The notes under the pieces: model-generated
Database searches by the model: none
Seen by the model: only the letters and a program-made list of their open reading frames with translations
Told to the model about the DNA's origin: nothing
Made by a program: the position numbers and the translations under genes
Shown: positions 1 to 64,000 of the stretch, one piece after another
How the letters are laid out: each line of letters starts with the position of its first letter
How positions within the stretch are numbered: the stretch's first letter is position 1
Source: Thraustochytrium sp. TN22
Lineage: Eukaryota; Sar; Bigyra; Thraustochytrida; Thraustochytriidae
Direction: 5' to 3'
Length of the DNA stretch: 64,000 bases
NCBI GenBank assembly: GCA_013306675.1
Contig: JABLUY010000006.1
Coordinates: 295,434 to 359,433, forward strand

Positions 1-799
1 CCCTCGCAGCGGAGCCCAGAGAACGCAGTGCAACGCAGTGCAACGCAGCACCAGCCAGCTCGGCTCGGCTCGGCTCGAGCGAGGCTCCACGCAGCGCAGC
101 CCGCGCAGCGCAGCCCCTCCGACCGCGCGCCGCGCCGCCGCCGCGCAGCGGTTGGGAGCGCCGCGGCGGCCTTGTGCACGAGCGCCTCCAGGCAGAAGCA
201 GGCGCGCAGCGCAGTACCTCGCGGCGGCGCGCGGCGCCGCTCGCGGCGGCGGCCGGCGCGCAGGCGGGCGGCGGCGGCCGCGGCGGGCGGGCAGAGGCAG
301 GCCCCCATGTCCCGCTGCGCCGGCTCGGCCCCCCCGCGAGCCGGGCCGCCGAGCGCTGGGACGCGCGGCGCAGGCGCGCATGGCACGGCGGCCGGCGCGG
401 GCTCGCTGCGGCGCCCGACGCTCCATCACAGCTCGCCGCTGCGCGGCGGCGGCGAGGGCAGACCCTCCTGCGCGCGGAGCAGCACCGCGCCGCCGCGGCC
501 GCCGCCGCGGCAGACCCGCAAGCCCGGCAGCGGCGCAGCAGCAGCAGCGCGAGCGCGGCGAGCAGCAGCGGCACGTGCGCCAAAGCCAAGCAGGCGAGCG
601 AGCAGGCATCCAGCAAACCAACTCCGCTCGGGCGGCGGCGCGGCGGCGCAGCAAGCAAGACCCCGCCCACGCGAGCTCCGCGTCAGTGCCAGTATCGAGG
701 TCTGCGCGGCGCGGCGCGGCGCGAGGCCGTCTCCAGGAGCGGGCGCGCGGCGAGCTGCACGGCGCGGCCGACTACTACGCCGACGGGTAGGCCGACGGG

Positions 800-831
<32 letters not shown>

Positions 832-846
832 CGGGAGGCAGGGAGC
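1..846. other. GC-rich 5' region of TPR-like gene, copy 1
   Basis: No supported gene. The frame of the downstream gene stays open from base 28, but its translation is Arg/Ala/Ser-rich and typical of unselected GC-rich DNA. Short purine-rich reiterations of CAACGCAG and CGGCT occur in the first 100 bases. This is probably promoter and 5' UTR. Confidence 0.5.
801..832. repeat. (AGGC)8 microsatellite in 5' UTR
   Basis: Eight perfect AGGC units lie 14 bases before the chosen start codon of the TPR-like gene. The right copy has nine units at the matching place, so the tract is length-variable between copies. Confidence 0.9.
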
Positions 847-1593
847 ATGGAGCGGCGCGGCAGTATGGCTTCGTTCTCGCCGTCGCTGGACGCCGTGCGG
901 CTATACGAGGCGAGCGTGGCGCGCGCGGTCAGGAGGCAGAGCAGGACGCGCCTCGACAGCGGCAGGAGCGGGAGCAGCGCCGACGAGTGCGCCAGCGACG
1001 CCGGGAGCGTGTCCACGTGGACGGCCATGTCCTCGCCCACGTCGTCGGCGGGCTTCGCGACGCCGGTGATTGGCTCGCCCATGTCGGCCGGCTCGGCATC
1101 ACCTACGGCCGCCGAGGCCTGCGTACGCAGCAGTAGTTCGGAGGAGGAGCGCATCGCGCGCAGGCTCGTCACGCAGGGCATGCGCCTGGTGAACGAGGCA
1201 GAATCAGAGGGCGACCCGGAGTTCCTCAACCGCGGCATCGAGCTGTACAACATGGCCGTCGATGAGGCGCGCAAGGCCGGCAACCGTGGCCTCGAGGCAC
1301 GCGCACTCTGCGCGCTGGCAACCGCCTTTGGCCAGTGCCCCGAGCGCTCCAAGGCCGCGCCGCCGCTGCTCGAGATGGCCACGCAGCTGCTGCTGGACGC
1401 TGGCGACCTCGATGAGGCCACCTCCACAGCGCTGCGGCTTATCGACGCGCATCTGCACGATGGCAACCGCCACGATGCGCTGCGCGCCTGCCATCTCTAC
1501 GAGCAACGCATTCCGGACCAGCCGCTTCTCAGCAGCAAGCTCGTTGACCTCGTGCTTGAGATGAGCGAACCGAGCTGTGACTCGCCTTGCTAA
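847..1593 (+). CDS. Hypothetical TPR-like protein, copy 1
   Basis: A 248-residue protein with a Ser-rich, disordered N-terminal 90 residues (including short Ser/Pro/Thr stretches) and an alpha-helical C-terminal half. That half shows repeating helix pairs such as ELYNMAVDEARKAGNRGLEA and LLEMATQLLLDAGDLDEA, resembling tetratricopeptide or SNAP-like helical repeats. I do not recognise a named family and assign no function. The start is the first ATG after the AGGC tract; a second in-frame ATG six codons on (865) is a plausible alternative. The frame is open further upstream, but that part looks non-coding. The gene converges with dynactin p25. An essentially identical copy lies at 6244-6990. 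Confidence 0.65.
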   Translation: MERRGSMASFSPSLDAVRLYEASVARAVRRQSRTRLDSGRSGSSADECASDAGSVSTWTAMSSPTSSAGFATPVIGSPMSAGSASPTAAEACVRSSSSEEERIARRLVTQGMRLVNEAESEGDPEFLNRGIELYNMAVDEARKAGNRGLEARALCALATAFGQCPERSKAAPPLLEMATQLLLDAGDLDEATSTALRLIDAHLHDGNRHDALRACHLYEQRIPDQPLLSSKLVDLVLEMSEPSCDSPC

Positions 1594-2033
1594 GCACACC
1601 ATAGCAAACCAGAGCGAAGCAATGCACCAGCACCCAAGCGAAGCAACGCACCAGCAACGCACCAGCACCCAAGCAACCCCTTTTGCCCATGAACAGTACA
1701 TGACTTAGCCGCTGACGGAGCGCCCGCCAACCCTCCTGCTTCGGCTTTTTTGATTGACCAAACCAAAAAATAGATTTTCACCTCTTCTAGATTTTCACCT
1801 CTTCATCCAACTTGCGCAACGCAGGCCGCATTGCAAACCTTGCGCTCGAGATGAGATGAGCGATTTGAGCATTGAGTCGTCCTAGGTACTTGGCGCGCGC
1901 GACAGACAGCAAGCAAGCAAGCACGCTAGCTAGCTAGCTAGCAAACTGCCAGCGCCTTCGCAAACGAAAAGGGGCAGCCGCCACATCCCAACTTCTTGCT
2001 GGAGCCAAGCCCCTGCCAATACCAAAGACATTT
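1594..2033. other. Spacer between convergent genes, copy 1
   Basis: Shared 3' region of the TPR-like gene and dynactin p25. It holds overlapping CACCAGCAACG/CACCCAAGC reiterations at about 1621-1680, two tandem copies of a TAGATTTTCACCTCTTC-like unit at about 1770-1805, and a (GCTA)n palindromic tract at 1925-1942. It is more AT-rich than the flanking genes. No gene seen. Confidence 0.6.
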
Positions 2034-2764
2034 TCATTTCGATTCCTTCTCATCGCGCGACGCAAAGTATTGCTCGCGCACCAGCGCGGTGATCATGGCA
2101 GGCGCACTCTCAGGCAGCTCCGCGACTCGGCGCCCAGGGCAGCCCTCAAAGACAGAAAAGGGCGGCACCACCGTGTCGGGCGCCAGCACCGTGCCATCTT
2201 TAATCCACACGCAATCCTTAATAACGCATCTCCGCGGCACGACGCAGTTCTTGCCGATGACCACGTTGGCGCCCACCACTGCGGCCTCGACGATGCTGCC
2301 CTCATCGATCAAAACGTTGTCGCCCAAGGTCAGCGAGAAGAAGACCGCCTTGCTGTCGCGCCAAGCGCCGAGCCCTCCGTCAGCCCCTCATCCACCTGCC
2401 ACACGCAACGCAACGCGGACATCACGTACTCCTTGACGACCTTCATGGAGGGCCGCAGCACGCAGTCGCGCTTGATGACGCAGAACTTGCCCATCTTGAC
2501 CTGCATCGCAGCGAGCCCGCAGCGCGAGCGTTAGCCAATCTCCGCGCCAGACAACATCCGCTCGCGCCGCGCACCTACATTGGCGAGGTCGCCGCGAATT
2601 ACCACGCCGTCCGCCACCAGGCTCTTGCCCAGGATGCGGATGTTCTGCGTGCCGTAGAGCGCGGAGCGCCGCGACACGCGGTTGCCCGTGGCCGTCTCGA
2701 AGTAGCCCGCCGCGCCGCCGCCGCTACCGCCGCTGCCGCCGCCGCCGCTGCCCGCGGTCGACAT
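2034..2764 (-). CDS. DCTN5: Dynactin subunit 5 (p25), three exons, copy 1
   Basis: Subunit of the pointed-end complex of dynactin, the activator of cytoplasmic dynein. The model is complement(join(2034..2348,2426..2500,2579..2764)), giving 191 residues against about 182 in animals. Exon 1 has a Gly/Ser-rich N-terminus, then FETATGNRVS and VIRGDLAN. Exon 2 gives VKMGKFCVIKRDCVLRPSMK, and exon 3 begins AVFFSLTLGDNV and carries the left-handed beta-helix hexapeptide repeats (VGANVVIGKNCVVPRRCVI) and the conserved VVPPFSVFEGCPG. Introns of 78 bp (2501-2578, GTAGGT...CAG) and 77 bp (2349-2425, GTGATG...AAG) were placed by phase and by matching the length of the family at both joins. The start ATG is 55 bp from the end of the upstream coiled-coil gene on the same strand. 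The second copy is at 7431-8161. Confidence 0.93.
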
Positions 2765-2819
2765 GGCGGGCGCGCAGGAGAGCAGCAGCAGCAGCGCGCG
2801 CGCCGCCGCCCGCCCGCCG

Positions 2820-3104
2820 CTACCGCCGCGCCGCGCCGCCGCCGGGCGCGAGGCGGCCGAGCAGGTCTGCGGAGGACAGCGGCCGCATCCATGCCGCCGC
2901 CGCCGCCTCCGCAGAGCCCGATCCCGCCGCCGCCGCGCGCGGGGGCCCGGGCCCGGGGGCGGCGGCACCGTCGGCACCGGTCGCGGCTGGCGCGCGGCCG
3001 CCCCCGCGCGCGCCGGAGCGCGCCGGGGCCCGCCGGGACGGCGACGGCGACGGCGACGGCGACAAGGGCACCGCCTTGGCCGTGGAGAAGGAGGACGGCC
3101 AGCG

Positions 3105-3136
<32 letters not shown>

Positions 3137-4568
3137 AGGCGTGCGGCTCGAGGCGGCTCGGGACCTCGGCCGAGCTCGGGGCAGCCCCCGGCAGCCGCAA
3201 GGGCTTGCGCCGCGGCGAGCCGGGCGGCAGCAGGCGCGGGGTCGAGGGCGGCGGCCGCGACGGCGACGGCTGCACGCTCACGGCGTCGAGACCGAAGCCA
3301 GCAGGCTTGAGCAGGCGCGTCGTGGCCGAGGCGCGCGGGGAGCGCTTCTGCAGCAGGAGCGGCTGCATGGGCTCGAGCGCTTGGAGCTGCTGACGCTCAC
3401 GCCGCTGCTGCTGGTGCTGCTGGTTGCTGGCGAGCTGCGCCATGTGACGGTGCATCTCGGGCCCGGAGCGCGCGCGAGGCGTCGAGGACGGCGCGGAGCT
3501 CGCAAAGGCGGCAAAAGCCGCCAGCGTTACAAAGCGCGGCGACGAGACCTGTTGCTGCGCCATCGGAGATGGCAGCCCGCGCGCCGCCGCTCTCGACGCG
3601 CGCACTGCGTCGCCGGGCATGGCCGTCGCTCCTCCAAGCAAGGCCATGCTCAGCGGCGCCACGACTGTGCCCGTCCCAGCCGCTGCTGCCGTCTGAACGC
3701 TCTCCTCGGCATTGGCGTCGGCCGGAGGTGCCAGATGGCGCGGATGCTGCGCGGCCGCAAGCGCCGCGGCGCGCTTGGCTGCCTGCCAACGGTAGCGCCA
3801 GCGCGCGAGCTGGCGCACGGCACGTCGAGTGCGCTTGCGCAGGTCGGCTTTGCGCGCGCGCGTCTCTTCGTCGTCCTGGCGGAGCAGCTCGTCCTCGGGC
3901 AAGAGCGGCGCCGGGTCGCGACCGGCCTTGAGCGCCTGCGCACGCGCCTCGGCGCGCTTGCGCGCCTCAAGCTGCTTGCGCTGCAGCTGCGACCGCAGGT
4001 CGCGCAGGCGGCGGTGCAGCTTGACGTTGCCAAGCTCAAGCGCTTTGATCTGGCGCCGCACGCGCTTGGCACGCTGCGCCGCGTTGTCGCGCCGGTTGAG
4101 CGCCACCTCCTCGCGCAGCGGCGCCACCTGACGCAGCAGGTTGCGCTGCACAGCGAGCTGCCGCCGCAGGAGTGCCTGAGCGCGCTCGCTGTGCTCGCTG
4201 CGCTCCGCCGCTTCCTTCGAGAGCGTTGCGGCCCTCTCCTGCAGGCTCAACACCTCCTCGCCCATGCTTTCCAAGGCCTCGAGCGCCTTGCGCACTTCCT
4301 CCTCGTACGAGAGTTGCACAGACCGCCGTTGCCCGTTCACGCGCGCTCCCAGGCGCGCCACGCGCGCCTCCAGCGCAAGGGTGCGCGCCGCTGCGGCGCG
4401 CGTGCGCCGCTTGAGCCACGCGAGGAGCCGGGAACGGGACAAGCTGGCGGCCGCGTGATTTGATCGAAAATCGAATCGAGCATCTCGAAGGCGTCTCGAA
4501 GGCGACTCCGTGCGGCCGCGCGCTCGGCTCATTCGGGACATGTGTCGGATCACGACGCGATCCGCCAT
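2820..4568 (-). CDS. 5'-truncated, chimeric copy of coiled-coil gene
   Basis: This frame encodes 582 residues. From residue 53 or so onward it matches the C-terminal part of the 1,411-residue coiled-coil protein at 8217-12517: heptad-rich helices (about 55-250), then a low-complexity tail with Ser-Pro runs encoded by GGCGAC hexanucleotides (3035-3062 and 3105-3134). The first ~52 residues come from unrelated DNA beyond the duplication boundary at 4411 and begin at an in-frame ATG at 4568. It differs from the intact copy at four residues clustered where bases 3807-3841 differ. It may be a non-functional leftover of a tandem duplication, an expressed chimera, or an assembly product. Confidence 0.6.
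3035..3134. repeat. GGCGAC hexanucleotide tracts, copy 1
   Basis: Two short runs of (GGCGAC)n, about 3035-3062 and 3105-3134, read on the minus strand as Ser-Pro dipeptides in the tail of the coiled-coil protein. Equivalent runs occur in copy 2 at about 8432-8531. Confidence 0.8.
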
Positions 4569-5352
4569 GTCGCCTCCGGCCTTCTTTTGCCATGCGCGGC
4601 GAGGTCTTGGTCGCCCGCTTCACCGCTGGCTCCGCCTTCGCGCGGCCAGCTGTGCACCTTGTCCACAGCCCGCTCGCCCTCCGTGGCCCTGCGCTGGTCG
4701 AAGAGAAGGAAAGCCCAATAGGGGACGTCAGGAAGTCCGTGCGGGACTTGTCCACGTCCCGTTGGCACCGCCAGTGCGCCGAGTGCGAGATCGAGTGCGG
4801 GGCGCGCGCCATGGTGGTGGCCCGCGCTCGCTGCTTCTTCTTCTTCGGCGGCAGCGCTGCGTTCGCCGGGCGCCTGGCGGCCAGGCCGTCGTCTGCGCTG
4901 AGCGACCAGGCCCTGATTGGCTGCTGGGCGTCAGCTGGCGGTCGTCCTTCCACGACGAACTTACATGAACAACAAGGCGAGGCAAGACAAGCCCTCCCGT
5001 CCGGTGGTTCGGAAACCAAAGCGGGAAGCTTCTGGGCTCGCCACGCCTCGCCACGGCGCGGCGCGCAGAAGCCTCGCGCGCCTCGGGGCGGGCGATCAGG
5101 GACCCAAGTCGCGCCATTAGCGTCCAGCCCAGGTCCTCCGTCCGCGCCAGCACCGAGCCGGAGAAGAGCGCCAAGACAGGGCAGGCAACGCAAGGCAACA
5201 CATGACATGCCAAGGCACGACACGACGAGACAATACATGACAAGGCAGCACGAACCTCGCACGCGACCTCGCCCTGCACGCACTGCAGGCCCTGCAGCGC
5301 TTGTCACATGTCGCGAGACTCGCCTCGCCTCGCCGTTGTCCGCCTGCCCGGG
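4412..5352. other. Unique segment between the two duplicated blocks
   Basis: This 941-bp segment does not occur elsewhere in the window. Its first ~157 bases supply the odd N-terminus of the truncated coiled-coil copy. The rest holds no convincing gene; it ends in a purine-rich run with GACA/CACGAC reiterations (about 5200-5260) just before copy 2. If the duplication is a true tandem one, this is the left end of the repeat unit and should recur immediately left of base 1. Confidence 0.6.
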
Positions 5353-6151
5353 CCCTCGCAGCGGAGCCCAGAGAACGCAGTGCAACGCAGTGCAACGCAG
5401 CACCAGCCAGCTCGGCTCGGCTCGGCTCGAGCGAGGCTCCACGCAGCGCAGCCCGCGCAGCGCAGCCCCTCCGACCGCGCGCCGCGCCGCCGCCGCGCAG
5501 CGGTTGGGAGCGCCGCGGCGGCCTTGTGCACGAGCGCCTCCAGGCAGAAGCAGGCGCGCAGCGCAGTACCTCGCGGCGGCGCGCGGCGCCGCTCGCGGCG
5601 GCGGCCGGCGCGCAGGCGGGCGGCGGCGGCCGCGGCGGGCGGGCAGAGGCAGGCCCCCATGTCCCGCTGCGCCGGCTCGGCCCCCCCGCGAGCCGGGCCG
5701 CGGAGCGCTGGGACGCGCGGCGCAGGCGCGCATGGCACGGCGGCCGGCGCGGGCTCGCTGCGGCGCCCGACGCTCCATCACAGCTCGCCGCTGCGCGGCG
5801 GCGGCGAGGGCAGACCCTCCTGCGCGCGGAGCAGCACCGCGCCGCCGCGGCCGCCGCCGCGGCAGACCCGCAAGCCCGGCAGCGGCGCAGCAGCAGCAGC
5901 GCGAGCGCGGCGAGCAGCAGCGGCACGTGCGCCAAAGCCAAGCAGGCGAGCGAGCAGGCATCCAGCAAACCAACTCCGCTCGGGCGGCGGCGCGGCGGCG
6001 CAGCAAGCAAGACCCCGCCCACGCGAGCTCCGCGTCAGTGCCAGTATCGAGGTCTGCGCGGCGCGGCGCGGCGCGAGGCCGTCTCCAGGAGCGGGCGCGC
6101 GGCGAGCTGCACGGCGCGGCCGACTACTACGCCGACGGGTAGGCCGACGGG

Positions 6152-6152
<1 letters not shown>

Positions 6153-6187
<35 letters not shown>

Positions 6188-6193
6188 CGGGNN

Positions 6194-6228
<35 letters not shown>

Positions 6229-6232
6229 CGGG
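6153..6232. repeat. AGGC tract with gap, copy 2
   Basis: Nine AGGC units plus GGG (6153-6191), then NN, then nine AGGC units plus GGG again (6194-6232). The two halves are the same sequence, so the 41 extra bases look like unmerged overlapping contig ends. Confidence 0.85.
6192..6193. other. Assembly gap (2 N)
   Basis: Two undetermined bases inside the AGGC tract in the 5' UTR of the second TPR-like gene, flanked on both sides by the same 39-base sequence. Confidence 0.99.
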
Positions 6233-6243
6233 AGGCAGGGAGC

Positions 6244-6990
6244 ATGGAGCGGCGCGGCAGTATGGCTTCGTTCTCGCCGTCGCTGGACGCCGTGCGGCTA
6301 TACGAGGCGAGCGTGGCGCGCGCGGTCAGGAGGCAGAGCAGGACGCGCCTCGACAGCGGCAGGAGCGGGAGCAGCGCCGACGAGTGCGCCAGCGACGCCG
6401 GGAGCGTGTCCACGTGGACGGCCATGTCCTCGCCCACGTCGTCGGCGGGCTTCGCGACGCCGGTGATTGGCTCGCCCATGTCGGCCGGCTCGGCATCACC
6501 TACGGCCGCCGAGGCCTGCGTACGCAGCAGTAGTTCGGAGGAGGAGCGCATCGCGCGCAGGCTCGTCACGCAGGGCATGCGCCTGGTGAACGAGGCAGAA
6601 TCAGAGGGCGACCCGGAGTTCCTCAACCGCGGCATCGAGCTGTACAACATGGCCGTCGATGAGGCGCGCAAGGCCGGCAACCGTGGCCTCGAGGCACGCG
6701 CACTCTGCGCGCTGGCAACCGCCTTTGGCCAGTGCCCCGAGCGCTCCAAGGCCGCGCCGCCGCTGCTCGAGATGGCCACGCAGCTGCTGCTGGACGCTGG
6801 CGACCTCGATGAGGCCACCTCCACAGCGCTGCGGCTTATCGACGCGCATCTGCACGATGGCAACCGCCACGATGCGCTGCGCGCCTGCCATCTCTACGAG
6901 CAACGCATTCCGGACCAGCCGCTTCTCAGCAGCAAGCTCGTTGACCTCGTGCTTGAGATGAGCGAACCGAGCTGTGACTCGCCTTGCTAA
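6244..6990 (+). CDS. Hypothetical TPR-like protein, copy 2
   Basis: Same 248-residue protein as at 847-1593: a disordered Ser-rich N-terminus followed by TPR-like helical repeats. I saw no coding difference between the two copies. The start is again the first ATG after the AGGC tract (alternative at 6262). It converges with the second dynactin p25 gene. Function unknown. Confidence 0.65.
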   Translation: MERRGSMASFSPSLDAVRLYEASVARAVRRQSRTRLDSGRSGSSADECASDAGSVSTWTAMSSPTSSAGFATPVIGSPMSAGSASPTAAEACVRSSSSEEERIARRLVTQGMRLVNEAESEGDPEFLNRGIELYNMAVDEARKAGNRGLEARALCALATAFGQCPERSKAAPPLLEMATQLLLDAGDLDEATSTALRLIDAHLHDGNRHDALRACHLYEQRIPDQPLLSSKLVDLVLEMSEPSCDSPC

Positions 6991-7430
6991 GCACACCATA
7001 GCAAACCAGAGCGAAGCAATGCACCAGCACCCAAGCGAAGCAACGCACCAGCAACGCACCAGCACCCAAGCAACCCCTTTTGCCCATGAACAGTACATGA
7101 CTTAGCCGCTGACGGAGCGCCCGCCAACCCTCCTGCTTCGGCTTTTTTGATTGACCAAACCAAAAAATAGATTTTCACCTCTTCTAGATTTTCACCTCTT
7201 CATCCAACTTGCGCAACGCAGGCCGCATTGCAAACCTTGCGCTCGAGATGAGATGAGCGATTTGAGCATTGAGTCGTCCTAGGTACTTGGCGCGCGCGAC
7301 AGACAGCAAGCAAGCAAGCACGCTAGCTAGCTAGCTAGCAAACTGCCAGCGCCTTCGCAAACGAAAAGGGGCAGCCGCCACATCCCAACTTCTTGCTGGA
7401 GCCAAGCCCCTGCCAATACCAAAGACATTT
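6991..7430. other. Spacer between convergent genes, copy 2
   Basis: Copy of 1594-2033, with the same CACCAGCAACG reiterations, tandem TAGATTTTCACCTCTTC unit and (GCTA)n tract at about 7322-7339. No gene seen. Confidence 0.6.
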
Positions 7431-8161
7431 TCATTTCGATTCCTTCTCATCGCGCGACGCAAAGTATTGCTCGCGCACCAGCGCGGTGATCATGGCAGGC
7501 GCACTCTCAGGCAGCTCCGCGACTCGGCGCCCAGGGCAGCCCTCAAAGACAGAAAAGGGCGGCACCACCGTGTCGGGCGCCAGCACCGTGCCATCTTTAA
7601 TCCACACGCAATCCTTAATAACGCATCTCCGCGGCACGACGCAGTTCTTGCCGATGACCACGTTGGCGCCCACCACTGCGGCCTCGACGATGCTGCCCTC
7701 ATCGATCAAAACGTTGTCGCCCAAGGTCAGCGAGAAGAAGACCGCCTTGCTGTCGCGCCAAGCGCCGAGCCCTCCGTCAGCCCCTCATCCACCTGCCACA
7801 CGCAACGCAACGCGGACATCACGTACTCCTTGACGACCTTCATGGAGGGCCGCAGCACGCAGTCGCGCTTGATGACGCAGAACTTGCCCATCTTGACCTG
7901 CATCGCAGCGAGCCCGCAGCGCGAGCGTTAGCCAATCTCCGCGCCAGACAACATCCGCTCGCGCCGCGCACCTACATTGGCGAGGTCGCCGCGAATTACC
8001 ACGCCGTCCGCCACCAGGCTCTTGCCCAGGATGCGGATGTTCTGCGTGCCGTAGAGCGCGGAGCGCCGCGACACGCGGTTGCCCGTGGCCGTCTCGAAGT
8101 AGCCCGCCGCGCCGCCGCCGCTACCGCCGCTGCCGCCGCCGCCGCTGCCCGCGGTCGACAT
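7431..8161 (-). CDS. DCTN5: Dynactin subunit 5 (p25), three exons, copy 2
   Basis: Second copy of the dynactin p25 gene, complement(join(7431..7745,7823..7897,7976..8161)), with the same 77- and 78-bp GT-AG introns and the same predicted 191-residue hexapeptide-repeat protein. It starts 55 bp from the stop of the intact coiled-coil gene upstream on the same strand. Dynactin complexes carry one p25 each, so a real second identical gene would be a dosage change, not a new function. Confidence 0.92.
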
Positions 8162-8216
8162 GGCGGGCGCGCAGGAGAGCAGCAGCAGCAGCGCGCGCGC
8201 CGCCGCCCGCCCGCCG

Positions 8217-8501
8217 CTACCGCCGCGCCGCGCCGCCGCCGGGCGCGAGGCGGCCGAGCAGGTCTGCGGAGGACAGCGGCCGCATCCATGCCGCCGCCGC
8301 CGCCTCCGCAGAGCCCGATCCCGCCGCCGCCGCGCGCGGGGGCCCGGGCCCGGGGGCGGCGGCACCGTCGGCACCGGTCGCGGCTGGCGCGCGGCCGCCC
8401 CCGCGCGCGCCGGAGCGCGCCGGGGCCCGCCGGGACGGCGACGGCGACGGCGACGGCGACAAGGGCACCGCCTTGGCCGTGGAGAAGGAGGACGGCCAGC
8501 G

Positions 8502-8533
<32 letters not shown>

Positions 8534-11500
8534 AGGCGTGCGGCTCGAGGCGGCTCGGGACCTCGGCCGAGCTCGGGGCAGCCCCCGGCAGCCGCAAGGG
8601 CTTGCGCCGCGGCGAGCCGGGCGGCAGCAGGCGCGGGGTCGAGGGCGGCGGCCGCGACGGCGACGGCTGCACGCTCACGGCGTCGAGACCGAAGCCAGCA
8701 GGCTTGAGCAGGCGCGTCGTGGCCGAGGCGCGCGGGGAGCGCTTCTGCAGCAGGAGCGGCTGCATGGGCTCGAGCGCTTGGAGCTGCTGACGCTCACGCC
8801 GCTGCTGCTGGTGCTGCTGGTTGCTGGCGAGCTGCGCCATGTGACGGTGCATCTCGGGCCCGGAGCGCGCGCGAGGCGTCGAGGACGGCGCGGAGCTCGC
8901 AAAGGCGGCAAAAGCCGCCAGCGTTACAAAGCGCGGCGACGAGACCTGTTGCTGCGCCATCGGAGATGGCAGCCCGCGCGCCGCCGCTCTCGACGCGCGC
9001 ACTGCGTCGCCGGGCATGGCCGTCGCTCCTCCAAGCAAGGCCATGCTCAGCGGCGCCACGACTGTGCCCGTCCCAGCCGCTGCTGCCGTCTGAACGCTCT
9101 CCTCGGCATTGGCGTCGGCCGGAGGTGCCAGATGGCGCGGATGCTGCGCGGCCGCAAGCGCCGCGGCGCGCTTGGCTGCCTGCCAACGGTAGCGCCAGCG
9201 CGCTAGCTGGCGCACGGAACGTCGAGTGCGAGTGCGACGGTCGGCTTTGCGCGCGCGCGTCTCTTCGTCGTCCTGGCGGAGCAGCTCGTCCTCGGGCAAG
9301 AGCGGCGCCGGGTCGCGACCGGCCTTGAGCGCCTGCGCACGCGCCTCGGCGCGCTTGCGCGCCTCAAGCTGCTTGCGCTGCAGCTGCGACCGCAGGTCGC
9401 GCAGGCGGCGGTGCAGCTTGACGTTGCCAAGCTCAAGCGCTTTGATCTGGCGCCGCACGCGCTTGGCACGCTGCGCCGCGTTGTCGCGCCGGTTGAGCGC
9501 CACCTCCTCGCGCAGCGGCGCCACCTGACGCAGCAGGTTGCGCTGCACAGCGAGCTGCCGCCGCAGGAGTGCCTGAGCGCGCTCGCTGTGCTCGCTGCGC
9601 TCCGCCGCTTCCTTCGAGAGCGTTGCGGCCCTCTCCTGCAGGCTCAACACCTCCTCGCCCATGCTTTCCAAGGCCTCGAGCGCCTTGCGCACTTCCTCCT
9701 CGTACGAGAGTTGCACAGACCGCCGTTGCCCGTTCACGCGCGCTCCCAGGCGCGCCACGCGCGCCTCCAGCGCAAGGGTGCGCGCCGCCGCNNNNNNNTC
9801 ACGCGCGCTCCCAGGCGCGCCACGCGCGCCTCCAGCGCAAGGGTGCGCGCCGCCGCGGCGCGCGTGCGCCGCTCGATCTCCCTTGCCTGGCTCGCTGGGT
9901 CCAGCACGCTCGCCTCGCGCTGCTTGGCGGCCGCCAGCAGCTCCTCCACCTCGCGCTGCACGCGCTCGCGCAGACCACGCACTTGCTCGAGGTCTTGGCG
10001 CGCCGCCTCGCGCTCGCGCGCCAGGCTTGGCTCCTCCTCGCGCACCAGGATCTCGCCCACCAACTCGCTCCGCACCACGAGCGCGTGCGTGCGCTCCCGG
10101 TTTCGGCGCTCGCCGGTCTCGGGGTCCACCACACACGGCCCGTACGCACTCTCCAGCAGGCGCGCCACGTCGCCGCGCCGCTCCTCCAGCGTGCCCTGTC
10201 TTGTGGTGGTGGTCGGCGCCAGGGCCGCGCCGCCCCCGGCTTCATCGCCCTCGGGGCCCACGTGGCCCCTTGCGCCGCGGAGCCGCCGTGCGCCACCACC
10301 CTGCGCGCGGCGAGCTTTGCCGCGTGGGCCTCCTTCGTTCGCGGGCGCATACATCTCCAGCTCCTCGCGCGTGCGCTCAAGCTCGTGCGACGCCTTCTCC
10401 AGCGCCTCCGCGGCACTTTCGTACCGGTCGTCGAGCGCGCCAAGCTGCTTGCGCAGAAGCGCGTGCCGCTCCTCCAGCGCATCCACCTCCTTGTTTTGCT
10501 TTGCGGCCAGAGTCGCGTCCTGCAAGGCGCTCCGCTTCGCGTCCTGTAGTTGCTGCTTGAGCGTGCCGATCACCTCGTTGAGTCGCGCCTCGCGCTCCAG
10601 CGCCGACGGTAGCGCCTCGCGCTCGCTCCGCCGCCGGGTCAGCTGCTCCTCCAGCTGTCGGCCCGCAGACTCTGCTGCCTCCTTGTCGGCCTGCAGGTCC
10701 GCGATCTCTTGCTCCAAGTCCGCGATCTCCGCAGCGCGCTCCGAGGCGTCCGAGACCACGCTCTCCTCATCGGAGTCCTCCAGTACCACCGAGGGGCTTG
10801 GCACAATCTCGTTCGCTTCGTCCCTTTCTGCATCCTTGTCCATGTCCTCCTCCTCCTCCTCCTCCTCCTCCTCCTCTTTTTTCGCGTGTTCTCCCGCGAC
10901 TTCTTCCACACTACCCTCGCCGTCGGCCTCCTCCTGCGCTGCCTTGGCCTCGTCCTCGTCCGGCTGCTGCGGACGCGTCTTGAAGGCGACGCGGAGTTCC
11001 ACCTGCTGCGCGACATTGCGCAGGGTGTGCACAATGTCCTCGGACACGGCCACCTGCTTGGCGAGGATGGCGCTCTTGGTCTGGAGTCGGTCGAGCTCGT
11101 TACTGACATCGTTGACTTTGACCTGCTGTCGTGCTTGCTCGGCCTCGAGCGCGCGAGTAATCTCACTGGGCTGCGAGTCGGCGCCAGCCGCGGCGCGGAG
11201 CTCGCGCGCCTTGGCGTCGAGCTCGATAATGCGCGCGCGCGTCATGGCGATCTGCGACTCCAGCATGACGACCTTCTCCTGCGCCTGCGTGCGGTGCTGG
11301 ATGCGCACCGATACCTCCATCTGCGCCAGGAGGGCGTGCATCTGGGCGCGCTTGTCCTTGACCTCGCGTAGGGCCTCGGCGAAGTTCTGCATGCGCGTCG
11401 CCGCGCGGTTCTCCTTGTCCCGCAGCATCTGCCGCACGCTTCGCGAGCAGCCCTCTGCCTCAGCCTCCTGTTCTTCGATTTGTTGCAGCAGCGCGTAGTA

Positions 11501-12517
11501 GTGTTTCTCGTCCTCGATCGCCTGCTTCGTGTAGCCATGGACCCACTCGCTCACCTCGCCGAGGTGGTCCGAGAAGGCCGACACGTGCAGCGAGTCTGAC
11601 AGCTCGCGCAGGCTGTCTTCGGTTTGTCGATGCTCCTCAGCTTCCTCTTCCGTCCAAAAGGACACCTCGACCGGTGCCCGTTTCCGCGCGGCATCCGTGC
11701 GCGAGCGCGTCCTGCGCAAGTCACGCAAATCAGCTCTGGACCTGCGCACCTCTAGCGTCGCCTTGATCGCTGGATCGTCCGCGAACTTGTCCCCAAGCTG
11801 CACTGCAAAGTGCGCCTCGCCTTTGTTGATGCTCTGCAGCGTGTGCGCGATGCGGGCCACGGACTGATCCACCTGCTCATAGAAGAGGAAGATCTTCTCC
11901 GCGCGCTCGCGCTGCAGCCTGCGCTGCTCCTCCTCGGCTTCTGCCTCCTGCGGCAGTGACGTGACCTCGTTGCCGGCTTCAGGCGCCTCCTCGACCCTTT
12001 CTGCCGTTTCCTTGTGCTCCTCTGCGGGCATGCTGTCGTCCTGCGCCCCGAACGGCTCGCCGAGGAGCTGTTCGCGGAGCGACTTGCGTACGTGCAGCTC
12101 TGCGTGCGTGGCGGTGGGCAGCCTCGGCGCCAGCGAGGCGTCCGCGAAAGCGCGCTCTTCGTCCATGACAACGCCCTCCGCAGGCAGCAGGATGCCGCGT
12201 CTCTCTAGGCTCGCCTGCAGCGCCGCCTCGGTGCCGCGCAAGTGGGCATCTTCCCTGGCCTGCCTGCGCTTGTGTAGCGCGAGCTGGCCGCGCTGCTTGT
12301 CCCACATGAAGCCCTCCACGCTCTCGCGTTCCTCTCGCCTCATGAGAGGCACCAGCGCAGCTCGCGACGCGCGCAGTGCCGCTGCGCTCGGCGTTGTGCG
12401 CCATGTCGCTGCCTGCCTCGTCGGCGACTGCCCTGGCACCTGCGCCGCCTGCGCCTGCGCCTGCGCCTGCGCCTGCAGGGGCGGCACGCTGGCGTCGGCA
12501 TCGCCGGCAGCGGCCAT
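8217..12517 (-). CDS. Large coiled-coil protein, full-length (frame broken by gap artefact)
   Basis: Collapsing the duplicated 58-base flanks of the N gap (remove 65 bases between 9734 and 9856) gives one open frame of 1,412 codons. Without that the frame breaks at the gap. The 1,411-residue product has a Gln-Ala-rich N-terminus, a largely helical heptad-rich body, an acidic stretch including an 11-Glu run near residue 550, further coiled coil to about residue 1,080, and a low-complexity Ser/Pro/Ala C-terminus. The length and helical content suggest a structural, cytoskeletal or centrosomal/basal-body protein, but I recognise no family. The start is the ATG at 12517; the frame is open 40 codons further without another ATG. 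A truncated copy lies at 2820-4568. Confidence 0.75.
9792..9798. other. Assembly gap (7 N) with duplicated flanks
   Basis: The 58 bases before the gap (9734-9791) are identical to the 58 bases after it (9799-9856). Removing one copy plus the Ns (65 bases) restores the reading frame of the coiled-coil gene, as expected if two overlapping contigs were placed end to end. Confidence 0.97.
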
Positions 12518-13082
12518 GCCCGCGCTCTGTGCGCGACCGCGCGCGCCCTTCGGGTTAGGAGTCTGCCTGCGGCGAGATGAGACGAGACGAGACGAGAGTG
12601 GGACGCCTTTTGCGGTGGGACGCTTTTCACCGGCCAAGCACTCACGCGCCGGCCAACATGAGAGTTAAAAGTTAGCTTCTCTCGAGGTAGGCTCTGGGCT
12701 AGCTGGTCTCCCTCTCTACTAGCTCTAGACCTAGCTACCTCGGTCTACGCTCCACGGACAAGGCAGGGCACGGCTTAGGCCTCACGATTGATGAGCTGTT
12801 GAACGGAAGGCACGTGATTCTTGACCGGCGGGCCGGCCAAGCAGTCACGCGCCGGCCGACATGAGAGTTAGCTTCTCTCGAGATGGGCTCTCCTACTAGC
12901 TAGAGCTAGCTACCTCGGTCTACGCTCCACGGACAAGGCAGGGCACGTCTGAGGCTCTCACAATTGATAAGATGTTGAACGGAAGGCACGTGTTTCTTGA
13001 CCGCAAGGCCTCTACCCTTGAACACCTTTTGGTGTGCTCCAGGTTCTGGATGACTCTGTTCATTTTTTGGTGGTATAATTAC
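12518..13082. other. Intergenic region with direct repeat
   Basis: Lies upstream of the coiled-coil gene and downstream of the Asn-rich gene, both on the minus strand. It is mostly filled by an imperfect direct repeat (12631-13001) and contains several CTAG/GCTAGC motifs. A GACGAGA reiteration at about 12575-12598 is probably 5' UTR. No gene seen. Confidence 0.6.
12631..13001. repeat. Imperfect tandem direct repeat (~195 and ~170 bp)
   Basis: Copy A is about 12631-12826 and copy B about 12832-13001. Both start GGCCAAGCA(C/G)TCACGCGCCGG, share TCGGTCTACGCTCCACGGAC and GTTGAACGGAAGGCACGTG, and end near TTCTTGACCG. Copy B lacks about 25 bases. Each holds a CACGTG palindrome. The repeat could be promoter duplication of the downstream minus-strand gene or remnants of a mobile element. 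Confidence 0.85.
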
Positions 13083-14891
13083 TTACTTCATGACCGGGGC
13101 TCGGCGCGGCCTCTCGGACGTTGACGTGGCGAGCCAGGCGACGGTCGCGCTGGTGAGGCCGACGAGGGAGGCGAGCACGAGCAGGCGTGGGGACACCCAG
13201 GAGAAGAGGCGAGAGTGGTTCCGGTGTCGGATGGGACGCAGGACGAAGTCCTTGTCATCGTGCTCTGCGGCGTGGAGGAGCTCGCGCGTGTGCTGCGCGC
13301 CGGAGGAGTTGCGGAGCTGTGGTGGATGATTGGTGATGAAGTCGTCCAGCGCTTCGATGAGGCCCAGGAGCCGGGGGTCGTCAACCTTTGCGTAGAGGTC
13401 GCAGAGACAGGCGAAGGCCTGGCGTTCTGCTGCGTGAGAATCGTCCTCGGCCATTTTGGCGTCATCCTCGGCGTCGGCTTTAATGATCGCCTTGCAGCGA
13501 AGGCGGAAGTCGATGAAGCCGACGATGGGCTTGGTCGCCAGATTTGAGCGCTTGGCAAGCGCTGCAATGCACTCGATATCCTTGACGGCGTCACGTACGC
13601 TCTCATTCGACTTCGCAGCATTGGTGGGCGTGCCGCGCGCAAACATGAGCAGACAGAGGAACTCGCGAGCGATGTAATCCTCGTGGAGGGGGTGGCGCCT
13701 AACATCGGCCGGGTTCCGGGCAAAGAAGCCGCAGACCCAGAGCCAGGCGATGACGGAGGCAATCTGATACACGGTGGGCAAGCGCTTCTCGTCCTCGAGA
13801 CAGCGCTCGGAGAAGCGCTTGCGCTCGAAAGAGAAGTCGCGCAGCGCCTCACGCAGCTCCCAAACGGAGGCGTAGAAGCCGTTGTGGTAAAGTGGCACAG
13901 AGTTGTAGTAAAAGTCCTTGCTGCTTTGGCGCCAGCGCTCGGCCCAGCCGTCCTCCCTGCAGAGGATGCCCGGCTCGCCGAGGCGTCTTGGCGAGCTGTC
14001 CTGCTTTACCGGCAAAAGGCAGTTTTTGCGCTCGAAGTTGCCGGCTCGGGTCTTGTTGACCTTATCTAGGATGGCGAGCTCGGCGGCCTCGTAGGCGCGC
14101 ACAAAGGGCGACTTGGGCTTTCTCCTTCTCCCTTTCGCCTCGGTCCTTTCTGACGGATGTCCGTCGGCGTCCGCGTCACTACTGCCTTTCCAGCTGACGG
14201 CTCCGGACCCGCTTGCCTGCTGCTGGTGCTGCTGGTGCTGGTGCTGGTGCTGCTGGTGCTGCTGGCTGTCGTCGGACGACTTCCCCGCGGCGAGCATCTG
14301 CAGCATCTCACCGAGCAGGTCGGACTCCGGGTCCATGAGGCTGAGATTGATAAGCGCCTGCGACTTCCAGTAGAAGACATCGACCGGGACGGCCGAGAGC
14401 ACGCTAAAGGCGAGGTCGCCGGTCTTGCAGGCCTGCAAGAAGAGCATCTCCATGGCAGGCACCTCGGCGAGGAGGTTGCTCAGGGCACTCGTCTCGTACG
14501 TGACAAACTCGTTGTCCGTGCCGAGTGGGGTCGTGCAGCGCACGACAATGACTATCTGATAGGGGCCTTCGGGCCACCACGCGCTGCGAGAGTGGTGGGG
14601 TCGCACGGGAACGAGATCCCACTGGTCGCCTTCACGCTTCTCCGTGTACACATCGCCGTAGGGCACAACAGCGGGCACCCGTTGCTTCGGGCCTGCCTGC
14701 TGAATGACGCGCTGCCCTGGGCGGACCCACTGATGGACGTGAACGCACGTCTGCGCCAGCCAGCGCTGGTCCTCGGCGTCCCTTGCCGAGGTCCTGGTGC
14801 TGGCCTTGTCGGCGCTGCCCGCGCGCGCCGTGTGCGCGGCCGATGCACCAGAGGACGACTTCGCCGATGAGGATATTGCTGTTGTTGTTGC

Positions 14892-14922
<31 letters not shown>

Positions 14923-15076
14923 GCTGCTGCTGCTGCTGCTATTGATGGCAAGGATTTGGGCAGGGGCGCTCTCGCCTCGCCGCCGTTGGAGATCGCTCCA
15001 TCTGCTTGGGTTTGTGCCACAGGCACCGCTTCGGCCGAAGCAGCCGAGGACGAGCTTGTGGTGGTCCTCTCTGAGC

Positions 15077-15122
<46 letters not shown>

Positions 15123-15770
15123 GCTGTTGTTGTTGTTGTTGCTGCTGCTGCTGCTCGGATGAGACGCGATGCCGATGCGGGAGGCAGCGAAGCTGCGCTC
15201 GTGAATGCGACGGGTCGACTCCAGGTAGCGCTGGACCCAGCGCTTGCCAGAGTCGGAGGTGAGCTGCGTCGCCGTGCCCCAGAAGAGGACGAGAGTGCCG
15301 CGACTGTGGTCTCTCGCCCGGACCGGCGGGGTATGCTGGCGTGCCGAGACCGTCGTGGAGGACGCCCAGGACGCAACGGAGGAGGACGAGGAGATGACCG
15401 AGGCCGGGGGCGACCTGGGCGCATCCTGGGCCATGTAGGGATTAGGAGCGGCCCGAGCTGGCGAGGCCGAGGCCGCACGCGAGGCCGCGACCTCGGCGTG
15501 CTTGGCCTCGCGCGCGGCGTCCGCCGCTATGCGTCGTTCGGCAGCGCACCTGTCCTCCGCGGCGCCCGCCCCATGGGTGCGGCGGCCTCGCTGGTCCTTG
15601 TGCGGCCTCTTGAGACTCTGCGGCGCGGCGTCCGCATCGCGCAGCCCTCGCTCCGCCTGGGCCTGCGCCTGAGTCTGAGCCGCCAGGGCCGCCGCCCTCT
15701 GCAGGTTCTTTGCGCGCTGGTCCTTGCCCGCGGTGCGAGTCTGCGTTACCAAAGTCGCTGGGCCTTCCAT
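13083..15770 (-). CDS. Asn/Thr-rich tail-anchored hypothetical protein
   Basis: An 895-residue protein. The N-terminal third is disordered and Gln/Ala/Ser-rich, with a long Asn run (about residues 205-233, from a GTT/GTT-like repeat on the plus strand at 15070-15155) and a Thr run (about 277-299). A folded region follows with conserved-looking blocks such as HVHQWVRPGQRVIQ and GPYQIVIVVRCTTPLGT, a Gln/His-rich insert near 500-518, and a helical C-terminal domain. Residues about 858-880 form one hydrophobic segment close to the C-terminus, suggesting a tail anchor. I recognise no family. The start is the ATG at 15770; the frame continues upstream but is Arg-rich with no other ATG. Confidence 0.65.
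14874..15155. repeat. Two GTT/CTG trinucleotide tracts in coding sequence
   Basis: Runs of GTT with some CTG at about 14874-14940 and 15079-15155 encode Thr-rich and Asn-rich runs in the minus-strand gene, in different frames of the same triplet. Likely length-polymorphic. Confidence 0.85.
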
Positions 15771-16941
15771 GACATCGCCCAAGGCGTACCGCAGCGCCGC
15801 GAACGCGCCGCCGCCGCCGAGCGCCGCCGGGCCCGCGCCGCCCCCCCGCGCCCGCCGCCGCCGCCGAGCCGCGCGCCGCCGCCGCGCCCGCGCCGCGCGG
15901 CCCGTGCGCTCTCTGCTCTCCCGAGAGCGGCGCGCGCGCAGGCGAGACGCAGGCGACCGGCCTTTCGCACGCGTCCGCGCGAGCGCAGGGCCGCTCGGGG
16001 CAAACTCGACTCGGAGCGAGCCTGCCTCGGTCAAGCAGGAAAGCACCGTCTCGAGCCTGGAGCCCGCCGCCGCGGCCGGCCAGGCCAGAGGCGCCGAAGG
16101 GGGGCTTCTGGCGGCGAAGCTCGCCGTGAAGCTTCCGCGCTCGTCACGCCCGGCCCTCGTCAGCCAGCTCAGATGTTACGAAAGGATCTTTCGTCGGCTC
16201 ATCAGCCAGTGAGAACTGCAACATCACGAGCTGGAGCAGCTGGACGGGACGCAGCCAGCCTGAGCGCCCTGCCAGCCAGCCAGCTCGCCTGCTCCGTATC
16301 TCTCTTCACGACCAGCGCTGGCACCCCGGACCGACACGCCACGGCGCGTCGCCAGCTTGCTGGCAGTCGATGCGAGAGTCTCGCGAGAGTCTCTCTCGCT
16401 TTCATGTGCGCGCTCATGATCACTGTCAGTGAGGCTTTCATCATCGCGCGAGTTTCGTAGCGCTAGAACTGGCTCGCGCCAGACAAGTGACGACCGATGG
16501 TGACCGACAGTGATCATGAGAACAGAGTGCGGCGCGGGGACCGGCGGGGACCGCCAGGGACCCGCAGCCGGGCCGCAGGGACCACTTGTAAGTTGTAAAT
16601 ATGCCACTGGCACTGGCAGTGTTCAAGGCTTACAGTGAATCATCAGCTGACCCGAAGTTGCAGGCAGTTGCAGCCTGCCCTTTGGAACCCGCGCCAAGCG
16701 AGGACGGGTGCACACCCCGCGAGCGCGGTCACGGCACGTGTGGAAAATGCGGCTCGCTCGGCGCGGCTCGGCGGCGGCACTCGGCGGACTTGGCGGACTT
16801 GGCGGACTCGGCGTGGCTTGTCGCGACTCGCCGGATGCGCTGCGATACGCCGAGCGGACCCAAGCTCGAGCGCGAGCTCGTACCCGAGCTTGGCCTCTGC
16901 CTCGGCCTCCTCGGCCTCGAGGGCTGAGCCGAAGTCTGACC
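15771..16941. other. Divergent intergenic region
   Basis: Shared upstream region of the Asn-rich gene (-) and the EF-hand gene (+). The first ~250 bases are extremely GC-rich. The middle has reiterations of TCTCGCGAGAGTC and GACCGACAGTGATCAT-like sequence at about 16370-16520. A GGCGGACTT triplicate lies near 16780-16810. No supported gene. Confidence 0.5.
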
Positions 16942-19740
16942 ATGGCGCCGCGCAGAAGGCCGAGGCCAGAGGAACGCGAGCAGGAGCGCGTGGAGGAGGT
17001 GGTGCGGCTGCGCAAGCTGCGGCAGGCGACGCGGAACACGGCGCTGCCGAGGCGGCTGGAGCGCCTCGAGCCGCTGCAGAATGCTCAGGGCCGGGCAGAT
17101 GAGGTGACGCGAGGGCTGCTGATGGAAATCCGTGACGTCGGCCGACGAGAGGCGCAGTTCAAGGCGCTTCGCGACACGGGCCCGCTGACGAGGATGCTGG
17201 AGCACTCGCAGTCAAGCCCGAGCTTTACAGCGGCGGAGGGCGGCGTGCGCCTGATCGAGGAGCCTACGGCGGACCCCGGCGAGCTGCACCGGCAGGTGGC
17301 CAAGCTCAAGGCCGAGCTGCAGCTCGTGCGCGGCGCGCTGCCGGGTGGCGAGTCTGCGCAGCAGGTCTTCGACCAGCTGGCGCTTCGCACGCGGTACGTG
17401 GACGTCATGTGTGGGGCGCAGCTGGAGCGCCTGCAGGCATTCTCGCGCGAGCTCGAGCAAGCCATGACGTCGGACAAGCAGCTCGTGGCCCAAGGCTTCG
17501 CGCAGCGGCTCCGCGTGCTGCAGCTGCAGCAGGAGATGGAGCGCGGCAAGCTCAAGGAGCAGATGGAGGCACAGGCGCGGCAGCAAGCGCAAATGATTCG
17601 GCTGCTGCGTGCTGGTGGCGGGCGACGGGCCTCGTACGATGGGCACCGCAGCAGCGGCTTGGGGGGCGCGCCGGACAGCTTGGAGGACCACGGGGACGAC
17701 GATGAACGGGATGCGGACGAGGATGAGGACAATCTCCGACGCGAGGCGGCGGCGGCACGGGCTGCGGCGGGTGGCAGGCGCAGCAGGGACGAGCACTGCA
17801 ACGACGACAACGACAGTGGTGACCTGGCGCTCACGTCGATGCTGGACGATTCCCTGCGCGCCAAGGTGTGCGAGTCACTGACGGTACTGGATGTAAGCGC
17901 GCGCGTGCGTGCGATGGGCGCGAACGAGCTCTCGTACCTGGTGGGCCAGCTCGACGACGCTGCGAAGCGCGCTCTGTGCGAGGCGATCCTGCAGACAATG
18001 GTTGGCGCGGCACGGCGCGCCCTGCTCAAAGACTTTCTGCTGGACGGCGACCTGCTGCTGGACCTCTCAGTGGACGAGGCGGCCTCGCTGGGCGCCGTGC
18101 TGGACAACATGACCATCGAGGGTCGCACGCGGCTGCTGCTGCAGCTTCTGCAGGTGCTCAACGTGTCCGGGACGAACGGGCGGCAGGGCCTTGAGGCCTT
18201 TGACGCGGCGAGCGCGCTCGTGCTGAGCCGCGAGACGCCCTTGCAGGGCGCGGAGCCCCCTTCGGACACGGGCGCGCCGGCGCTGCCGTATTTGAGCGTG
18301 CACCTGGACGAGGGGCTGGTCTCGGTGCGCGCGCATGCGTCGACCCAGGAGGTGGCAGTGGGCGAGGACGACGCGCGCGTGTCGCTGGAGTCACCGGGCG
18401 ATCTCCAGACGCGCTTGCGGCGCGCGCTGGAGCAGGGCCGGCCGGACGCCGTCCTGGCCTCGCTCTCCGTGCGGCACGCGGAGCGGTACCTGGAGGCGGC
18501 GCCGGGCGGGGAGTATTCGGTCAAGGTGACGGTGACGTCGGCGAAGCAGGGCTCGGAGGAGAGCATGTTTTCCGCCAAGCCGCACCCGTGGGCCAAGTTT
18601 CTGCGGCAGCCCAAGCGCAAGCAGGTGCGCGAGGTGAACCTGGAGGCTCTGGTGGGCGACTTGTATGCGGCCAAGGTGCTGCTGGACCAGGACCTGCGGC
18701 AGAGCGGGGAGCGCAAGCCTCTCTGCAGCGTCGTGATGGACTACTTCACGCAAAAGTACGGCCTGCGCAAGCTGGCGCGCGAGTACACGTATGGGCTGGT
18801 CAAGGCGGTGCGCGCGCAGGCGGGCGCGTCCAAGCGCGCGGAGATCTTTGGCGTGGCGTGCGGCGTGCTGCGGCCAGAGGTTTACTCGCCCGTGGTGGGT
18901 CACGTGCTCGCGGAGTTCTTGGCGCAGCTGGGCGGCGGCGCTCCGGACGCCGTTGGCGGGCTCTTCGCCAAGGCGGAGGGGGGCGCCTTCTTGCCGCTCG
19001 CCGCGGTGCAGCGCGCGGTGACGACAATTTTCCTCGTAGCGGAGCGCCTCGACATGCCGACGGGCGTCCTGCTGGAGTCGCGTGCCACGGCGAAGCGCAT
19101 GACGGTCATGGTGGGGGCGGGCGAAGCTGGAGCTGCGGCGGCCGGCGGCCGCCGCAAGACCAAGTCGGCTGGGCTCGGCGGGAGCACGAGCGGAGGCCAC
19201 GGCGCGTCGTCAGGCGGCGAGGTGCGTCGCTGCTGGACCATGCCAGCGGCGATCCGGGCACACCTCGTGGCCGCGCTGGAGCGGCTGGCGCGGCCCGCGG
19301 CCGAGATTGGCGCTGTCAAGGAGAACGGCACGGTGCTGTACAGCGACGTGGACTTGGCCATGGAGGCCGTTCTGGAAGCGTACTTGGACAAGCTGCGTGT
19401 GGACCGGCTCATGCTAATGCACCTCTTCACCAAGTTCGACTTGGACGGGAACGGCGTGCTGAGCCTGGAGGAGTTCTCGAACCTGCTGTGCAGCTGCCGG
19501 CCGATGGAGCCGCTGGACGAGCGCGGGATGCTGGAGCTCTGGAACAAGGTGAACGAGACCGACGACGACGACGAGGACGCCGACAACATCACGCAGGAGG
19601 GCTTTGCATCGGTGTGCATCGCGCAGGGCCTGCAGCTCAACTATTGGCAGCTCGCCGACGTCAAGGAGCGTCTGGACGAGCTGCTGCGCGAAGCCGGGTT
19701 CCGTGCATCTCATGATGCACCAGCGACCACGACACAATGA
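16942..19740 (+). CDS. EF-hand, coiled-coil hypothetical protein
   Basis: A 932-residue predicted cytosolic protein. Residues 1-210 are charged and helical (coiled coil). An acidic Asp-rich linker is near 250-275 and two helical regions lie between about 290 and 760. A canonical EF-hand loop, DLDGNGVLSLEE, is near residue 833, with Asp, Asp, Asn, Val, Ser and Glu at the usual ligand positions. An acidic NETDDDDEDADN segment about 40 residues later may be a degenerate partner EF-hand. It probably senses calcium through the C-terminal pair; partners are unknown. The start was chosen for the strong GACCATGG context; an in-frame ATG at 16747 would add 65 Arg/Ala-rich residues. No intron signals are needed. 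Confidence 0.8.
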   Translation: MAPRRRPRPEEREQERVEEVVRLRKLRQATRNTALPRRLERLEPLQNAQGRADEVTRGLLMEIRDVGRREAQFKALRDTGPLTRMLEHSQSSPSFTAAEGGVRLIEEPTADPGELHRQVAKLKAELQLVRGALPGGESAQQVFDQLALRTRYVDVMCGAQLERLQAFSRELEQAMTSDKQLVAQGFAQRLRVLQLQQEMERGKLKEQMEAQARQQAQMIRLLRAGGGRRASYDGHRSSGLGGAPDSLEDHGDDDERDADEDEDNLRREAAAARAAAGGRRSRDEHCNDDNDSGDLALTSMLDDSLRAKVCESLTVLDVSARVRAMGANELSYLVGQLDDAAKRALCEAILQTMVGAARRALLKDFLLDGDLLLDLSVDEAASLGAVLDNMTIEGRTRLLLQLLQVLNVSGTNGRQGLEAFDAASALVLSRETPLQGAEPPSDTGAPALPYLSVHLDEGLVSVRAHASTQEVAVGEDDARVSLESPGDLQTRLRRALEQGRPDAVLASLSVRHAERYLEAAPGGEYSVKVTVTSAKQGSEESMFSAKPHPWAKFLRQPKRKQVREVNLEALVGDLYAAKVLLDQDLRQSGERKPLCSVVMDYFTQKYGLRKLAREYTYGLVKAVRAQAGASKRAEIFGVACGVLRPEVYSPVVGHVLAEFLAQLGGGAPDAVGGLFAKAEGGAFLPLAAVQRAVTTIFLVAERLDMPTGVLLESRATAKRMTVMVGAGEAGAAAAGGRRKTKSAGLGGSTSGGHGASSGGEVRRCWTMPAAIRAHLVAALERLARPAAEIGAVKENGTVLYSDVDLAMEAVLEAYLDKLRVDRLMLMHLFTKFDLDGNGVLSLEEFSNLLCSCRPMEPLDERGMLELWNKVNETDDDDEDADNITQEGFASVCIAQGLQLNYWQLADVKERLDELLREAGFRASHDAPATTTQ

Positions 19741-20187
19741 TGGATGACGCATGCTTGCGATGACGTCATTCGCGCATGGAGAACACTGCCAGAGTGACTC
19801 GGAAGAAGAGCAGAAAAACACATTCAAAGCAACAAGCAACGCAACTTTCCTCTCTCTCACGTAAAAAGAATGTTCAAAGCAGCGCAGCGCAACGTTCCTC
19901 GCAACTCAGCACTCCTCTCACTCATGTGTTTCTCGCAAGGCAACATTCAAAGCAACGCAACATTCCTCTCACTCAATGTGTTTCTCGTGAAAAAGAAGGG
20001 AGGCGGGTACGACTCTCCGGTGCACTCGTCGAGTTGTTTGTCTCGTTTCATACCAGAAAGAAAGGCGGGAGTGCGCGCGCGGAGATCGAGAGTGTACAGC
20101 ACAGCAAAGGTCACAGGCGGGTCAACCTACAGCGCGCAAAGGGCGAGGTCGACGGGTCGTGGCGCTCTCAGCGGCCGACACGCGAAC
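19741..20187. other. Spacer between convergent genes
   Basis: More AT-rich than its surroundings. It carries loosely repeated CAAAGCAACGCAACNTTCCTCTC units at about 19825-19975 (three to four copies). Probably 3' UTR sequence of both neighbours; no gene seen. Confidence 0.5.
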
Positions 20188-20760
20188 TTAGTGGGTGGAC
20201 TTGTGGTGCGGGTCGTCCGTGAAGGCGTGGTAGAGCGCGACGCCCGAGAGCAGCGCGAGCACCGAGGCCTGGCCCATGACGCGGGTGTGCATGATGCGCT
20301 GCGAGAGGGTGAGCGAGGGGTCGCGGCCCTTGGCGATGAAGATGCCGGCAACGACGGGCAGGCCGACGCCAACGAGGAAGCCGGCCGGGTTGTTGTCGAT
20401 GGTGCTCTTGAGGCGCTCGCCCAGGCCCTTGTTGGCCGCCGGGTTCTCCGCGACGTAGGACTCGTACGACTCCGGGTGCGCCAGGCGCGAGGCGGTCTGC
20501 TCCGACACAAAGGCGAAGGCGAAGAGGGGCGGGATGAAGGCCGTGGCGACGCGGCCCGAGGTGCCGGTGCTCTTGCGGAACCACGGCGAGTACTTGATGA
20601 GCGCGATCGTCGTCGGCGCCGAGATGGCGCCGGTGATGCCAAACACGCGCATGCCGGCCTTGAGCGAGATCCACTCCACGTTCTTCTTGCGCTCCGCCGG
20701 CGTCATGTTCTTGATCGCATCCGCCGCGATCGACGACTCGAAGATGCCATCGCCGCGCAT
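20188..20760 (-). CDS. Small multi-pass membrane protein, HIG1-like
   Basis: A 190-residue protein with four hydrophobic segments at about 35-55, 69-87, 126-144 and 160-178. The last two flank the loop LSQRIMHTRVMGQASVLALL, which resembles the HIG1 (hypoxia-induced) domain, where two helices enclose a basic HxRxxGQ-type motif. HIG1 proteins sit in the mitochondrial inner membrane and support respiratory supercomplexes. That role is inferred here from the C-terminal half only; the N-terminal two segments are not typical. The start ATG at 20760 follows GCAAGGCAAG. Alternative: an unrelated four-helix membrane protein. Confidence 0.7.
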   Translation of the reverse strand: MRGDGIFESSIAADAIKNMTPAERKKNVEWISLKAGMRVFGITGAISAPTTIALIKYSPWFRKSTGTSGRVATAFIPPLFAFAFVSEQTASRLAHPESYESYVAENPAANKGLGERLKSTIDNNPAGFLVGVGLPVVAGIFIAKGRDPSLTLSQRIMHTRVMGQASVLALLSGVALYHAFTDDPHHKSTH

Positions 20761-22758
20761 CTTGCCTTGCTGCTGCTGCTGCTGCTGCTCCCGCCGCCGC
20801 CGCCGCTGCTTGTCTTCTTCTTCTTCTTCTTCTCGCTCGAGTGCTCACTGATCTCGCTCGGGAGTTGCGGGTCTGCTCCGCCTCGCCGGCGGCCGGCGGC
20901 TGCACCGCTGCTCCCTATGTATCCACTAGCTAGCTAGCTAGCGAGCTTGCGAGCGAGCTTCAGCCTTTCAGCTGAGCAGGCAGCGAACGAAGCCGAGACC
21001 AGGAAGAAGACCTGGCCAGCCAGCCAGCCAGCAGCGCGTCGGGCCGACTTGCGCAGAGCTGAGGGCGCTGCGCTGCTCCTGCCGAGCCTGCGCGGCCGCG
21101 CGGCCGCGTCCACTCGCTCTGCGCGGCCGCGCGCCCCGGCGCTGCTGGGCCGCGCCGCCGCCCGCGCCCGACCGCGCGCCGGCCCGGCCCAGCAGCGGCG
21201 CCGGAGAATTGCGCGCGGCGGGCGGGACGCGCCGGCCGGGCAGCCTGGGACTCGGCGCCGGCGGCTCGAGCCTGCACTGCCCTGCAGCACAGCGCCGCGC
21301 CGCGCAGCGCCCGCCGCGCAGCTCGAGCGGCTCCGGGCGGCTTGGAAGCCTTGGCGGCGCCTCACGACGCCGAAGGCCGCCACTGGCAGGCCGCTGCACT
21401 GCAGCTGCAGCCGCAGCAGGGTCGGCGAAAGCGCTCGGAGTTGCCAAGAGGCCGCCGCGCCGCGCCGCGCCCGCAACCCGCGCTGGCGACGGCGGCCAGC
21501 CGAGGGCAGCTAGCTGGGCGGAGGGCTGGCGCGCGGCGGAAGCGGGGGAGCTTTCTTTCCCCGGAGCCAGAACGCTGGCCATGATGGCAGGAGCAGCGGG
21601 GGCCAGTGAGCGAGCTGCTCTGCTCAGGCAGGCAGACCGAGCCGTTGACGGCAACGAAGATCTAGTAGCTAGCTAGCTAGCTAGCTAACTCGGGTCCGCG
21701 CGATTCGATAAGCCGGCGATAAGCCGGGACGCCACGGTGCGCCCGGCGCTGCGGTTCGGGTTCGTGGACGTGCCAGCGGTGATGGTCACGCCCGCCGACG
21801 CACGGCACTGCCAGTTGCCATGGCACCGCCCCGAGCGTGAGCGTGAGCGAGCGACGACGAGCAGCGCGGCGACGGCGACCGCCTGCAGCTTGCTGCCGCG
21901 CGGCACGCGCTGCAGGGCCGGCGCGGCGGCTAGGCGCGGGGAATAGCGCGCGCGCGCCGCCAGGCCGGCGGGCCCGGCCGCGGGGTTTTCGAGCTCGGGA
22001 AGCCGCGCGGGATAATGCATGGCCAAAGCGCCGCGCGCAAGGCCCCGAGCTGGCGCGCGAACTGCGCGCGGCGTTTCCGCCGCGGAGCTTGGCCGCCAGC
22101 CGCGCGGCGGGCGGACGAGGCCGCGCCGCCCGCCACGAGCCGCCCGCGCCGCGCCGCGCCGCGCCGCCGCGAGCCGGGGCGTCGGGCGAGAGTGGATGCA
22201 TGCAGCAGGGGCACTGCGCTCGAGCACCTGCAGCGCGGGCTGGAGAACGCGCGTGCTAGTACTACGGTGGCGGGCGGGATGACCGGGAAGAACGGGGGTG
22301 ACCGTGACCGCAGTGGGCCGCGCGACAAGGGCCTCGGCGCAGCGAGATCGGCGCGAGATTGGCGGCAGTTGAGGCGAGCCACCGCAAGCAACGGAGCGCG
22401 TCGCAGCGCGCAGCGCGAGGCGGAACGGAGCGAGGCGAGTCGCAACGGCGCGAGTTGCGAGGCGAGTCGCGAGGCGAGTCGCGAGGCGAGTCGCGAGGCA
22501 CGCCGGGTCTCAAGGCGACCGAGCCAAGGCAAAGGCTGCTCAAGTTTCAGGGCGGCCGAGTCAAGGCAAGGGCTCTTGAAGAGCCCCAAGGAGCAAGTCT
22601 ACGCAGGAACACAGCTCGAGTTTGCTTGTCAGTTTACGAACGAGCGCTCACGCGCTCTCTTCTCTACGCCGGGCGAGGGCGAGCGGCCCGGGCCATGGCT
22701 GGCTAGCTGGCTTGTACCAGCTAGCTGGGTGCTGTATCCTGCCCGTTGCCGAGGTTGC
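20761..22758. other. Long GC-rich region without a supported gene
   Basis: About 2 kb. The start holds a CTG run (20769-20790) and a TCTTCT run in the probable 5' UTR of the HIG1-like gene. (GCTA)n palindromic tracts occur at about 20929-20943 and 21664-21688. Several open frames exist on both strands (for example 21209-21676 + and 21685-22020 -) but are Arg/Ala-rich and lack any recognisable domain. A GAGGCGAGTCGC reiteration lies at 22440-22500, and an imperfect internal duplication of CAAGG(C)AAAGGCT-like sequence at about 22520-22580. Confidence 0.5.
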
Positions 22759-23312
22759 TCAGCGAAGAGCTGCGGGCGGCGGGGGCGGCGGGGGCGCCGA
22801 GGCCGCAGGACTCAGCACGTAGCGGCTCACCAGGCCCGAGCGCCCGCCCTGGCTAGGCACGGACACGCGAACGTAGTCCTGCAGCGCGCCGCCGAGGCCC
22901 GACACCAGATCGCCGCCGATGAGCGCCACAGCCGTGCCCTTGGACAGGCTGATGATGCCGTACTGCCGCATCTGCGGCTGGTTCTCGTCCACGAGGTGGT
23001 CGCTCGTGAGCACAAAGCCCGCAGTCCCGCCGGCAGGCAAGGCCTGCGGCACGTCACCGGACATTGCCTCCCGGAGTAGATCACGACCGCTCCCTGCGGA
23101 CCGCAGCGGCGCCGCCCTTGGTGGCTCGGCTACGGCCGTTGCGGTCGGAGCCGGCACGCGCACAGTCAGCGTCTGGCCCGCGTACATGCCCGGCGGACAC
23201 GTCACGCTAAAGGTCTGGCCCTGGTAGTTGATGGAGAAGCTCTGGCCGCCCTGCACGCCCGCCGGGATGACCACAGCGACGGCCTGCGTTGGGGCCACTG
23301 CCGTCGCTGTCG

Positions 23313-23356
<44 letters not shown>

Positions 23357-23568
23357 ATCTGGCGCGCATGCTCAGCGTCGCGCTTGGCCAGCTCCGCATC
23401 CATCTGCGCTTGCGCCGCGCGCTCATTCGCCGCGCGCATCTCCTGCTGCATGGCCGCCTCGTGCCGCCTCCTCGCGCCCTGCCTCGCCACCGCGCCGCCC
23501 ACCACGAGCCCCGTCATCACCGGGTGCCTGCGCCTGGGCGGCGGCGGCCCGCGCACGATGAACACCAT
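22759..23568 (-). CDS. PolyQ protein with beta-rich repeat and SH3-like domain
   Basis: A 269-residue protein. A basic N-terminus with a short hydrophobic patch (MTGLVVGGAV) is followed by a Gln/Ala/Met-rich helix with a run of about 15 Gln (residues 71-86). Next come two copies of a P-x-G-x-x-x-GQ motif (IPAGVQGGQSFSI and CPPGMYAGQTLTV), then a C-terminal SH3-like fold (about 200-258, with YGIISLSKGTAVALIGGD and DYVRVSVPS). The PAG..GQ motif pair is common in uncharacterised protist proteins; no specific function can be assigned. The start is the first ATG in frame (23568); the open frame further upstream lacks ATG. Confidence 0.7.
23309..23354. repeat. (CTG)n tract encoding polyQ
   Basis: A near-perfect run of about 15 CTG triplets that reads as CAG (Gln) on the minus strand within the SH3-like gene. 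Confidence 0.9.
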
Positions 23569-23843
23569 CCTGCCGCTCGTACCCGTCCCCGGCCTCCTCG
23601 CACGTGCCGCCCTCGCCCGGCCGCGCTCGCGCTCCTCGCCGCCCGCCGCCGCCGCTCCTCGCGCCTGGGCCAAGCGGGTCTGCCGCGCCGCGCCGCGCCG
23701 CGCCGCACGGCCGACCGACGAGCCGCCTGCGCGCGAGCGAGCGCGGGTCGGCGCGGGCGCGCGCGGGCTCTGGACTCTGGATTCCCGCCCTGGCCGGGAC
23801 GGAGTTCGCCGCGCTCCGACCGGCCGGGTCCCCCGGCTCTCCC

Positions 23844-23913
23844 GGGCTGCAATTGAAGGGCTGCAATTGAAGGGCTGCAATTGAAGGGCTGCGATTGAAG
23901 GGCTGCAATTGAA
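23844..23913. repeat. 14-bp minisatellite, five units
   Basis: Five head-to-tail copies of GGGCTGCAATTGAA. The fourth has G for A (GGGCTGCGATTGAA). The array lies about 275 bp upstream of the minus-strand SH3-like gene start, in its probable promoter. Each unit contains CAATTG, a palindromic E-box-type hexamer. Confidence 0.95.
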
Positions 23914-24183
23914 GGGCGCCGCGGCGGGTGGCCGTCGCGGCTGCGCGGCAGAGCCCTTGTCCGGCGCGGCGAGCTGCGCGGCGCGGGCCGGCGCGGCGCG
24001 GCGCGGGCCGGCAGCGCGGCGCGGCGCGGCGCGGCGCGGCGCCAGGCCGCGCGGGGCTGCGCGGCGCCGCGCCGGCTGCCGCGGGCGGGCCGGCGGTGGC
24101 TTTTGAAATTTGAGAGCCGAGGTACGTGCGGGAGGAGGAGGAGGAGCGGGGCGAGGAGGACGCGGAGGGGAGGGAGGCGCGCT

Positions 24184-24670
24184 TTTTATTCAGATCCATG
24201 GGTTGATGGTACTCGCTGGGTCCCTACGAAGAAGCGGAGAGGAAAGGTCCGGACCACTCCGAGGCTCGGGTGAAGATGCCCTCGAGTTCTCTTTCATTAC
24301 ACCGGAACATGCGATCAGCGAGCGATCGAGCCGAGCTGCAGCGAGCTGGCCGACTGGCTTGGCGAGGGGCGCTGGACACGAGGGAATGGATCGCTGACGG
24401 TGCGCTGCGTCTCAGTCAGACTCTCAGAGTGTTTGGGCTTGGGTGCTGGCTGCGCCTTTTGGATCGCGAGCTCTCTTCTTCAACAAGGTACGTGCCCTCG
24501 TGCGCCGCAGCAAGCGACCAGTTTTAAAAAAGCAACGCTTCCTATTCAGATCCTGTGAGGCACTCTAAACTCTCAGGGTCTCTACGAAGGAGCGTAGATC
24601 AACACCGGTCCAAAGAGGAGACTGGAGCTTTTCCTCCCCCGAGCTCTCTTTCAACTAGCCGGGAAACCAA
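24184..24670. repeat. Divergent direct repeat (~115 bp)
   Basis: About 24186-24305 and 24541-24665 share TATTCAGATCC, GGGTC(C/T)CTACGAAG(A/G)AGCG, CCGGTC/GTCCGGAC blocks and GAG(T/C)TCTCTTTCA in the same order, with many substitutions between. It could be an old duplicated regulatory or mobile-element fragment. Confidence 0.6.
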
Positions 24671-24751
24671 CCGGAATCCATGCTTTGTTGGTGCACGGAC
24701 TGACCGACGCATTCGATACAGCTTCAGCATCAGCAGCAACAACAACCACCA

Positions 24752-24753
24752 CC

Positions 24754-24824
<71 letters not shown>

Positions 24825-24829
24825 GAGAG
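24752..24829. repeat. (CAG)n tract
   Basis: About 25 CAG triplets with one CAA interruption near the end. Non-coding as far as I can tell, about 100 bp past the stop of the minus-strand sterol glucosyltransferase gene (its 3' flank). Confidence 0.95.
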
Positions 24830-24934
24830 CTTAGAGTTGTTTCTTGTTTTGTAATCTTGGTGGCCGACGCCATGGCCATGGGCGTGGGAGGGATCCGGAC
24901 GCATCAGAGATTCCTTAGCTTAGTTTACTCACAT

Positions 24935-27900
24935 TCAGGCAACGTGGCTGGCCCGGGCCCCGTTGTCTTCACAGTCAGTTCGTGGTCGCACGCTGTCTTC
25001 AGGGGCAGGCCGCGGCCACACACAACTACTGTTTCCGGTCTGGACCTGCGCGCCGTCTTCAGTCTGAGGCCGCACGCGAATCTTGGAATGGAGATCGTGC
25101 GCGAGCGGCTCCGGCATGTCTTCACCGTCGTCATCCAGCTTGTCGAGCTTGCATTCGCGCTCGTGATCCTCGTCATCGAGCGTGCTGGTACGGTCGCGGC
25201 GGCTGGCCGTGGATTGTTCACTGGTGTGGCGGCGCGGGGCGCGACGCGCGTCAGCGCCAGCGGAGTACGGCGTATGGCCTACCATGGGCGCCGGCGCGCA
25301 ACGCCATGAATAGTGCGTGTGGCCCGGCGGGATGCGCGAGTGAAAGGCCGTGGAGGGCAGACGGCTGCGCATGCGCGTAAGGCGCGCCGGCGCTGGCACC
25401 TGCGCGGCGTGCGAGGGGGGGCGCTCCTGCAACTCGACGGCTGCAGCCTCGTCTTGCGACGGCTTGCTGGATGCGTCGCGCAGGGCAGAGCCAGCGACGC
25501 TGACAATGGCGCGGCCGATGGAGTTGACGGCGCCCAGGGCGCCGCGCGAGTGCGCCGGCGTGCCCATATCGGCCATGTTGACGTACGGCCAGTGGCGCCA
25601 GCGATCGGCGACCGGGGCGATGTTCTGGCGCGTCCACTCGGCCTCGTGGACCGGGCCGGCGCCAGCACCCATGTCCGAGGGGCGCACGACAATGTCCATG
25701 CCGCGCAGCGCCTCGGCGCGCAGGAAGCGGCGCTCGATGAAGTCGACGGCCTCGTCGGTGCCGCGCTCGCGCGCGATGGATGCTGCCATGACCTGCGCAC
25801 GCATGCGCATGCCGGTGCCGAGCGCCTTGCGGATGGCCGCGACGAGGCGCGCCGCGGTGAGCCCGACGTAGGGCGCGCGCGTGCCCACGCGCGTGGACTC
25901 GACCTGGCGAGCCCAAAAGAACTGGTCGCCGAAAAAGGGCACCACCACGGTCGGCTTGCCGGCGCGCAGGCCCTCGGCCGTGGTGCCGGCGCCACCGTGG
26001 TGCACGACGCACTTGCAGCGCTCGAAGAGCCAGCGGTGCGGAACGGCGCCCACTTGCAGCACGCGCGGCTGCGCGGCCTGGCCCAGGCCCTTGGCACGCA
26101 CCATGCGCTCCACGTCGACGTTGGCCCAGCCGGCCTGCACGATGAAGCGGTGCTCGCGGCCCAGCGCGCAGAGCGTGTCGGCGATGAGGCGCGAGAGCGC
26201 CGCCGGGTCGCGCACGACGATGGACCCGAAGCCGATGAAGATGGGGCGGTCGTCCTCGCCTGCGCCCGCCGCGAGAAAGGCGGCCAGCGCCGGCGGCGGC
26301 TCGTAGGGCGCGCGGCCGTTCAGCAGACCGTCGCGCTCTTGCTCGTCGTCCAGGAACCAGTATCCCGGCACGCAGACGTGCGAGCCCCAGTCCGCCGGCT
26401 TGGGCAGCATCTGCGGGCTCCACGGGTACAGCGTAGGCACACGATTGTCGTGCACCAGGCGGTGGCCGCGCGCCGACATGGTCCAAATAGGCGCGAGACG
26501 CAGCGTGCGCACGCGCCAGCGGTTGATGAGGTCGCCGGCGCCCAGCCACATGAGGCGGTCCACGGCACCGTAGGAGATCCAGTTGAGCCGGCCCGGAGAG
26601 CTCTCGCCGCGCGTGCTGGCAAAGGGCGACGGAAAGGCCGTGGTGCGCGTCCAGGGCATCGGGAAGCTCATGTACAGGGGCACGCCGAGCGCCTCGGCGA
26701 TGTGCCACCCGGAAAAGGACGGCGGGTTCGCGATGATGGCGTCCGCGCGAAAGCTCGAGCCGCGCGCCGCAAACGCCACACCGGGCCCCTGCCCGACCGA
26801 CGCGCGCACCGCCTCGCGCTCCGGGCGCGGGCCAGGTCCCTCCGGCCACAGACGCAGCTCCTCGTCCGGCAGCGTGCAGGCGTCCCAGGCGTCGTCCAGA
26901 ATGTCCGAGATCCACGCGCGGTGCGACGCCACGCCCTCGCGCACGAACGAGTACGAGAACATGCTGTTCTCTGTCACCAGCCGCAGAAGCTCCTTCGGGT
27001 CCCCGGCCAACGGAGCGAACCCCAGGCCGGCATCGCCCACGAAGTCGCGAAAACACTCGTGCGCAGCCACGCGTACGTAGTGCCCGCGCCGCCGGAGCGC
27101 CATGCCCAGCGCGACGTAGGGCTGCACGTCGCCGCGCGAGCCCACCAAGATGATGACGAAACGCAGCTTCGGGATCACCACCTGCCGCGGACCGTCCTCG
27201 TCGGCCAGCCGCGGCGCCCGCTTCACCTGTTGCGGCGACGCGGCGCGGGGCCGCTGCACTTGGTCCACCACGTAGCGGCGTGTCGGGTCCAGCGCGGCCT
27301 CTAGCGTATCGCCGCGCAGCGTGGCGGGCAGACGGATATCGTCCGCCGTCGCGGCCTTGGGCGCCTGCCCCGCGTACCACTTGTAAATGCCCGGCATGAA
27401 GCTGGAGCACGCCTTGACCACGAGGCCGCCATCCTCGGCGTCGCTGTCGTGCGCGTCCGACTCCACGAGGTCCTCGTCCGGCAGCAGAATGCCCTCGCGT
27501 GCAAAACTGCGCTGCAGGTCCTCGCACGAGGTCAAAATGATGCGGCCCTGCACGTCGGCGATGTCCGAAGCCGCCTGCCGCACCAGGCGCCGCTCCTGCT
27601 CCTGCTGGCGCTCGCGGGGCGAACGCGGCGGCAGCGGCTGAGGCGTCTCGTCCAGCGCGTCCAGCTGGAAGAGCTGCTCCTCGTTTTCCTCGATGCTAAA
27701 GGCCGCCAGCGACTCGGTCATGTCCTGCTGGCCCGGGCTCGCAGGCCCCAGCAACGGCGTGCTCGGCAGCATGCTGCGCGTCGGCGGCACACAGACATCC
27801 GACCACAGGAAGTCGTGCACCGGCCGCAGCGCGCACAGCCGCGGGCTCGCCGCCAGCTCCCACAGAAAGACCGACAGCCCGTGCGCGCGCGCCTTGACAA

Positions 27901-28205
27901 AGTCCGGCGCCAGGTTGCCAAAGTACTGCTTGGGCGGCAGCGCCGGCGCCACGCCCTCCAGCTGCACCACCTCCTGCCGCATGCGCCAAAAGTCCCTGAA
28001 CCTCTTGCGCACGTACCACAGCCGCTGCGGCTCCGATGCGCCGTCCGCGTCCTCCGCCACGCCGCTCTCCACCGCCACGCGCACAAAGTACACCGTGTAG
28101 CCGCCGTCCTTGACCGTCTCGAAGCCGCTCAGCCGCAGCACGTACTTGAGCGGCTCCACGCCCGGCCGCGCGAACCCGCGCACCGCGCGCCGCCCGCGCC
28201 GCCTC

Positions 28206-28237
<32 letters not shown>

Positions 28238-28379
28238 GCTGCCGCCCGCGGCCCGCGCGCGCGGGTCCCCCGCGTCTGTGCCTGGGCCGGCGCCCGCGTC
28301 CAGCGTCCCCATGCCCATGCCCATGCCCATCCCCAGGCCGCCGCCGCCGCCGCCGCCGCCGCGCGCTGCGCCGCGCGTC

Positions 28380-28419
<40 letters not shown>

Positions 28420-28429
28420 GCGCCGCCAT
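24935..28429 (-). CDS. PX-domain sterol 3-beta-glucosyltransferase
   Basis: Predicted to transfer glucose from UDP-glucose to the 3-OH of membrane sterols (GT1/GT28-like, UGT80/Atg26 type). About 1,164 residues from the ATG at 28429. Residues 1-90 are Gly/Ala-rich. A phosphoinositide-binding PX domain at about 95-215 shows RKRFRDFWRMRQEV and LPPKQYFGNLAPDF. The N-terminal Rossmann half starts near 420 (IILVGSRGDVQPYVALG) and the C-terminal half carries FIGFGSIVV and the nucleotide-sugar signature HHGGAGTTAEGLRAGKP plus PFFGDQFFWA near 815-840. A basic, Ser-rich tail follows. Fungal Atg26 uses GRAM/PH modules for membrane targeting; here PX takes that place. In-frame ATGs at 28627 and 28849 could extend the N-terminus with Arg-rich sequence. 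Confidence 0.9.
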
Positions 28430-29403
28430 CGCCGCGCGCGCGCGAGCCGCCTCTGCCGCGCGGCCGGTCGGCGCGCCGGCGCGACTTTCTCCCGTCCTGC
28501 GCTCAACTTGTGCACTCCGCCCGGCACTCAGCCTGCCTCTCTCTCTGCCAGTCACGGTCAGCTGTAGTCGTACTCCGCGGGCGCCGAGGGCGACGCGGGC
28601 GCCGAGGGCGGCGCGGAGGAGGACCATGGCACCCGAGGACGACTCGGACGCACCTCCAGGTCCTCGCCGCTGTCGCCGACGCTCGGAGTCAGAAGCAACC
28701 TCGGAGGCATCGCTGCGTCTTCGTCGTCTCCGACTTCGTCTCCGTCTTGGTGGTGGGTACTTCGCGGGCGCCGAGGACGACGAGGAGGGGATGACTCGGT
28801 GGACGACGCGGAGGACCCTAACCCGGAGGAACACAACTCGGAGGAACATCAAGAGGAGGACGACGCGCAGGACCGCGCGAAGGACGACGCCGACTCAGGG
28901 CGCTTCCGAAACGCGGGACGCTTGTGGTGGATGGAGCGCATGCAGCGCTCGGGTGCAGCTGGGCGGTGGAGATGGCTCGCACCTTGCTGGGTGGTGTGGT
29001 GGCCAAGGCTCCAAGGCAGGAGGAAGGCGAAGCAGTCGGTGGCGCTGCTGGCGCCGCGTAGGAGGGCAAGGATGAAGGGACTCTTCTCACTGCGCTTGGG
29101 GCGGGGAGACGTGGATCGTGCAGCGATTCCATCTACTGCAAAGCCTTGGTGGGGCGGGGGCTAGGACTCGGAATCAAGCTGCTGGCTTGTGAGATTGCTA
29201 ACTTTTTTGCTATGCCTGCCCGTTACTGGCTGATGGTAATTGATTTGAGCGAGAGTTTGATCGGGTCCTAGCTAGCTAGCTAGTCCCCCCTACCCACCCA
29301 TGGCCAGTGCGCCCAGTACGCCCAGTACGCCCACAGCGCCCACTGCACAACAACCACCGTGACATTGCCGTTACGACGGCCGCGCATCCCAATTCCACCA
29401 CTC
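28430..29403. other. Divergent intergenic region
   Basis: Between the sterol glucosyltransferase (-) and the DRE-TIM/EF-hand gene (+). The first 420 bases could be extra N-terminal coding sequence of the former if an upstream ATG is used. GAGGAC/GGAGGA reiterations lie at 28790-28880, a (CTAG)n palindromic tract at about 29269-29284, and tandem CGCCCAGTA units at 29310-29332. No other gene seen. Confidence 0.5.
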
Positions 29404-31473
29404 ATGAGTCAGGGTGGCAGCCAAGAACCCAAAGCATCATTATCAGTAGCAACACGGAGTCTGCTCGCAGCGATGGGCGGGGGGCTGGCAAGGCCGGCGG
29501 CTGGCGCGGGCGAGGCGGAGGCGGAGGCGCTGCGCGTGCTGGAACAGGCGCAGGCAGCGCTGACGCAGGTGCAGGCGGAGCTGGAAAACGGAGGCGACCC
29601 GGAGAGCAAGGGCGTCAATGCCGAGGACGAGCTACGACGATTGAAGGCCGCGCTGCAGACGCTGGACCTGGACGGCGTGCTGAGGGCGGCGCGCGTCGTT
29701 GACGCGGAGAAGAAGCTAGCGCGCCTGCGCACGCTGGAGCCGTTCATTCTGGACAACTCGATCCGCGAGACGACGGTGGCGCAGGTCAAGGGCCATTCCC
29801 TGGAAGACAAGTTTGCAATTCTGGAGCAAGTTCGCAAGACAGGCATCAAACATGTCATCGTGGGCGCGCTCGGCCGCCTCAAGCGCGTGGACAACCTCTT
29901 CATGGAGCGCCTGCGCGACCAGGGCGAGGACCGCAGCATGTTCTACCTATTCACCGAGCTCTTCGACGGCCTGGACGCCGAGACGCGACTGCCTGCGGCG
30001 GAGGTGCCGTCCTCACTGCAAGTGGCCAAAGACTGCGGCATCCCGAACGTCATCGTGGAAATTGACCTGGCCAACCCAAAGGTGGACTGGGATGCGGCGC
30101 TTGGGGCCACTCAAGGGGAAGCAGAGCCGGCGTACCTGCGTTTGCTTCGCGCGCGCGTGGCTTGGATCCGCCATGAGCTGAGTGCGGACGCCAAGATCTT
30201 TTTCAACTTCCGCGACTGGCTGGTGACCTGGCAAAGGCACCCAGGCCGCGTGGAACTCGTGGCGAGTTTCTTCGCACAGTTCGCGCCGCAAGAACGCATC
30301 ATGGGATTCTGCGTGGAGGACCCATCCGGGGCCTTCATGCCGTTTCAGTACGCCGACCCGGTGCAGCGGCTGCGCCAGGCGATGGACCGGCACGGCTGGG
30401 AGGCCGGGCACATTTTGGTGCACATCCACAAGAACTACGGCCTCGCGGAGGCGTCCGTGCTGGAGGTGCTCGCTGTTGGCGGGACCGGCGTGTGGTGCGG
30501 CATCGCAGACGAGGGCGCCGCCACGGGCCACGCGTGCTCGTGCGTGCTGCTCACCAACCTGGCGCGACTTGGGAACGCATCGGTCCTGCGCGACTACAGC
30601 TTCCCTGCGCTCCGCAACGCCGCCATCGAGATTACGCGGCTCATCACGGACGAGCCGCCGCACCCCCGCACCGAAGTGTACGGGTCTCGCGCGCTTGACT
30701 ACATCTTCGAGGGCATCAACACGGCCAACGACCCTCTGGCCAAGCACTTTGACGTGAACGAGCTCTTCCAAGTGCCCAAACAGACGCGTATCAGCACCAT
30801 GGCGTCGCCGCCCATGATGGCGGACCGCCTCGCAGAGCTCTTTGGGCCCGAGGCGCGCGAGGCCGCCTCGGAGGCGGTCTGCGCCAAGATGGTGGTACGT
30901 GCACACGAACGCCGAGCGCGGGCTGGGCGCCGTCCTCGGCTCGGCTGACTGACATTGACAACGCACGCAATCGATACACAGGAGACCTTGCACGAGGACC
31001 TGCGCGAGGGGCGCGAGGAGGAGTATAACTCGCGAGTGGGGCTGATGTCGCTCTTTGAGCGCAGCGGCGGGAGTGCGACCGAGCGCATGGTGGCCGCCAT
31101 CGAAGAGGAGCGCCAGCTGGACGACCACCCGCTCATGGTCGCGCTGCGCGCATACTTTGATGCCTGGGACTACGCAGACTCTACCAAGGACGACTGCCTG
31201 AGCTTTGACAATTTCTACGATGCATTCATGGCGCGCTTTGTGCCGTGCTACGCGTGCGACAAGGCGCGCGCGCTCTTCGAGGCCGCAGACCTGAGCCATG
31301 ACGGCGCGGTGCAATGGCGCGAGATCGCGCTGCGCGCCAAATGGGCGCTTACTGAGTACCCTCACGAGGCGCGCGACGTGCAGGGGCTGATTGCGCTCAT
31401 CATGCAGCGCTATTTTTTGCCACATATGCTGCTGAGCGCGGCGGCCAGCGGCACGCCGAGCGAGAGCGCATGA
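29404..31473 (+). CDS. DRE-TIM metallolyase-like protein fused to EF-hand, two exons
   Basis: join(29404..30894,30982..31473), 660 residues. The 87-bp intron has GTACGT...ACACAG ends and keeps phase 0. Exon 1 encodes a TIM-barrel like those of HMG-CoA lyase and 2-isopropylmalate synthase: ILDNSIRETT matches the D-x-x-x-R-E start of the barrel, VHIHKNYGLA the H-x-H metal pair, and GIADEGAATGHA the C-terminal G-x-G-E-x-x-G-N segment, with His in place of the usual Asn ligand. Exon 2 encodes a helical domain with an EF-hand loop DLSHDGAVQWRE (Asp, Ser, Asp, Ala, Gln, Glu at ligand positions). Calcium control of a lyase/synthase is suggested, but the substrate is unknown. The start could also be the ATG at 29473. 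The gene ends 110 bp from the convergent ABC transporter gene. Confidence 0.82.
30895..30981 (+). other. Spliceosomal intron, 87 bp
   Basis: GTACGT donor and ACACAG acceptor. It contains the in-frame stop of the exon 1 frame, and removing it joins the barrel frame to the EF-hand frame in phase 0. Confidence 0.85.
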
Positions 31474-31582
31474 GAGTGGCGTTGCGCGCAAGTGAGAATC
31501 GCGGTGAGCGAGGTGAGAAATCGATGTGTTTCGCTGATGTCAGACTAGTGGGTACCATAGTACAGCTTGCTAAGGCGATCGG

Positions 31583-34500
31583 TCAGCGCTTGTTGTGGTC
31601 GATGGTGGCCGTGACGATGACGCCGGCGATGCGGAAGATGACGACGAAGCCCAGCAGGTAGGCGACATCATACCAGCGCCAGTCGTAGTTGTAGCCACCG
31701 GGGCCGCCGAGGAAGTCCGGGCCGAGGACGTAGTCGCGCGGGGTGGAGCCAGAGCTACCGGCGGGGCAGCAAAAGTCGATGCCGTCCGCCGAGTAGACGT
31801 CGGTGTCGTCGGGGCAGGTTCCGTTGGTAGTCACGGCCGGCGTGCCGCTCGGGTTGCACATGGGGTTGGTCATGTACTGGAACTGCGTAACGATGAGCGC
31901 CTCCTGCGCCCAACGGAAGGGCGAGAGGTAGTAGAGGAAGAGCAGGCCGCGCGGCATGACCGAGGGCAGGATGAGCACGCCCGAGGCGAGCGCGAGAATC
32001 TGGGTGGTGAGCGTGCCGAGGACCTGCGCAGCGGCCGGATTGCTGAGCAGCGCGGCGTAGAAGATGCCGAGGTAGGTCATGAGGCTGACAAAGAGCCAGG
32101 TGATGAACCAGTAGAAGAAAAAGGGCCAGACCGGGTCGGAAACGAAGCCGACGAGCCAGTAGAAGGGGATGACAGTGACGGCGGTCTGCACAAAGATGTA
32201 GGGGTCCTCGGCCAGGTTGACGGCCAGCCCGTAGATGTAGGAGGAGTACATGCGCGAGGACCGCTCGCGGTAGAAGATGGCGCGGTGCGTGGCGAGCCAG
32301 GGGATGACGGTGGTCATGTTCATGTTGGCAGAAACGTTGACGATGATATTGATGCAGCTGACGCGCGACTGGACGGTGGCGGCATTGGTGATGTCACCAT
32401 TGACGAAGATGAGGCCAATCATGATGGCGAGCGCGCAGAGGATGATCATGCGCGTGGTGGCATAGTTGGGCGAGCGCCAGTACTCGGTCTGGTTGCGCCG
32501 GTTGAGCAGCTTGAGCTGCAGGGCGGCCGAGGTGGCAAAGGGCTGATCCTCCTTGTTGCCGCGGTGCTCATTGATGAGGTTCTTGGACTCTTTGGCGTCG
32601 AGCGCCAGCATAGCGGCCTCGTCGTCATCGCTGTCATTGGCGGCCGCCCAGTCCACGGGCATAAGCTCGTCCAGCTCACGCAGCGCGCGCGCATACATTT
32701 CGCTCTTGCGGTACTCGCGCACGAAGTCAACGTCGGACTCAACGCCGGAGACGCCGGCACCGATGACCGTGAGCATCCAGGTGGCCGGATTGAAGTTGTC
32801 GGCGCAGGGCTCGACGCCCGGGAAGCTCTGAAAGTAATTGAGTAGGTTCGCCGAGTTGTCGCCGAGGTCATCGAAGAAGACAACTTCGCCGCCGCGCTTC
32901 ATAAGCAGCAGGCGGTCGAACATGTTGAAGATGGCCACGTTGGGCTGGTGGACCGTGACAATGACGGTGCGGCCAGTCTCAGCGACGTTGCGCAGGGCAC
33001 GCAGCACGTTGAGCGCCGCGCGGCTCTCCAGGCCGGAGCTGGGCTCGTCCGCAAAGATGACGGACGGGTTGGCAACCATTTCGACGCCGATGGTGAGGCG
33101 CTTGATCTCCTCGAACGAGAGACCGGTCTCCTCGTTGCCAACGACGCGGTTCGCGATGATGTCCAGGTTGAGAATCTCCAGCATGTGGTCCACGGCGCCG
33201 CGCAACTCCTCGCGCGTGGAGACCTTGCCGGGCAGGCGCAGCGCGGCGCTGAACTCAAGCGACTCGCGCACCGTGGCGGCCTCCAGGTGAACGCCGAACT
33301 GCTCGACGTAACCGACTTGTTGCGCGAAGCGCGCGTCATTCTTGGGGCGGCCGTTCACGTAGATCTCACCGGTGAGCTTGCCCACGGTCTTGCGGCCGGC
33401 CAAAACGTCCAGGAGCGTGGTCTTGCCGGCGCCACTGCTGCCCATGAGTGCCGTCATGGTGAAGGGCTTGGCGTAAGCGTCGATTCCGTTGAGGATGTTG
33501 AGCGTCTCGGTGCTGTGCTGCTGGCGGTGGCGGCGGCGGCGGGCGCTGCTGACCTCGTCGTTCTCGGGGATTGCAGCACGCGCCGCAATCTCCACCGAGT
33601 AGCGCAGATTCATAAAGGAGAGGGTGACGTGCTCGAAGTCGAGGCCGCGGCTTGAGGCCTGGCGCTGCATCTCGAGGTCCACGACGCCGGCGCCGGCGCG
33701 CGTCTGTGCCTGTGCTTGTGCCTGTGCCTGCGCCTGCGTGTGCTTCTGAACCTGCATCTGCTTTTGCGCCTGCTCCTGCTTGACTTCATCCGCCTCGGCC
33801 TCCTGCGCCGCGACAATGGCCTGGTTGCGCTGCTTGATCTTGGCTTGCTTCTTGGCCGAGTCGACGACAGCAAAGTCGGCGTTGTGCGGCACAACGTCGC
33901 TGCCCAGGGCGCCGCGGCGCTCGTCCCATCGCAGGCAGGAGAGCGAAACCACCGCAAGGGTGATGCAGAGGGCCATGGTGCAGAGCACGTAGGCCACGCC
34001 GTACCACATGAAGTTGGGGTCCGTGACGAACTGGCGCGCCTCCAGAAAATACTCGCCGCAGTTCATGTCCGGGTAAGGCGTGGTGCAGGTGTCTGTGCCG
34101 CAGTACTTGACGCACTGGCCATTGACGGTAGCGGGCGGGCCCGTGTAGGTGTCGCTGTAGTACTCGTTCTGCACGAGCGCCGTGTAAGCCCACTGCAGCG
34201 GGTTGACCCAGTAGAGCCAAATGTAGTAACCGGGCAGCGCGAGGCGTGTGGCGAGGCCGCCGGAGAAGAGCACCATCATCATGATGAGGCCGATGAAGCT
34301 CGCAAAGGCGCTGCTGTGGTCCGGAGTTGCAAACGCGAGCAAGCGGATGATGGCGGAGATGTTGAGGCCGAGGCAGACGACGATGAAGATGTAGATGAAG
34401 TAGTGCTTGCCGTGGGAGTCGAGGCTGAGCCCGGTCATGAAGTAGATGATGCTGCCGAGCACAATCGCGTCCATGAAGACGAGCGGCGCGCCGCTCAGGT

Positions 34501-36621
34501 ACTCGGCGAGCACGAAGCTGGAGGCCGGGATGAAGTTCTCGCGGTTCTGCTTGTAAAAGACATTGCGCTGCGCGATGACGTCGTTGAGCAGCGGGGCGGA
34601 GCCGACGCCGACGAACATGAGCATAAAGTACATGACGGCGGTCTTGACGTAGTATTGCTCAAAGGGCAGTTGGAAGGTGAAGCCACCGAGCAGGAGACCC
34701 ATGATGAGGTTCTGGATGACGCGCGCGATCAGAAAGACGCGATTGCGCGTGAGCACCTTCCACTGTCGCTCGAAGACGATGCGCGTGAGCGCGAACCAGT
34801 TCTTGACGTAGCGCGGGCCGGTGGCCAGCATGGTCTCCATCTTGTCCAGCGTTGGGTCATCGTACGGCTTGCGCGGCGCCTTGGCGTAGTCCTGCATCTC
34901 GGAGAAGTAGGAGGACTCGCGGAAGCGCGCGGCGAATTCGGCCGACGTCCGCGGCACGGAGGCCAGGTCGGCGCCCTCGCGCACGTAGTTCTTGCCCTCG
35001 GGCGCCGTGACTTCCTGCAGAAAGTCGGCCGGGTCCTTGAAGCGCGGGCACTCGTACCCGATGTCCGCAAAGTAGGCGAGCGCCTGGTCGCGCGGGCCGT
35101 GGTAGATGACGTAGCCCTCGCTCATGAGCACGAGCTTGTCGAAGAGATCAAAGGTTTCGGGCGGCGGCTGCAGAAGCGAGATGACCGCGTTGGTGTGGAA
35201 GATGCGACACATGTTCTTGATGGTCTTGGTGATGTCAAAGGTGGCGGCCGAGTCCAGACCGGTGGAGATCTCCTCGAGCAGCAGCACACGGCGACCCACC
35301 ACCAGCATCTCGCCCAGCGTGACGCGGCGGCGCTCGCCACCGCTGACGCCCTTGATGACGGCATTGCCGATCACCGTGTTGGCGGCGCGCGTGAGCCCGA
35401 GAAGCGCCATGGTCACGTCGACGCGGCTGTCAATGTGCCGCTGCAGAATCTCCGCGTCGTTGACCTGGCGGCCGCGAACGGCCTGCAGCCTTTCGACCAG
35501 GTCCGGCGACGTGCGGCAGTCGTGCGCGAACTGGATCGTCTCGCGCACCGTGAGCACGGGCGTGTGGCGATCCAGCTGCGATACGTAAGTGACGATGTTG
35601 GGCACGTGCACATCTTCCATCTTGAAGTCGTTGTACCGCACGTTGCCCGTGAACTCCTGCGCCGCGCCCGAGTGCAGGCGGCCGCTGAGCGCGTGCAGCA
35701 GCGAGGTCTTCCCGCTGCCAGCCGCGCCAAGCAGCAGCGTGAGCTCGCCCGCCTTGAAGACGCCCGAGACCTCATTGAGCACCACCTGCGTCTTGACGTC
35801 GCGCGCCTTGCCGCACTTGGCGCTGAAAGCATCCACGATGCCCACCACGGGGCCTGCGAAGATCTTGAGGAAGTTCGTCAGCACCGTCGCCTTGCCGCGC
35901 AGAAATTGCGGCATGGAGGACTTGGACTCCTGCACCTCGTAGTGCAGCTTGTCAAAGACCACGTCGATTCGCACGTGATCCTCCTCGTCGAAGATGACGC
36001 GGTTCAGCTTGCGGAAGTGCTGCGACACGCCGTGCCGCAGCAGCGTCTTGACCTCGAACTCGGACGGTGCGCGCGCCGCGTCGCCCGCGGCAGACATGCT
36101 GCGGCTGGCGCGCGCCATGAGGCTCTCCTCGAGCTTGGCAGCGCGCGCCGCGCGCGGGTCGCTCGCGAAGATCTCGCTCTCCTCGAGCACCTGCGCGAAC
36201 CGCCTGCCCACCGTCTGCAGGTACGCCTCCATGCGCTGCTTGCTGGCGGGCGTCAGGTTGTCCATCTCGATTTTGCCCTCCAGCTCGATCAGCACCTTGC
36301 TCGTCGCCAGCTGCTCCAGCAGGTCCGCCGACAGGTCGATCGACTTGAGCGTGCGGTCAAACTGCGCCAGCAGCTCCATCTGCGCGCCGCCCAGCACGCG
36401 CATCGCGCCGTTCACGCGCGGCAGCGGCATGACGTCGTCCTCGCCCTCCTCTTCCCGCGCCTCGTCCGAGCCTCCGCTCCCGGCGGGGCCGTCGCGCGCG
36501 TCCTTGCCGCCGCCGTCCGCATTTTCAAACGTGCCAGCGTCGCCCGCATCCTCCAGCTCCAGCGCGCGCGCCGCGGCCTCCTGCTCCTCCTCCTCCAGCG
36601 TGCGCGTCTCCTCCTCCTCCT

Positions 36622-36652
<31 letters not shown>

Positions 36653-36667
36653 CGCGCGCGCCTCCAT
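31583..36667 (-). CDS. Full-size PDR-type ABCG transporter
   Basis: A 1,694-residue ATP-driven exporter of the plasma-membrane PDR family, ordered NBD1-TMD1-NBD2-TMD2, in one exon. The N-terminal 120 residues are Ala/Glu-rich. NBD1 has Walker A GAAGSGKTSLL (about 316), signature VSGGERRRVT (about 440), Walker B region LLLLEEISTGLDS (about 459) with Glu where Asp is usual, and Q-loop-like ISLLQPPPETFDLFD. TMD1 spans about 650-890. A Gln-Ala-rich linker (KHTQAQAQAQAQAQ) leads to NBD2 with Walker A GSSGAGKTTLLDVLAGRKT (about 1075), LSFEEIKRLTIGVE in place of LSGGQ, FADEPSSGLES, and HQP with a true H-loop His. TMD2 runs from about 1370 to the end. Such pumps export lipids, sterols or xenobiotics. 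The ATG at 36667 is the first in frame. Confidence 0.96.
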
Positions 36668-38272
36668 CCCGCCGCGCGCTGCCGCCGCGTCCGAGTTCGG
36701 GTTCTGCCGTGCCGCCTTTCGGGCGCGGCGTCCTGCGTCCGCCGCGCCCCGAACCCGGCTCGCGCCAGACCAGCCAGCCCGGCGCCCGCGCGAGCCTGCG
36801 CGAGCCTGCGCTCGGCGCGGCTGGCGACTCGCGGCGAGGCGAGCTGAGCGGGGCTCGCGCGCGCCGGCGTTTCGTGGCCGATGATGCCGCCATCGCCTCG
36901 GAGGCGCGGGCAGCAGCGTTTCCTGCGCGGCGCGAAAGGCCGCGCCATGAGCACGTTGAAGTCCCGCGAGGCGCCGCGCAGCAACCAGCCAGGCCAGGCT
37001 GAGATGCGAGCATTGCGACGACGACGTTCAAGCTGGCTGCGTTCTCGAGCCCTGGCTCCGTGACCGCGGGACGGTTATTCGTCCGGCACGCCACATCGCG
37101 ATCGAGACGACGTAGAAGCCTGCGCCGAGACGGGCCTGGGCCTTCTCGTCAAGTTGTAACCAACGCGGGAAGATTTGTCGTCAGTTTCGTGCGGCGGGGC
37201 CAGGCGAGCTGAGGCGCGACGCAACGCGAGCTGAGAAAGGTACAGAGAGCAGGCTGGCCCGACCACGCGTGGTTGGCGTCATGCCGCTACCCCCATTGGC
37301 GACGGCACCGCAGGCGCGTCAAGATTGGAGCATGGCTGAACTCTAGGTTAGACCTGCTGCTGCTTCCAAGCAAGACGCCACGACCGGCGCCGCTGCGCGT
37401 CCGCGTGCAGCAAGACTCGCCACGTCGGCGGACGCGCGCAGGTGCCGCGCAGTGCGCCACCACTGGTGGCTGGAGTTTTGCGCACGGCCGCGGCGGGACT
37501 TGTAGTGCACTGGGCAGACACTGTACCGTGGCAGTGTCCGGTTCGTCGCAATGGTCATGCACGACCGCAAGGTCCGGAAGAACTTGAACTAAAAAACTTG
37601 AACTTCAAGTTCGCCGATGTGCCGACGTCGCGGAGGCAACTTCTCTGCTGCAGACTGCACTGGCGGCGATGGGCGAAGCCGCCCGCAGTACTGCAGCTCT
37701 GCAGGACGTCCTCGCACGCCAGAAGCTTCAAAAGGCTGATCGGAACTGCGTGTGAGTGAATCGGATTAGATGGGAATGAATCGACGTGGGATGCGTACGG
37801 CGAAGTCGAGAAATTGAAGCTGCGAGCGTACCGAGTGCGCCTTGCAAGAAGTCACGCTTGGCAGAAACGTACAGAAGCGAATGTAACCCTGGCCTGTGCA
37901 ACAAGAAGTACGCGCGTGTGGGGTGAGCAGCCTTGCAAGGCTTGGAAAAGAGCATGGCGTGCGTGCCCAGAAGGAGGCACGATGCTGGCATCGCGTTTTC
38001 TTTCTCTGCGCGGCCCTCCGCATCCAGCCGTGCAGTGGACTAGCTCGCTAAGCAGCCGCGCCATCCTCTCGCCCTCCATCACATTCGCCGCACGACGGGG
38101 CCGCCTCGTCCGTCGCCTCGTCCATCAAGTCCGCCGACAACTCGCCTCGGAGCGGGCCCGGCGCTCGCCGGTGGCCCGAGCCCAAGTTGACAGCCTGAGC
38201 GAAGTCCGGGTGGCCGAGCAGGTCGCCGTCGTCGTTGCGGCGCGTTGTGGCCCTCAGTGCAGGTGAGAGTCC
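36668..38272. other. Divergent intergenic region, 1.6 kb
   Basis: Between the ABC transporter (-) and the carboxypeptidase-like gene (+). GC content falls from about 37,000 on. A 7+1+7 inverted repeat ACTTGAA-C-TTCAAGT lies at 37596-37610, next to another AACTTGAACT. Short open frames on both strands show no domain. It probably holds both promoters and UTRs. Confidence 0.5.
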
Positions 38273-39568
38273 ATGGTCCGTCTGAGCAATACCGGCTCGC
38301 TCCGGCGCGCGCGGAGGATGGCGGCGGCGCGGCGGCGCGCGGCGACGGCCAGCGGGGCCGGCGGGGCGGGCACGCGGCTGCGGCTGTGCACGTGGGCGCT
38401 GGGCGTGCTCATCGCGCTGGACGTGGCGCTGCAGTTCTACCTGCAGTGGCATGCGCCCGTGGACACGGAGCCGCTGCGCGTGCTGCAGGCGCTGCCGGAC
38501 CTGGAGACGCTGGTGGCCATGTCGTCGTCCTTGAGCTTCTCGTGGGACGGGTCCGAGGACGGCCGCGACCCGCGCGGTGCCGGCGAGGGCCTAGTCTTCA
38601 CGTCCGTGTCGGCGCAGTCCTACGAGCTGAGCCTGAACAGCCAGCCGCAAGACCAGGTGGCCGTCACGCTGCGCGACGAGGACGGCTGCTTCAAGGCCTT
38701 TGTACCGCGCGCGCTCGTCTTCTCGCCGCAAAACTGGGCCACGCCGCGCCTCGTCAAGGTGCAGGAGGACGCCGCCAAGTCCTGGACGGGCTGCCGCTCG
38801 CGCGTGCTGCACGAGGTCTTCAGCACGGACCAAAACTACCATGGCTTGCATGTGCGCACGCAGCCGCTGCTCGGCTTCCGCCCGCCTGACGACGAAGATG
38901 CCGAGGCTGAGGCCGCCGCCAAGCGTGACGCCGAGGACGGCGTTGGCTCGGAAAACCACGAGGTGTCGAACGCGCTGCGCGGCGCGGCGGGCAAATCGCT
39001 CAAAGATGCCGCGGGCGCCGCGTGGAACGCCCTGGGGGGCGGCGACGATGGTGGCGACGCCGACGGCGATGCGGTGCAGGACGAGACCGCCGCAGACGAG
39101 GAGGAGGACAACGCCGAGGGCGGCAGCGAGGGGGGTCCTGCTGCCGCCGCCCACGGCGCCCAGGCAGCCGTCACTGGCGTGCCACCCATCGAGGCGTACA
39201 CGGCCGACATTAACCTCAAAGACATTCTCCACGAGTACCGCTGCGTCAAGACGCTTCTGGAGAACGGCGCCATCAAGTGCTCGCTCGCGCCCGACACGCA
39301 TTGGGCCACCGATTTTTATGTGATCAGCGCGCCCGACCTGCAGTCTGACCTCTCCACGCCCGCGCCCCTCGCGTTTGTCACCTCGGGTGTGCACGGCAAG
39401 GAGTTCGCCGGCTTTGGCGCCGGTGGCATTGTCAAGACTTGGCAGCCCGTGCGCGGTCGCCTCGTCGTCATCGACCGCATGAACGCGCGCGGCATTGACC
39501 GTCGCACGCGCTATGTGCCGCGAAGCAAGCCAGCCGCCAACTATGCCGCGGCGGCGGCTGCGGCCGCC

Positions 39569-39601
<33 letters not shown>

Positions 39602-40156
39602 CAACAACAACAGCCGGTGGCTGCCCCGCCTCAGCACGACGACCTGAACCGCGATTTCCCGGCGGATCTCGCGGAGCCGCCCATTGGCGTGCTCGCCTCG
39701 CACATTTGGGAGCTCTGCGCGCACTTTCAACCGCGCCTCTTCGTCGACCTGCATGAGGGCTGGGGCTTTTACGCGCAGCTCATGAAGGCGCGCGAGCACG
39801 ACGAGCCCGAGGTTCTCGTCGGCAACAAGCGCTTCTCCAAAGGCTCCTCCGTTATCGCCACTGACAACGCGCTCGACCTCGCGCAGCACATGGCCGACGT
39901 CGTCAACGCCAACATCAAGGAGCGCCTGCACCGCTTTGAGGTGCTCTCCCCGCCCATCTCGGGCGGCCTCGCCCGCCGCGTGCACAACGCCTATGGTGCC
40001 CAGGCCTTTGTCCTGGAGACTACGCAGCAGTCGCAGGCGCTCGAGAAACGCATCAACCAGCACCTCAGCATGGTCGCTGACCTTCTCACGCGCCTTGGCT
40101 TCCTCGCGCCCACCTTTCGGCCCACCAAGCTCAAGCCGCGGCCTCGCAAACCATGA
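38273..40156 (+). CDS. Membrane-anchored M14/AspA-like zinc carboxypeptidase
   Basis: A 627-residue type II membrane protein. It has a basic N-terminus, one transmembrane helix at residues 37-58, and a lumenal or extracellular part. Residues about 105-160 resemble a bacterial-type beta-sandwich repeat (SLNSQPQDQVAVTLRD and LVFSPQNWATPRLVKVQ). An acidic disordered linker follows. The catalytic fold shows the H-x-x-E zinc motif GVHGKEFAG (about 372), NRD in DLNRDFP (about 457), a third zinc His in VDLHEGWGFY (about 491) and a general-base-like Glu in VLETTQQSQ (about 580), as in zinc carboxypeptidases and aspartoacylase/succinylglutamate desuccinylases. An Ala-Gln run (about 422-446) interrupts the domain between the first two motifs. 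It probably hydrolyses a peptide or acyl-amino-acid bond; the substrate is unknown. The start ATG has a good context (GTCCATGG). Confidence 0.85.
39560..39613 (+). repeat. CAG/CAA tract encoding polyQ in catalytic domain
   Basis: A run of GCG/GCC codons followed by about 14 Gln codons (CAG then CAA), inserted between the zinc-binding motif and the NR motif of the carboxypeptidase-like protein. Confidence 0.9.
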
Positions 40157-40479
40157 TCTGACTACATTTTAAATTTGCAGAGCCTCTCGTGATGGCCGCC
40201 ACCAAAAAACACATACAGAAAAATACCACACAATCGAGATGACCAGCGCACGCCTCGCACGATGCGAACATGCGAGCTTTGCGTCGGATCCACTACATCG
40301 CACGAGGCGGCGGGCGGAGCTGCCTTGGCACCCCGCTGCCTCTGTATGCGACATGGAGCGACGAGGGACGAGGAGAATGTGGAGGATTCCTGCTATGATG
40401 CTCACTGCGCAGATTCCCTTTGAGTTCATCAAATACAAGTTCCGGGGAGCCTGCGTGCTCGCGCGCGCCCCAATAGTGT
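40157..40479. other. Spacer between convergent genes
   Basis: AT-richer 3' region shared by the carboxypeptidase-like gene and the RyR-domain gene. ATTTTAAATTT and AAAAAACAC stretches follow the first stop. No gene seen. Confidence 0.6.
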
Positions 40480-41130
40480 TCATGACTCTTCGTCTGCCTC
40501 CCTCACGCTCAGCACCGGTGGCTGGATGGTGTAGCCGAAACTCAGGAGCAGCTTGAGCGTCTTCATCGCGGTCACGCGGTCATAGGCCTTCTCCTCGTCG
40601 GCAAGGGCGCTGTACGGGATAAGGCAGGGGTGCTTCTTGTCCTCGTCATTTCGCGCGCTGCCCCAGGTCCACCCTTGTTCCATGCGCAGCTTGGCCCACT
40701 CCTCGTGCGTGTTCTCAGCGAGCTGCTCCGTGAGCATGACCAGGTGAGGAGGCAATTCCACGTCGCTCGTGTCCCTCGGTTGAGGCGTGTAGTCGTAGGG
40801 CGCCTTGGCAGCGTCCTCAAGGCGTGATGCTTCGACGGCGCCTTGCCCTTGCGCCACATCCTGCTCCAACCGAAGGCGCGCGATCGTATCGAGGATGATG
40901 TCCATCTGCGCACCATCGATCGACCCGCACCGCTCGTGCAGCGCGCCTCTCATTTTGTGCTTCCACACGGGCTCGTCCGCGTGCTGGTTCGCGCCATCCT
41001 GGCTGCCCTTGCCGTGCTCCTCGTGCACGGTCGCCAGGACGTCGTGGTGCTCAGCGAGCCGCGCCGCGAGCTCGTCATGCACACCAGCAACGCGCAGCTC
41101 TTCCGCGAGCACGCTGGGCGTTGCGCCCAT
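40480..41130 (-). CDS. Small ryanodine-receptor (RyR) domain protein
   Basis: A 216-residue protein with one RyR domain at about 127-203, recognised from LAENTHEEWAKLRMEQGW, WTWGSARNDEDKKHPCLIPY and AMKTLKLLLSFGY, close in spacing to the repeats of animal ryanodine receptors. It has no channel or membrane segment. The N-terminus MGATPS fits the N-myristoylation rule (Gly2, Ser6), so membrane attachment is possible. RyR repeats also occur in stand-alone proteins of bacteria and protists; their ligand is not known to me. The start is the first ATG in frame. It lies downstream of and on the same strand as the NACHT-like gene, 890 bp away. Confidence 0.9.
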   Translation of the reverse strand: MGATPSVLAEELRVAGVHDELAARLAEHHDVLATVHEEHGKGSQDGANQHADEPVWKHKMRGALHERCGSIDGAQMDIILDTIARLRLEQDVAQGQGAVEASRLEDAAKAPYDYTPQPRDTSDVELPPHLVMLTEQLAENTHEEWAKLRMEQGWTWGSARNDEDKKHPCLIPYSALADEEKAYDRVTAMKTLKLLLSFGYTIQPPVLSVREADEES

Positions 41131-42019
41131 GCTCTCGCGCGCACGCTTGACCGTGCCGCCGCTTCACTGCGAGCCAGCTTCTGCGAGTTTGCGCGCGCGG
41201 CTCGACCTGGCGAGTTCTGCGAGACGAGGTCCGTTACGCGTGGGGACGCCCGGGCCGCGTCCGACGCCCGCCCGGCCAGCTTGAGGCTGCTGCGAGTCGG
41301 AGTCCAAAACAGTTGACCGAGCGATGGCGACTCTGCGCCCGCGCTCAACTGGAATCAACCCACGCAGCCCTTGTCTGACTAGAGCTGGACGCAAGCCGCG
41401 GCGCGCAGCATACGGCGACCTCGTCAGGGACGGCGTTGTGCAGGAAGTGATAAATGGGAGGCGTTGTCCGGACGCGAACGGAGAGCTTCCCCAAGAAGCC
41501 CGACTCAAAAGCCCGACAGACGCACCATGGAGACTTGTGACGCAACAGGCACTGCTTGGCGCTTTATAGTGAGTAAGGTTACCGTAGGTACGTGCTCGAG
41601 ACTCCTGTGGAGCGACGCGAAAAAGGAGACCTGGGCGTCCGAGGGGCGTTGAGGCTGGCTTGAGCCGTCTGGCAAGACCAAGGCGAAGGTACCACCCTGG
41701 TATCAAGCAACTTGAACACTACGAGCCAGAGACCGAATGAACATGGAGATGCGTCACAAGCCATGTACGACCCAAAAAAAAGAGAAAGGCGCGAAGAGCG
41801 CGAGCAGCGAGCTCGATCACAAGGCTTGCCACAAAAGAAAAGAAGGCGATCGACAAGATTCAGCCCGAACTGGTGCGCGATAGTCCATGAAAGGCCGAGA
41901 CTTATCCAGGCACTCACTGCCCATTCGAGGTTGCATGCTGAGTCGTGCGGTGGCGTCGGGGACTTGAAGCGCTGAACGAGACGCATGATCATACAACCGA
42001 ACGTCAACCCAAGATGCAC
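41131..42019. other. Intergenic region between two minus-strand genes
   Basis: 5' region of the RyR-domain gene and 3' region of the NACHT-like gene. Less GC-rich than the genes. Open frames such as 41164-41706 (-) show no domain. No repeat of note. Confidence 0.55.
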
Positions 42020-45000
42020 TCACGGGCTATCGTTAGGGTCTAATAAATGGTAGAGCTCGTTGTGCTTCTCCTGAAGAGCAGCATGGATCGGGAGATGGCC
42101 CGAGCTGGAGGCGAGCGTGCGCGAGGCGCCGCGGTGGATGAGAAGCTTGCAGAGTTCCTTGTCGCCGTCAAAGGCAGCGTTGAAGAGGCACGAGAAGCCC
42201 TTAAAGGTGGCGTTGGGGTCTGCGCCGTGGTCAAGGAGGACGAGCACGCAGTCCAGCTTCTGCGCATAGGCGGCTTGATAGACGGCCGGTCCAGACTTGG
42301 TGGGATCGTGCACATCTACAAGGGCGCCATGTTTGAGAAGTAGCTTGAGGCAGTCAAGCTTGCCCAGCTCGGCGGCCCGCATGAGCGCGGTCTCGCCGTT
42401 CGGCGTGCGATGGTTGACCACAGCGTCCCGCGTCGCGTGTGAGCACGCTTCCAAAAACTCCAGAACGTCGACGAGGAGCGTCCAGAGTGGGTCTTTCACC
42501 GGGCTTTTGTCCCTTAGCAGGTCCCCGTCGCTCGCTGGATCTTTGGTTGGGATCCCAGTACTTTCCTCTACCGGCTCCGGCTCGCTGTCCCTCGCATGAT
42601 CGTTGTTTTTCGCCCCATCGCCAGTTCTCGCCACGAGGTCGATCAAAAGCGGCGCTTGCTTGCCTGCTTGCTGCGTGAGAATACGCGCAATGAGCTGGTC
42701 TGGGGTCATGCCCAAAATCTCCGCCGTGGGTGAATCCTGCATGATGCCAAGCACGTGGAAGAGCAGCCCATGCTCTTTGATGAGCTCGAGGTGGCGCAAG
42801 AAGGTGTAGGTCTGCTTTGCGAAGCGCACCGGGCCGAGCATGCTGGCAAAGCAGCCGAAGATGCGCGACGTCAGGGTGCTCGTCACGTCCAGCGGGATGA
42901 GCATCTTGAGCAGGAGGTACAGAACCGGCTGCCAGCGCGCATCCATGAGCAGCTTTACCTTTCGCACGCGATACTGGCCCTGACCGAGGGAGCTGGACAC
43001 CGCGCTCAGCGTCTCGTTCTCAACGTCCTCGTCGTCGTCGTCATCCTCATCACTAGCACCCTGATCGGCCTCACCTCCTCCTCCTACGTCCTCCTCCTCC
43101 TCCTCCTCCTCCTCCTTCTCGTCCTCGCCATCTGATGCGTTCAGTGACCTCGAATTTCGGTGCGAACTCTCCGAGTTTGCGTGGCAAAGCTCCGCCAGGC
43201 TCTCCTCATCCGAGTCCTCGTACATGATGTCCATATTGTCCTCGTCGGCCACCGCAAGTTGCGCATGGTCGCTGGCGCTCAGGTTGAGCTCAAGGAGAAA
43301 GTGCTCGATTGCGCTTGGCGCGAGGCGTTGAAGCTCGCGCACCATGTAGGCGGCCACGAGGTACTCTTGAACGACGCGAATGGCAAAGCGACCGTGGCGA
43401 TCCGTCCACGCACGTCCGTGGTCTGAGCTGTCGGCGTGCAGGAGCGGAAGGCTCGCGTTGCGAACGAGCGCCATGACAGCGTTGGCAATGCGCAGGCCCT
43501 GGGCAAAGCTGTCGGCAGGGGCGCCCGCCCGGCGCGAGAACTGCGTGACCGCGTCCGAGCACCAAAGGCCCAGTGCCCGGCGATTCTGGCGTCGCAGGTG
43601 CAGCGACAGCGCCAAACACTCGAGAAAGCTCTGGCCGTCTTCGCTCTGGCAGAGCTGAGAGCTTTCGCTGAGACGACGCGACGGCTGAATGGCAGCCGGC
43701 GAACGCATCAGATGGCGCACGGCGTACGAGAGGATACGCGGCACGCCCCAGTCCACGTCCTCGTCCTGATCTTCCTCGGAAACGGTGGGAGGAATTCTGG
43801 GAGAATCCTTTTTGTCGCGGCCAATCAGGAGCGACCGCGTTGATGACCTTTGCAGCAGGCGTCTGCGCGCCTGCCAGTGGTTGGTGAGCGCGACCACGAG
43901 CATCTTCACGAGAACCGGCGTGCCGCCGACGATCTCTTTGAAGACGTCCTTGTTCATCTCGGTCACGAGGTAGTCTTTGAGCTCCTGCGCGGGCAATTGG
44001 CTATCCTCTGTGCGAATGTTCACCTGGTCCACGTGCGAGTGCGCGAGTTGCTTGACCTGCTCAAGCGAGAGATGCTTGACGTGGACAAAGGTCATGTGCT
44101 GGACGCCGAGCTTGATCTCCCGCTCTCGGCGCGCCGTGAGGATGGCAATCACGTCATCATGCGCCTCAATCCACGCGAGCAGGTCGGCGCGCGTCTCGGG
44201 CCGCATGTCATCCATGCCATCCACAAAGAGCATGACCTTGCCATTTTCCAGCGCCTGTAGCAGCAGGTCAAACATCGGCGAGCCTTCGCCGTAGAGGTGC
44301 GCCCAGAAGAGCTCCATGACGCCAAGCAGAAGGTCAAAGTGCTCGGGGACGCTGCGACCGACCTGGCCCAGCCTCGGAAGTTTATCCGGACCTGGCAGCT
44401 GCATCGGGGACTGAAGACTGCGCGTGGGGCTCGTGCGCAGCTCTTGTTGGTGCCAGCGGAGCACGTCGCGCTGCTGAAAGACGCTCGCGCGGCCCGGGAG
44501 GCGGTCGCGCGAGGCATTGGAAGGTCCGCGCGGCGCACGGCGCCCCCGGACCGAGGCCGGCGGTGCAATAGGCGGCACGCGTCCATTTGTCGCGCTCGCA
44601 GCCGCGGCCGCCGCGGCCGCTTGCGGAGTTGGGGTCGTGTCCGGGTGCTCGGCGAAGAAATGCGCAGCCCGCACCATGGTGCTCAGCGGCCGCGTGTTGC
44701 TCGCAAAGTGCGTGCCGCCAAAGGTAAAAACCGGCTGGTGACCTGCAGCCTTGGAATTTCGGCGCGACGTCTGTTGCAGCGTGAGGCTGCTGTCACCACG
44801 CAGCAAAAAGTCCACGTAGCCCTCGTCGCTTCCGTTCGACCTGCTCGCGCTGCCGCCCGAGCCGCGCGGCACCTCGACGCGCCGCCGCAGAAACTTGCAC
44901 ACGTCGATGGCATCCACGACCACCGGCATGTAGTATTCCTGCTCTGAGAGCGCCAAGGTAATGAGCTTCTTCAGGACGACCGTCTTGCCGGACGAACTCG

Positions 45001-48000
45001 GACCGCAGATGGACACTCGGCGGGCCTGCACCAGGTCGACGCCCAGCATAGCCTGCGCCGCTTCGAAGAACCGCGTGCTGCGCTCGTTGATGGAGACGTT
45101 GGTGCACGCGGACCCGAGCTGCAGCGGTGGCGGCCGTGCCTTGCGCGCCAGCGATCGCTGGCCGAAGCTGCTGCAACTCGGCTCGCCGTCAAGCGAGGTC
45201 CTCGCGGCGTCCTCGTCACCGATCTCCGCGCTGTCCGCCGCGTCCGAAGGGGCCTTGCCGTGGCTTGTCAGGGCGGCCCGCTTCTTCGCCTGGACCGCAA
45301 TGCTGATGGCGGGCTCTACGTCGAGGTCCAGCGTATCGTCGATGCTAAACACCTCGCCGGAGATCGGGTCTAAGTGATGGCTGCACTTGACGGCGATGCG
45401 GTTCCGATACGAGCGCAGATGCACCTCGTCACGAAAACGCGTCGTCACGACAAGGCCGGGCGTGATGGGCAGGTTTTGCGGAAGAAAGGAGGCCCTGCGC
45501 TCCATCTGCTCGCTGCGCAAGCCCATGAGCGAGCCTGCATGCAAGAGAAGCGCGGTCAGCGCGAGCTGTCGGTGTGCGGTGGTGGTGTCAGGAAAGGTGA
45601 TGGCACGCGCTGCGTAATAGGCCATGCCGGCGTGATACTGGCGGATGTCGCACGCGTCGCGAGCGTACTTGGCACAGTAGTCACGCAGCAGCTTGCAGGA
45701 CTGCCAGGCGAACTGCATGCGCGCGATCTTCTCCTTGGTAATGCGACTGTCGGTCTCGTGCCTTGACGCACGCACGATGGGCTCCAGCACGGCGCGGTCC
45801 AGGTCGCCGGGGACTGGGTCGCGCAGCGATTTGGCGCCTGCCGTGAGCGCGTCCATGAGCAAAACTGCCGTGTGAAACTCCTCCGGCAGGTCGAGGGCCA
45901 GGTATTCAAAGAGGATGCACGAAGTCAGCTTGCACAAGTCGCGCAGCACGTGATGGCGGCCGCTGTGCGCAAAGTCGATTACCCACGGGATGCTCTGCGC
46001 GTCGATGACCACGTTGGCCGCGTTGAGGTCGCCGTGGCACACGCCTTCGTAATATTCGACCAAGGTGGCGTCTTCGGAGTCGCCGCCGAGCCAGGTCGCG
46101 AACTCAAGCAGAAAGTCAAAGAGCGCGCCGGCTGAGTCCGAGGGCCGCGAGTCGACGCGCGGTGCCTCGCGGAAGTTCACCAGAGACCACAGTCCGGCGT
46201 GCGAGACGACCAGATGCGGGTCCCACACATTTTCTGCGATGAAGGTGGACTTGTCCGCGTTGAGCACGTGCTTGCGGAGGACGCCCTCCAGGTTGTACAG
46301 GTCGCGACGCACGTCGCCCAGCTTGCGCTCCTGTTCCATGATGGAGCTCTGCACCGTGCAACGCTCGAAAATCTCGCCAAAGCACTCAAGCAGGACATTC
46401 TGCACCGAGTGCATGGCGCAGGCGTTGCGGTAGACGAGCGATGCGCGCATCGGGTTCGCATCGGCCGATTGCATTTTTGATAAGAACGTGGTGGCGTTTT
46501 CTTGGCGCTGTAGGCGGTCCAGAGAGATCGGCTTCATGAAGCGTTGGTCATTGCGAAAGTCGATCTGCTTTTGCTCGTACAGGTAGAGGTCCTTGAGCGT
46601 GATGAGCTGGCCGTTCGCGCTCTGACCCGCGACGCCGCGGAAGAAGGACTGCTCGCCTCCGGCCAGTGAAATCATGATGCCGCCGCGCCCGTGTTCAACG
46701 CTCATGAAGCGGCCGAGGACGTGCGGCGCGTGGTCTCCCAGGTACGCCAGCATCATGCGGTGCCGCTCCTCCTCCTGGCGAATCGCCTCGAGGCTGTCAA
46801 GCTTAATGACCGTGGCATCGTGCACGCGACCCTCAATGTCCACGCTAATGGCCTGCAGTACAATGGACCCGGAGAAGCCGCCGGCGAGCTTGCGAAGCCG
46901 GATCGAGCAGCTGTTTGGGCACAGCCCACGGATTACGCACAGATCACGCTCGGACAGCGCCGCCGTCTCGTTCTGATTGTCCCAGGTGATCATGACATCC
47001 TCCAGCACCTCCGCGAGACAGATCACTTCATCCATCGTCACGAAGACCTTGCTGGGGTTGATCCCGCTCCGCGAAATGGCCTCGTCGATCTGCATCGACG
47101 TGAATCGGCATTTGTACGCAAGCAGCTTGCGCAGGACGTCGATACGCACGCTCTCGTGAACGTCCAGGTCCTGCGCCTGCATCTCCTTGAGGAGGAACGG
47201 CAAGAACGAGAAGGCCTCCCTGTTCTCGTTTCCTTGGGTGGCATCCGCGTCGGCTTGCAGATTGCGCGTCGACGCATGTGACATCCGGCCCAGGTGGTGG
47301 CGAAACGCGCTGCGCGCAGCGCTGACGTTCGATGCAGTGCTGCTTTTGCGGCGCGGACTCTCCTCGCCGTGCTCGCTGGAGAGCGGCGCCTCCATCCAGT
47401 CCCAGCAGAGTCGGACGCGCGTCGGGCAGCGCTCCATCTGTGTGCGGTACACCGCGAGCGTGGGCGAGTCGCGTACGTGGTTGACCGACGACCGGATGCT
47501 CTCCACGCGCGTTTCGAGGTCCAGCCCCACAAGGCGCGCCGAGAAATAGTATGTGTAGATGGCCTCTGCGAAGGGCTCGAATCGAGAGTTGCTCACGCGC
47601 CGCTCAGGTTTCGGCGGGCCGGGCCGCCGCGCATCGCCCGTCACCATGAGCTCCACCCATTCCTGCACATCGTCCGGGTCCTCAATGCTTGAGGACGTCG
47701 TGCTATCCGTCTCAGGCGCATCAAAAGCAGCATTCGATGCCGTCGCCTCCTCGCTTTGCAGCGCCGTGTCAAAGCTCTCGAGGCTTGTTTGCCTCGACAC
47801 GCCCGCGTGCGTGCTCTGCGACGGGCGGCGGAGCGAGCCGGTCCCAGATTCGCGCCCGATGTTGTGCTTCTCCTCGGCGTCCGGCTCGTCGTCGCCCTCC
47901 GGGATTTGGCGCACCCCAAGTCGGAGATCTCCCGTGCTCTGGCACATGGCTTCGCTTCGCTGCAAATGATGCTGCTGCTGCACGACTTCGCGGCGCGGAC

Positions 48001-48916
48001 CGAAGCGAAAGAGATTCCTGGCCGATGCCGAGGCGGAGACGGGCCGCTGCGCCTCGAAGCGCCGGAGATCTCGCGAGATGGGCTGCACATTGACGAGGTC
48101 CACCATCCCAGTCTCGGACTCTTCGTCTACGAAGGAGACCGCCTCGGCTTCTCCTTTGGCCGCAGCCTTCTCCTCTTGCTCGTGTTTCTCGTGATCGTTC
48201 TTGGCCGCGATCTCGTTGTCGTCTCCCTCCTCGTTTTCCTCCCCCCTCTCCTCATCAATAAAAGGTATCGCGCTCCGGGGCGCAGGGCGCTCGCTTCGTG
48301 CCAGGGCGCGCTCACGGTAGCGCAAACCAGTCACAAGCCACTTTTGCAGGCTTTCCTCGACAAAGCGACGCGCGCCCTCCCAGTTATGCACCGCGACGGG
48401 AAGGAGGAAGGAAATGCCGCCGTGTTCGCTCCATGCTTCGAGCGAGCCATCCGGCAAGACGATGTGCGTTGGGACGAGGACGCGCGATGGGTCGGTGACG
48501 CCATGGATCGTCACAAAGCACACACGGCTCACCAGCTCGCAGTTGTCCGGGCGCAGCTGTTCTTGCGGCTCATGCGACTCGTGCGGCTCGTGCGAGTCCG
48601 CGTCGGGGCCCCGTGCAGCATCACTGACGCTGTCGCCGCGCCCAATAAGGCCTTTCCGGAGCAGCTCCGCAAGCTCGGACCGCCGTGTCGAAGACCGCAC
48701 CTGGCGCAGCAGCTCACGCTCGCCGTACAGACGCGTCGCGGGCTGCGGCGACGCTCCTTGCGGCGCCTCGGCCTGCGGCTCGTCGCTCCCTGGCTCGCTC
48801 TCCGCGGCCCGCGGACTCTCGTTCACCCTGGCATCTAGCTGCCGCACCTGGCTGATGCGCTCGCGGACTGCGCTGATGGACTTCATCTCGCCGTGGGGGG
48901 GCCGTGCGCCGTCCAT
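42020..48916 (-). CDS. APH-like kinase / NACHT-like NTPase / ankyrin protein
   Basis: A 2,298-residue single-exon protein built like an NLR/STAND sensor. Residues 1-640 hold disordered segments and an unassigned globular part (SRVCFVTIHGVTDPSRVLVP). Residues about 670-1000 look like an aminoglycoside-phosphotransferase-type kinase fold: glycine-rich LAGGFSGSIVLQA (about 675), a candidate lysine in ATVIKLDS, the catalytic loop VCHGDLNAANVVID (about 957) and metal Asp in WVIDFAHSG (about 975). The NTPase has P-loop ICGPSSSGKTVVLKKL (about 1302), Walker B VMLFVDGMDDM (about 1559) and sensor-like ILTARRERE, typical of NACHT. Helical and acidic regions follow, then about four ankyrin repeats at 2167-2285 (NGETALMRAAELGKLDCLKL). 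Such proteins oligomerise after ligand sensing; the ligand and output here are unknown. The start is the first ATG (48916); 48886 is an alternative. Confidence 0.88.
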   Translation of the reverse strand: MDGARPPHGEMKSISAVRERISQVRQLDARVNESPRAAESEPGSDEPQAEAPQGASPQPATRLYGERELLRQVRSSTRRSELAELLRKGLIGRGDSVSDAARGPDADSHEPHESHEPQEQLRPDNCELVSRVCFVTIHGVTDPSRVLVPTHIVLPDGSLEAWSEHGGISFLLPVAVHNWEGARRFVEESLQKWLVTGLRYRERALARSERPAPRSAIPFIDEERGEENEEGDDNEIAAKNDHEKHEQEEKAAAKGEAEAVSFVDEESETGMVDLVNVQPISRDLRRFEAQRPVSASASARNLFRFGPRREVVQQQHHLQRSEAMCQSTGDLRLGVRQIPEGDDEPDAEEKHNIGRESGTGSLRRPSQSTHAGVSRQTSLESFDTALQSEEATASNAAFDAPETDSTTSSSIEDPDDVQEWVELMVTGDARRPGPPKPERRVSNSRFEPFAEAIYTYYFSARLVGLDLETRVESIRSSVNHVRDSPTLAVYRTQMERCPTRVRLCWDWMEAPLSSEHGEESPRRKSSTASNVSAARSAFRHHLGRMSHASTRNLQADADATQGNENREAFSFLPFLLKEMQAQDLDVHESVRIDVLRKLLAYKCRFTSMQIDEAISRSGINPSKVFVTMDEVICLAEVLEDVMITWDNQNETAALSERDLCVIRGLCPNSCSIRLRKLAGGFSGSIVLQAISVDIEGRVHDATVIKLDSLEAIRQEEERHRMMLAYLGDHAPHVLGRFMSVEHGRGGIMISLAGGEQSFFRGVAGQSANGQLITLKDLYLYEQKQIDFRNDQRFMKPISLDRLQRQENATTFLSKMQSADANPMRASLVYRNACAMHSVQNVLLECFGEIFERCTVQSSIMEQERKLGDVRRDLYNLEGVLRKHVLNADKSTFIAENVWDPHLVVSHAGLWSLVNFREAPRVDSRPSDSAGALFDFLLEFATWLGGDSEDATLVEYYEGVCHGDLNAANVVIDAQSIPWVIDFAHSGRHHVLRDLCKLTSCILFEYLALDLPEEFHTAVLLMDALTAGAKSLRDPVPGDLDRAVLEPIVRASRHETDSRITKEKIARMQFAWQSCKLLRDYCAKYARDACDIRQYHAGMAYYAARAITFPDTTTAHRQLALTALLLHAGSLMGLRSEQMERRASFLPQNLPITPGLVVTTRFRDEVHLRSYRNRIAVKCSHHLDPISGEVFSIDDTLDLDVEPAISIAVQAKKRAALTSHGKAPSDAADSAEIGDEDAARTSLDGEPSCSSFGQRSLARKARPPPLQLGSACTNVSINERSTRFFEAAQAMLGVDLVQARRVSICGPSSSGKTVVLKKLITLALSEQEYYMPVVVDAIDVCKFLRRRVEVPRGSGGSASRSNGSDEGYVDFLLRGDSSLTLQQTSRRNSKAAGHQPVFTFGGTHFASNTRPLSTMVRAAHFFAEHPDTTPTPQAAAAAAAASATNGRVPPIAPPASVRGRRAPRGPSNASRDRLPGRASVFQQRDVLRWHQQELRTSPTRSLQSPMQLPGPDKLPRLGQVGRSVPEHFDLLLGVMELFWAHLYGEGSPMFDLLLQALENGKVMLFVDGMDDMRPETRADLLAWIEAHDDVIAILTARREREIKLGVQHMTFVHVKHLSLEQVKQLAHSHVDQVNIRTEDSQLPAQELKDYLVTEMNKDVFKEIVGGTPVLVKMLVVALTNHWQARRRLLQRSSTRSLLIGRDKKDSPRIPPTVSEEDQDEDVDWGVPRILSYAVRHLMRSPAAIQPSRRLSESSQLCQSEDGQSFLECLALSLHLRRQNRRALGLWCSDAVTQFSRRAGAPADSFAQGLRIANAVMALVRNASLPLLHADSSDHGRAWTDRHGRFAIRVVQEYLVAAYMVRELQRLAPSAIEHFLLELNLSASDHAQLAVADEDNMDIMYEDSDEESLAELCHANSESSHRNSRSLNASDGEDEKEEEEEEEEDVGGGGEADQGASDEDDDDDEDVENETLSAVSSSLGQGQYRVRKVKLLMDARWQPVLYLLLKMLIPLDVTSTLTSRIFGCFASMLGPVRFAKQTYTFLRHLELIKEHGLLFHVLGIMQDSPTAEILGMTPDQLIARILTQQAGKQAPLLIDLVARTGDGAKNNDHARDSEPEPVEESTGIPTKDPASDGDLLRDKSPVKDPLWTLLVDVLEFLEACSHATRDAVVNHRTPNGETALMRAAELGKLDCLKLLLKHGALVDVHDPTKSGPAVYQAAYAQKLDCVLVLLDHGADPNATFKGFSCLFNAAFDGDKELCKLLIHRGASRTLASSSGHLPIHAALQEKHNELYHLLDPNDSP

Positions 48917-49470
48917 GCCGCCACCCTGCGCCACGCCGGCGCGGGAGCTCCGTCCAGCGCCAGCCTCTGTTTGCCACGCGCCCGCGTCGTCGGCCTCCTT
49001 CTCCAGCAGTCGGCCAGACTCCCTCCGAGTCCTTCCTTCAGTTCGTTACCTTCGGAGCACGCGGCGCCAGGTTTCCTCGCGCGCGGCCGCGGATCACAAC
49101 CACCGCTGACCTGCTGGCAACCCCAGGCTGCGCTGTTCATCTTCCCCTCGGCACCACGTGAGCGGAGAGTCCAACTCGCGACTTCGCGACTTCATTCTTC
49201 CACTTGTGCTTGGCGTCGCGCAGAGAAAGAAAATGCGAGCCGCGCGCCGCCTGTGTGCGCCGCAACGGATCCGAGTCCGAGTCCGAGTCTAGCCTGCGGG
49301 CTGACGCCAGCTGACGTCAGCGAGCCCAGCGCGCGAACCAGAATCACCGTCGATCGGCCGCTGCGACCTCTGCGACAGCAAAGCGCATCGAGGCTGCCGC
49401 CGGCCGACGCCGGCGCCTCGGCGGGCCGCGCTCCGCCGCGCCGCGCGCCGCGCGCCGCGCACGCAGCGCC
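48917..49470. other. Divergent intergenic region
   Basis: Shared upstream region of the NACHT-like gene (-) and the PDZ gene (+). It contains GAGTCCGAGTCCGAGTC at about 49270-49288, TGACGCCAGCTGACGTCAG (two TGACG elements) at 49302-49320, and a very GC-rich CGCGCCGCGC run just before the PDZ start. No gene seen. Confidence 0.5.
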
Positions 49471-52400
49471 ATGCGGGCGCGAACGGCGCTGCTGGCGGCG
49501 GCGCTGGGCCTGCTGGTGCTCGCGGCCACGCTGGAGCTGCGCGGCGCCGCGGCGGCCGCGGGCTTCGGCGACGGCGACGGCGGCGGCGACGGCGGCGAGG
49601 ACGGCGTGACGGTGGACGGCAGGTGCACGCGGAGCGTGCTGTTCAGGGAGGGCCTGGGCGTCGGCCTCGGGATGCGCCTCAAGGCGATGGCGGACGGCCG
49701 CGTCGTGGTGCAGAACGTCAAGCCGCGCAAACCGGCCGCCAAACTCGGTGTCAGGAGCAACGAGGAGATCGCGCTCATCGGCGGCGAGCCTGTGGCTGGC
49801 CTGCGCATGGATGACGTCACCAATCTGCTGCGTCGCGTCCGCGCGGCGCACAACGGCCACGTGGAGATCGCCCTTTTCGTGCCATGCCCCGAGCCCGCGC
49901 CGGAGGAGCCAATACGCGAGGACGATGACAAGGGCAAGGTCAACGACGAGGCGGAGGGGGGAGACGAGGAGGAGGTGATTGCGCCGCCCGAGCCTGAAGC
50001 AGCCGAGGAGGCGAAGGCGGAGGAGGAGGAGGAGGAGGAGGAGGTGCTGGTGTCCGAGAGTGTAGACGAAGAGCCGGAGGGCGCAAGTGAAATTCCGCCG
50101 GAAGACGTTGACCCGGAGGCTCGCACTGTGCAGGTCGCCGAGCTGGGGCCCTTTCCACTCGATCTAGATGCCCTTCCGCTCCTCGTCACGTCCCCGGGTG
50201 ACCAGCAGTTCGTGGTCTGGGTGCGCAAGTGCGAGACCATGTCGCTCGGCCTCAAGGTCGGCAAGCGCGAGGATGGCGGTCTCTCGGTCAAGGCCATCAA
50301 CGTCGCTGCATGGCACGACACTGAGCTTCAGGTGGGCGACGCGCTGGCTTCCATTAACAACCGCGCGGTGCCCAGCGGCAAGGCGCTGCAAGCCGCCCTT
50401 CAGGCCAGCCCAACCGACGTGACGACGGTCTTCGCGCGGACGCTCGACTCGCCCGACGCGTCCGTGCCGCCGGCTGCCTTTGTCTATTACGCGGATCTGC
50501 AGAGATCCAGCACCGTTCTGCTCAAGGGTGGGCGGCCCGTCTTCGAGGAGTGGCGAGGGGCTCTCCGCGTCGTCGATGCCTCGGCCTTTCCTGCTTTTGC
50601 GAACGTTCGAGCTGGCGACCTTTTGCTGCAGACTGCGACCACGAGGTTCCCCTCCTTTGACGCCTTGCAGGACCAGTTCGCTGGTCCTGACCCGGTGCGC
50701 TGTCTGTTCCTTCATGGCGACCCTGGCTCGCTCGTGCAGTCGATCGTCCTCGGCTGCCCGCCTTCGGACAGGGACGAGTCCACGGAAGCGGGCGACGCCC
50801 AGGAGCTTGAACATAAGAGCGACGCGGGCGGGCATGAACGCGAATTGAGTGGTCAAACGGGAAACATCGAGCCGGCGGTGGCCTCTGCTGACGTGGAGGA
50901 GGCAGCAGACCGCGAGGCGCCGGGCGCTGAACATGGCGACGATATTTCTGAGAAGGACGACAGCGAGGAGGTGGGCGAGGCGGAGGTCGACCCCTCCGCA
51001 GAGGGCGCCGAGGAAGCTGGTCAAAACGAAGATCTGGTGGACGAGACTGCGCAAGCCGACGACCAGCGAGACGACGACGACGACCAGCGAGAGGATCCTG
51101 AAAGTAACCAGGACGGGAGCCAGGACGTTGAGCGCCAGGACAAGGGTTCGGAGGAGGTGAATGAGGTCACCGAGGATGACCACGTCGAGGGAGGAGAGGA
51201 CCTACTGCATGGTGAGGTATCCACCAAGATGGAAGAAGCGATTGCCGCTGCGATGCCGCCAGAGGAAGGAGCTGTGGTGGAGGATGACGAAGACGAGGAC
51301 GATGACGACGAGGACGACGACGACGACGACGAGGGTGAAGTGGAAGAGAACGAAGGCAAGGAGGACGACGAGGAGGACGACGAGGAGGACGACGAGGAGG
51401 AGGAGGAGGACGACGGCGAGGAGGAGGAGGAGGTGGTGGTGGTGGTGGTGGTGGATGAAGAGGAGGAGGGCAAAAATGGCGAGGAGGATGTGTTTGAAGA
51501 AAATGACAAGCTAGAGGAGGAGGAGAAGCTCGAGACGGAGGCCGAGGCTGAGGAGGCAAATGAGCTTGGGAACGAGGGCGCCCCCGGGAACGAAGACGAG
51601 CCTGAAAACGAAGATGAGATGGACCCAGCGGAAATGGCCAGCTCCGGGTTCGATCGAGAGCACGGCGAAGGAGAGGAAGCGGAGATCGACGAGGGTGCGG
51701 AGGCACCTGCCGAAGCGATCGAGGTGGCACCTGTTGAGGCGGTCGAGGAGGCGTCTGACGAGGCGGACGAAGATGCGCCTGCCGAGGCGACCGAGGCGGC
51801 AGGGAGCATAGCAGAAGAGCCCTTGACGAATGAGCCAAGTGAAGTGCTAACTCCTGCCGAGGAGGACCCCGTCAGTGAAGAGGCTTCGGACGAGTGGGAC
51901 CTGGGCGGTCTCACAGCCCCAGATGGTGCCAAGGTGGCGGAGGCAAGCTTCGAGGTACGGTCGTTCAAGACGTGCCGCACAGAGCCGCTGGGCCTGCGCA
52001 TGGGCAAGAGCAAGGCGACGGAGGGCTTCTACGTTAAGGAGGTGCTGAATGAGGCGTGGCTGGGCACGGGCGTCCGCGTCGGGGACCATGTGGGCCTGGT
52101 GAACGGCGAGGCGGTGCCGGACGCGGAGACTCTGCGGCAGGCCCTGGAGAGGGACACGGAGGCGACCACGATCGAGTTCCGGCGCGCGCTGCTGCATCAG
52201 CGCGCGGACGATCGCGCTCTGGACTTCGTGGTTGAGGTGGAGGCGCGGCCGATGCGTGTGCTGCAGGCGTTCTCGTGGGCAGCAGCCGATTCGCTGCGTG
52301 TAGAGTCTCTGGATGAGGAGGCACGCGCTCTGGGGCTAATGGAGGGCGACGTCATCCGAGCGGTGGACGGCGCCAAGGTCCCGCATCTAGCCAAGTTCAT

Positions 52401-52920
52401 GGACGTCTTGCGAGATTTGGACATGGACGGCCGCAGCGCGCGCGTGCTGCGGCTCGAGGTTCGCCGCGGCGTGGCGGGCAACTTCAGAGACAAGGTCATC
52501 CTGGAGGCCGCCGAGGAGTGTCCCGCAGATTTGGAGCAGCAGCAGCAGGAGCAGCGGCGGCGGCAGGATGGGGACGAAAAGGTGAGGCCGCCGGAGGCAA
52601 AGACACCTCCAAAGGCCGCAACGGTGCCCACAAGAGCGCCCGCAACAGCACCGGGGTCGGCGCCCGCGATGGCGCGGGCCAAGGCAGACAGCGACAAGAA
52701 GGCAGCTTCCGCCGTGGGGGCGGCGGGGCAGCAATCGGAGCACGAAGAGGCTGGCGCTGCCGGCCTCGCAAGCGTGCTGGGCGCTGCCGGCGTAGACCCA
52801 GCTGCCCTTGTAGCGGAGGTCCTACAGGACGTAGAGTTCCAATCGGCCCTGGGCGTGGCGCTGGCGCGCGCCCTGGGGCGGCTCACCGAGGGCAGCGACG
52901 GCGCAGGTAACCAAGGATAG
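49471..52920 (+). CDS. Secretory-pathway multi-PDZ acidic protein
   Basis: A 1,149-residue protein. It begins with a cleavable-looking signal peptide (LLAAALGLLVLAATLEL, residues about 6-22). Five PDZ-like modules are visible: 63-136 (GLGVGLGMRL), 246-326 (MSLGLKVGKREDGGLSVKAI), a degenerate one at 338-415, 827-906 (PLGLRMGKSKATEGFYVKEV) and 919-1005. Residues about 425-810 are a highly acidic Glu/Asp linker with a Val run from GGTGGT codons. The C-terminus is Ala/Pro-rich and helical. There is no transmembrane helix after the signal and no protease motif. The acidic region suggests calcium buffering or a lumenal scaffold, but this is only inference. The start ATG at 49471 directly precedes the signal peptide. 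Confidence 0.8.
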   Translation: MRARTALLAAALGLLVLAATLELRGAAAAAGFGDGDGGGDGGEDGVTVDGRCTRSVLFREGLGVGLGMRLKAMADGRVVVQNVKPRKPAAKLGVRSNEEIALIGGEPVAGLRMDDVTNLLRRVRAAHNGHVEIALFVPCPEPAPEEPIREDDDKGKVNDEAEGGDEEEVIAPPEPEAAEEAKAEEEEEEEEVLVSESVDEEPEGASEIPPEDVDPEARTVQVAELGPFPLDLDALPLLVTSPGDQQFVVWVRKCETMSLGLKVGKREDGGLSVKAINVAAWHDTELQVGDALASINNRAVPSGKALQAALQASPTDVTTVFARTLDSPDASVPPAAFVYYADLQRSSTVLLKGGRPVFEEWRGALRVVDASAFPAFANVRAGDLLLQTATTRFPSFDALQDQFAGPDPVRCLFLHGDPGSLVQSIVLGCPPSDRDESTEAGDAQELEHKSDAGGHERELSGQTGNIEPAVASADVEEAADREAPGAEHGDDISEKDDSEEVGEAEVDPSAEGAEEAGQNEDLVDETAQADDQRDDDDDQREDPESNQDGSQDVERQDKGSEEVNEVTEDDHVEGGEDLLHGEVSTKMEEAIAAAMPPEEGAVVEDDEDEDDDDEDDDDDDEGEVEENEGKEDDEEDDEEDDEEEEEDDGEEEEEVVVVVVVDEEEEGKNGEEDVFEENDKLEEEEKLETEAEAEEANELGNEGAPGNEDEPENEDEMDPAEMASSGFDREHGEGEEAEIDEGAEAPAEAIEVAPVEAVEEASDEADEDAPAEATEAAGSIAEEPLTNEPSEVLTPAEEDPVSEEASDEWDLGGLTAPDGAKVAEASFEVRSFKTCRTEPLGLRMGKSKATEGFYVKEVLNEAWLGTGVRVGDHVGLVNGEAVPDAETLRQALERDTEATTIEFRRALLHQRADDRALDFVVEVEARPMRVLQAFSWAAADSLRVESLDEEARALGLMEGDVIRAVDGAKVPHLAKFMDVLRDLDMDGRSARVLRLEVRRGVAGNFRDKVILEAAEECPADLEQQQQEQRRRQDGDEKVRPPEAKTPPKAATVPTRAPATAPGSAPAMARAKADSDKKAASAVGAAGQQSEHEEAGAAGLASVLGAAGVDPAALVAEVLQDVEFQSALGVALARALGRLTEGSDGAGNQG

Positions 52921-53021
52921 AGGTGTCGGAGTCTCAAGACTGAATCTGTCTGGCATTGGATAATTTAGCTTTCTTACTTGCTTTCATCGCACATTCACGT
53001 TGTCTCTCTTGAGAACTAAGG

Positions 53022-53306
53022 TTAACGGAAGAGGTACACGAGCATGGCGCCGGAGAGCACCGCGACCATGCCGGCCGGCATGAACTTGCCGCTGCGCTTG
53101 GCGCGCACAGACATGACGACCGTGAGCAGCGACGCGAGCACCTTGCAGTTAAAGTCGTGCGCCTCGACCTGCGTGGACGCCATGGCGAAGTACGCGCCAA
53201 TGCCGCCGCCGGCCAGCAGCGACATGACCGACCCGCGGCGCAAGAAGCCGACCAGGCCGCCGGCCGCCAGCGCCACGCCGTACGCCGCCACCACCGCGTC
53301 CGTCAT
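53022..53306 (-). CDS. TMEM14 / FAX family membrane protein
   Basis: A 94-residue protein with four short hydrophobic helices and the Gly-rich pattern of the TMEM14 (UPF0136) family: AAYGVALAAGGLVGFLRRGS, LLAGGGIGAYFA, LASLLTVVMSVRAKRSGKFM and PAGMVAVLSGAMLVYL. Animal TMEM14C acts in the mitochondrial inner membrane in haem synthesis; plant FAX proteins export fatty acids from plastids. Which applies here cannot be told from the sequence. Length matches the family. The gene converges with the PDZ gene, whose stop is 102 bp away. Confidence 0.93.
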   Translation of the reverse strand: MTDAVVAAYGVALAAGGLVGFLRRGSVMSLLAGGGIGAYFAMASTQVEAHDFNCKVLASLLTVVMSVRAKRSGKFMPAGMVAVLSGAMLVYLFR

Positions 53307-54728
53307 CCTCCCGCCGCTCGTGGTCGGCGCGGGCCGGGCGACCTCGCTAGCGGCAGCGCTCCGAGTCGCTCTGCCGGGGGTCGCCTCGAAACTTGAGTCA
53401 CAGGCGAGCCTCTCAGGCTCCTTCGACTGTCGCGCTGGCGCAGCGCGCCGCCGCCGCCCCGCGTCCGAGCTCGGGCGCGGGCGCGGGCGCGGGCGCGGGC
53501 TCCGAGTCCCGGCTTGGAGGCCTGCCTCGAGCCTCGAAAATTCGAATTTGAATTTTAAAATTAACCTGAATTCGGAGACGCCCGCGCGCTCGTACCCGGC
53601 GACCACGCCGGCGGCGGTCTGCGGCGCGCCCTCGCCGCGGCGTGCGCCCTCGCCGCGGCGCGCGCCACGCACACCCCACTGCGGGGGGGCTGGTCGCAGA
53701 GGCACGCGGCGCGCGCGGGGGGGACCACCCCGCCGCGTCCATTGGGACGTAGCGCGTGCAGCCGGAGGGGGCCGGCTCGCACACGTGCAGGACCCCCCCC
53801 GCGGCTGCGGGCAGAGGCGCGGGGGGCGCGGCGGAGAAGGTAGCGGCCAGTGGCGCGCGGGGGCGGCCGCGCGCCGCGAAGGGGGCGCGCGGGGCGGGCG
53901 CTGCGGGGCGCGCGCCGGGGGGGCGGCGCGGCGGGGCGGCCCAGTGGGGCGGCGCCCCTCGTGCGCGGGCCAGACCAGAATCGCAGGAGCGAGAGTCTCG
54001 CCTCCGCCGTCGTCGCCGCCGCGGTCGCGCGTCCGCGCAGGGCAGCGCAGGGCAGGGCAGGGCAGGCAGCGCAGGCAGCAGCGGCCAGGCGCTGGCAGGC
54101 GCAGGCGCGCGCAGCGCCGCGCCCCCCCGCGGCGCGCCCGCGCGTGGCCGTCCGAGCGCGCGCGGTGCCTGCGTGTGCATCGCATCCCTCGCTGCGGATC
54201 GAATCCACGTCCCGCCCGGCCGCACGTCCATCCATTCACGCTCGCTCGCGCCTTCGCTCGCGCCGTCGCTCGCTCCGCTCCGCTCGGCTCCGCGGCGCGC
54301 TCGCTAGCGGTGCGCTCGCTCGCTCGCTCGCGGCCTTGCGCGGCGCGGGTGGAGTCGCCTGGCGGCGAGACTCGCCTCGCCTCGCCTCGCCTCGCCTCGC
54401 TCGACTCGACTCGACTCGGCGCGCGCCTGTGTTTCCATTGCTGCATCGCGAGGGCTTCGCTGCGCTTGGCTGCTGCCCCCGGCGCCTTCCGGCGAGCCGA
54501 GCCGCGCCGGGTCGCCTCGCCTCGCCTCGCCTCGGCGAGCGCTCTCCCCGCGGCCGCCGCGCGCGCCCAGCTGACGCGCGCGCCGACCAGCGGCTCGAGC
54601 GGCGCCAGGCGTACATACCGTCTTTCTGAGGCACGCGCTCGCTCTCCACTCACGGACAGTCGTCCTCCGCTTTGCTCTTTCGAGGTACCGGCGCGCGCGC
54701 AGGGGAGGAGTTCTAACGTAGCTAGAGG
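53307..54728. other. GC-rich divergent intergenic region, 1.4 kb
   Basis: Upstream of the TMEM14 gene (-) and of G-alpha (+). It contains an AT-rich island GAATTTTAAAATTAACC-like at 53540-53565, long G or C runs around 53770-53930, CCTCGCCTCG and CGACTCGACT reiterations at 54370-54420, and CTCGCTCGCTCG at 54310-54330. Open frames are low-complexity shadows. No gene supported. Confidence 0.55.
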
Positions 54729-55793
54729 ATGGGCAACAAGCTGGGCGCCGAGGAGGCGCGGTCGAAGCGGCTGAGCCTGAGCCTGGCCAAGGCGCAAAAG
54801 GCGGAGCAGAAGAAGATCAAGCTGCTGCTGCTGGGCGCGGGCGAGTCCGGCAAGTCGACGCTGTTCAAGCAGATGCGGCTCATCTACGGCAGCGGGTACT
54901 CGGAGGAGGAGTGCGTCAAGCTGCGGCCGTTTCTGATCGGCAACCTGATCGAGGGCGCCATCGACATCCTGCACGCCGGCGAGGCGCTCGGCATCGACCT
55001 GGAGACCGACGAGGCCAAGGAGGCCGCGCGCGTGCTCCTCAGCCTGGACGATAAGCGCGACCTCACGGACGAGGTGGCCGGCGCCATCCAGACGCTCTGG
55101 GACGACCCTCAGTTCCACTCCATCTGGGACCAGCGCTCCCACTACCAGCTGCAAGACACCTGGAACGAGTACGCCGACGCGCTGCGCGCCTACCCGGAGT
55201 GGGGCGGCCCGAACTGGGTCCCGTCCAAGGACGACATCCTCAAGTCGCGCGTGCGCACCACGGGCGTCGTGGACGAGCAGTTCACCGTCAAGGACATTCG
55301 CCTGCGCATGCTCGATGTCGGCGGCCAGCGCAATGAGCGCCGCAAGTGGATCCACTCCTTCGAGGGCGTCACCTCGGTGATCTTCGTCGCCAGCCTCTCC
55401 GAGTACGACCAGACGCTCTTCGAGGACGCCAGCAAGAACCGCCTGCAGGAGTCGCTGGAGCTCTTCCACGAGATTGTCAACTCGCACTGGTTCGAGTCCT
55501 CGGCCATCATCCTCTTCCTCAACAAGGTCGACCTCTTCCGCGACAAGTTCATTGAGCGGGGTGTTCCGCTCAACGAGTCTGGGCTCTTCCCCACGGCCCC
55601 CGAGGCTCGCGACATTGACGCCGCGCTCGAGTGGTTCGAAGACATGTTTCTGGCGCAGCGCAATGACCCCAAGCGTCCCATCTACACGCACGTCACCTGC
55701 GCCACGGACACGCAGCAGATCGACACCGTCATGCGTCGTTCCAGCGAGCACGTGCTGCGCATGAACCTGCGTGGCTCCGGTGTCCTCATGTAG
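54729..55793 (+). CDS. Heterotrimeric G protein alpha subunit
   Basis: A 354-residue GTPase that relays signals from seven-helix receptors. All five G boxes are present: P-loop GAGESGKST (36-44), switch I RTTG (about 176-179), switch II DVGGQR (196-201), NKVD (about 265-268) and TCAT (about 322-325). The helical domain lies between the P-loop and switch I. MGNKLG at the N-terminus permits myristoylation of Gly2. The switch I Arg used for GTP hydrolysis is retained. The C-terminus GSGVLM lacks the Cys of Gi proteins, so pertussis-type ADP-ribosylation is not expected. Length is normal and there are no introns. It is the only G-alpha in the window; no beta or gamma subunit or receptor is nearby. 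Confidence 0.97.
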   Translation: MGNKLGAEEARSKRLSLSLAKAQKAEQKKIKLLLLGAGESGKSTLFKQMRLIYGSGYSEEECVKLRPFLIGNLIEGAIDILHAGEALGIDLETDEAKEAARVLLSLDDKRDLTDEVAGAIQTLWDDPQFHSIWDQRSHYQLQDTWNEYADALRAYPEWGGPNWVPSKDDILKSRVRTTGVVDEQFTVKDIRLRMLDVGGQRNERRKWIHSFEGVTSVIFVASLSEYDQTLFEDASKNRLQESLELFHEIVNSHWFESSAIILFLNKVDLFRDKFIERGVPLNESGLFPTAPEARDIDAALEWFEDMFLAQRNDPKRPIYTHVTCATDTQQIDTVMRRSSEHVLRMNLRGSGVLM

Positions 55794-56410
55794 ACGCGCG
55801 CGGTCGCTGCACTGTGCGCGTCCTCTTTCTCGTGCTTTGCGGCTGGCTGCGGCCGGCTGCGGTGGCGCGTGCTCTAAGGATGCGCCATTCTCCTGGCTTC
55901 GGTCGCACTTTTGCCTTCTCGTTCGAAGGCCAACCAACCAACCAACCAATCAACCAACGTACCTACCTTCTGCTGGCTGTCACCGCCGCCACTGCTGACT
56001 GGGTCTGACCTTACGTAACGCACATCCCAGCTGCCGACACGCCGCCGCTCGTTGTGTGTTCCTCTCCTCCTCCGCAAGCAAGCCTTTTGTTTCTCTCGCA
56101 ATTCGAGATCACCTCGTGTGCCACATGGCGCTCGAGGGACATGGTGGACAAGGAGAAGCCGCACAGCGTGTCTTTGCCGAACTTGTTGGCTCATAGCAAA
56201 TCAACAAAACCCTTTCGTCCCTTTGTGTGTGATGAAAACTCCACTTCACCTGAGAGTTCTTGGCAAACACGTACACGTTCGCACCTTTGCTACGAGGGTC
56301 ATGCGCATGTCGTGGAGAAGAACCCAAACAGCCCGAGCTTTCTCTGGGCGTGTGTCGGTGGCTTGTTTGGGGCGTGGGTCACCTTTCTTTTACGTTCAAC
56401 TTGTCAGGAC
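55794..56410. other. Spacer between convergent genes
   Basis: 3' region of G-alpha and of the exportin-like gene. An ACCAACCAACCAACCAATCAACC run lies at 55931-55955. A long plus-strand open frame entering the exportin gene is an antisense shadow. No gene seen. Confidence 0.6.
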
Positions 56411-59400
56411 TCAGGGGCCAAAGAGCGAGGTGACCCCGAGGTCCGCGGCGTCCGCGGCGTTGACCCACTGCGAGGCGCGGTCAAAGAAGGCGTGCTGTTC
56501 GCGCACCTTGCGCACATTGGCGTCACTGCTGTGCTGCTGCACGCGCGGCAAGCTCTGGATGTTGCCCTCAATGCCGTCGCGACGCGCCTTGGCCGTGTTG
56601 AGGCTGCTCGCAGCTGGATTAGGCCGCATGGAGGGCGGCTGGATTTCAAAGACGCACTTGCGCACGAACTCCTTGCAGCGCAGGCGGCGCGCCCTGTCCG
56701 TGGTGGCGCGCGCCATCTCGGCCTCGGCCGTCTGGATGTGCTCGGGTCGCAGGTTAGGAACGCCGTTGAGCAGGTGCTGGTGCACGCTCTGCAGGTGCGG
56801 GCGCGAAGCGTCAAAGGTGACGTTCTGAAAGTCCTCCGGCATGACGCCATTGGGCGCGCCAGCCAGCACCCAGGCGTTTACAAGCACCTGCAGGAGCGTC
56901 TGCACGGCGGCGTCGACCATGGGCGTGCGCGGGCGGAAGAGCGCTCCGAAGCAGGCGCAGAAGAGCTCGTTGGCCACGAAGCGGTGCAGGTTGGGCCGCG
57001 GCACGAGACAGGCGAAGAAGATCTGGCGCAGCAGGGTGGACGCGCGCGAGGCGCAGACCGCGTGCGTGCTGCCGAGGCAGCCAGCGAGCGAGAGCAGCAC
57101 GGGCGCCGCGACCTCGCCGCGGTCCAGCACGAGCGTGGCGAGCGCGGACGGCTGCACCTTGCGCGGGTCCTCCGTAAGCGAGTTGGGCTCCGTGACAAGC
57201 AGCGCATTCAGCACGTCAACCAGGCCGGCCGAGAGCGAGCGCAGCGTGGCGTCGCGAAGAATGTCGGACTGCTGGCAGCGTGGGCAGCCGCCGCAGGAGC
57301 GCGTCGTGCAGGCGGGCGCGGACTGCGCGGCCTCCTGGCCGGCGTCCGCCACGGCAAAGTCGATTGTCACGTCCAGAGTGGCAAACCAGTGGCTCGCGTC
57401 GATCGGGCCGGCCGGCAGCTCGCCGCGCAGCAGCGGCCAGCAGCGCTCCAGACGCATGAAGAGGTGGCTCACAAAGCGCTGCATGACCGGGAGCAGAAAG
57501 CTGGGCATGAGCTCCTTCGGACAGGACGCCACGACCGGCAGGACGAGGCCCTGAATGAGGCGGTACACGAAGCGGTCCTCCAGGACGTCCAAATTCCCGA
57601 GGATGGCCTCGCTGATCAGGTCTGAGGCCTGCGGAAGCGCAAAGACGCCCGAGCCGCGGAAGCGCGCCGCGCGGCCCACGCCCGAGTACAGCACCTCTCG
57701 CAGCTGGCTCATGGCGTGCAGCGACGGCAGGTTGTGCGCGCTATCGGGCCAGCTGCAGTTGGTACCGCCGAATTTGCCCATGAGCACGCGCATCTCGTCC
57801 GGGTGCACAAAGAGCAGGTCGCCGAACTGCTCGCGGCGCTTGCTGAGGCCGTGCAGCGCGCGGATCATGCCAAACATGTTCGGCAACAGGTCGCGCCAGT
57901 ACCGCGCGAAGGGTCGCTCGTGCGTGTCGCGGCCCTTGACGCGGCGCGCCATGGCCAGCAGCAGCGCCAGCGCGCGGCGCGAGGTCTGCAGCGGCCCATC
58001 CGGATCCTTGGTGCACGCGCGCAGCGCCGCAGCCAGGTTCTCCGGGGAGGCGGCCATTTGCGCCACCTCGGTGGAGCACCACTGGCGCAGCGGCTGCGCC
58101 ACAAGCTCGTCCACGAAGCGCGCCTGCTCCTCGCCGCTCGGCAGCGTGTTACTCACGACGACGAGCACCTCGTGCAGAGCGATCTTCTCTTGGTTCTCGA
58201 TGCGGTTGCCGCTTGAGTTGAGCACGTTGAGCACATTCTCGCAAAAGGCTGGCAGCAGCGAGGCCATGTGCGCGCGGATCTCCGGCGTCGATGCGTTGCC
58301 CTCGGCCAGCTGGGTGCAGATCTCCAGCAGCGCGCTGCCGGCGCGCTTGCGGATGCTGAGCGTCTCCACCGAGAAGGGCGCGCCGTTGGGTGGCTTCTCG
58401 GACGGCATGCAAAAGGTCGCGCACGAGAACATCTTGTTGAGCACGGGGAAGAGAAAGGTGGCCGGCCCGTCCGGCGCCGCCGCGTAACAGCTGCTGAGCC
58501 GCGAGAGCACGTGGAGCACGCCTATTGCGTCGCCCACCGCACGCTCGTTGCAGCTCAGCACGGCCTCCAGGAGGAGGCGCAGGTCCACGGCCGCCTGCCC
58601 GGCCGCGCTCCCGTCGCCCTGCGCACCAAGCTGGCTCAACCGCCCAAAGATGGCGAAGACCGCCTTGGGTATGTCCCGCACGATGCCGTCCACGAGCCAA
58701 ATGAGCGTGCCGGCCACAAAGGCCTGGCGCGGCGTCTCCAGCGTCTGCGAGGCCTCCCCGAGGTCGCCGAAGCTTGCGTCGTCCAGATGCACCGCAAGGG
58801 GGCGCGAGCCGGGCGGCAGCGCCGCGTCAGGCGGCGGCGCGGACGGCGGCGCGCACGCCAGCATGGCGCGCAGGCGCAAGAAGCGCATCGCGTGCGCCGG
58901 CGAGAGGTCCGCCAGGACGCGCATCACCATGACGGCCTGGGGCCGCGTCGAGTCCAGCGCAGAAGAAAAATCGTCGTGGTCGTCGTAGGCGTCCATGGCG
59001 AAGCCGGCGGCTGGCCACAGCGAGGACTCCGGCGCGAGTGGCGAGCCTAGGGCCATGACGTGGTCCGCCAAGCAGCGCCACAGAAGCACAATGCGCGCCT
59101 CCAACATGGCGCAGCCCGCGCGTGGCGGCGCAGACCCCGCGCCCCGAGAGGCGGCCTTGCTGTTGGCGGTTTCCTGCGCCGCCCAGGCGCGAGCCGCCGG
59201 GAGCCAGCCGTTAATGCAGGCGCTGCGCACGCGCAGGCTGGGCTGGCACAGCAGCTGCAGCTGCATCTCCACGATGCTCTGCAGCGCCTCCAGCGCGCGC
59301 GGCGCGTCGGCCGGGCGCCCGGCGTCGGCCTCGGCCAGTAGCTGGGCAAAGTAGCTTGAGGTGACCTGCACGGCGGCGCGCGCCACGTCCAAGTGCACCT

Positions 59401-60490
59401 CCTCGAGCTCCAGCAGCGCCTGCTCGGCCTGCTCGCCGCTGCCATCATTGGGTAACGCGAAAAGCGGCCAGACGGCATCCAATGCCGCGCACTCGCGCTG
59501 CGTCTCGACCAGGGCGCGCGTGGGCGCCAGGCCAAAGTCCACGCCGCCGCGCAGCGTGAGCGCTACGGCGCACGCGTAGCCCAGCATGTCGACGGAAGTG
59601 TTGCGGTCCGAGGTGGACTTTTGAGCCAGGCTCGTGACGCAGGCCCAGGCCGCCGCCTGCACGTCGCGCGCGCCCTCGCGCGGCGGAACGCCCGGGATGG
59701 GCCGCGTGAAGGCGTTGACAGCGCTGAGGAGCTTGTGGTTCACGAGCGACTGCACGGGCGCCGGGTCCGCCAACAGCGCCAGGGCGCCGAGTGTGGCGGC
59801 AGCCAGCGCCAGGTGGTCGTCCACCAGGTCAGCGCGGCCCTGCGCCGCAGCCTCGCGCGCACCAGCATGCGCGCGCTCCAAGAAGCGGAAGCAGAGCGCC
59901 AAAAGGTCCTCGAGCGCGGCGCGCAGGCCCTGCATGATGTCGGTACGGCGGTCCGCCGAGAGGTCCGTGTTGAAGTCCGAGTTGGTGCAGTCCTCCGTGA
60001 GGTCGCGAACCACGCGCAGGACGAGCTCGGCCTGCACGATGCTCTGCGTGGCGACAGACTCCAGCGCGCCCATGAGCGCGGGCCACTTTTGCGGCCAGGC
60101 GCGCTTGGCGAGCTCGACGAGGATCGACGACACCTTGCTCTTGATGAACTGAGCCTCGCGCTCGCGCAGGCCCCCGCGCAGCACCTCCAGCGCCGCGTCC
60201 TTGACACGCTCCTGGTCTGCCTCGCCCAGCTCGTTCCAGTGCCCGCGCACGGACTTTTCTGTGGCGCTGAGCGCGAAGAGCCGCACGTGCTCTGGCTGGT
60301 TCTCGCGCGACGCCATCGCGTACAGCATCAGGCCCTCTAGCGCGGCGCGTGGCCGGTGCGTGAACTCGTCCAGCACGCGCTGCGCCTGCCGCCGCACATC
60401 GTACCGCGTCGTCGGCTCGTACACGGTCTGCAGCGCCTGCACGAGCGCGCCGGGCTCGCTCGTGAAGCCACCGCTTTGCTGCGCCGCCAT
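56411..60490 (-). CDS. XPO5: Exportin-5-like karyopherin
   Basis: A 1,359-residue importin-beta superfamily protein, close in length to Exportin-5/HASTY (about 1,200), which carries pre-miRNA, tRNA and other double-stranded RNA out of the nucleus with Ran-GTP. The N-terminal Xpo1-like part shows HVRLFALSATEKSVRGHWNE, IKSKVSSILVELAKRAWPQK and WPALMGALES, matching the exportin-5 pattern of a conserved AKREWPQxWP block, followed by DRRTDIMQGLRAAL. The remainder is helical HEAT-like repeat. The start ATG has an ACCATGG context; the frame upstream is Arg/Ala-rich. Exportin-T or exportin-6 are less likely alternatives. Confidence 0.85.
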   Translation of the reverse strand: MAAQQSGGFTSEPGALVQALQTVYEPTTRYDVRRQAQRVLDEFTHRPRAALEGLMLYAMASRENQPEHVRLFALSATEKSVRGHWNELGEADQERVKDAALEVLRGGLREREAQFIKSKVSSILVELAKRAWPQKWPALMGALESVATQSIVQAELVLRVVRDLTEDCTNSDFNTDLSADRRTDIMQGLRAALEDLLALCFRFLERAHAGAREAAAQGRADLVDDHLALAAATLGALALLADPAPVQSLVNHKLLSAVNAFTRPIPGVPPREGARDVQAAAWACVTSLAQKSTSDRNTSVDMLGYACAVALTLRGGVDFGLAPTRALVETQRECAALDAVWPLFALPNDGSGEQAEQALLELEEVHLDVARAAVQVTSSYFAQLLAEADAGRPADAPRALEALQSIVEMQLQLLCQPSLRVRSACINGWLPAARAWAAQETANSKAASRGAGSAPPRAGCAMLEARIVLLWRCLADHVMALGSPLAPESSLWPAAGFAMDAYDDHDDFSSALDSTRPQAVMVMRVLADLSPAHAMRFLRLRAMLACAPPSAPPPDAALPPGSRPLAVHLDDASFGDLGEASQTLETPRQAFVAGTLIWLVDGIVRDIPKAVFAIFGRLSQLGAQGDGSAAGQAAVDLRLLLEAVLSCNERAVGDAIGVLHVLSRLSSCYAAAPDGPATFLFPVLNKMFSCATFCMPSEKPPNGAPFSVETLSIRKRAGSALLEICTQLAEGNASTPEIRAHMASLLPAFCENVLNVLNSSGNRIENQEKIALHEVLVVVSNTLPSGEEQARFVDELVAQPLRQWCSTEVAQMAASPENLAAALRACTKDPDGPLQTSRRALALLLAMARRVKGRDTHERPFARYWRDLLPNMFGMIRALHGLSKRREQFGDLLFVHPDEMRVLMGKFGGTNCSWPDSAHNLPSLHAMSQLREVLYSGVGRAARFRGSGVFALPQASDLISEAILGNLDVLEDRFVYRLIQGLVLPVVASCPKELMPSFLLPVMQRFVSHLFMRLERCWPLLRGELPAGPIDASHWFATLDVTIDFAVADAGQEAAQSAPACTTRSCGGCPRCQQSDILRDATLRSLSAGLVDVLNALLVTEPNSLTEDPRKVQPSALATLVLDRGEVAAPVLLSLAGCLGSTHAVCASRASTLLRQIFFACLVPRPNLHRFVANELFCACFGALFRPRTPMVDAAVQTLLQVLVNAWVLAGAPNGVMPEDFQNVTFDASRPHLQSVHQHLLNGVPNLRPEHIQTAEAEMARATTDRARRLRCKEFVRKCVFEIQPPSMRPNPAASSLNTAKARRDGIEGNIQSLPRVQQHSSDANVRKVREQHAFFDRASQWVNAADAADLGVTSLFGP

Positions 60491-60990
60491 GGTGCCCGCC
60501 GCTCGGACGGCGGCGCGGAGGCCGGAGCGCCGGCCGGGCGACGCAGCCGCCGACGCCGCCGCCGACGCCGCTGCGCCTGCCGCTCGCCCGCCCGCCCGCG
60601 CAAAGGCGAGAGCGAGAGCGCGAGCGCGAGCGCGAGCGCGAGCGAGAGCGAGAGCGAGTCTGGGTCCGGGAGCGAGAGGCGCCGCCGCGCGGCGCGTCCG
60701 AAAAGGATCCGGACGCGTCCGCGACGGCGCGGCGACGGCGCGCGTATTTTTCCATGGCGGCGCGACCGCGGTGGCCGCCGTCGCGGCGGCGGCGCAGCGC
60801 CGCTTCTGACAGCGAGCCAAACCCCAGCGGCGCGCTGCGGACGCCAGGCCGGCCAGTCGGCCCGCCCGCCCTCCCGCCCGCCCGCCGCTGCCGCTGTCTA
60901 AAGCAAGCGCCTGTGCGGCGCGGAGGCGGGGCCTGCTTGCGCAGGGGATCGAGCATCGCGTCGCAGCTGGGCGCGGTGCAGGGGCACGCC
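60491..60990. other. Divergent intergenic region
   Basis: Between the exportin-like gene (-) and the Ser-rich gene (+). GCGAGC/GAGAGC hexanucleotide reiterations lie at 60608-60658. An ATG at 60754 is in frame with the downstream gene and could be its true start. Confidence 0.5.
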
Positions 60991-61977
60991 ATGGACCCGA
61001 GGCGCCAGTACACGACGCGGGCGCAGACGCTGCTCACGACGACGGACGCGCGCAAGGCGTTCTGGCTGGAGAGCCGCGCGCTGCAGCGCATCCAGCCGTT
61101 CTCGCGGGAGCCGAGCGTGCTGGGCGTGGGGCGCGGCAGGACCTTCTACGATGCGGTGGACCTAGAGGCGCTCGCCATTTCGGAGCACGGCGCCGACAAA
61201 TATTTCAAGAAGCGCGACCAGCGCGACCAGCGCAAGCAGAAGGAGCGCGAGATGGCCGCAGCCATGAGCACGGCGGCGTTCGAGGCGCGCGAGGCCCTGC
61301 TCGCCAAGCGCAAGTTGCAGGAGAAGGAGAATGCGCGCGCCGAAAAGTCGCGGCGCACCTCGTCGGACCCGGCGTCCGGTGCTCCTGGTGCGCGTGCCGC
61401 GCTTGGCCCAGTCGCTAGCGCCAACGTCCCGGCGCCGCAGGCGGCGACGTCCTCGTCTTCGTCCTCCTCGTCGAGCGCAGCGGTCGGCGCCTCGTCCTCG
61501 TCTTCTTCCTCCTCCTCCTCCGCCTCGACGGCGGCGGCGACGGCGGCTGCCAAGGCCAAAGCGCTCGAGGAAGCTGCGGGCTACGAGTTGAACGCACGGA
61601 CGCGCGCCAACGTGATCAAGGTGCTGCGATCGCAGCTCCGGCATATGCTGACCAAGGGTCTCAACCTGAGCCAGGCCGGCCATCCGGCGCCCGTCAAGGT
61701 GGAGGCCACCTGCGTGCTCCCTGAGGTCTTCGCCTCACTCATGGGGACGCCGGAGGACCCGACGCTCAAGACCTTTGTGAAGCGCGGCCAGTCCATCACA
61801 GTCCAGACGGACTGCCAGACCCTCCTCCAGTGCTCCTTCACCGATATCACCAGGAACATTGGCGGCGCCGACTGGGTGCTGGAGCAGGGCTACCTCGAGG
61901 TCCAGTATCTGCCGTCGCGCTACCTTCTCAAGATCAAGGGCCACACCGACCACTCACCCAACATGTATCACATGTGA
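60991..61977 (+). CDS. Hypothetical Ser/Ala-rich protein
   Basis: A 328-residue protein of unknown function. The N-terminal 90 residues include RTFYDAVDLEALAISEHGAD and a basic YFKKRDQRDQRKQKERE helix; a poly-Ser/Ala linker (about 150-190) follows. The C-terminal ~130 residues look folded (ARTRANVIKVLRSQLRHML, VLPEVFASLMG, YLPSRYLLKIKG). The basic helix suggests a nuclear or nucleic-acid-associated protein, but I recognise no family. The start was chosen for the GCCATGG context; the ATG at 60754 would add 79 Arg/Pro-rich residues. Confidence 0.68.
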   Translation: MDPRRQYTTRAQTLLTTTDARKAFWLESRALQRIQPFSREPSVLGVGRGRTFYDAVDLEALAISEHGADKYFKKRDQRDQRKQKEREMAAAMSTAAFEAREALLAKRKLQEKENARAEKSRRTSSDPASGAPGARAALGPVASANVPAPQAATSSSSSSSSSAAVGASSSSSSSSSSASTAAATAAAKAKALEEAAGYELNARTRANVIKVLRSQLRHMLTKGLNLSQAGHPAPVKVEATCVLPEVFASLMGTPEDPTLKTFVKRGQSITVQTDCQTLLQCSFTDITRNIGGADWVLEQGYLEVQYLPSRYLLKIKGHTDHSPNMYHM

Positions 61978-62297
61978 GGACATTGTCTTGAAGCGACGCG
62001 CCCGCCAGAAATGCAAGACGACGAGTGCGCGAAGCCCATGGGATGTGACGAGCAGAGAAGACTTGCATTCATTCACACATTTTACTTTGTCGCTTGAGAT
62101 GAAAAGAGATGAAGGGCTGGGCCGCTGGGGTAGGGTAGAAGATTTCTGGAGTCGGTACCGCGGTGCCAACGGAAAAGACGCGCATTCCTTGCATTCACTT
62201 TAAGTGTGCTCTGAGTGTTGTACCACCGTGTTTGCTTGGCATCGGGTAGCGAGCACCACCTTGGTCTCCGGATACTAGCTAGAGAGCGTAAGTAATA
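61978..62297. other. Spacer between convergent genes
   Basis: Short AT-richer 3' region shared by the Ser-rich gene and the CobW gene, with a CTAGCTAG motif at about 62275-62282. No gene seen. Confidence 0.6.
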
Positions 62298-64000
62298 TCA
62301 GTCACATCTGCAGTGGCGAACCAAGGCGAAATCTACACGAAAGGCAGTCTGCGCGGCCGCTTCGACGGCACGCAGGGCGCGCGGCAGCGCGTCGGCTTGA
62401 AATACGTTCGGCAAGAGCGCGGCGCAGCAGTCGTCGCTCTCCACCGGAAGCGCCAAAATGCGGTCACCGGACGCATTGAGCGCCTTGACAAAGGTCAGGT
62501 TGGCAGCGTCAAGGTCGAGCCCGAAACGGCGCGCAAGCTCTTCGGGACCCATCCCGTAGCTGCGCGTCCCGACGAGGCGCACACGCACGACAACGCGGTC
62601 CACTTCGCTGCCGTCGAGCACGGCGAAGTTGGCATCCTGCGCGAGGCGGGCGGCCAGGGCGCCAACCTGGCCTGGGCACGGTGACGGCGCTTGGGTCGCA
62701 CGCTGCAGTGCCGCCCGCAGTGCCGCGGCGGCGGCGTCTGGGCCCTGCACAACGGCGGCGAGTTCGCAAGGCGCCGCGACGGGGCGTCGCGCGCTGCGCG
62801 GCACGGCGCTAAGGCGCAGCGCACCGCTGACCTGGAGGTCAAAGGCGCGCGCGGGCGCTTCGGCGAAGATGACTGTGCCCTTGAGGCGCGCGAGCGAGGC
62901 GACGAGCGCGTCGTCGTCGAAGAGCGCCGCCTGCAGGCCCGGGAACGAGAGCGGGCGGTCCGCGCAAAAGACGAGGCTGGAGTACTGGCGCTCGGGCGGC
63001 GCGGCGGCGTGACGCGCGTTGGAGGGCGGCGGCGCGCGCACCGCGAGGTTGCCGCCCTGGTCCGGGATGACGTAGGCGCCGAGACGCTGGCGCGCGTGCG
63101 CGCCCTGCACGATGCGGCCGAAGGCCTCGCGCTCGGGCTCGACGCGCACGACGTCCAGCACGTGCTCGAGCGGGAGGTCGCCGAACTCGCAGGTGACGAG
63201 GCGCGCGCGGCCCGCGGCGGCGGCGAGCGCGGCGCAGGCAGCCTCGCGCTGCGCGTCGTCCCGGAAGAGGTCGCTCTTGTTGAGCACGACGACGTCTGCG
63301 AGGCGCAGCTCGGCCGTGGCGAGCGCGTCCTGCCAGCGGTCGGCGTCCGTGACGAGCACGACAGCGTCGAGGCGCACGGCGCCGCCGACCTCCTGCTCGA
63401 CGACGCGCACGATGGCGGCCGGGTCGGTGAGGCCGCTTGTTTCCACAACGATGTAGTCGGTCGGGGCGGCGCCGAGGTGGGCGCCGCCCTGGGCGTCCAC
63501 CATGGCGCGCACCGCCTCTGCGAGGCCCTGCGAGAGCGAGCAGCACACGCAGCCATTGCTGAGCTCGACGACGCGGGGCCGCGCCAGCGCGCCGGGCGCA
63601 GCGGCGCTGCCCCGCAGGTCGTCGCTCTCGCTCTCGCGCTCGTCCACGTCGTCCTGGATGGCCGCGCGGTCCACGTTGAGCTCGGCGAAGTCGTTGACCA
63701 CGACGCCGAGCGAGAAGTCGCGCACGGCCTCGACGATGCGGCGCAGCAGCGTGGTCTTGCCGCTGCCGAGCGCGCCCGTGACCAGCGTCACGGGCACGGG
63801 CGCGCGCCTGCGCTGCTTGTCGCCCTGCACCTCGAGCCGCCACGCTTCGCGCGCGCCCAGCGCCGCGGCCTGGCGCCGCGCGCTGGCCGCGCGCGCGCGC
63901 GCCTCCTCTCTCGCGCGCGCCTCTCTCTCGCGCGCCGCGCGCCGCCACGCCCAGCGCGCGGCCGCGGCGGCCGCCAGCCCTGCTGCGAACGCCGCCGCCG
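62298..64000 (-). CDS. CobW/G3E-family metallochaperone GTPase, 5' partial
   Basis: G3E GTPase that delivers metal ions, in eukaryotes typically zinc, to target enzymes. Visible motifs are Walker A TGALGSGKTTLL (about 63750-63785), switch region VVVNDFAELNVD, the metal-binding CxCC in NGCVCCSL (about 63537-63560), ETSGLTDPA, and the base-specificity motif NKSD. The C-terminal CobW_C domain follows (YSSLVFCADRPLSFPGL, FAVLDGSEVD). The stop is at 62298. No ATG precedes the GTPase domain inside the window; the frame stays open to the right edge and reads an Ala-rich hydrophobic stretch, then Arg/Glu-rich helix, so the N-terminus lies outside. A target peptide or membrane anchor ahead of the GTPase is possible. 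Confidence 0.9.
   Translation of the reverse strand, partial: AAAFAAGLAAAAAARWAWRRAAREREARAREEARARAASARRQAAALGAREAWRLEVQGDKQRRRAPVPVTLVTGALGSGKTTLLRRIVEAVRDFSLGVVVNDFAELNVDRAAIQDDVDERESESDDLRGSAAAPGALARPRVVELSNGCVCCSLSQGLAEAVRAMVDAQGGAHLGAAPTDYIVVETSGLTDPAAIVRVVEQEVGGAVRLDAVVLVTDADRWQDALATAELRLADVVVLNKSDLFRDDAQREAACAALAAAAGRARLVTCEFGDLPLEHVLDVVRVEPEREAFGRIVQGAHARQRLGAYVIPDQGGNLAVRAPPPSNARHAAAPPERQYSSLVFCADRPLSFPGLQAALFDDDALVASLARLKGTVIFAEAPARAFDLQVSGALRLSAVPRSARRPVAAPCELAAVVQGPDAAAAALRAALQRATQAPSPCPGQVGALAARLAQDANFAVLDGSEVDRVVVRVRLVGTRSYGMGPEELARRFGLDLDAANLTFVKALNASGDRILALPVESDDCCAALLPNVFQADALPRALRAVEAAAQTAFRVDFALVRHCRCD

Follow-up and report, generated by a model that had tools for sequence, protein, structure and literature searches.

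A giant protein of Thraustochytrium sp. TN22 combines a TCAD9 kinase domain, a divergent NACHT-type NTPase and ankyrin repeats

The window analyzed here, a stretch of 64,000 nucleotides of contig JABLUY010000006.1 of Thraustochytrium sp. TN22, encodes a protein of 2298 residues (protein A) in which a TCAD9 kinase domain, a NACHT-type STAND NTPase and ankyrin repeats follow one another in this order (Table 1). A giant protein joining a kinase fold to NACHT and ankyrins had been proposed in a preliminary description made from the DNA letters, and this observation is confirmed, with the order recovered by Pfam and by leave-one-out profiles. The arrangement is the tripartite order of effector, NOD and repeats found in NLR-like receptors, and we lean slightly toward reading protein A as an NLR-like (STAND) switch with a phosphotransfer output and a role in stress, conflict or cell death. 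The ATG-started ORF (42020-48916) has an in-frame stop upstream; a GTG at 48934 is also possible as the start, giving an ORF of 42020-48934 (-).

Table 1. Features of protein A and its relatives (positions are those of the window unless a contig is given; frame lengths of B, C and D are counted stop to stop)
Feature	Residues	Position	Strand	Basis or remark
Whole ORF of protein A	1-2298	42020..48916	(-)	2298 aa, single uninterrupted frame, stop codon
N-terminus	1-440	47597..48916	(-)	Many charged and low-complexity stretches; Pfam gave nothing credible
Pre-kinase region	441-654	46955..47596	(-)	Weak conservation among paralogues
TCAD9 (APH-like) kinase	655-1133	45518..46954	(-)	Pfam, alignment, leave-one-out profile, model and fold search
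Glycine-rich loop GGFSG	679-683	46868..46882	(-)	Common to the 4 paralogues, GGFSS in D
Candidate ATP-binding lysine (VIK)	K705	46802..46804	(-)	Kept in 4/4 paralogues and 5 aligned bacterial TCAD9s
Catalytic loop HGDLNAAN (D963, N968)	961-968	46013..46036	(-)	Sequence, alignment
IDF, DFG equivalent	980-982	45971..45979	(-)	Sequence, alignment
NACHT-type STAND NTPase and helical C-terminal part	1267-1887	43256..45118	(-)	Pfam segments, alignment, leave-one-out profile
Walker A GPSSSGKT	1305-1312	44981..45004	(-)	Sequence, alignment
Insert, Walker A to Walker B	~1348-1525	44342..44875	(-)	Not in 4 aligned relatives; low pLDDT
Walker B VMLFVDGMDD	1561-1570	44207..44236	(-)	Sequence, alignment
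Sensor-1-like TAR (in LTAR)	1594-1596	44129..44137	(-)	R aligned in 5/5 rows
GGTPVLVKML	1664-1673	43898..43927	(-)	Counterpart of NPLMLSLL in B, C
VVQEYLVAAYM	1848-1858	43343..43375	(-)	Counterpart of QEYLA/QEHLA helix in B, C, E
Acidic low-complexity linker	1890-1975	42992..43249	(-)	Sequence
C-terminal ankyrin repeats	2167-2292	42041..42418	(-)	Pfam Ank models over cut-off
Paralogue B		C420:~150 kb, 190 kb from A on the same contig		2358-codon frame
Paralogue C		contig C418		3907-codon frame; scanned as two overlapping pieces
Paralogue D		contig C58		1761-codon frame
Relative E		contig C76		Related NACHT, B-like ankyrin end (by eye), no TCAD9

The gene lies in a draft genome (37.9 Mb, 453 contigs). 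This genome has two frames placed head to head, one of 3044 codons with a score of 2539.7 bits for the PfaA PUFA synthase model and one of 2083 codons with a partial match to it, an arrangement typical of thraustochytrids. The draft state of the assembly, together with a TCAD9 family best known from bacteria, would be compatible with an artefact, either neighboring genes merged into one frame or contaminating bacterial DNA. We regard this as very improbable, given that the gene is a single uninterrupted frame, that three paralogues have the same domain order, one of them on the same contig and two on other contigs, and that the neighbors are eukaryotic. Besides protein A, eight long frames of the window were scanned; neighbors of eukaryotic type comprise a PDR-type ABC transporter, exportin-5, a TMEM14 protein and a protein with PX and glycosyltransferase-28 matches. 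The host of protein A is eukaryotic.

The kinase domain was found by the Pfam model of TCAD9 (PF19974; 86 bits, E 4e-24; gathering cut-off 40), an APH-like kinase model, judged by its motifs, whose name stands for 'ternary complex associated domain 9'. Pfam APH was also over its cut-off (23.6 bits versus 23.2). The preliminary description had called the domain APH/TCAD-type and named no family beyond that; the family is TCAD9. A profile of the paralogues without protein A recovered the domain with 208 bits (E 2.7e-62), and the leave-one-out profiles gave no match at E<=10 in 2000 shuffled copies of protein A or in reversed versions of four family proteins, of which C was used in part. The TCAD9 catalytic signature (K, HGDxxxxN, DF) is present as K705, D963, N968 and D981, and the quoted motifs HGDLNAANVV and WVIDFAHSG were located at residues 961-970 and 978-986, respectively.

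An AlphaFold2 model of the kinase, made from a 4-row alignment (mean pLDDT 63.7, pTM 0.67), gave 1247 PDB matches at E<=10 in Foldseek, none of them at E<=0.001. The best 50 of the 1247 were all kinases or APHs, with CK1 first, and APH(3') types aligned over most of the length with low TM-score. A kinase fold is thus predicted for the TCAD9 region of protein A. Against PDB sequences, protein kinases led the matches of the kinase profile (GCN2 1.6e-4, Rio2 2.2e-4), with choline kinase (0.034) and APH (0.17) further down, while a search with the single protein gave Rio2 at E 0.16. Since the profile meets protein kinases and then choline kinase and APH, protein and small-molecule substrates are both possible.

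The NACHT domain of protein A is divergent. Pfam NACHT (PF05729) stayed below its cut-off of 26.7, with 13.5 bits for the whole protein and 17.4-18.6 bits in segments, but a profile built from the four relatives B to E reached the domain with 42.2 bits (E 5.8e-12), the match being split by an insert of ~180 residues. HMM searches, proposed in the preliminary description as a check, bore out TCAD9, APH and Ank over their cut-offs and left NACHT to the paralogue profile. By the match to this profile, the domain is homologous to accepted NACHT domains. In pairwise searches of its own genome, the NACHT of protein A found only itself and B (E 4e-5), and that of E found B, C and D, with protein A not reached at E<=0.01. 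By alignment, protein A has the Walker A and Walker B (DGxDD) marks of STAND NTPases, together with the sensor R, GxP and the QEYL helix; the motifs GPSSSGKT and VMLFVDGMDD are present as previously quoted.

The structure model of the NACHT region was poor (pLDDT 54.1, pTM 0.36). The 50 PDB fold matches listed for it (best E 0.006) were AAA+ ATPases throughout, such as clamp loaders, ORC, proteasome and FtsH, and did not include any NLR; they support an AAA+-like NTPase and do not speak for NLRs specifically. Structure prediction, also proposed earlier, thus agreed with the kinase part of the claim but gave the NACHT part AAA+ matches from a poor model. A PDB sequence search with the NACHT of the single protein returned nothing relevant; the NACHT profile found FtsK (0.0067) and then, over 34 residues around Walker A, 5irl/5irm (E 0.009), listed in the PDB as uncharacterized, which we take to be NOD2. 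At the C-terminus, Ank_2 scored 58.9 bits versus a cut-off of 27.3. NCBIfam and PADLOC models (AnkY, PDC-M72A) also matched over this part and were rejected as ankyrin cross-matches, those of NCBIfam being far under their own cut-offs.

Paralogues with variable ends had been predicted, and B, C, D and E were indeed found in the genome. The TCAD9 search gave 15 places at E<=1, and those over the cut-off fall in four frames, counts that are lower bounds. In protein scans, TCAD9 scored 84.5 bits in B, 108.3 in C and 68.5 in D (cut-off 40), and a NACHT-type NTPase follows TCAD9 in all four frames. Pfam NACHT was over its cut-off in B, C and E; D had no Pfam NACHT at E<=0.05, and the leave-one-out profile found one there (37.7 bits, E 1.2e-10). 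The kinase regions of the paralogues are 24-35% identical to that of protein A. The C-terminal ends range from the short Ank part of protein A through longer Ank arrays in B and D to C, which has a long HEAT-like stretch (by eye; HEAT_2 14.2 bits versus a cut-off of 27.7) and, beyond this stretch, a second STAND-like P-loop (24.9 and 24.5 bits versus an NPHP3_N cut-off of 24.8). A DUF4062 domain seen by eye in the C-terminal half of C had no Pfam score and was dropped. The family A to E has a shared core, variable ends and, once, a variable kinase. The four TCAD9 genes suggest a small receptor family of putative function; five members were found (a lower bound), with no tandem expansion detected, and the trees do not resolve the inner order of A to D (kinase) or A to E (NACHT).

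A, B and C share GGFSG, VxK, HGDLNxxN and IDFA, so that HGDLNxxN is found in three of the four TCAD9 paralogues and the candidate ATP lysine and IDF in all four. D keeps the lysine and IDF with HND replacing HGD, and the acidic residues after DG are missing from its Walker B, so that one protein of the family may be inactive or serve as a scaffold. The loss of HGD in D also fits the reading that TCAD9 would serve as a sensor or integrated decoy, i.e., a pseudo-substrate of a pathogen kinase or modifier, and not an output enzyme; in the available text of a survey of Sordariales NLRs, kinase domains are proposed as such decoys (PMC12258605). However, A, B and C keep the catalytic residues, and in STANDs effectors occupy the position ahead of the NTPase. 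The kinase of the fungal NLRs is PF00069 and, in the Sordariales, C-terminal in 9 of 12 kinase-bearing cases, whereas A to D have TCAD9, N-terminal in 4/4. We therefore consider a decoy improbable.

A NACHT search of the genome listed 62 places, 7 of them over the cut-off alone, including B, C and E. The other four over-cut-off loci were scanned together with L037, a sub-cut-off entry, with frames cut at the locus ends. DUF4062 was found ahead of the NTPase over its cut-off in L031 and L033 and below it in L030 and L035, and L037 combines TIR_2 (49.6 bits) with an NPHP3_N NTPase and WD40. With TIR and DUF4062 placed N-terminally to STAND NTPases, enzyme-type domains use this slot here, and TCAD9 holds it in A to D; a single protist genome thus has three enzyme-type domains (TIR, DUF4062 and TCAD9 kinase) in the N-terminal slot of its STANDs. 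According to the parts of a preprint available to us, DUF4062 is an NADase resembling TIR that acts both in TEP1 and in the defence of bacteria (PMC13174449), and the DUF4062-NACHT proteins TEP1, NWD1, NWD2 and NPHP3 resemble protein A in having an enzymatic N-terminal domain, NACHT and repeats, with an NADase-type domain there and a kinase in A. Proteins of this plan in the genome are one with TIR and four DUF4062-like ones, two of the latter below cut-off. The DUF4062 proteins differ from A to E in their NACHT group, the unrooted NACHT tree setting A to E apart from all four (100/100).

These other NACHT proteins look like NPHP3/NWD1 types, which, together with the small copy number (four found with the kinase and one without) and the lack of detected tandem expansion, speaks for a non-immune scaffold, in which a regulated kinase would serve growth, nutrient or lipid signaling and the NACHT would be a conformational clock, not a pathogen sensor. 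Moreover, immunity is not what NPHP3 and similar STANDs of eukaryotes are chiefly known for. On the other hand, the paralogues are divergent in the kinase region and their ends differ, from which we infer that conflict fits better than housekeeping. Taking into account also the bacterial relatives described below, a non-immune scaffold appears possible but somewhat unlikely.

The bacterial sample covered two phyla, with 398 genomes from the phylum of G001, a Natronospirales MAG and therefore probably Pseudomonadota, and 398 from that of G002, a Clostridium (Bacillota). TCAD9 was over its cut-off in 6 of the 796 genomes (3/398 on the Pseudomonadota side and 3/398 in Bacillota) and in none of 14 control genomes; it is rare and patchy in the two phyla sampled. 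The preliminary description had named universal conservation across distant lineages as a refuting condition; in the bacteria sampled, the kinase does not show it. A STAND accompanied TCAD9 in two of the six genomes; in the other four, with two frames read in part and one judged by frame length, none was seen. The two, L074 and L075, are frames of 1471 and 1495 codons with kinases that are 59% identical, and have the order TCAD9, nSTAND_NTPase5 (25.0 and 36.3 bits; cut-off 34) and TPR matches below cut-off, with a P-loop that reads GGST or GGTT. L075 adjoins a type I restriction R subunit and L074 adjoins a STAND protein, the N-terminus of which matches PDC-M54A; L074 and L075 themselves had no PADLOC model match at E<=0.001. 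That both bacterial TCAD9-STANDs read adjoin defence-type genes argues against a non-immune scaffold for protein A. By contrast, L079 and L080 (Bacillota), which have the strongest bacterial TCAD9s (256 and 216 bits) and the closest ones seen, favor it, as no STAND or defence domain was found in the 638 and 641 residues read of these 794- and 799-codon frames, in which TCAD9 is C-terminal. A PP2C-like frame beside L079, seen by eye on the opposite strand, was given no weight. Furthermore, L076 (524 codons) has TCAD9/APH only, the 384-codon frame of G615 was counted as lacking a STAND by frame length only, and L077 has a sub-cut-off TCAD9 match (34.5 bits) fused to a helicase resembling HamB.

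In an unrooted kinase tree, A to D fell on the side of L079 and L080, and a 100/99 split set off three Pseudomonadota TCAD9s; the sample is small, the branches are long and the row of L076 was flagged as unsure. Together with the different NTPase type, this split suggests, within a small sample with long branches, that the kinase-STAND fusion arose more than once, and the protist and L074/L075 fusions look independent.

The preliminary description had considered a kinase on a NACHT in a protist unusual and possibly undescribed. This part of the interpretation is not fully borne out: TCAD9 has been described, and kinase-STAND fusions are already in print for bacteria and fungi. In the accessible text of Mekhedov et al. 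2017 (PMC5445408), the SAMD9 family is marked by a GGT/S P-loop, and many bacterial members have an N-terminal kinase. Like protein A, these have an N-terminal kinase, a STAND-like P-loop NTPase and C-terminal repeats, but with a GGT/S P-loop and TPR where A has a NACHT with GKT and Ank. L074 and L075 are putative SAMD9 members, assigned on P-loop and order and not by a SAMD9 profile. The precedents from fungi are NLRs with PKinase (Dyrka et al. 2014, PMC4986451; Sordariales survey 2025, PMC12258605; both in partial text), which share with A the combination of a kinase and a NOD domain in a microbial eukaryote. TCAD9 has been tied to vWA-MoxR-VMAP ternary conflict systems (PMC10910872, in the sections at hand), where TCAD9/APH kinases of the same family by Pfam name are linked with vWA and MoxR. 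The vWA, MoxR and VMAP components gave no Pfam match within proteins A to D, and we do not place A to D in a VMAP ternary conflict system. The retrieved text of Kaur et al. 2020 (PMC7159879) places a few active APH-like kinases among conflict effectors and does not contain the word TCAD. In the open-licence literature, as far as it could be accessed, no TCAD9-NACHT protein or protist kinase-STAND was found among the matches listed, and TCAD9-NACHT in a protist is apparently a new combination.

Starting from the order and motifs that the sequence shows, and reasoning from STAND biology, we infer how protein A could work as regards nucleotide-gated assembly, kinase activity, substrate, trigger and role. 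The C-terminal ankyrin repeats would bind a ligand or partner, and this would release the NACHT NTPase for nucleotide exchange and multimerization. The N-terminal TCAD9 kinase, thereby crowded or freed, would then phosphorylate either a protein or a small molecule. The most likely role would be in an intracellular stress, conflict or cell-death response of a single-celled eukaryote, and by company and analogy, defence or cell death would be the likeliest single role.

Reading protein A as an NLR-like switch is weakened by its NACHT, which is sub-cut-off, weak in pairwise searches and poorly modeled, by the few copies, the lack of tandem expansion and the possibly inactive D, and by the four of six bacterial TCAD9 genomes in which no STAND was seen with the kinase, with A to D grouping with L079 and L080. 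L074 and L075 themselves lack a PADLOC match at E<=0.001, and NPHP3-like eukaryotic STANDs are not known chiefly as immune proteins. We nevertheless lean toward the NLR-like switch, because TCAD9 occurs in four members, with all kinase motifs kept in A, B and C, the same order in 4/4 and differing ends, because TIR and DUF4062 occupy the same slot in other STANDs, because the two bacterial TCAD9-STANDs lie beside a restriction R subunit or a STAND protein, and because active APH-like kinases are among the conflict effectors in the text seen of PMC7159879. A more specific proposal would be an inflammasome-like protist system, in which repeat sensors lead to NACHT assembly and TCAD9 kills or arrests the infected cell by way of a phosphorylated essential factor or a phosphorylated messenger, with a design independent of the bacterial SAMD9-like one; we put this forward tentatively and consider it unlikely.

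Research on immune-type STAND proteins has covered animals, plants, fungi and bacteria in depth but, to our knowledge, protists only little. Viruses are known in the lineage of the host, for which the STANDs with TCAD9, TIR or DUF4062 are testable candidates for intracellular defence. The family of protein A also raises the question of what TCAD9 kinases phosphorylate, as the portions of the TCAD9 literature at hand name no substrate. Among viral contigs, no relatives were found by a single-protein search or with the 4-row kinase alignment. The scan of genome contigs gave four loci with short matches (40-65 query residues), and TCAD9 over its cut-off was absent from the genomes of two of these four. 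Finally, plasmids gave no match to protein A and six weak matches to paralogue C at E<=0.1.

Besides the kinase-NACHT family, the same genome (G000) encodes a further NLR-like protein, the single frame L037, in which TIR_2, an NPHP3_N-type NTPase and WD40 are combined. There is also a NACHT-Ank member (L034/L047) related to the TCAD9-NACHT family, without the TCAD9 kinase. Four proteins of G000 (L030, L031, L033, and L035) carry a DUF4062-like domain together with a NACHT and are NWD1/NPHP3-like; DUF4062 exceeded the Pfam cut-off in two of the four, and TPR matches were observed in L030 and L033, with weak WD40 matches in L031 and L035.

Other kinase-like proteins were also noted. Two near-alike G000 frames of ~760 to 800 codons, L027 (contig C331) and L028 (C332), have an N-terminal start that, judged by eye, resembles a coiled coil, and they carry the kinase-like motif HGDLELRN at the C-terminus; for L027, Pkinase scored 27.5 bits, below the cut-off of 31.7. 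In the bacterial locus L077 (G055:C139), a TCAD9-like kinase (34.5 bits, under the cut-off) is fused to a DEAD helicase resembling HamB.

Within the window, the kinase-NACHT gene is adjoined on the opposite strand by a PDZ-domain gene. Elsewhere in G000, seven large frames with weak P-loop matches, spaced ~5 kb apart, form a tandem array, and a PfaA-type PUFA synthase is arranged head to head with a second frame, 2083 codons long, that partially matches the PfaA model. A 5691-codon frame on C410 has multiple matches to this model.

Locations of the additional features
Feature	Location	Strand
PDZ-domain protein, long acidic stretches	window 49471-52920	+
Large frames (n=7), similar weak P-loop matches, 1375-1477 codons each	G000:C54:22-53 kb	
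L034/L047	G000:C76:62-67 kb	
L037	G000:C364:~15 kb	
PfaA-type PUFA synthase with the head-to-head 2083-codon frame	G000:C124:26.7-41.1 kb
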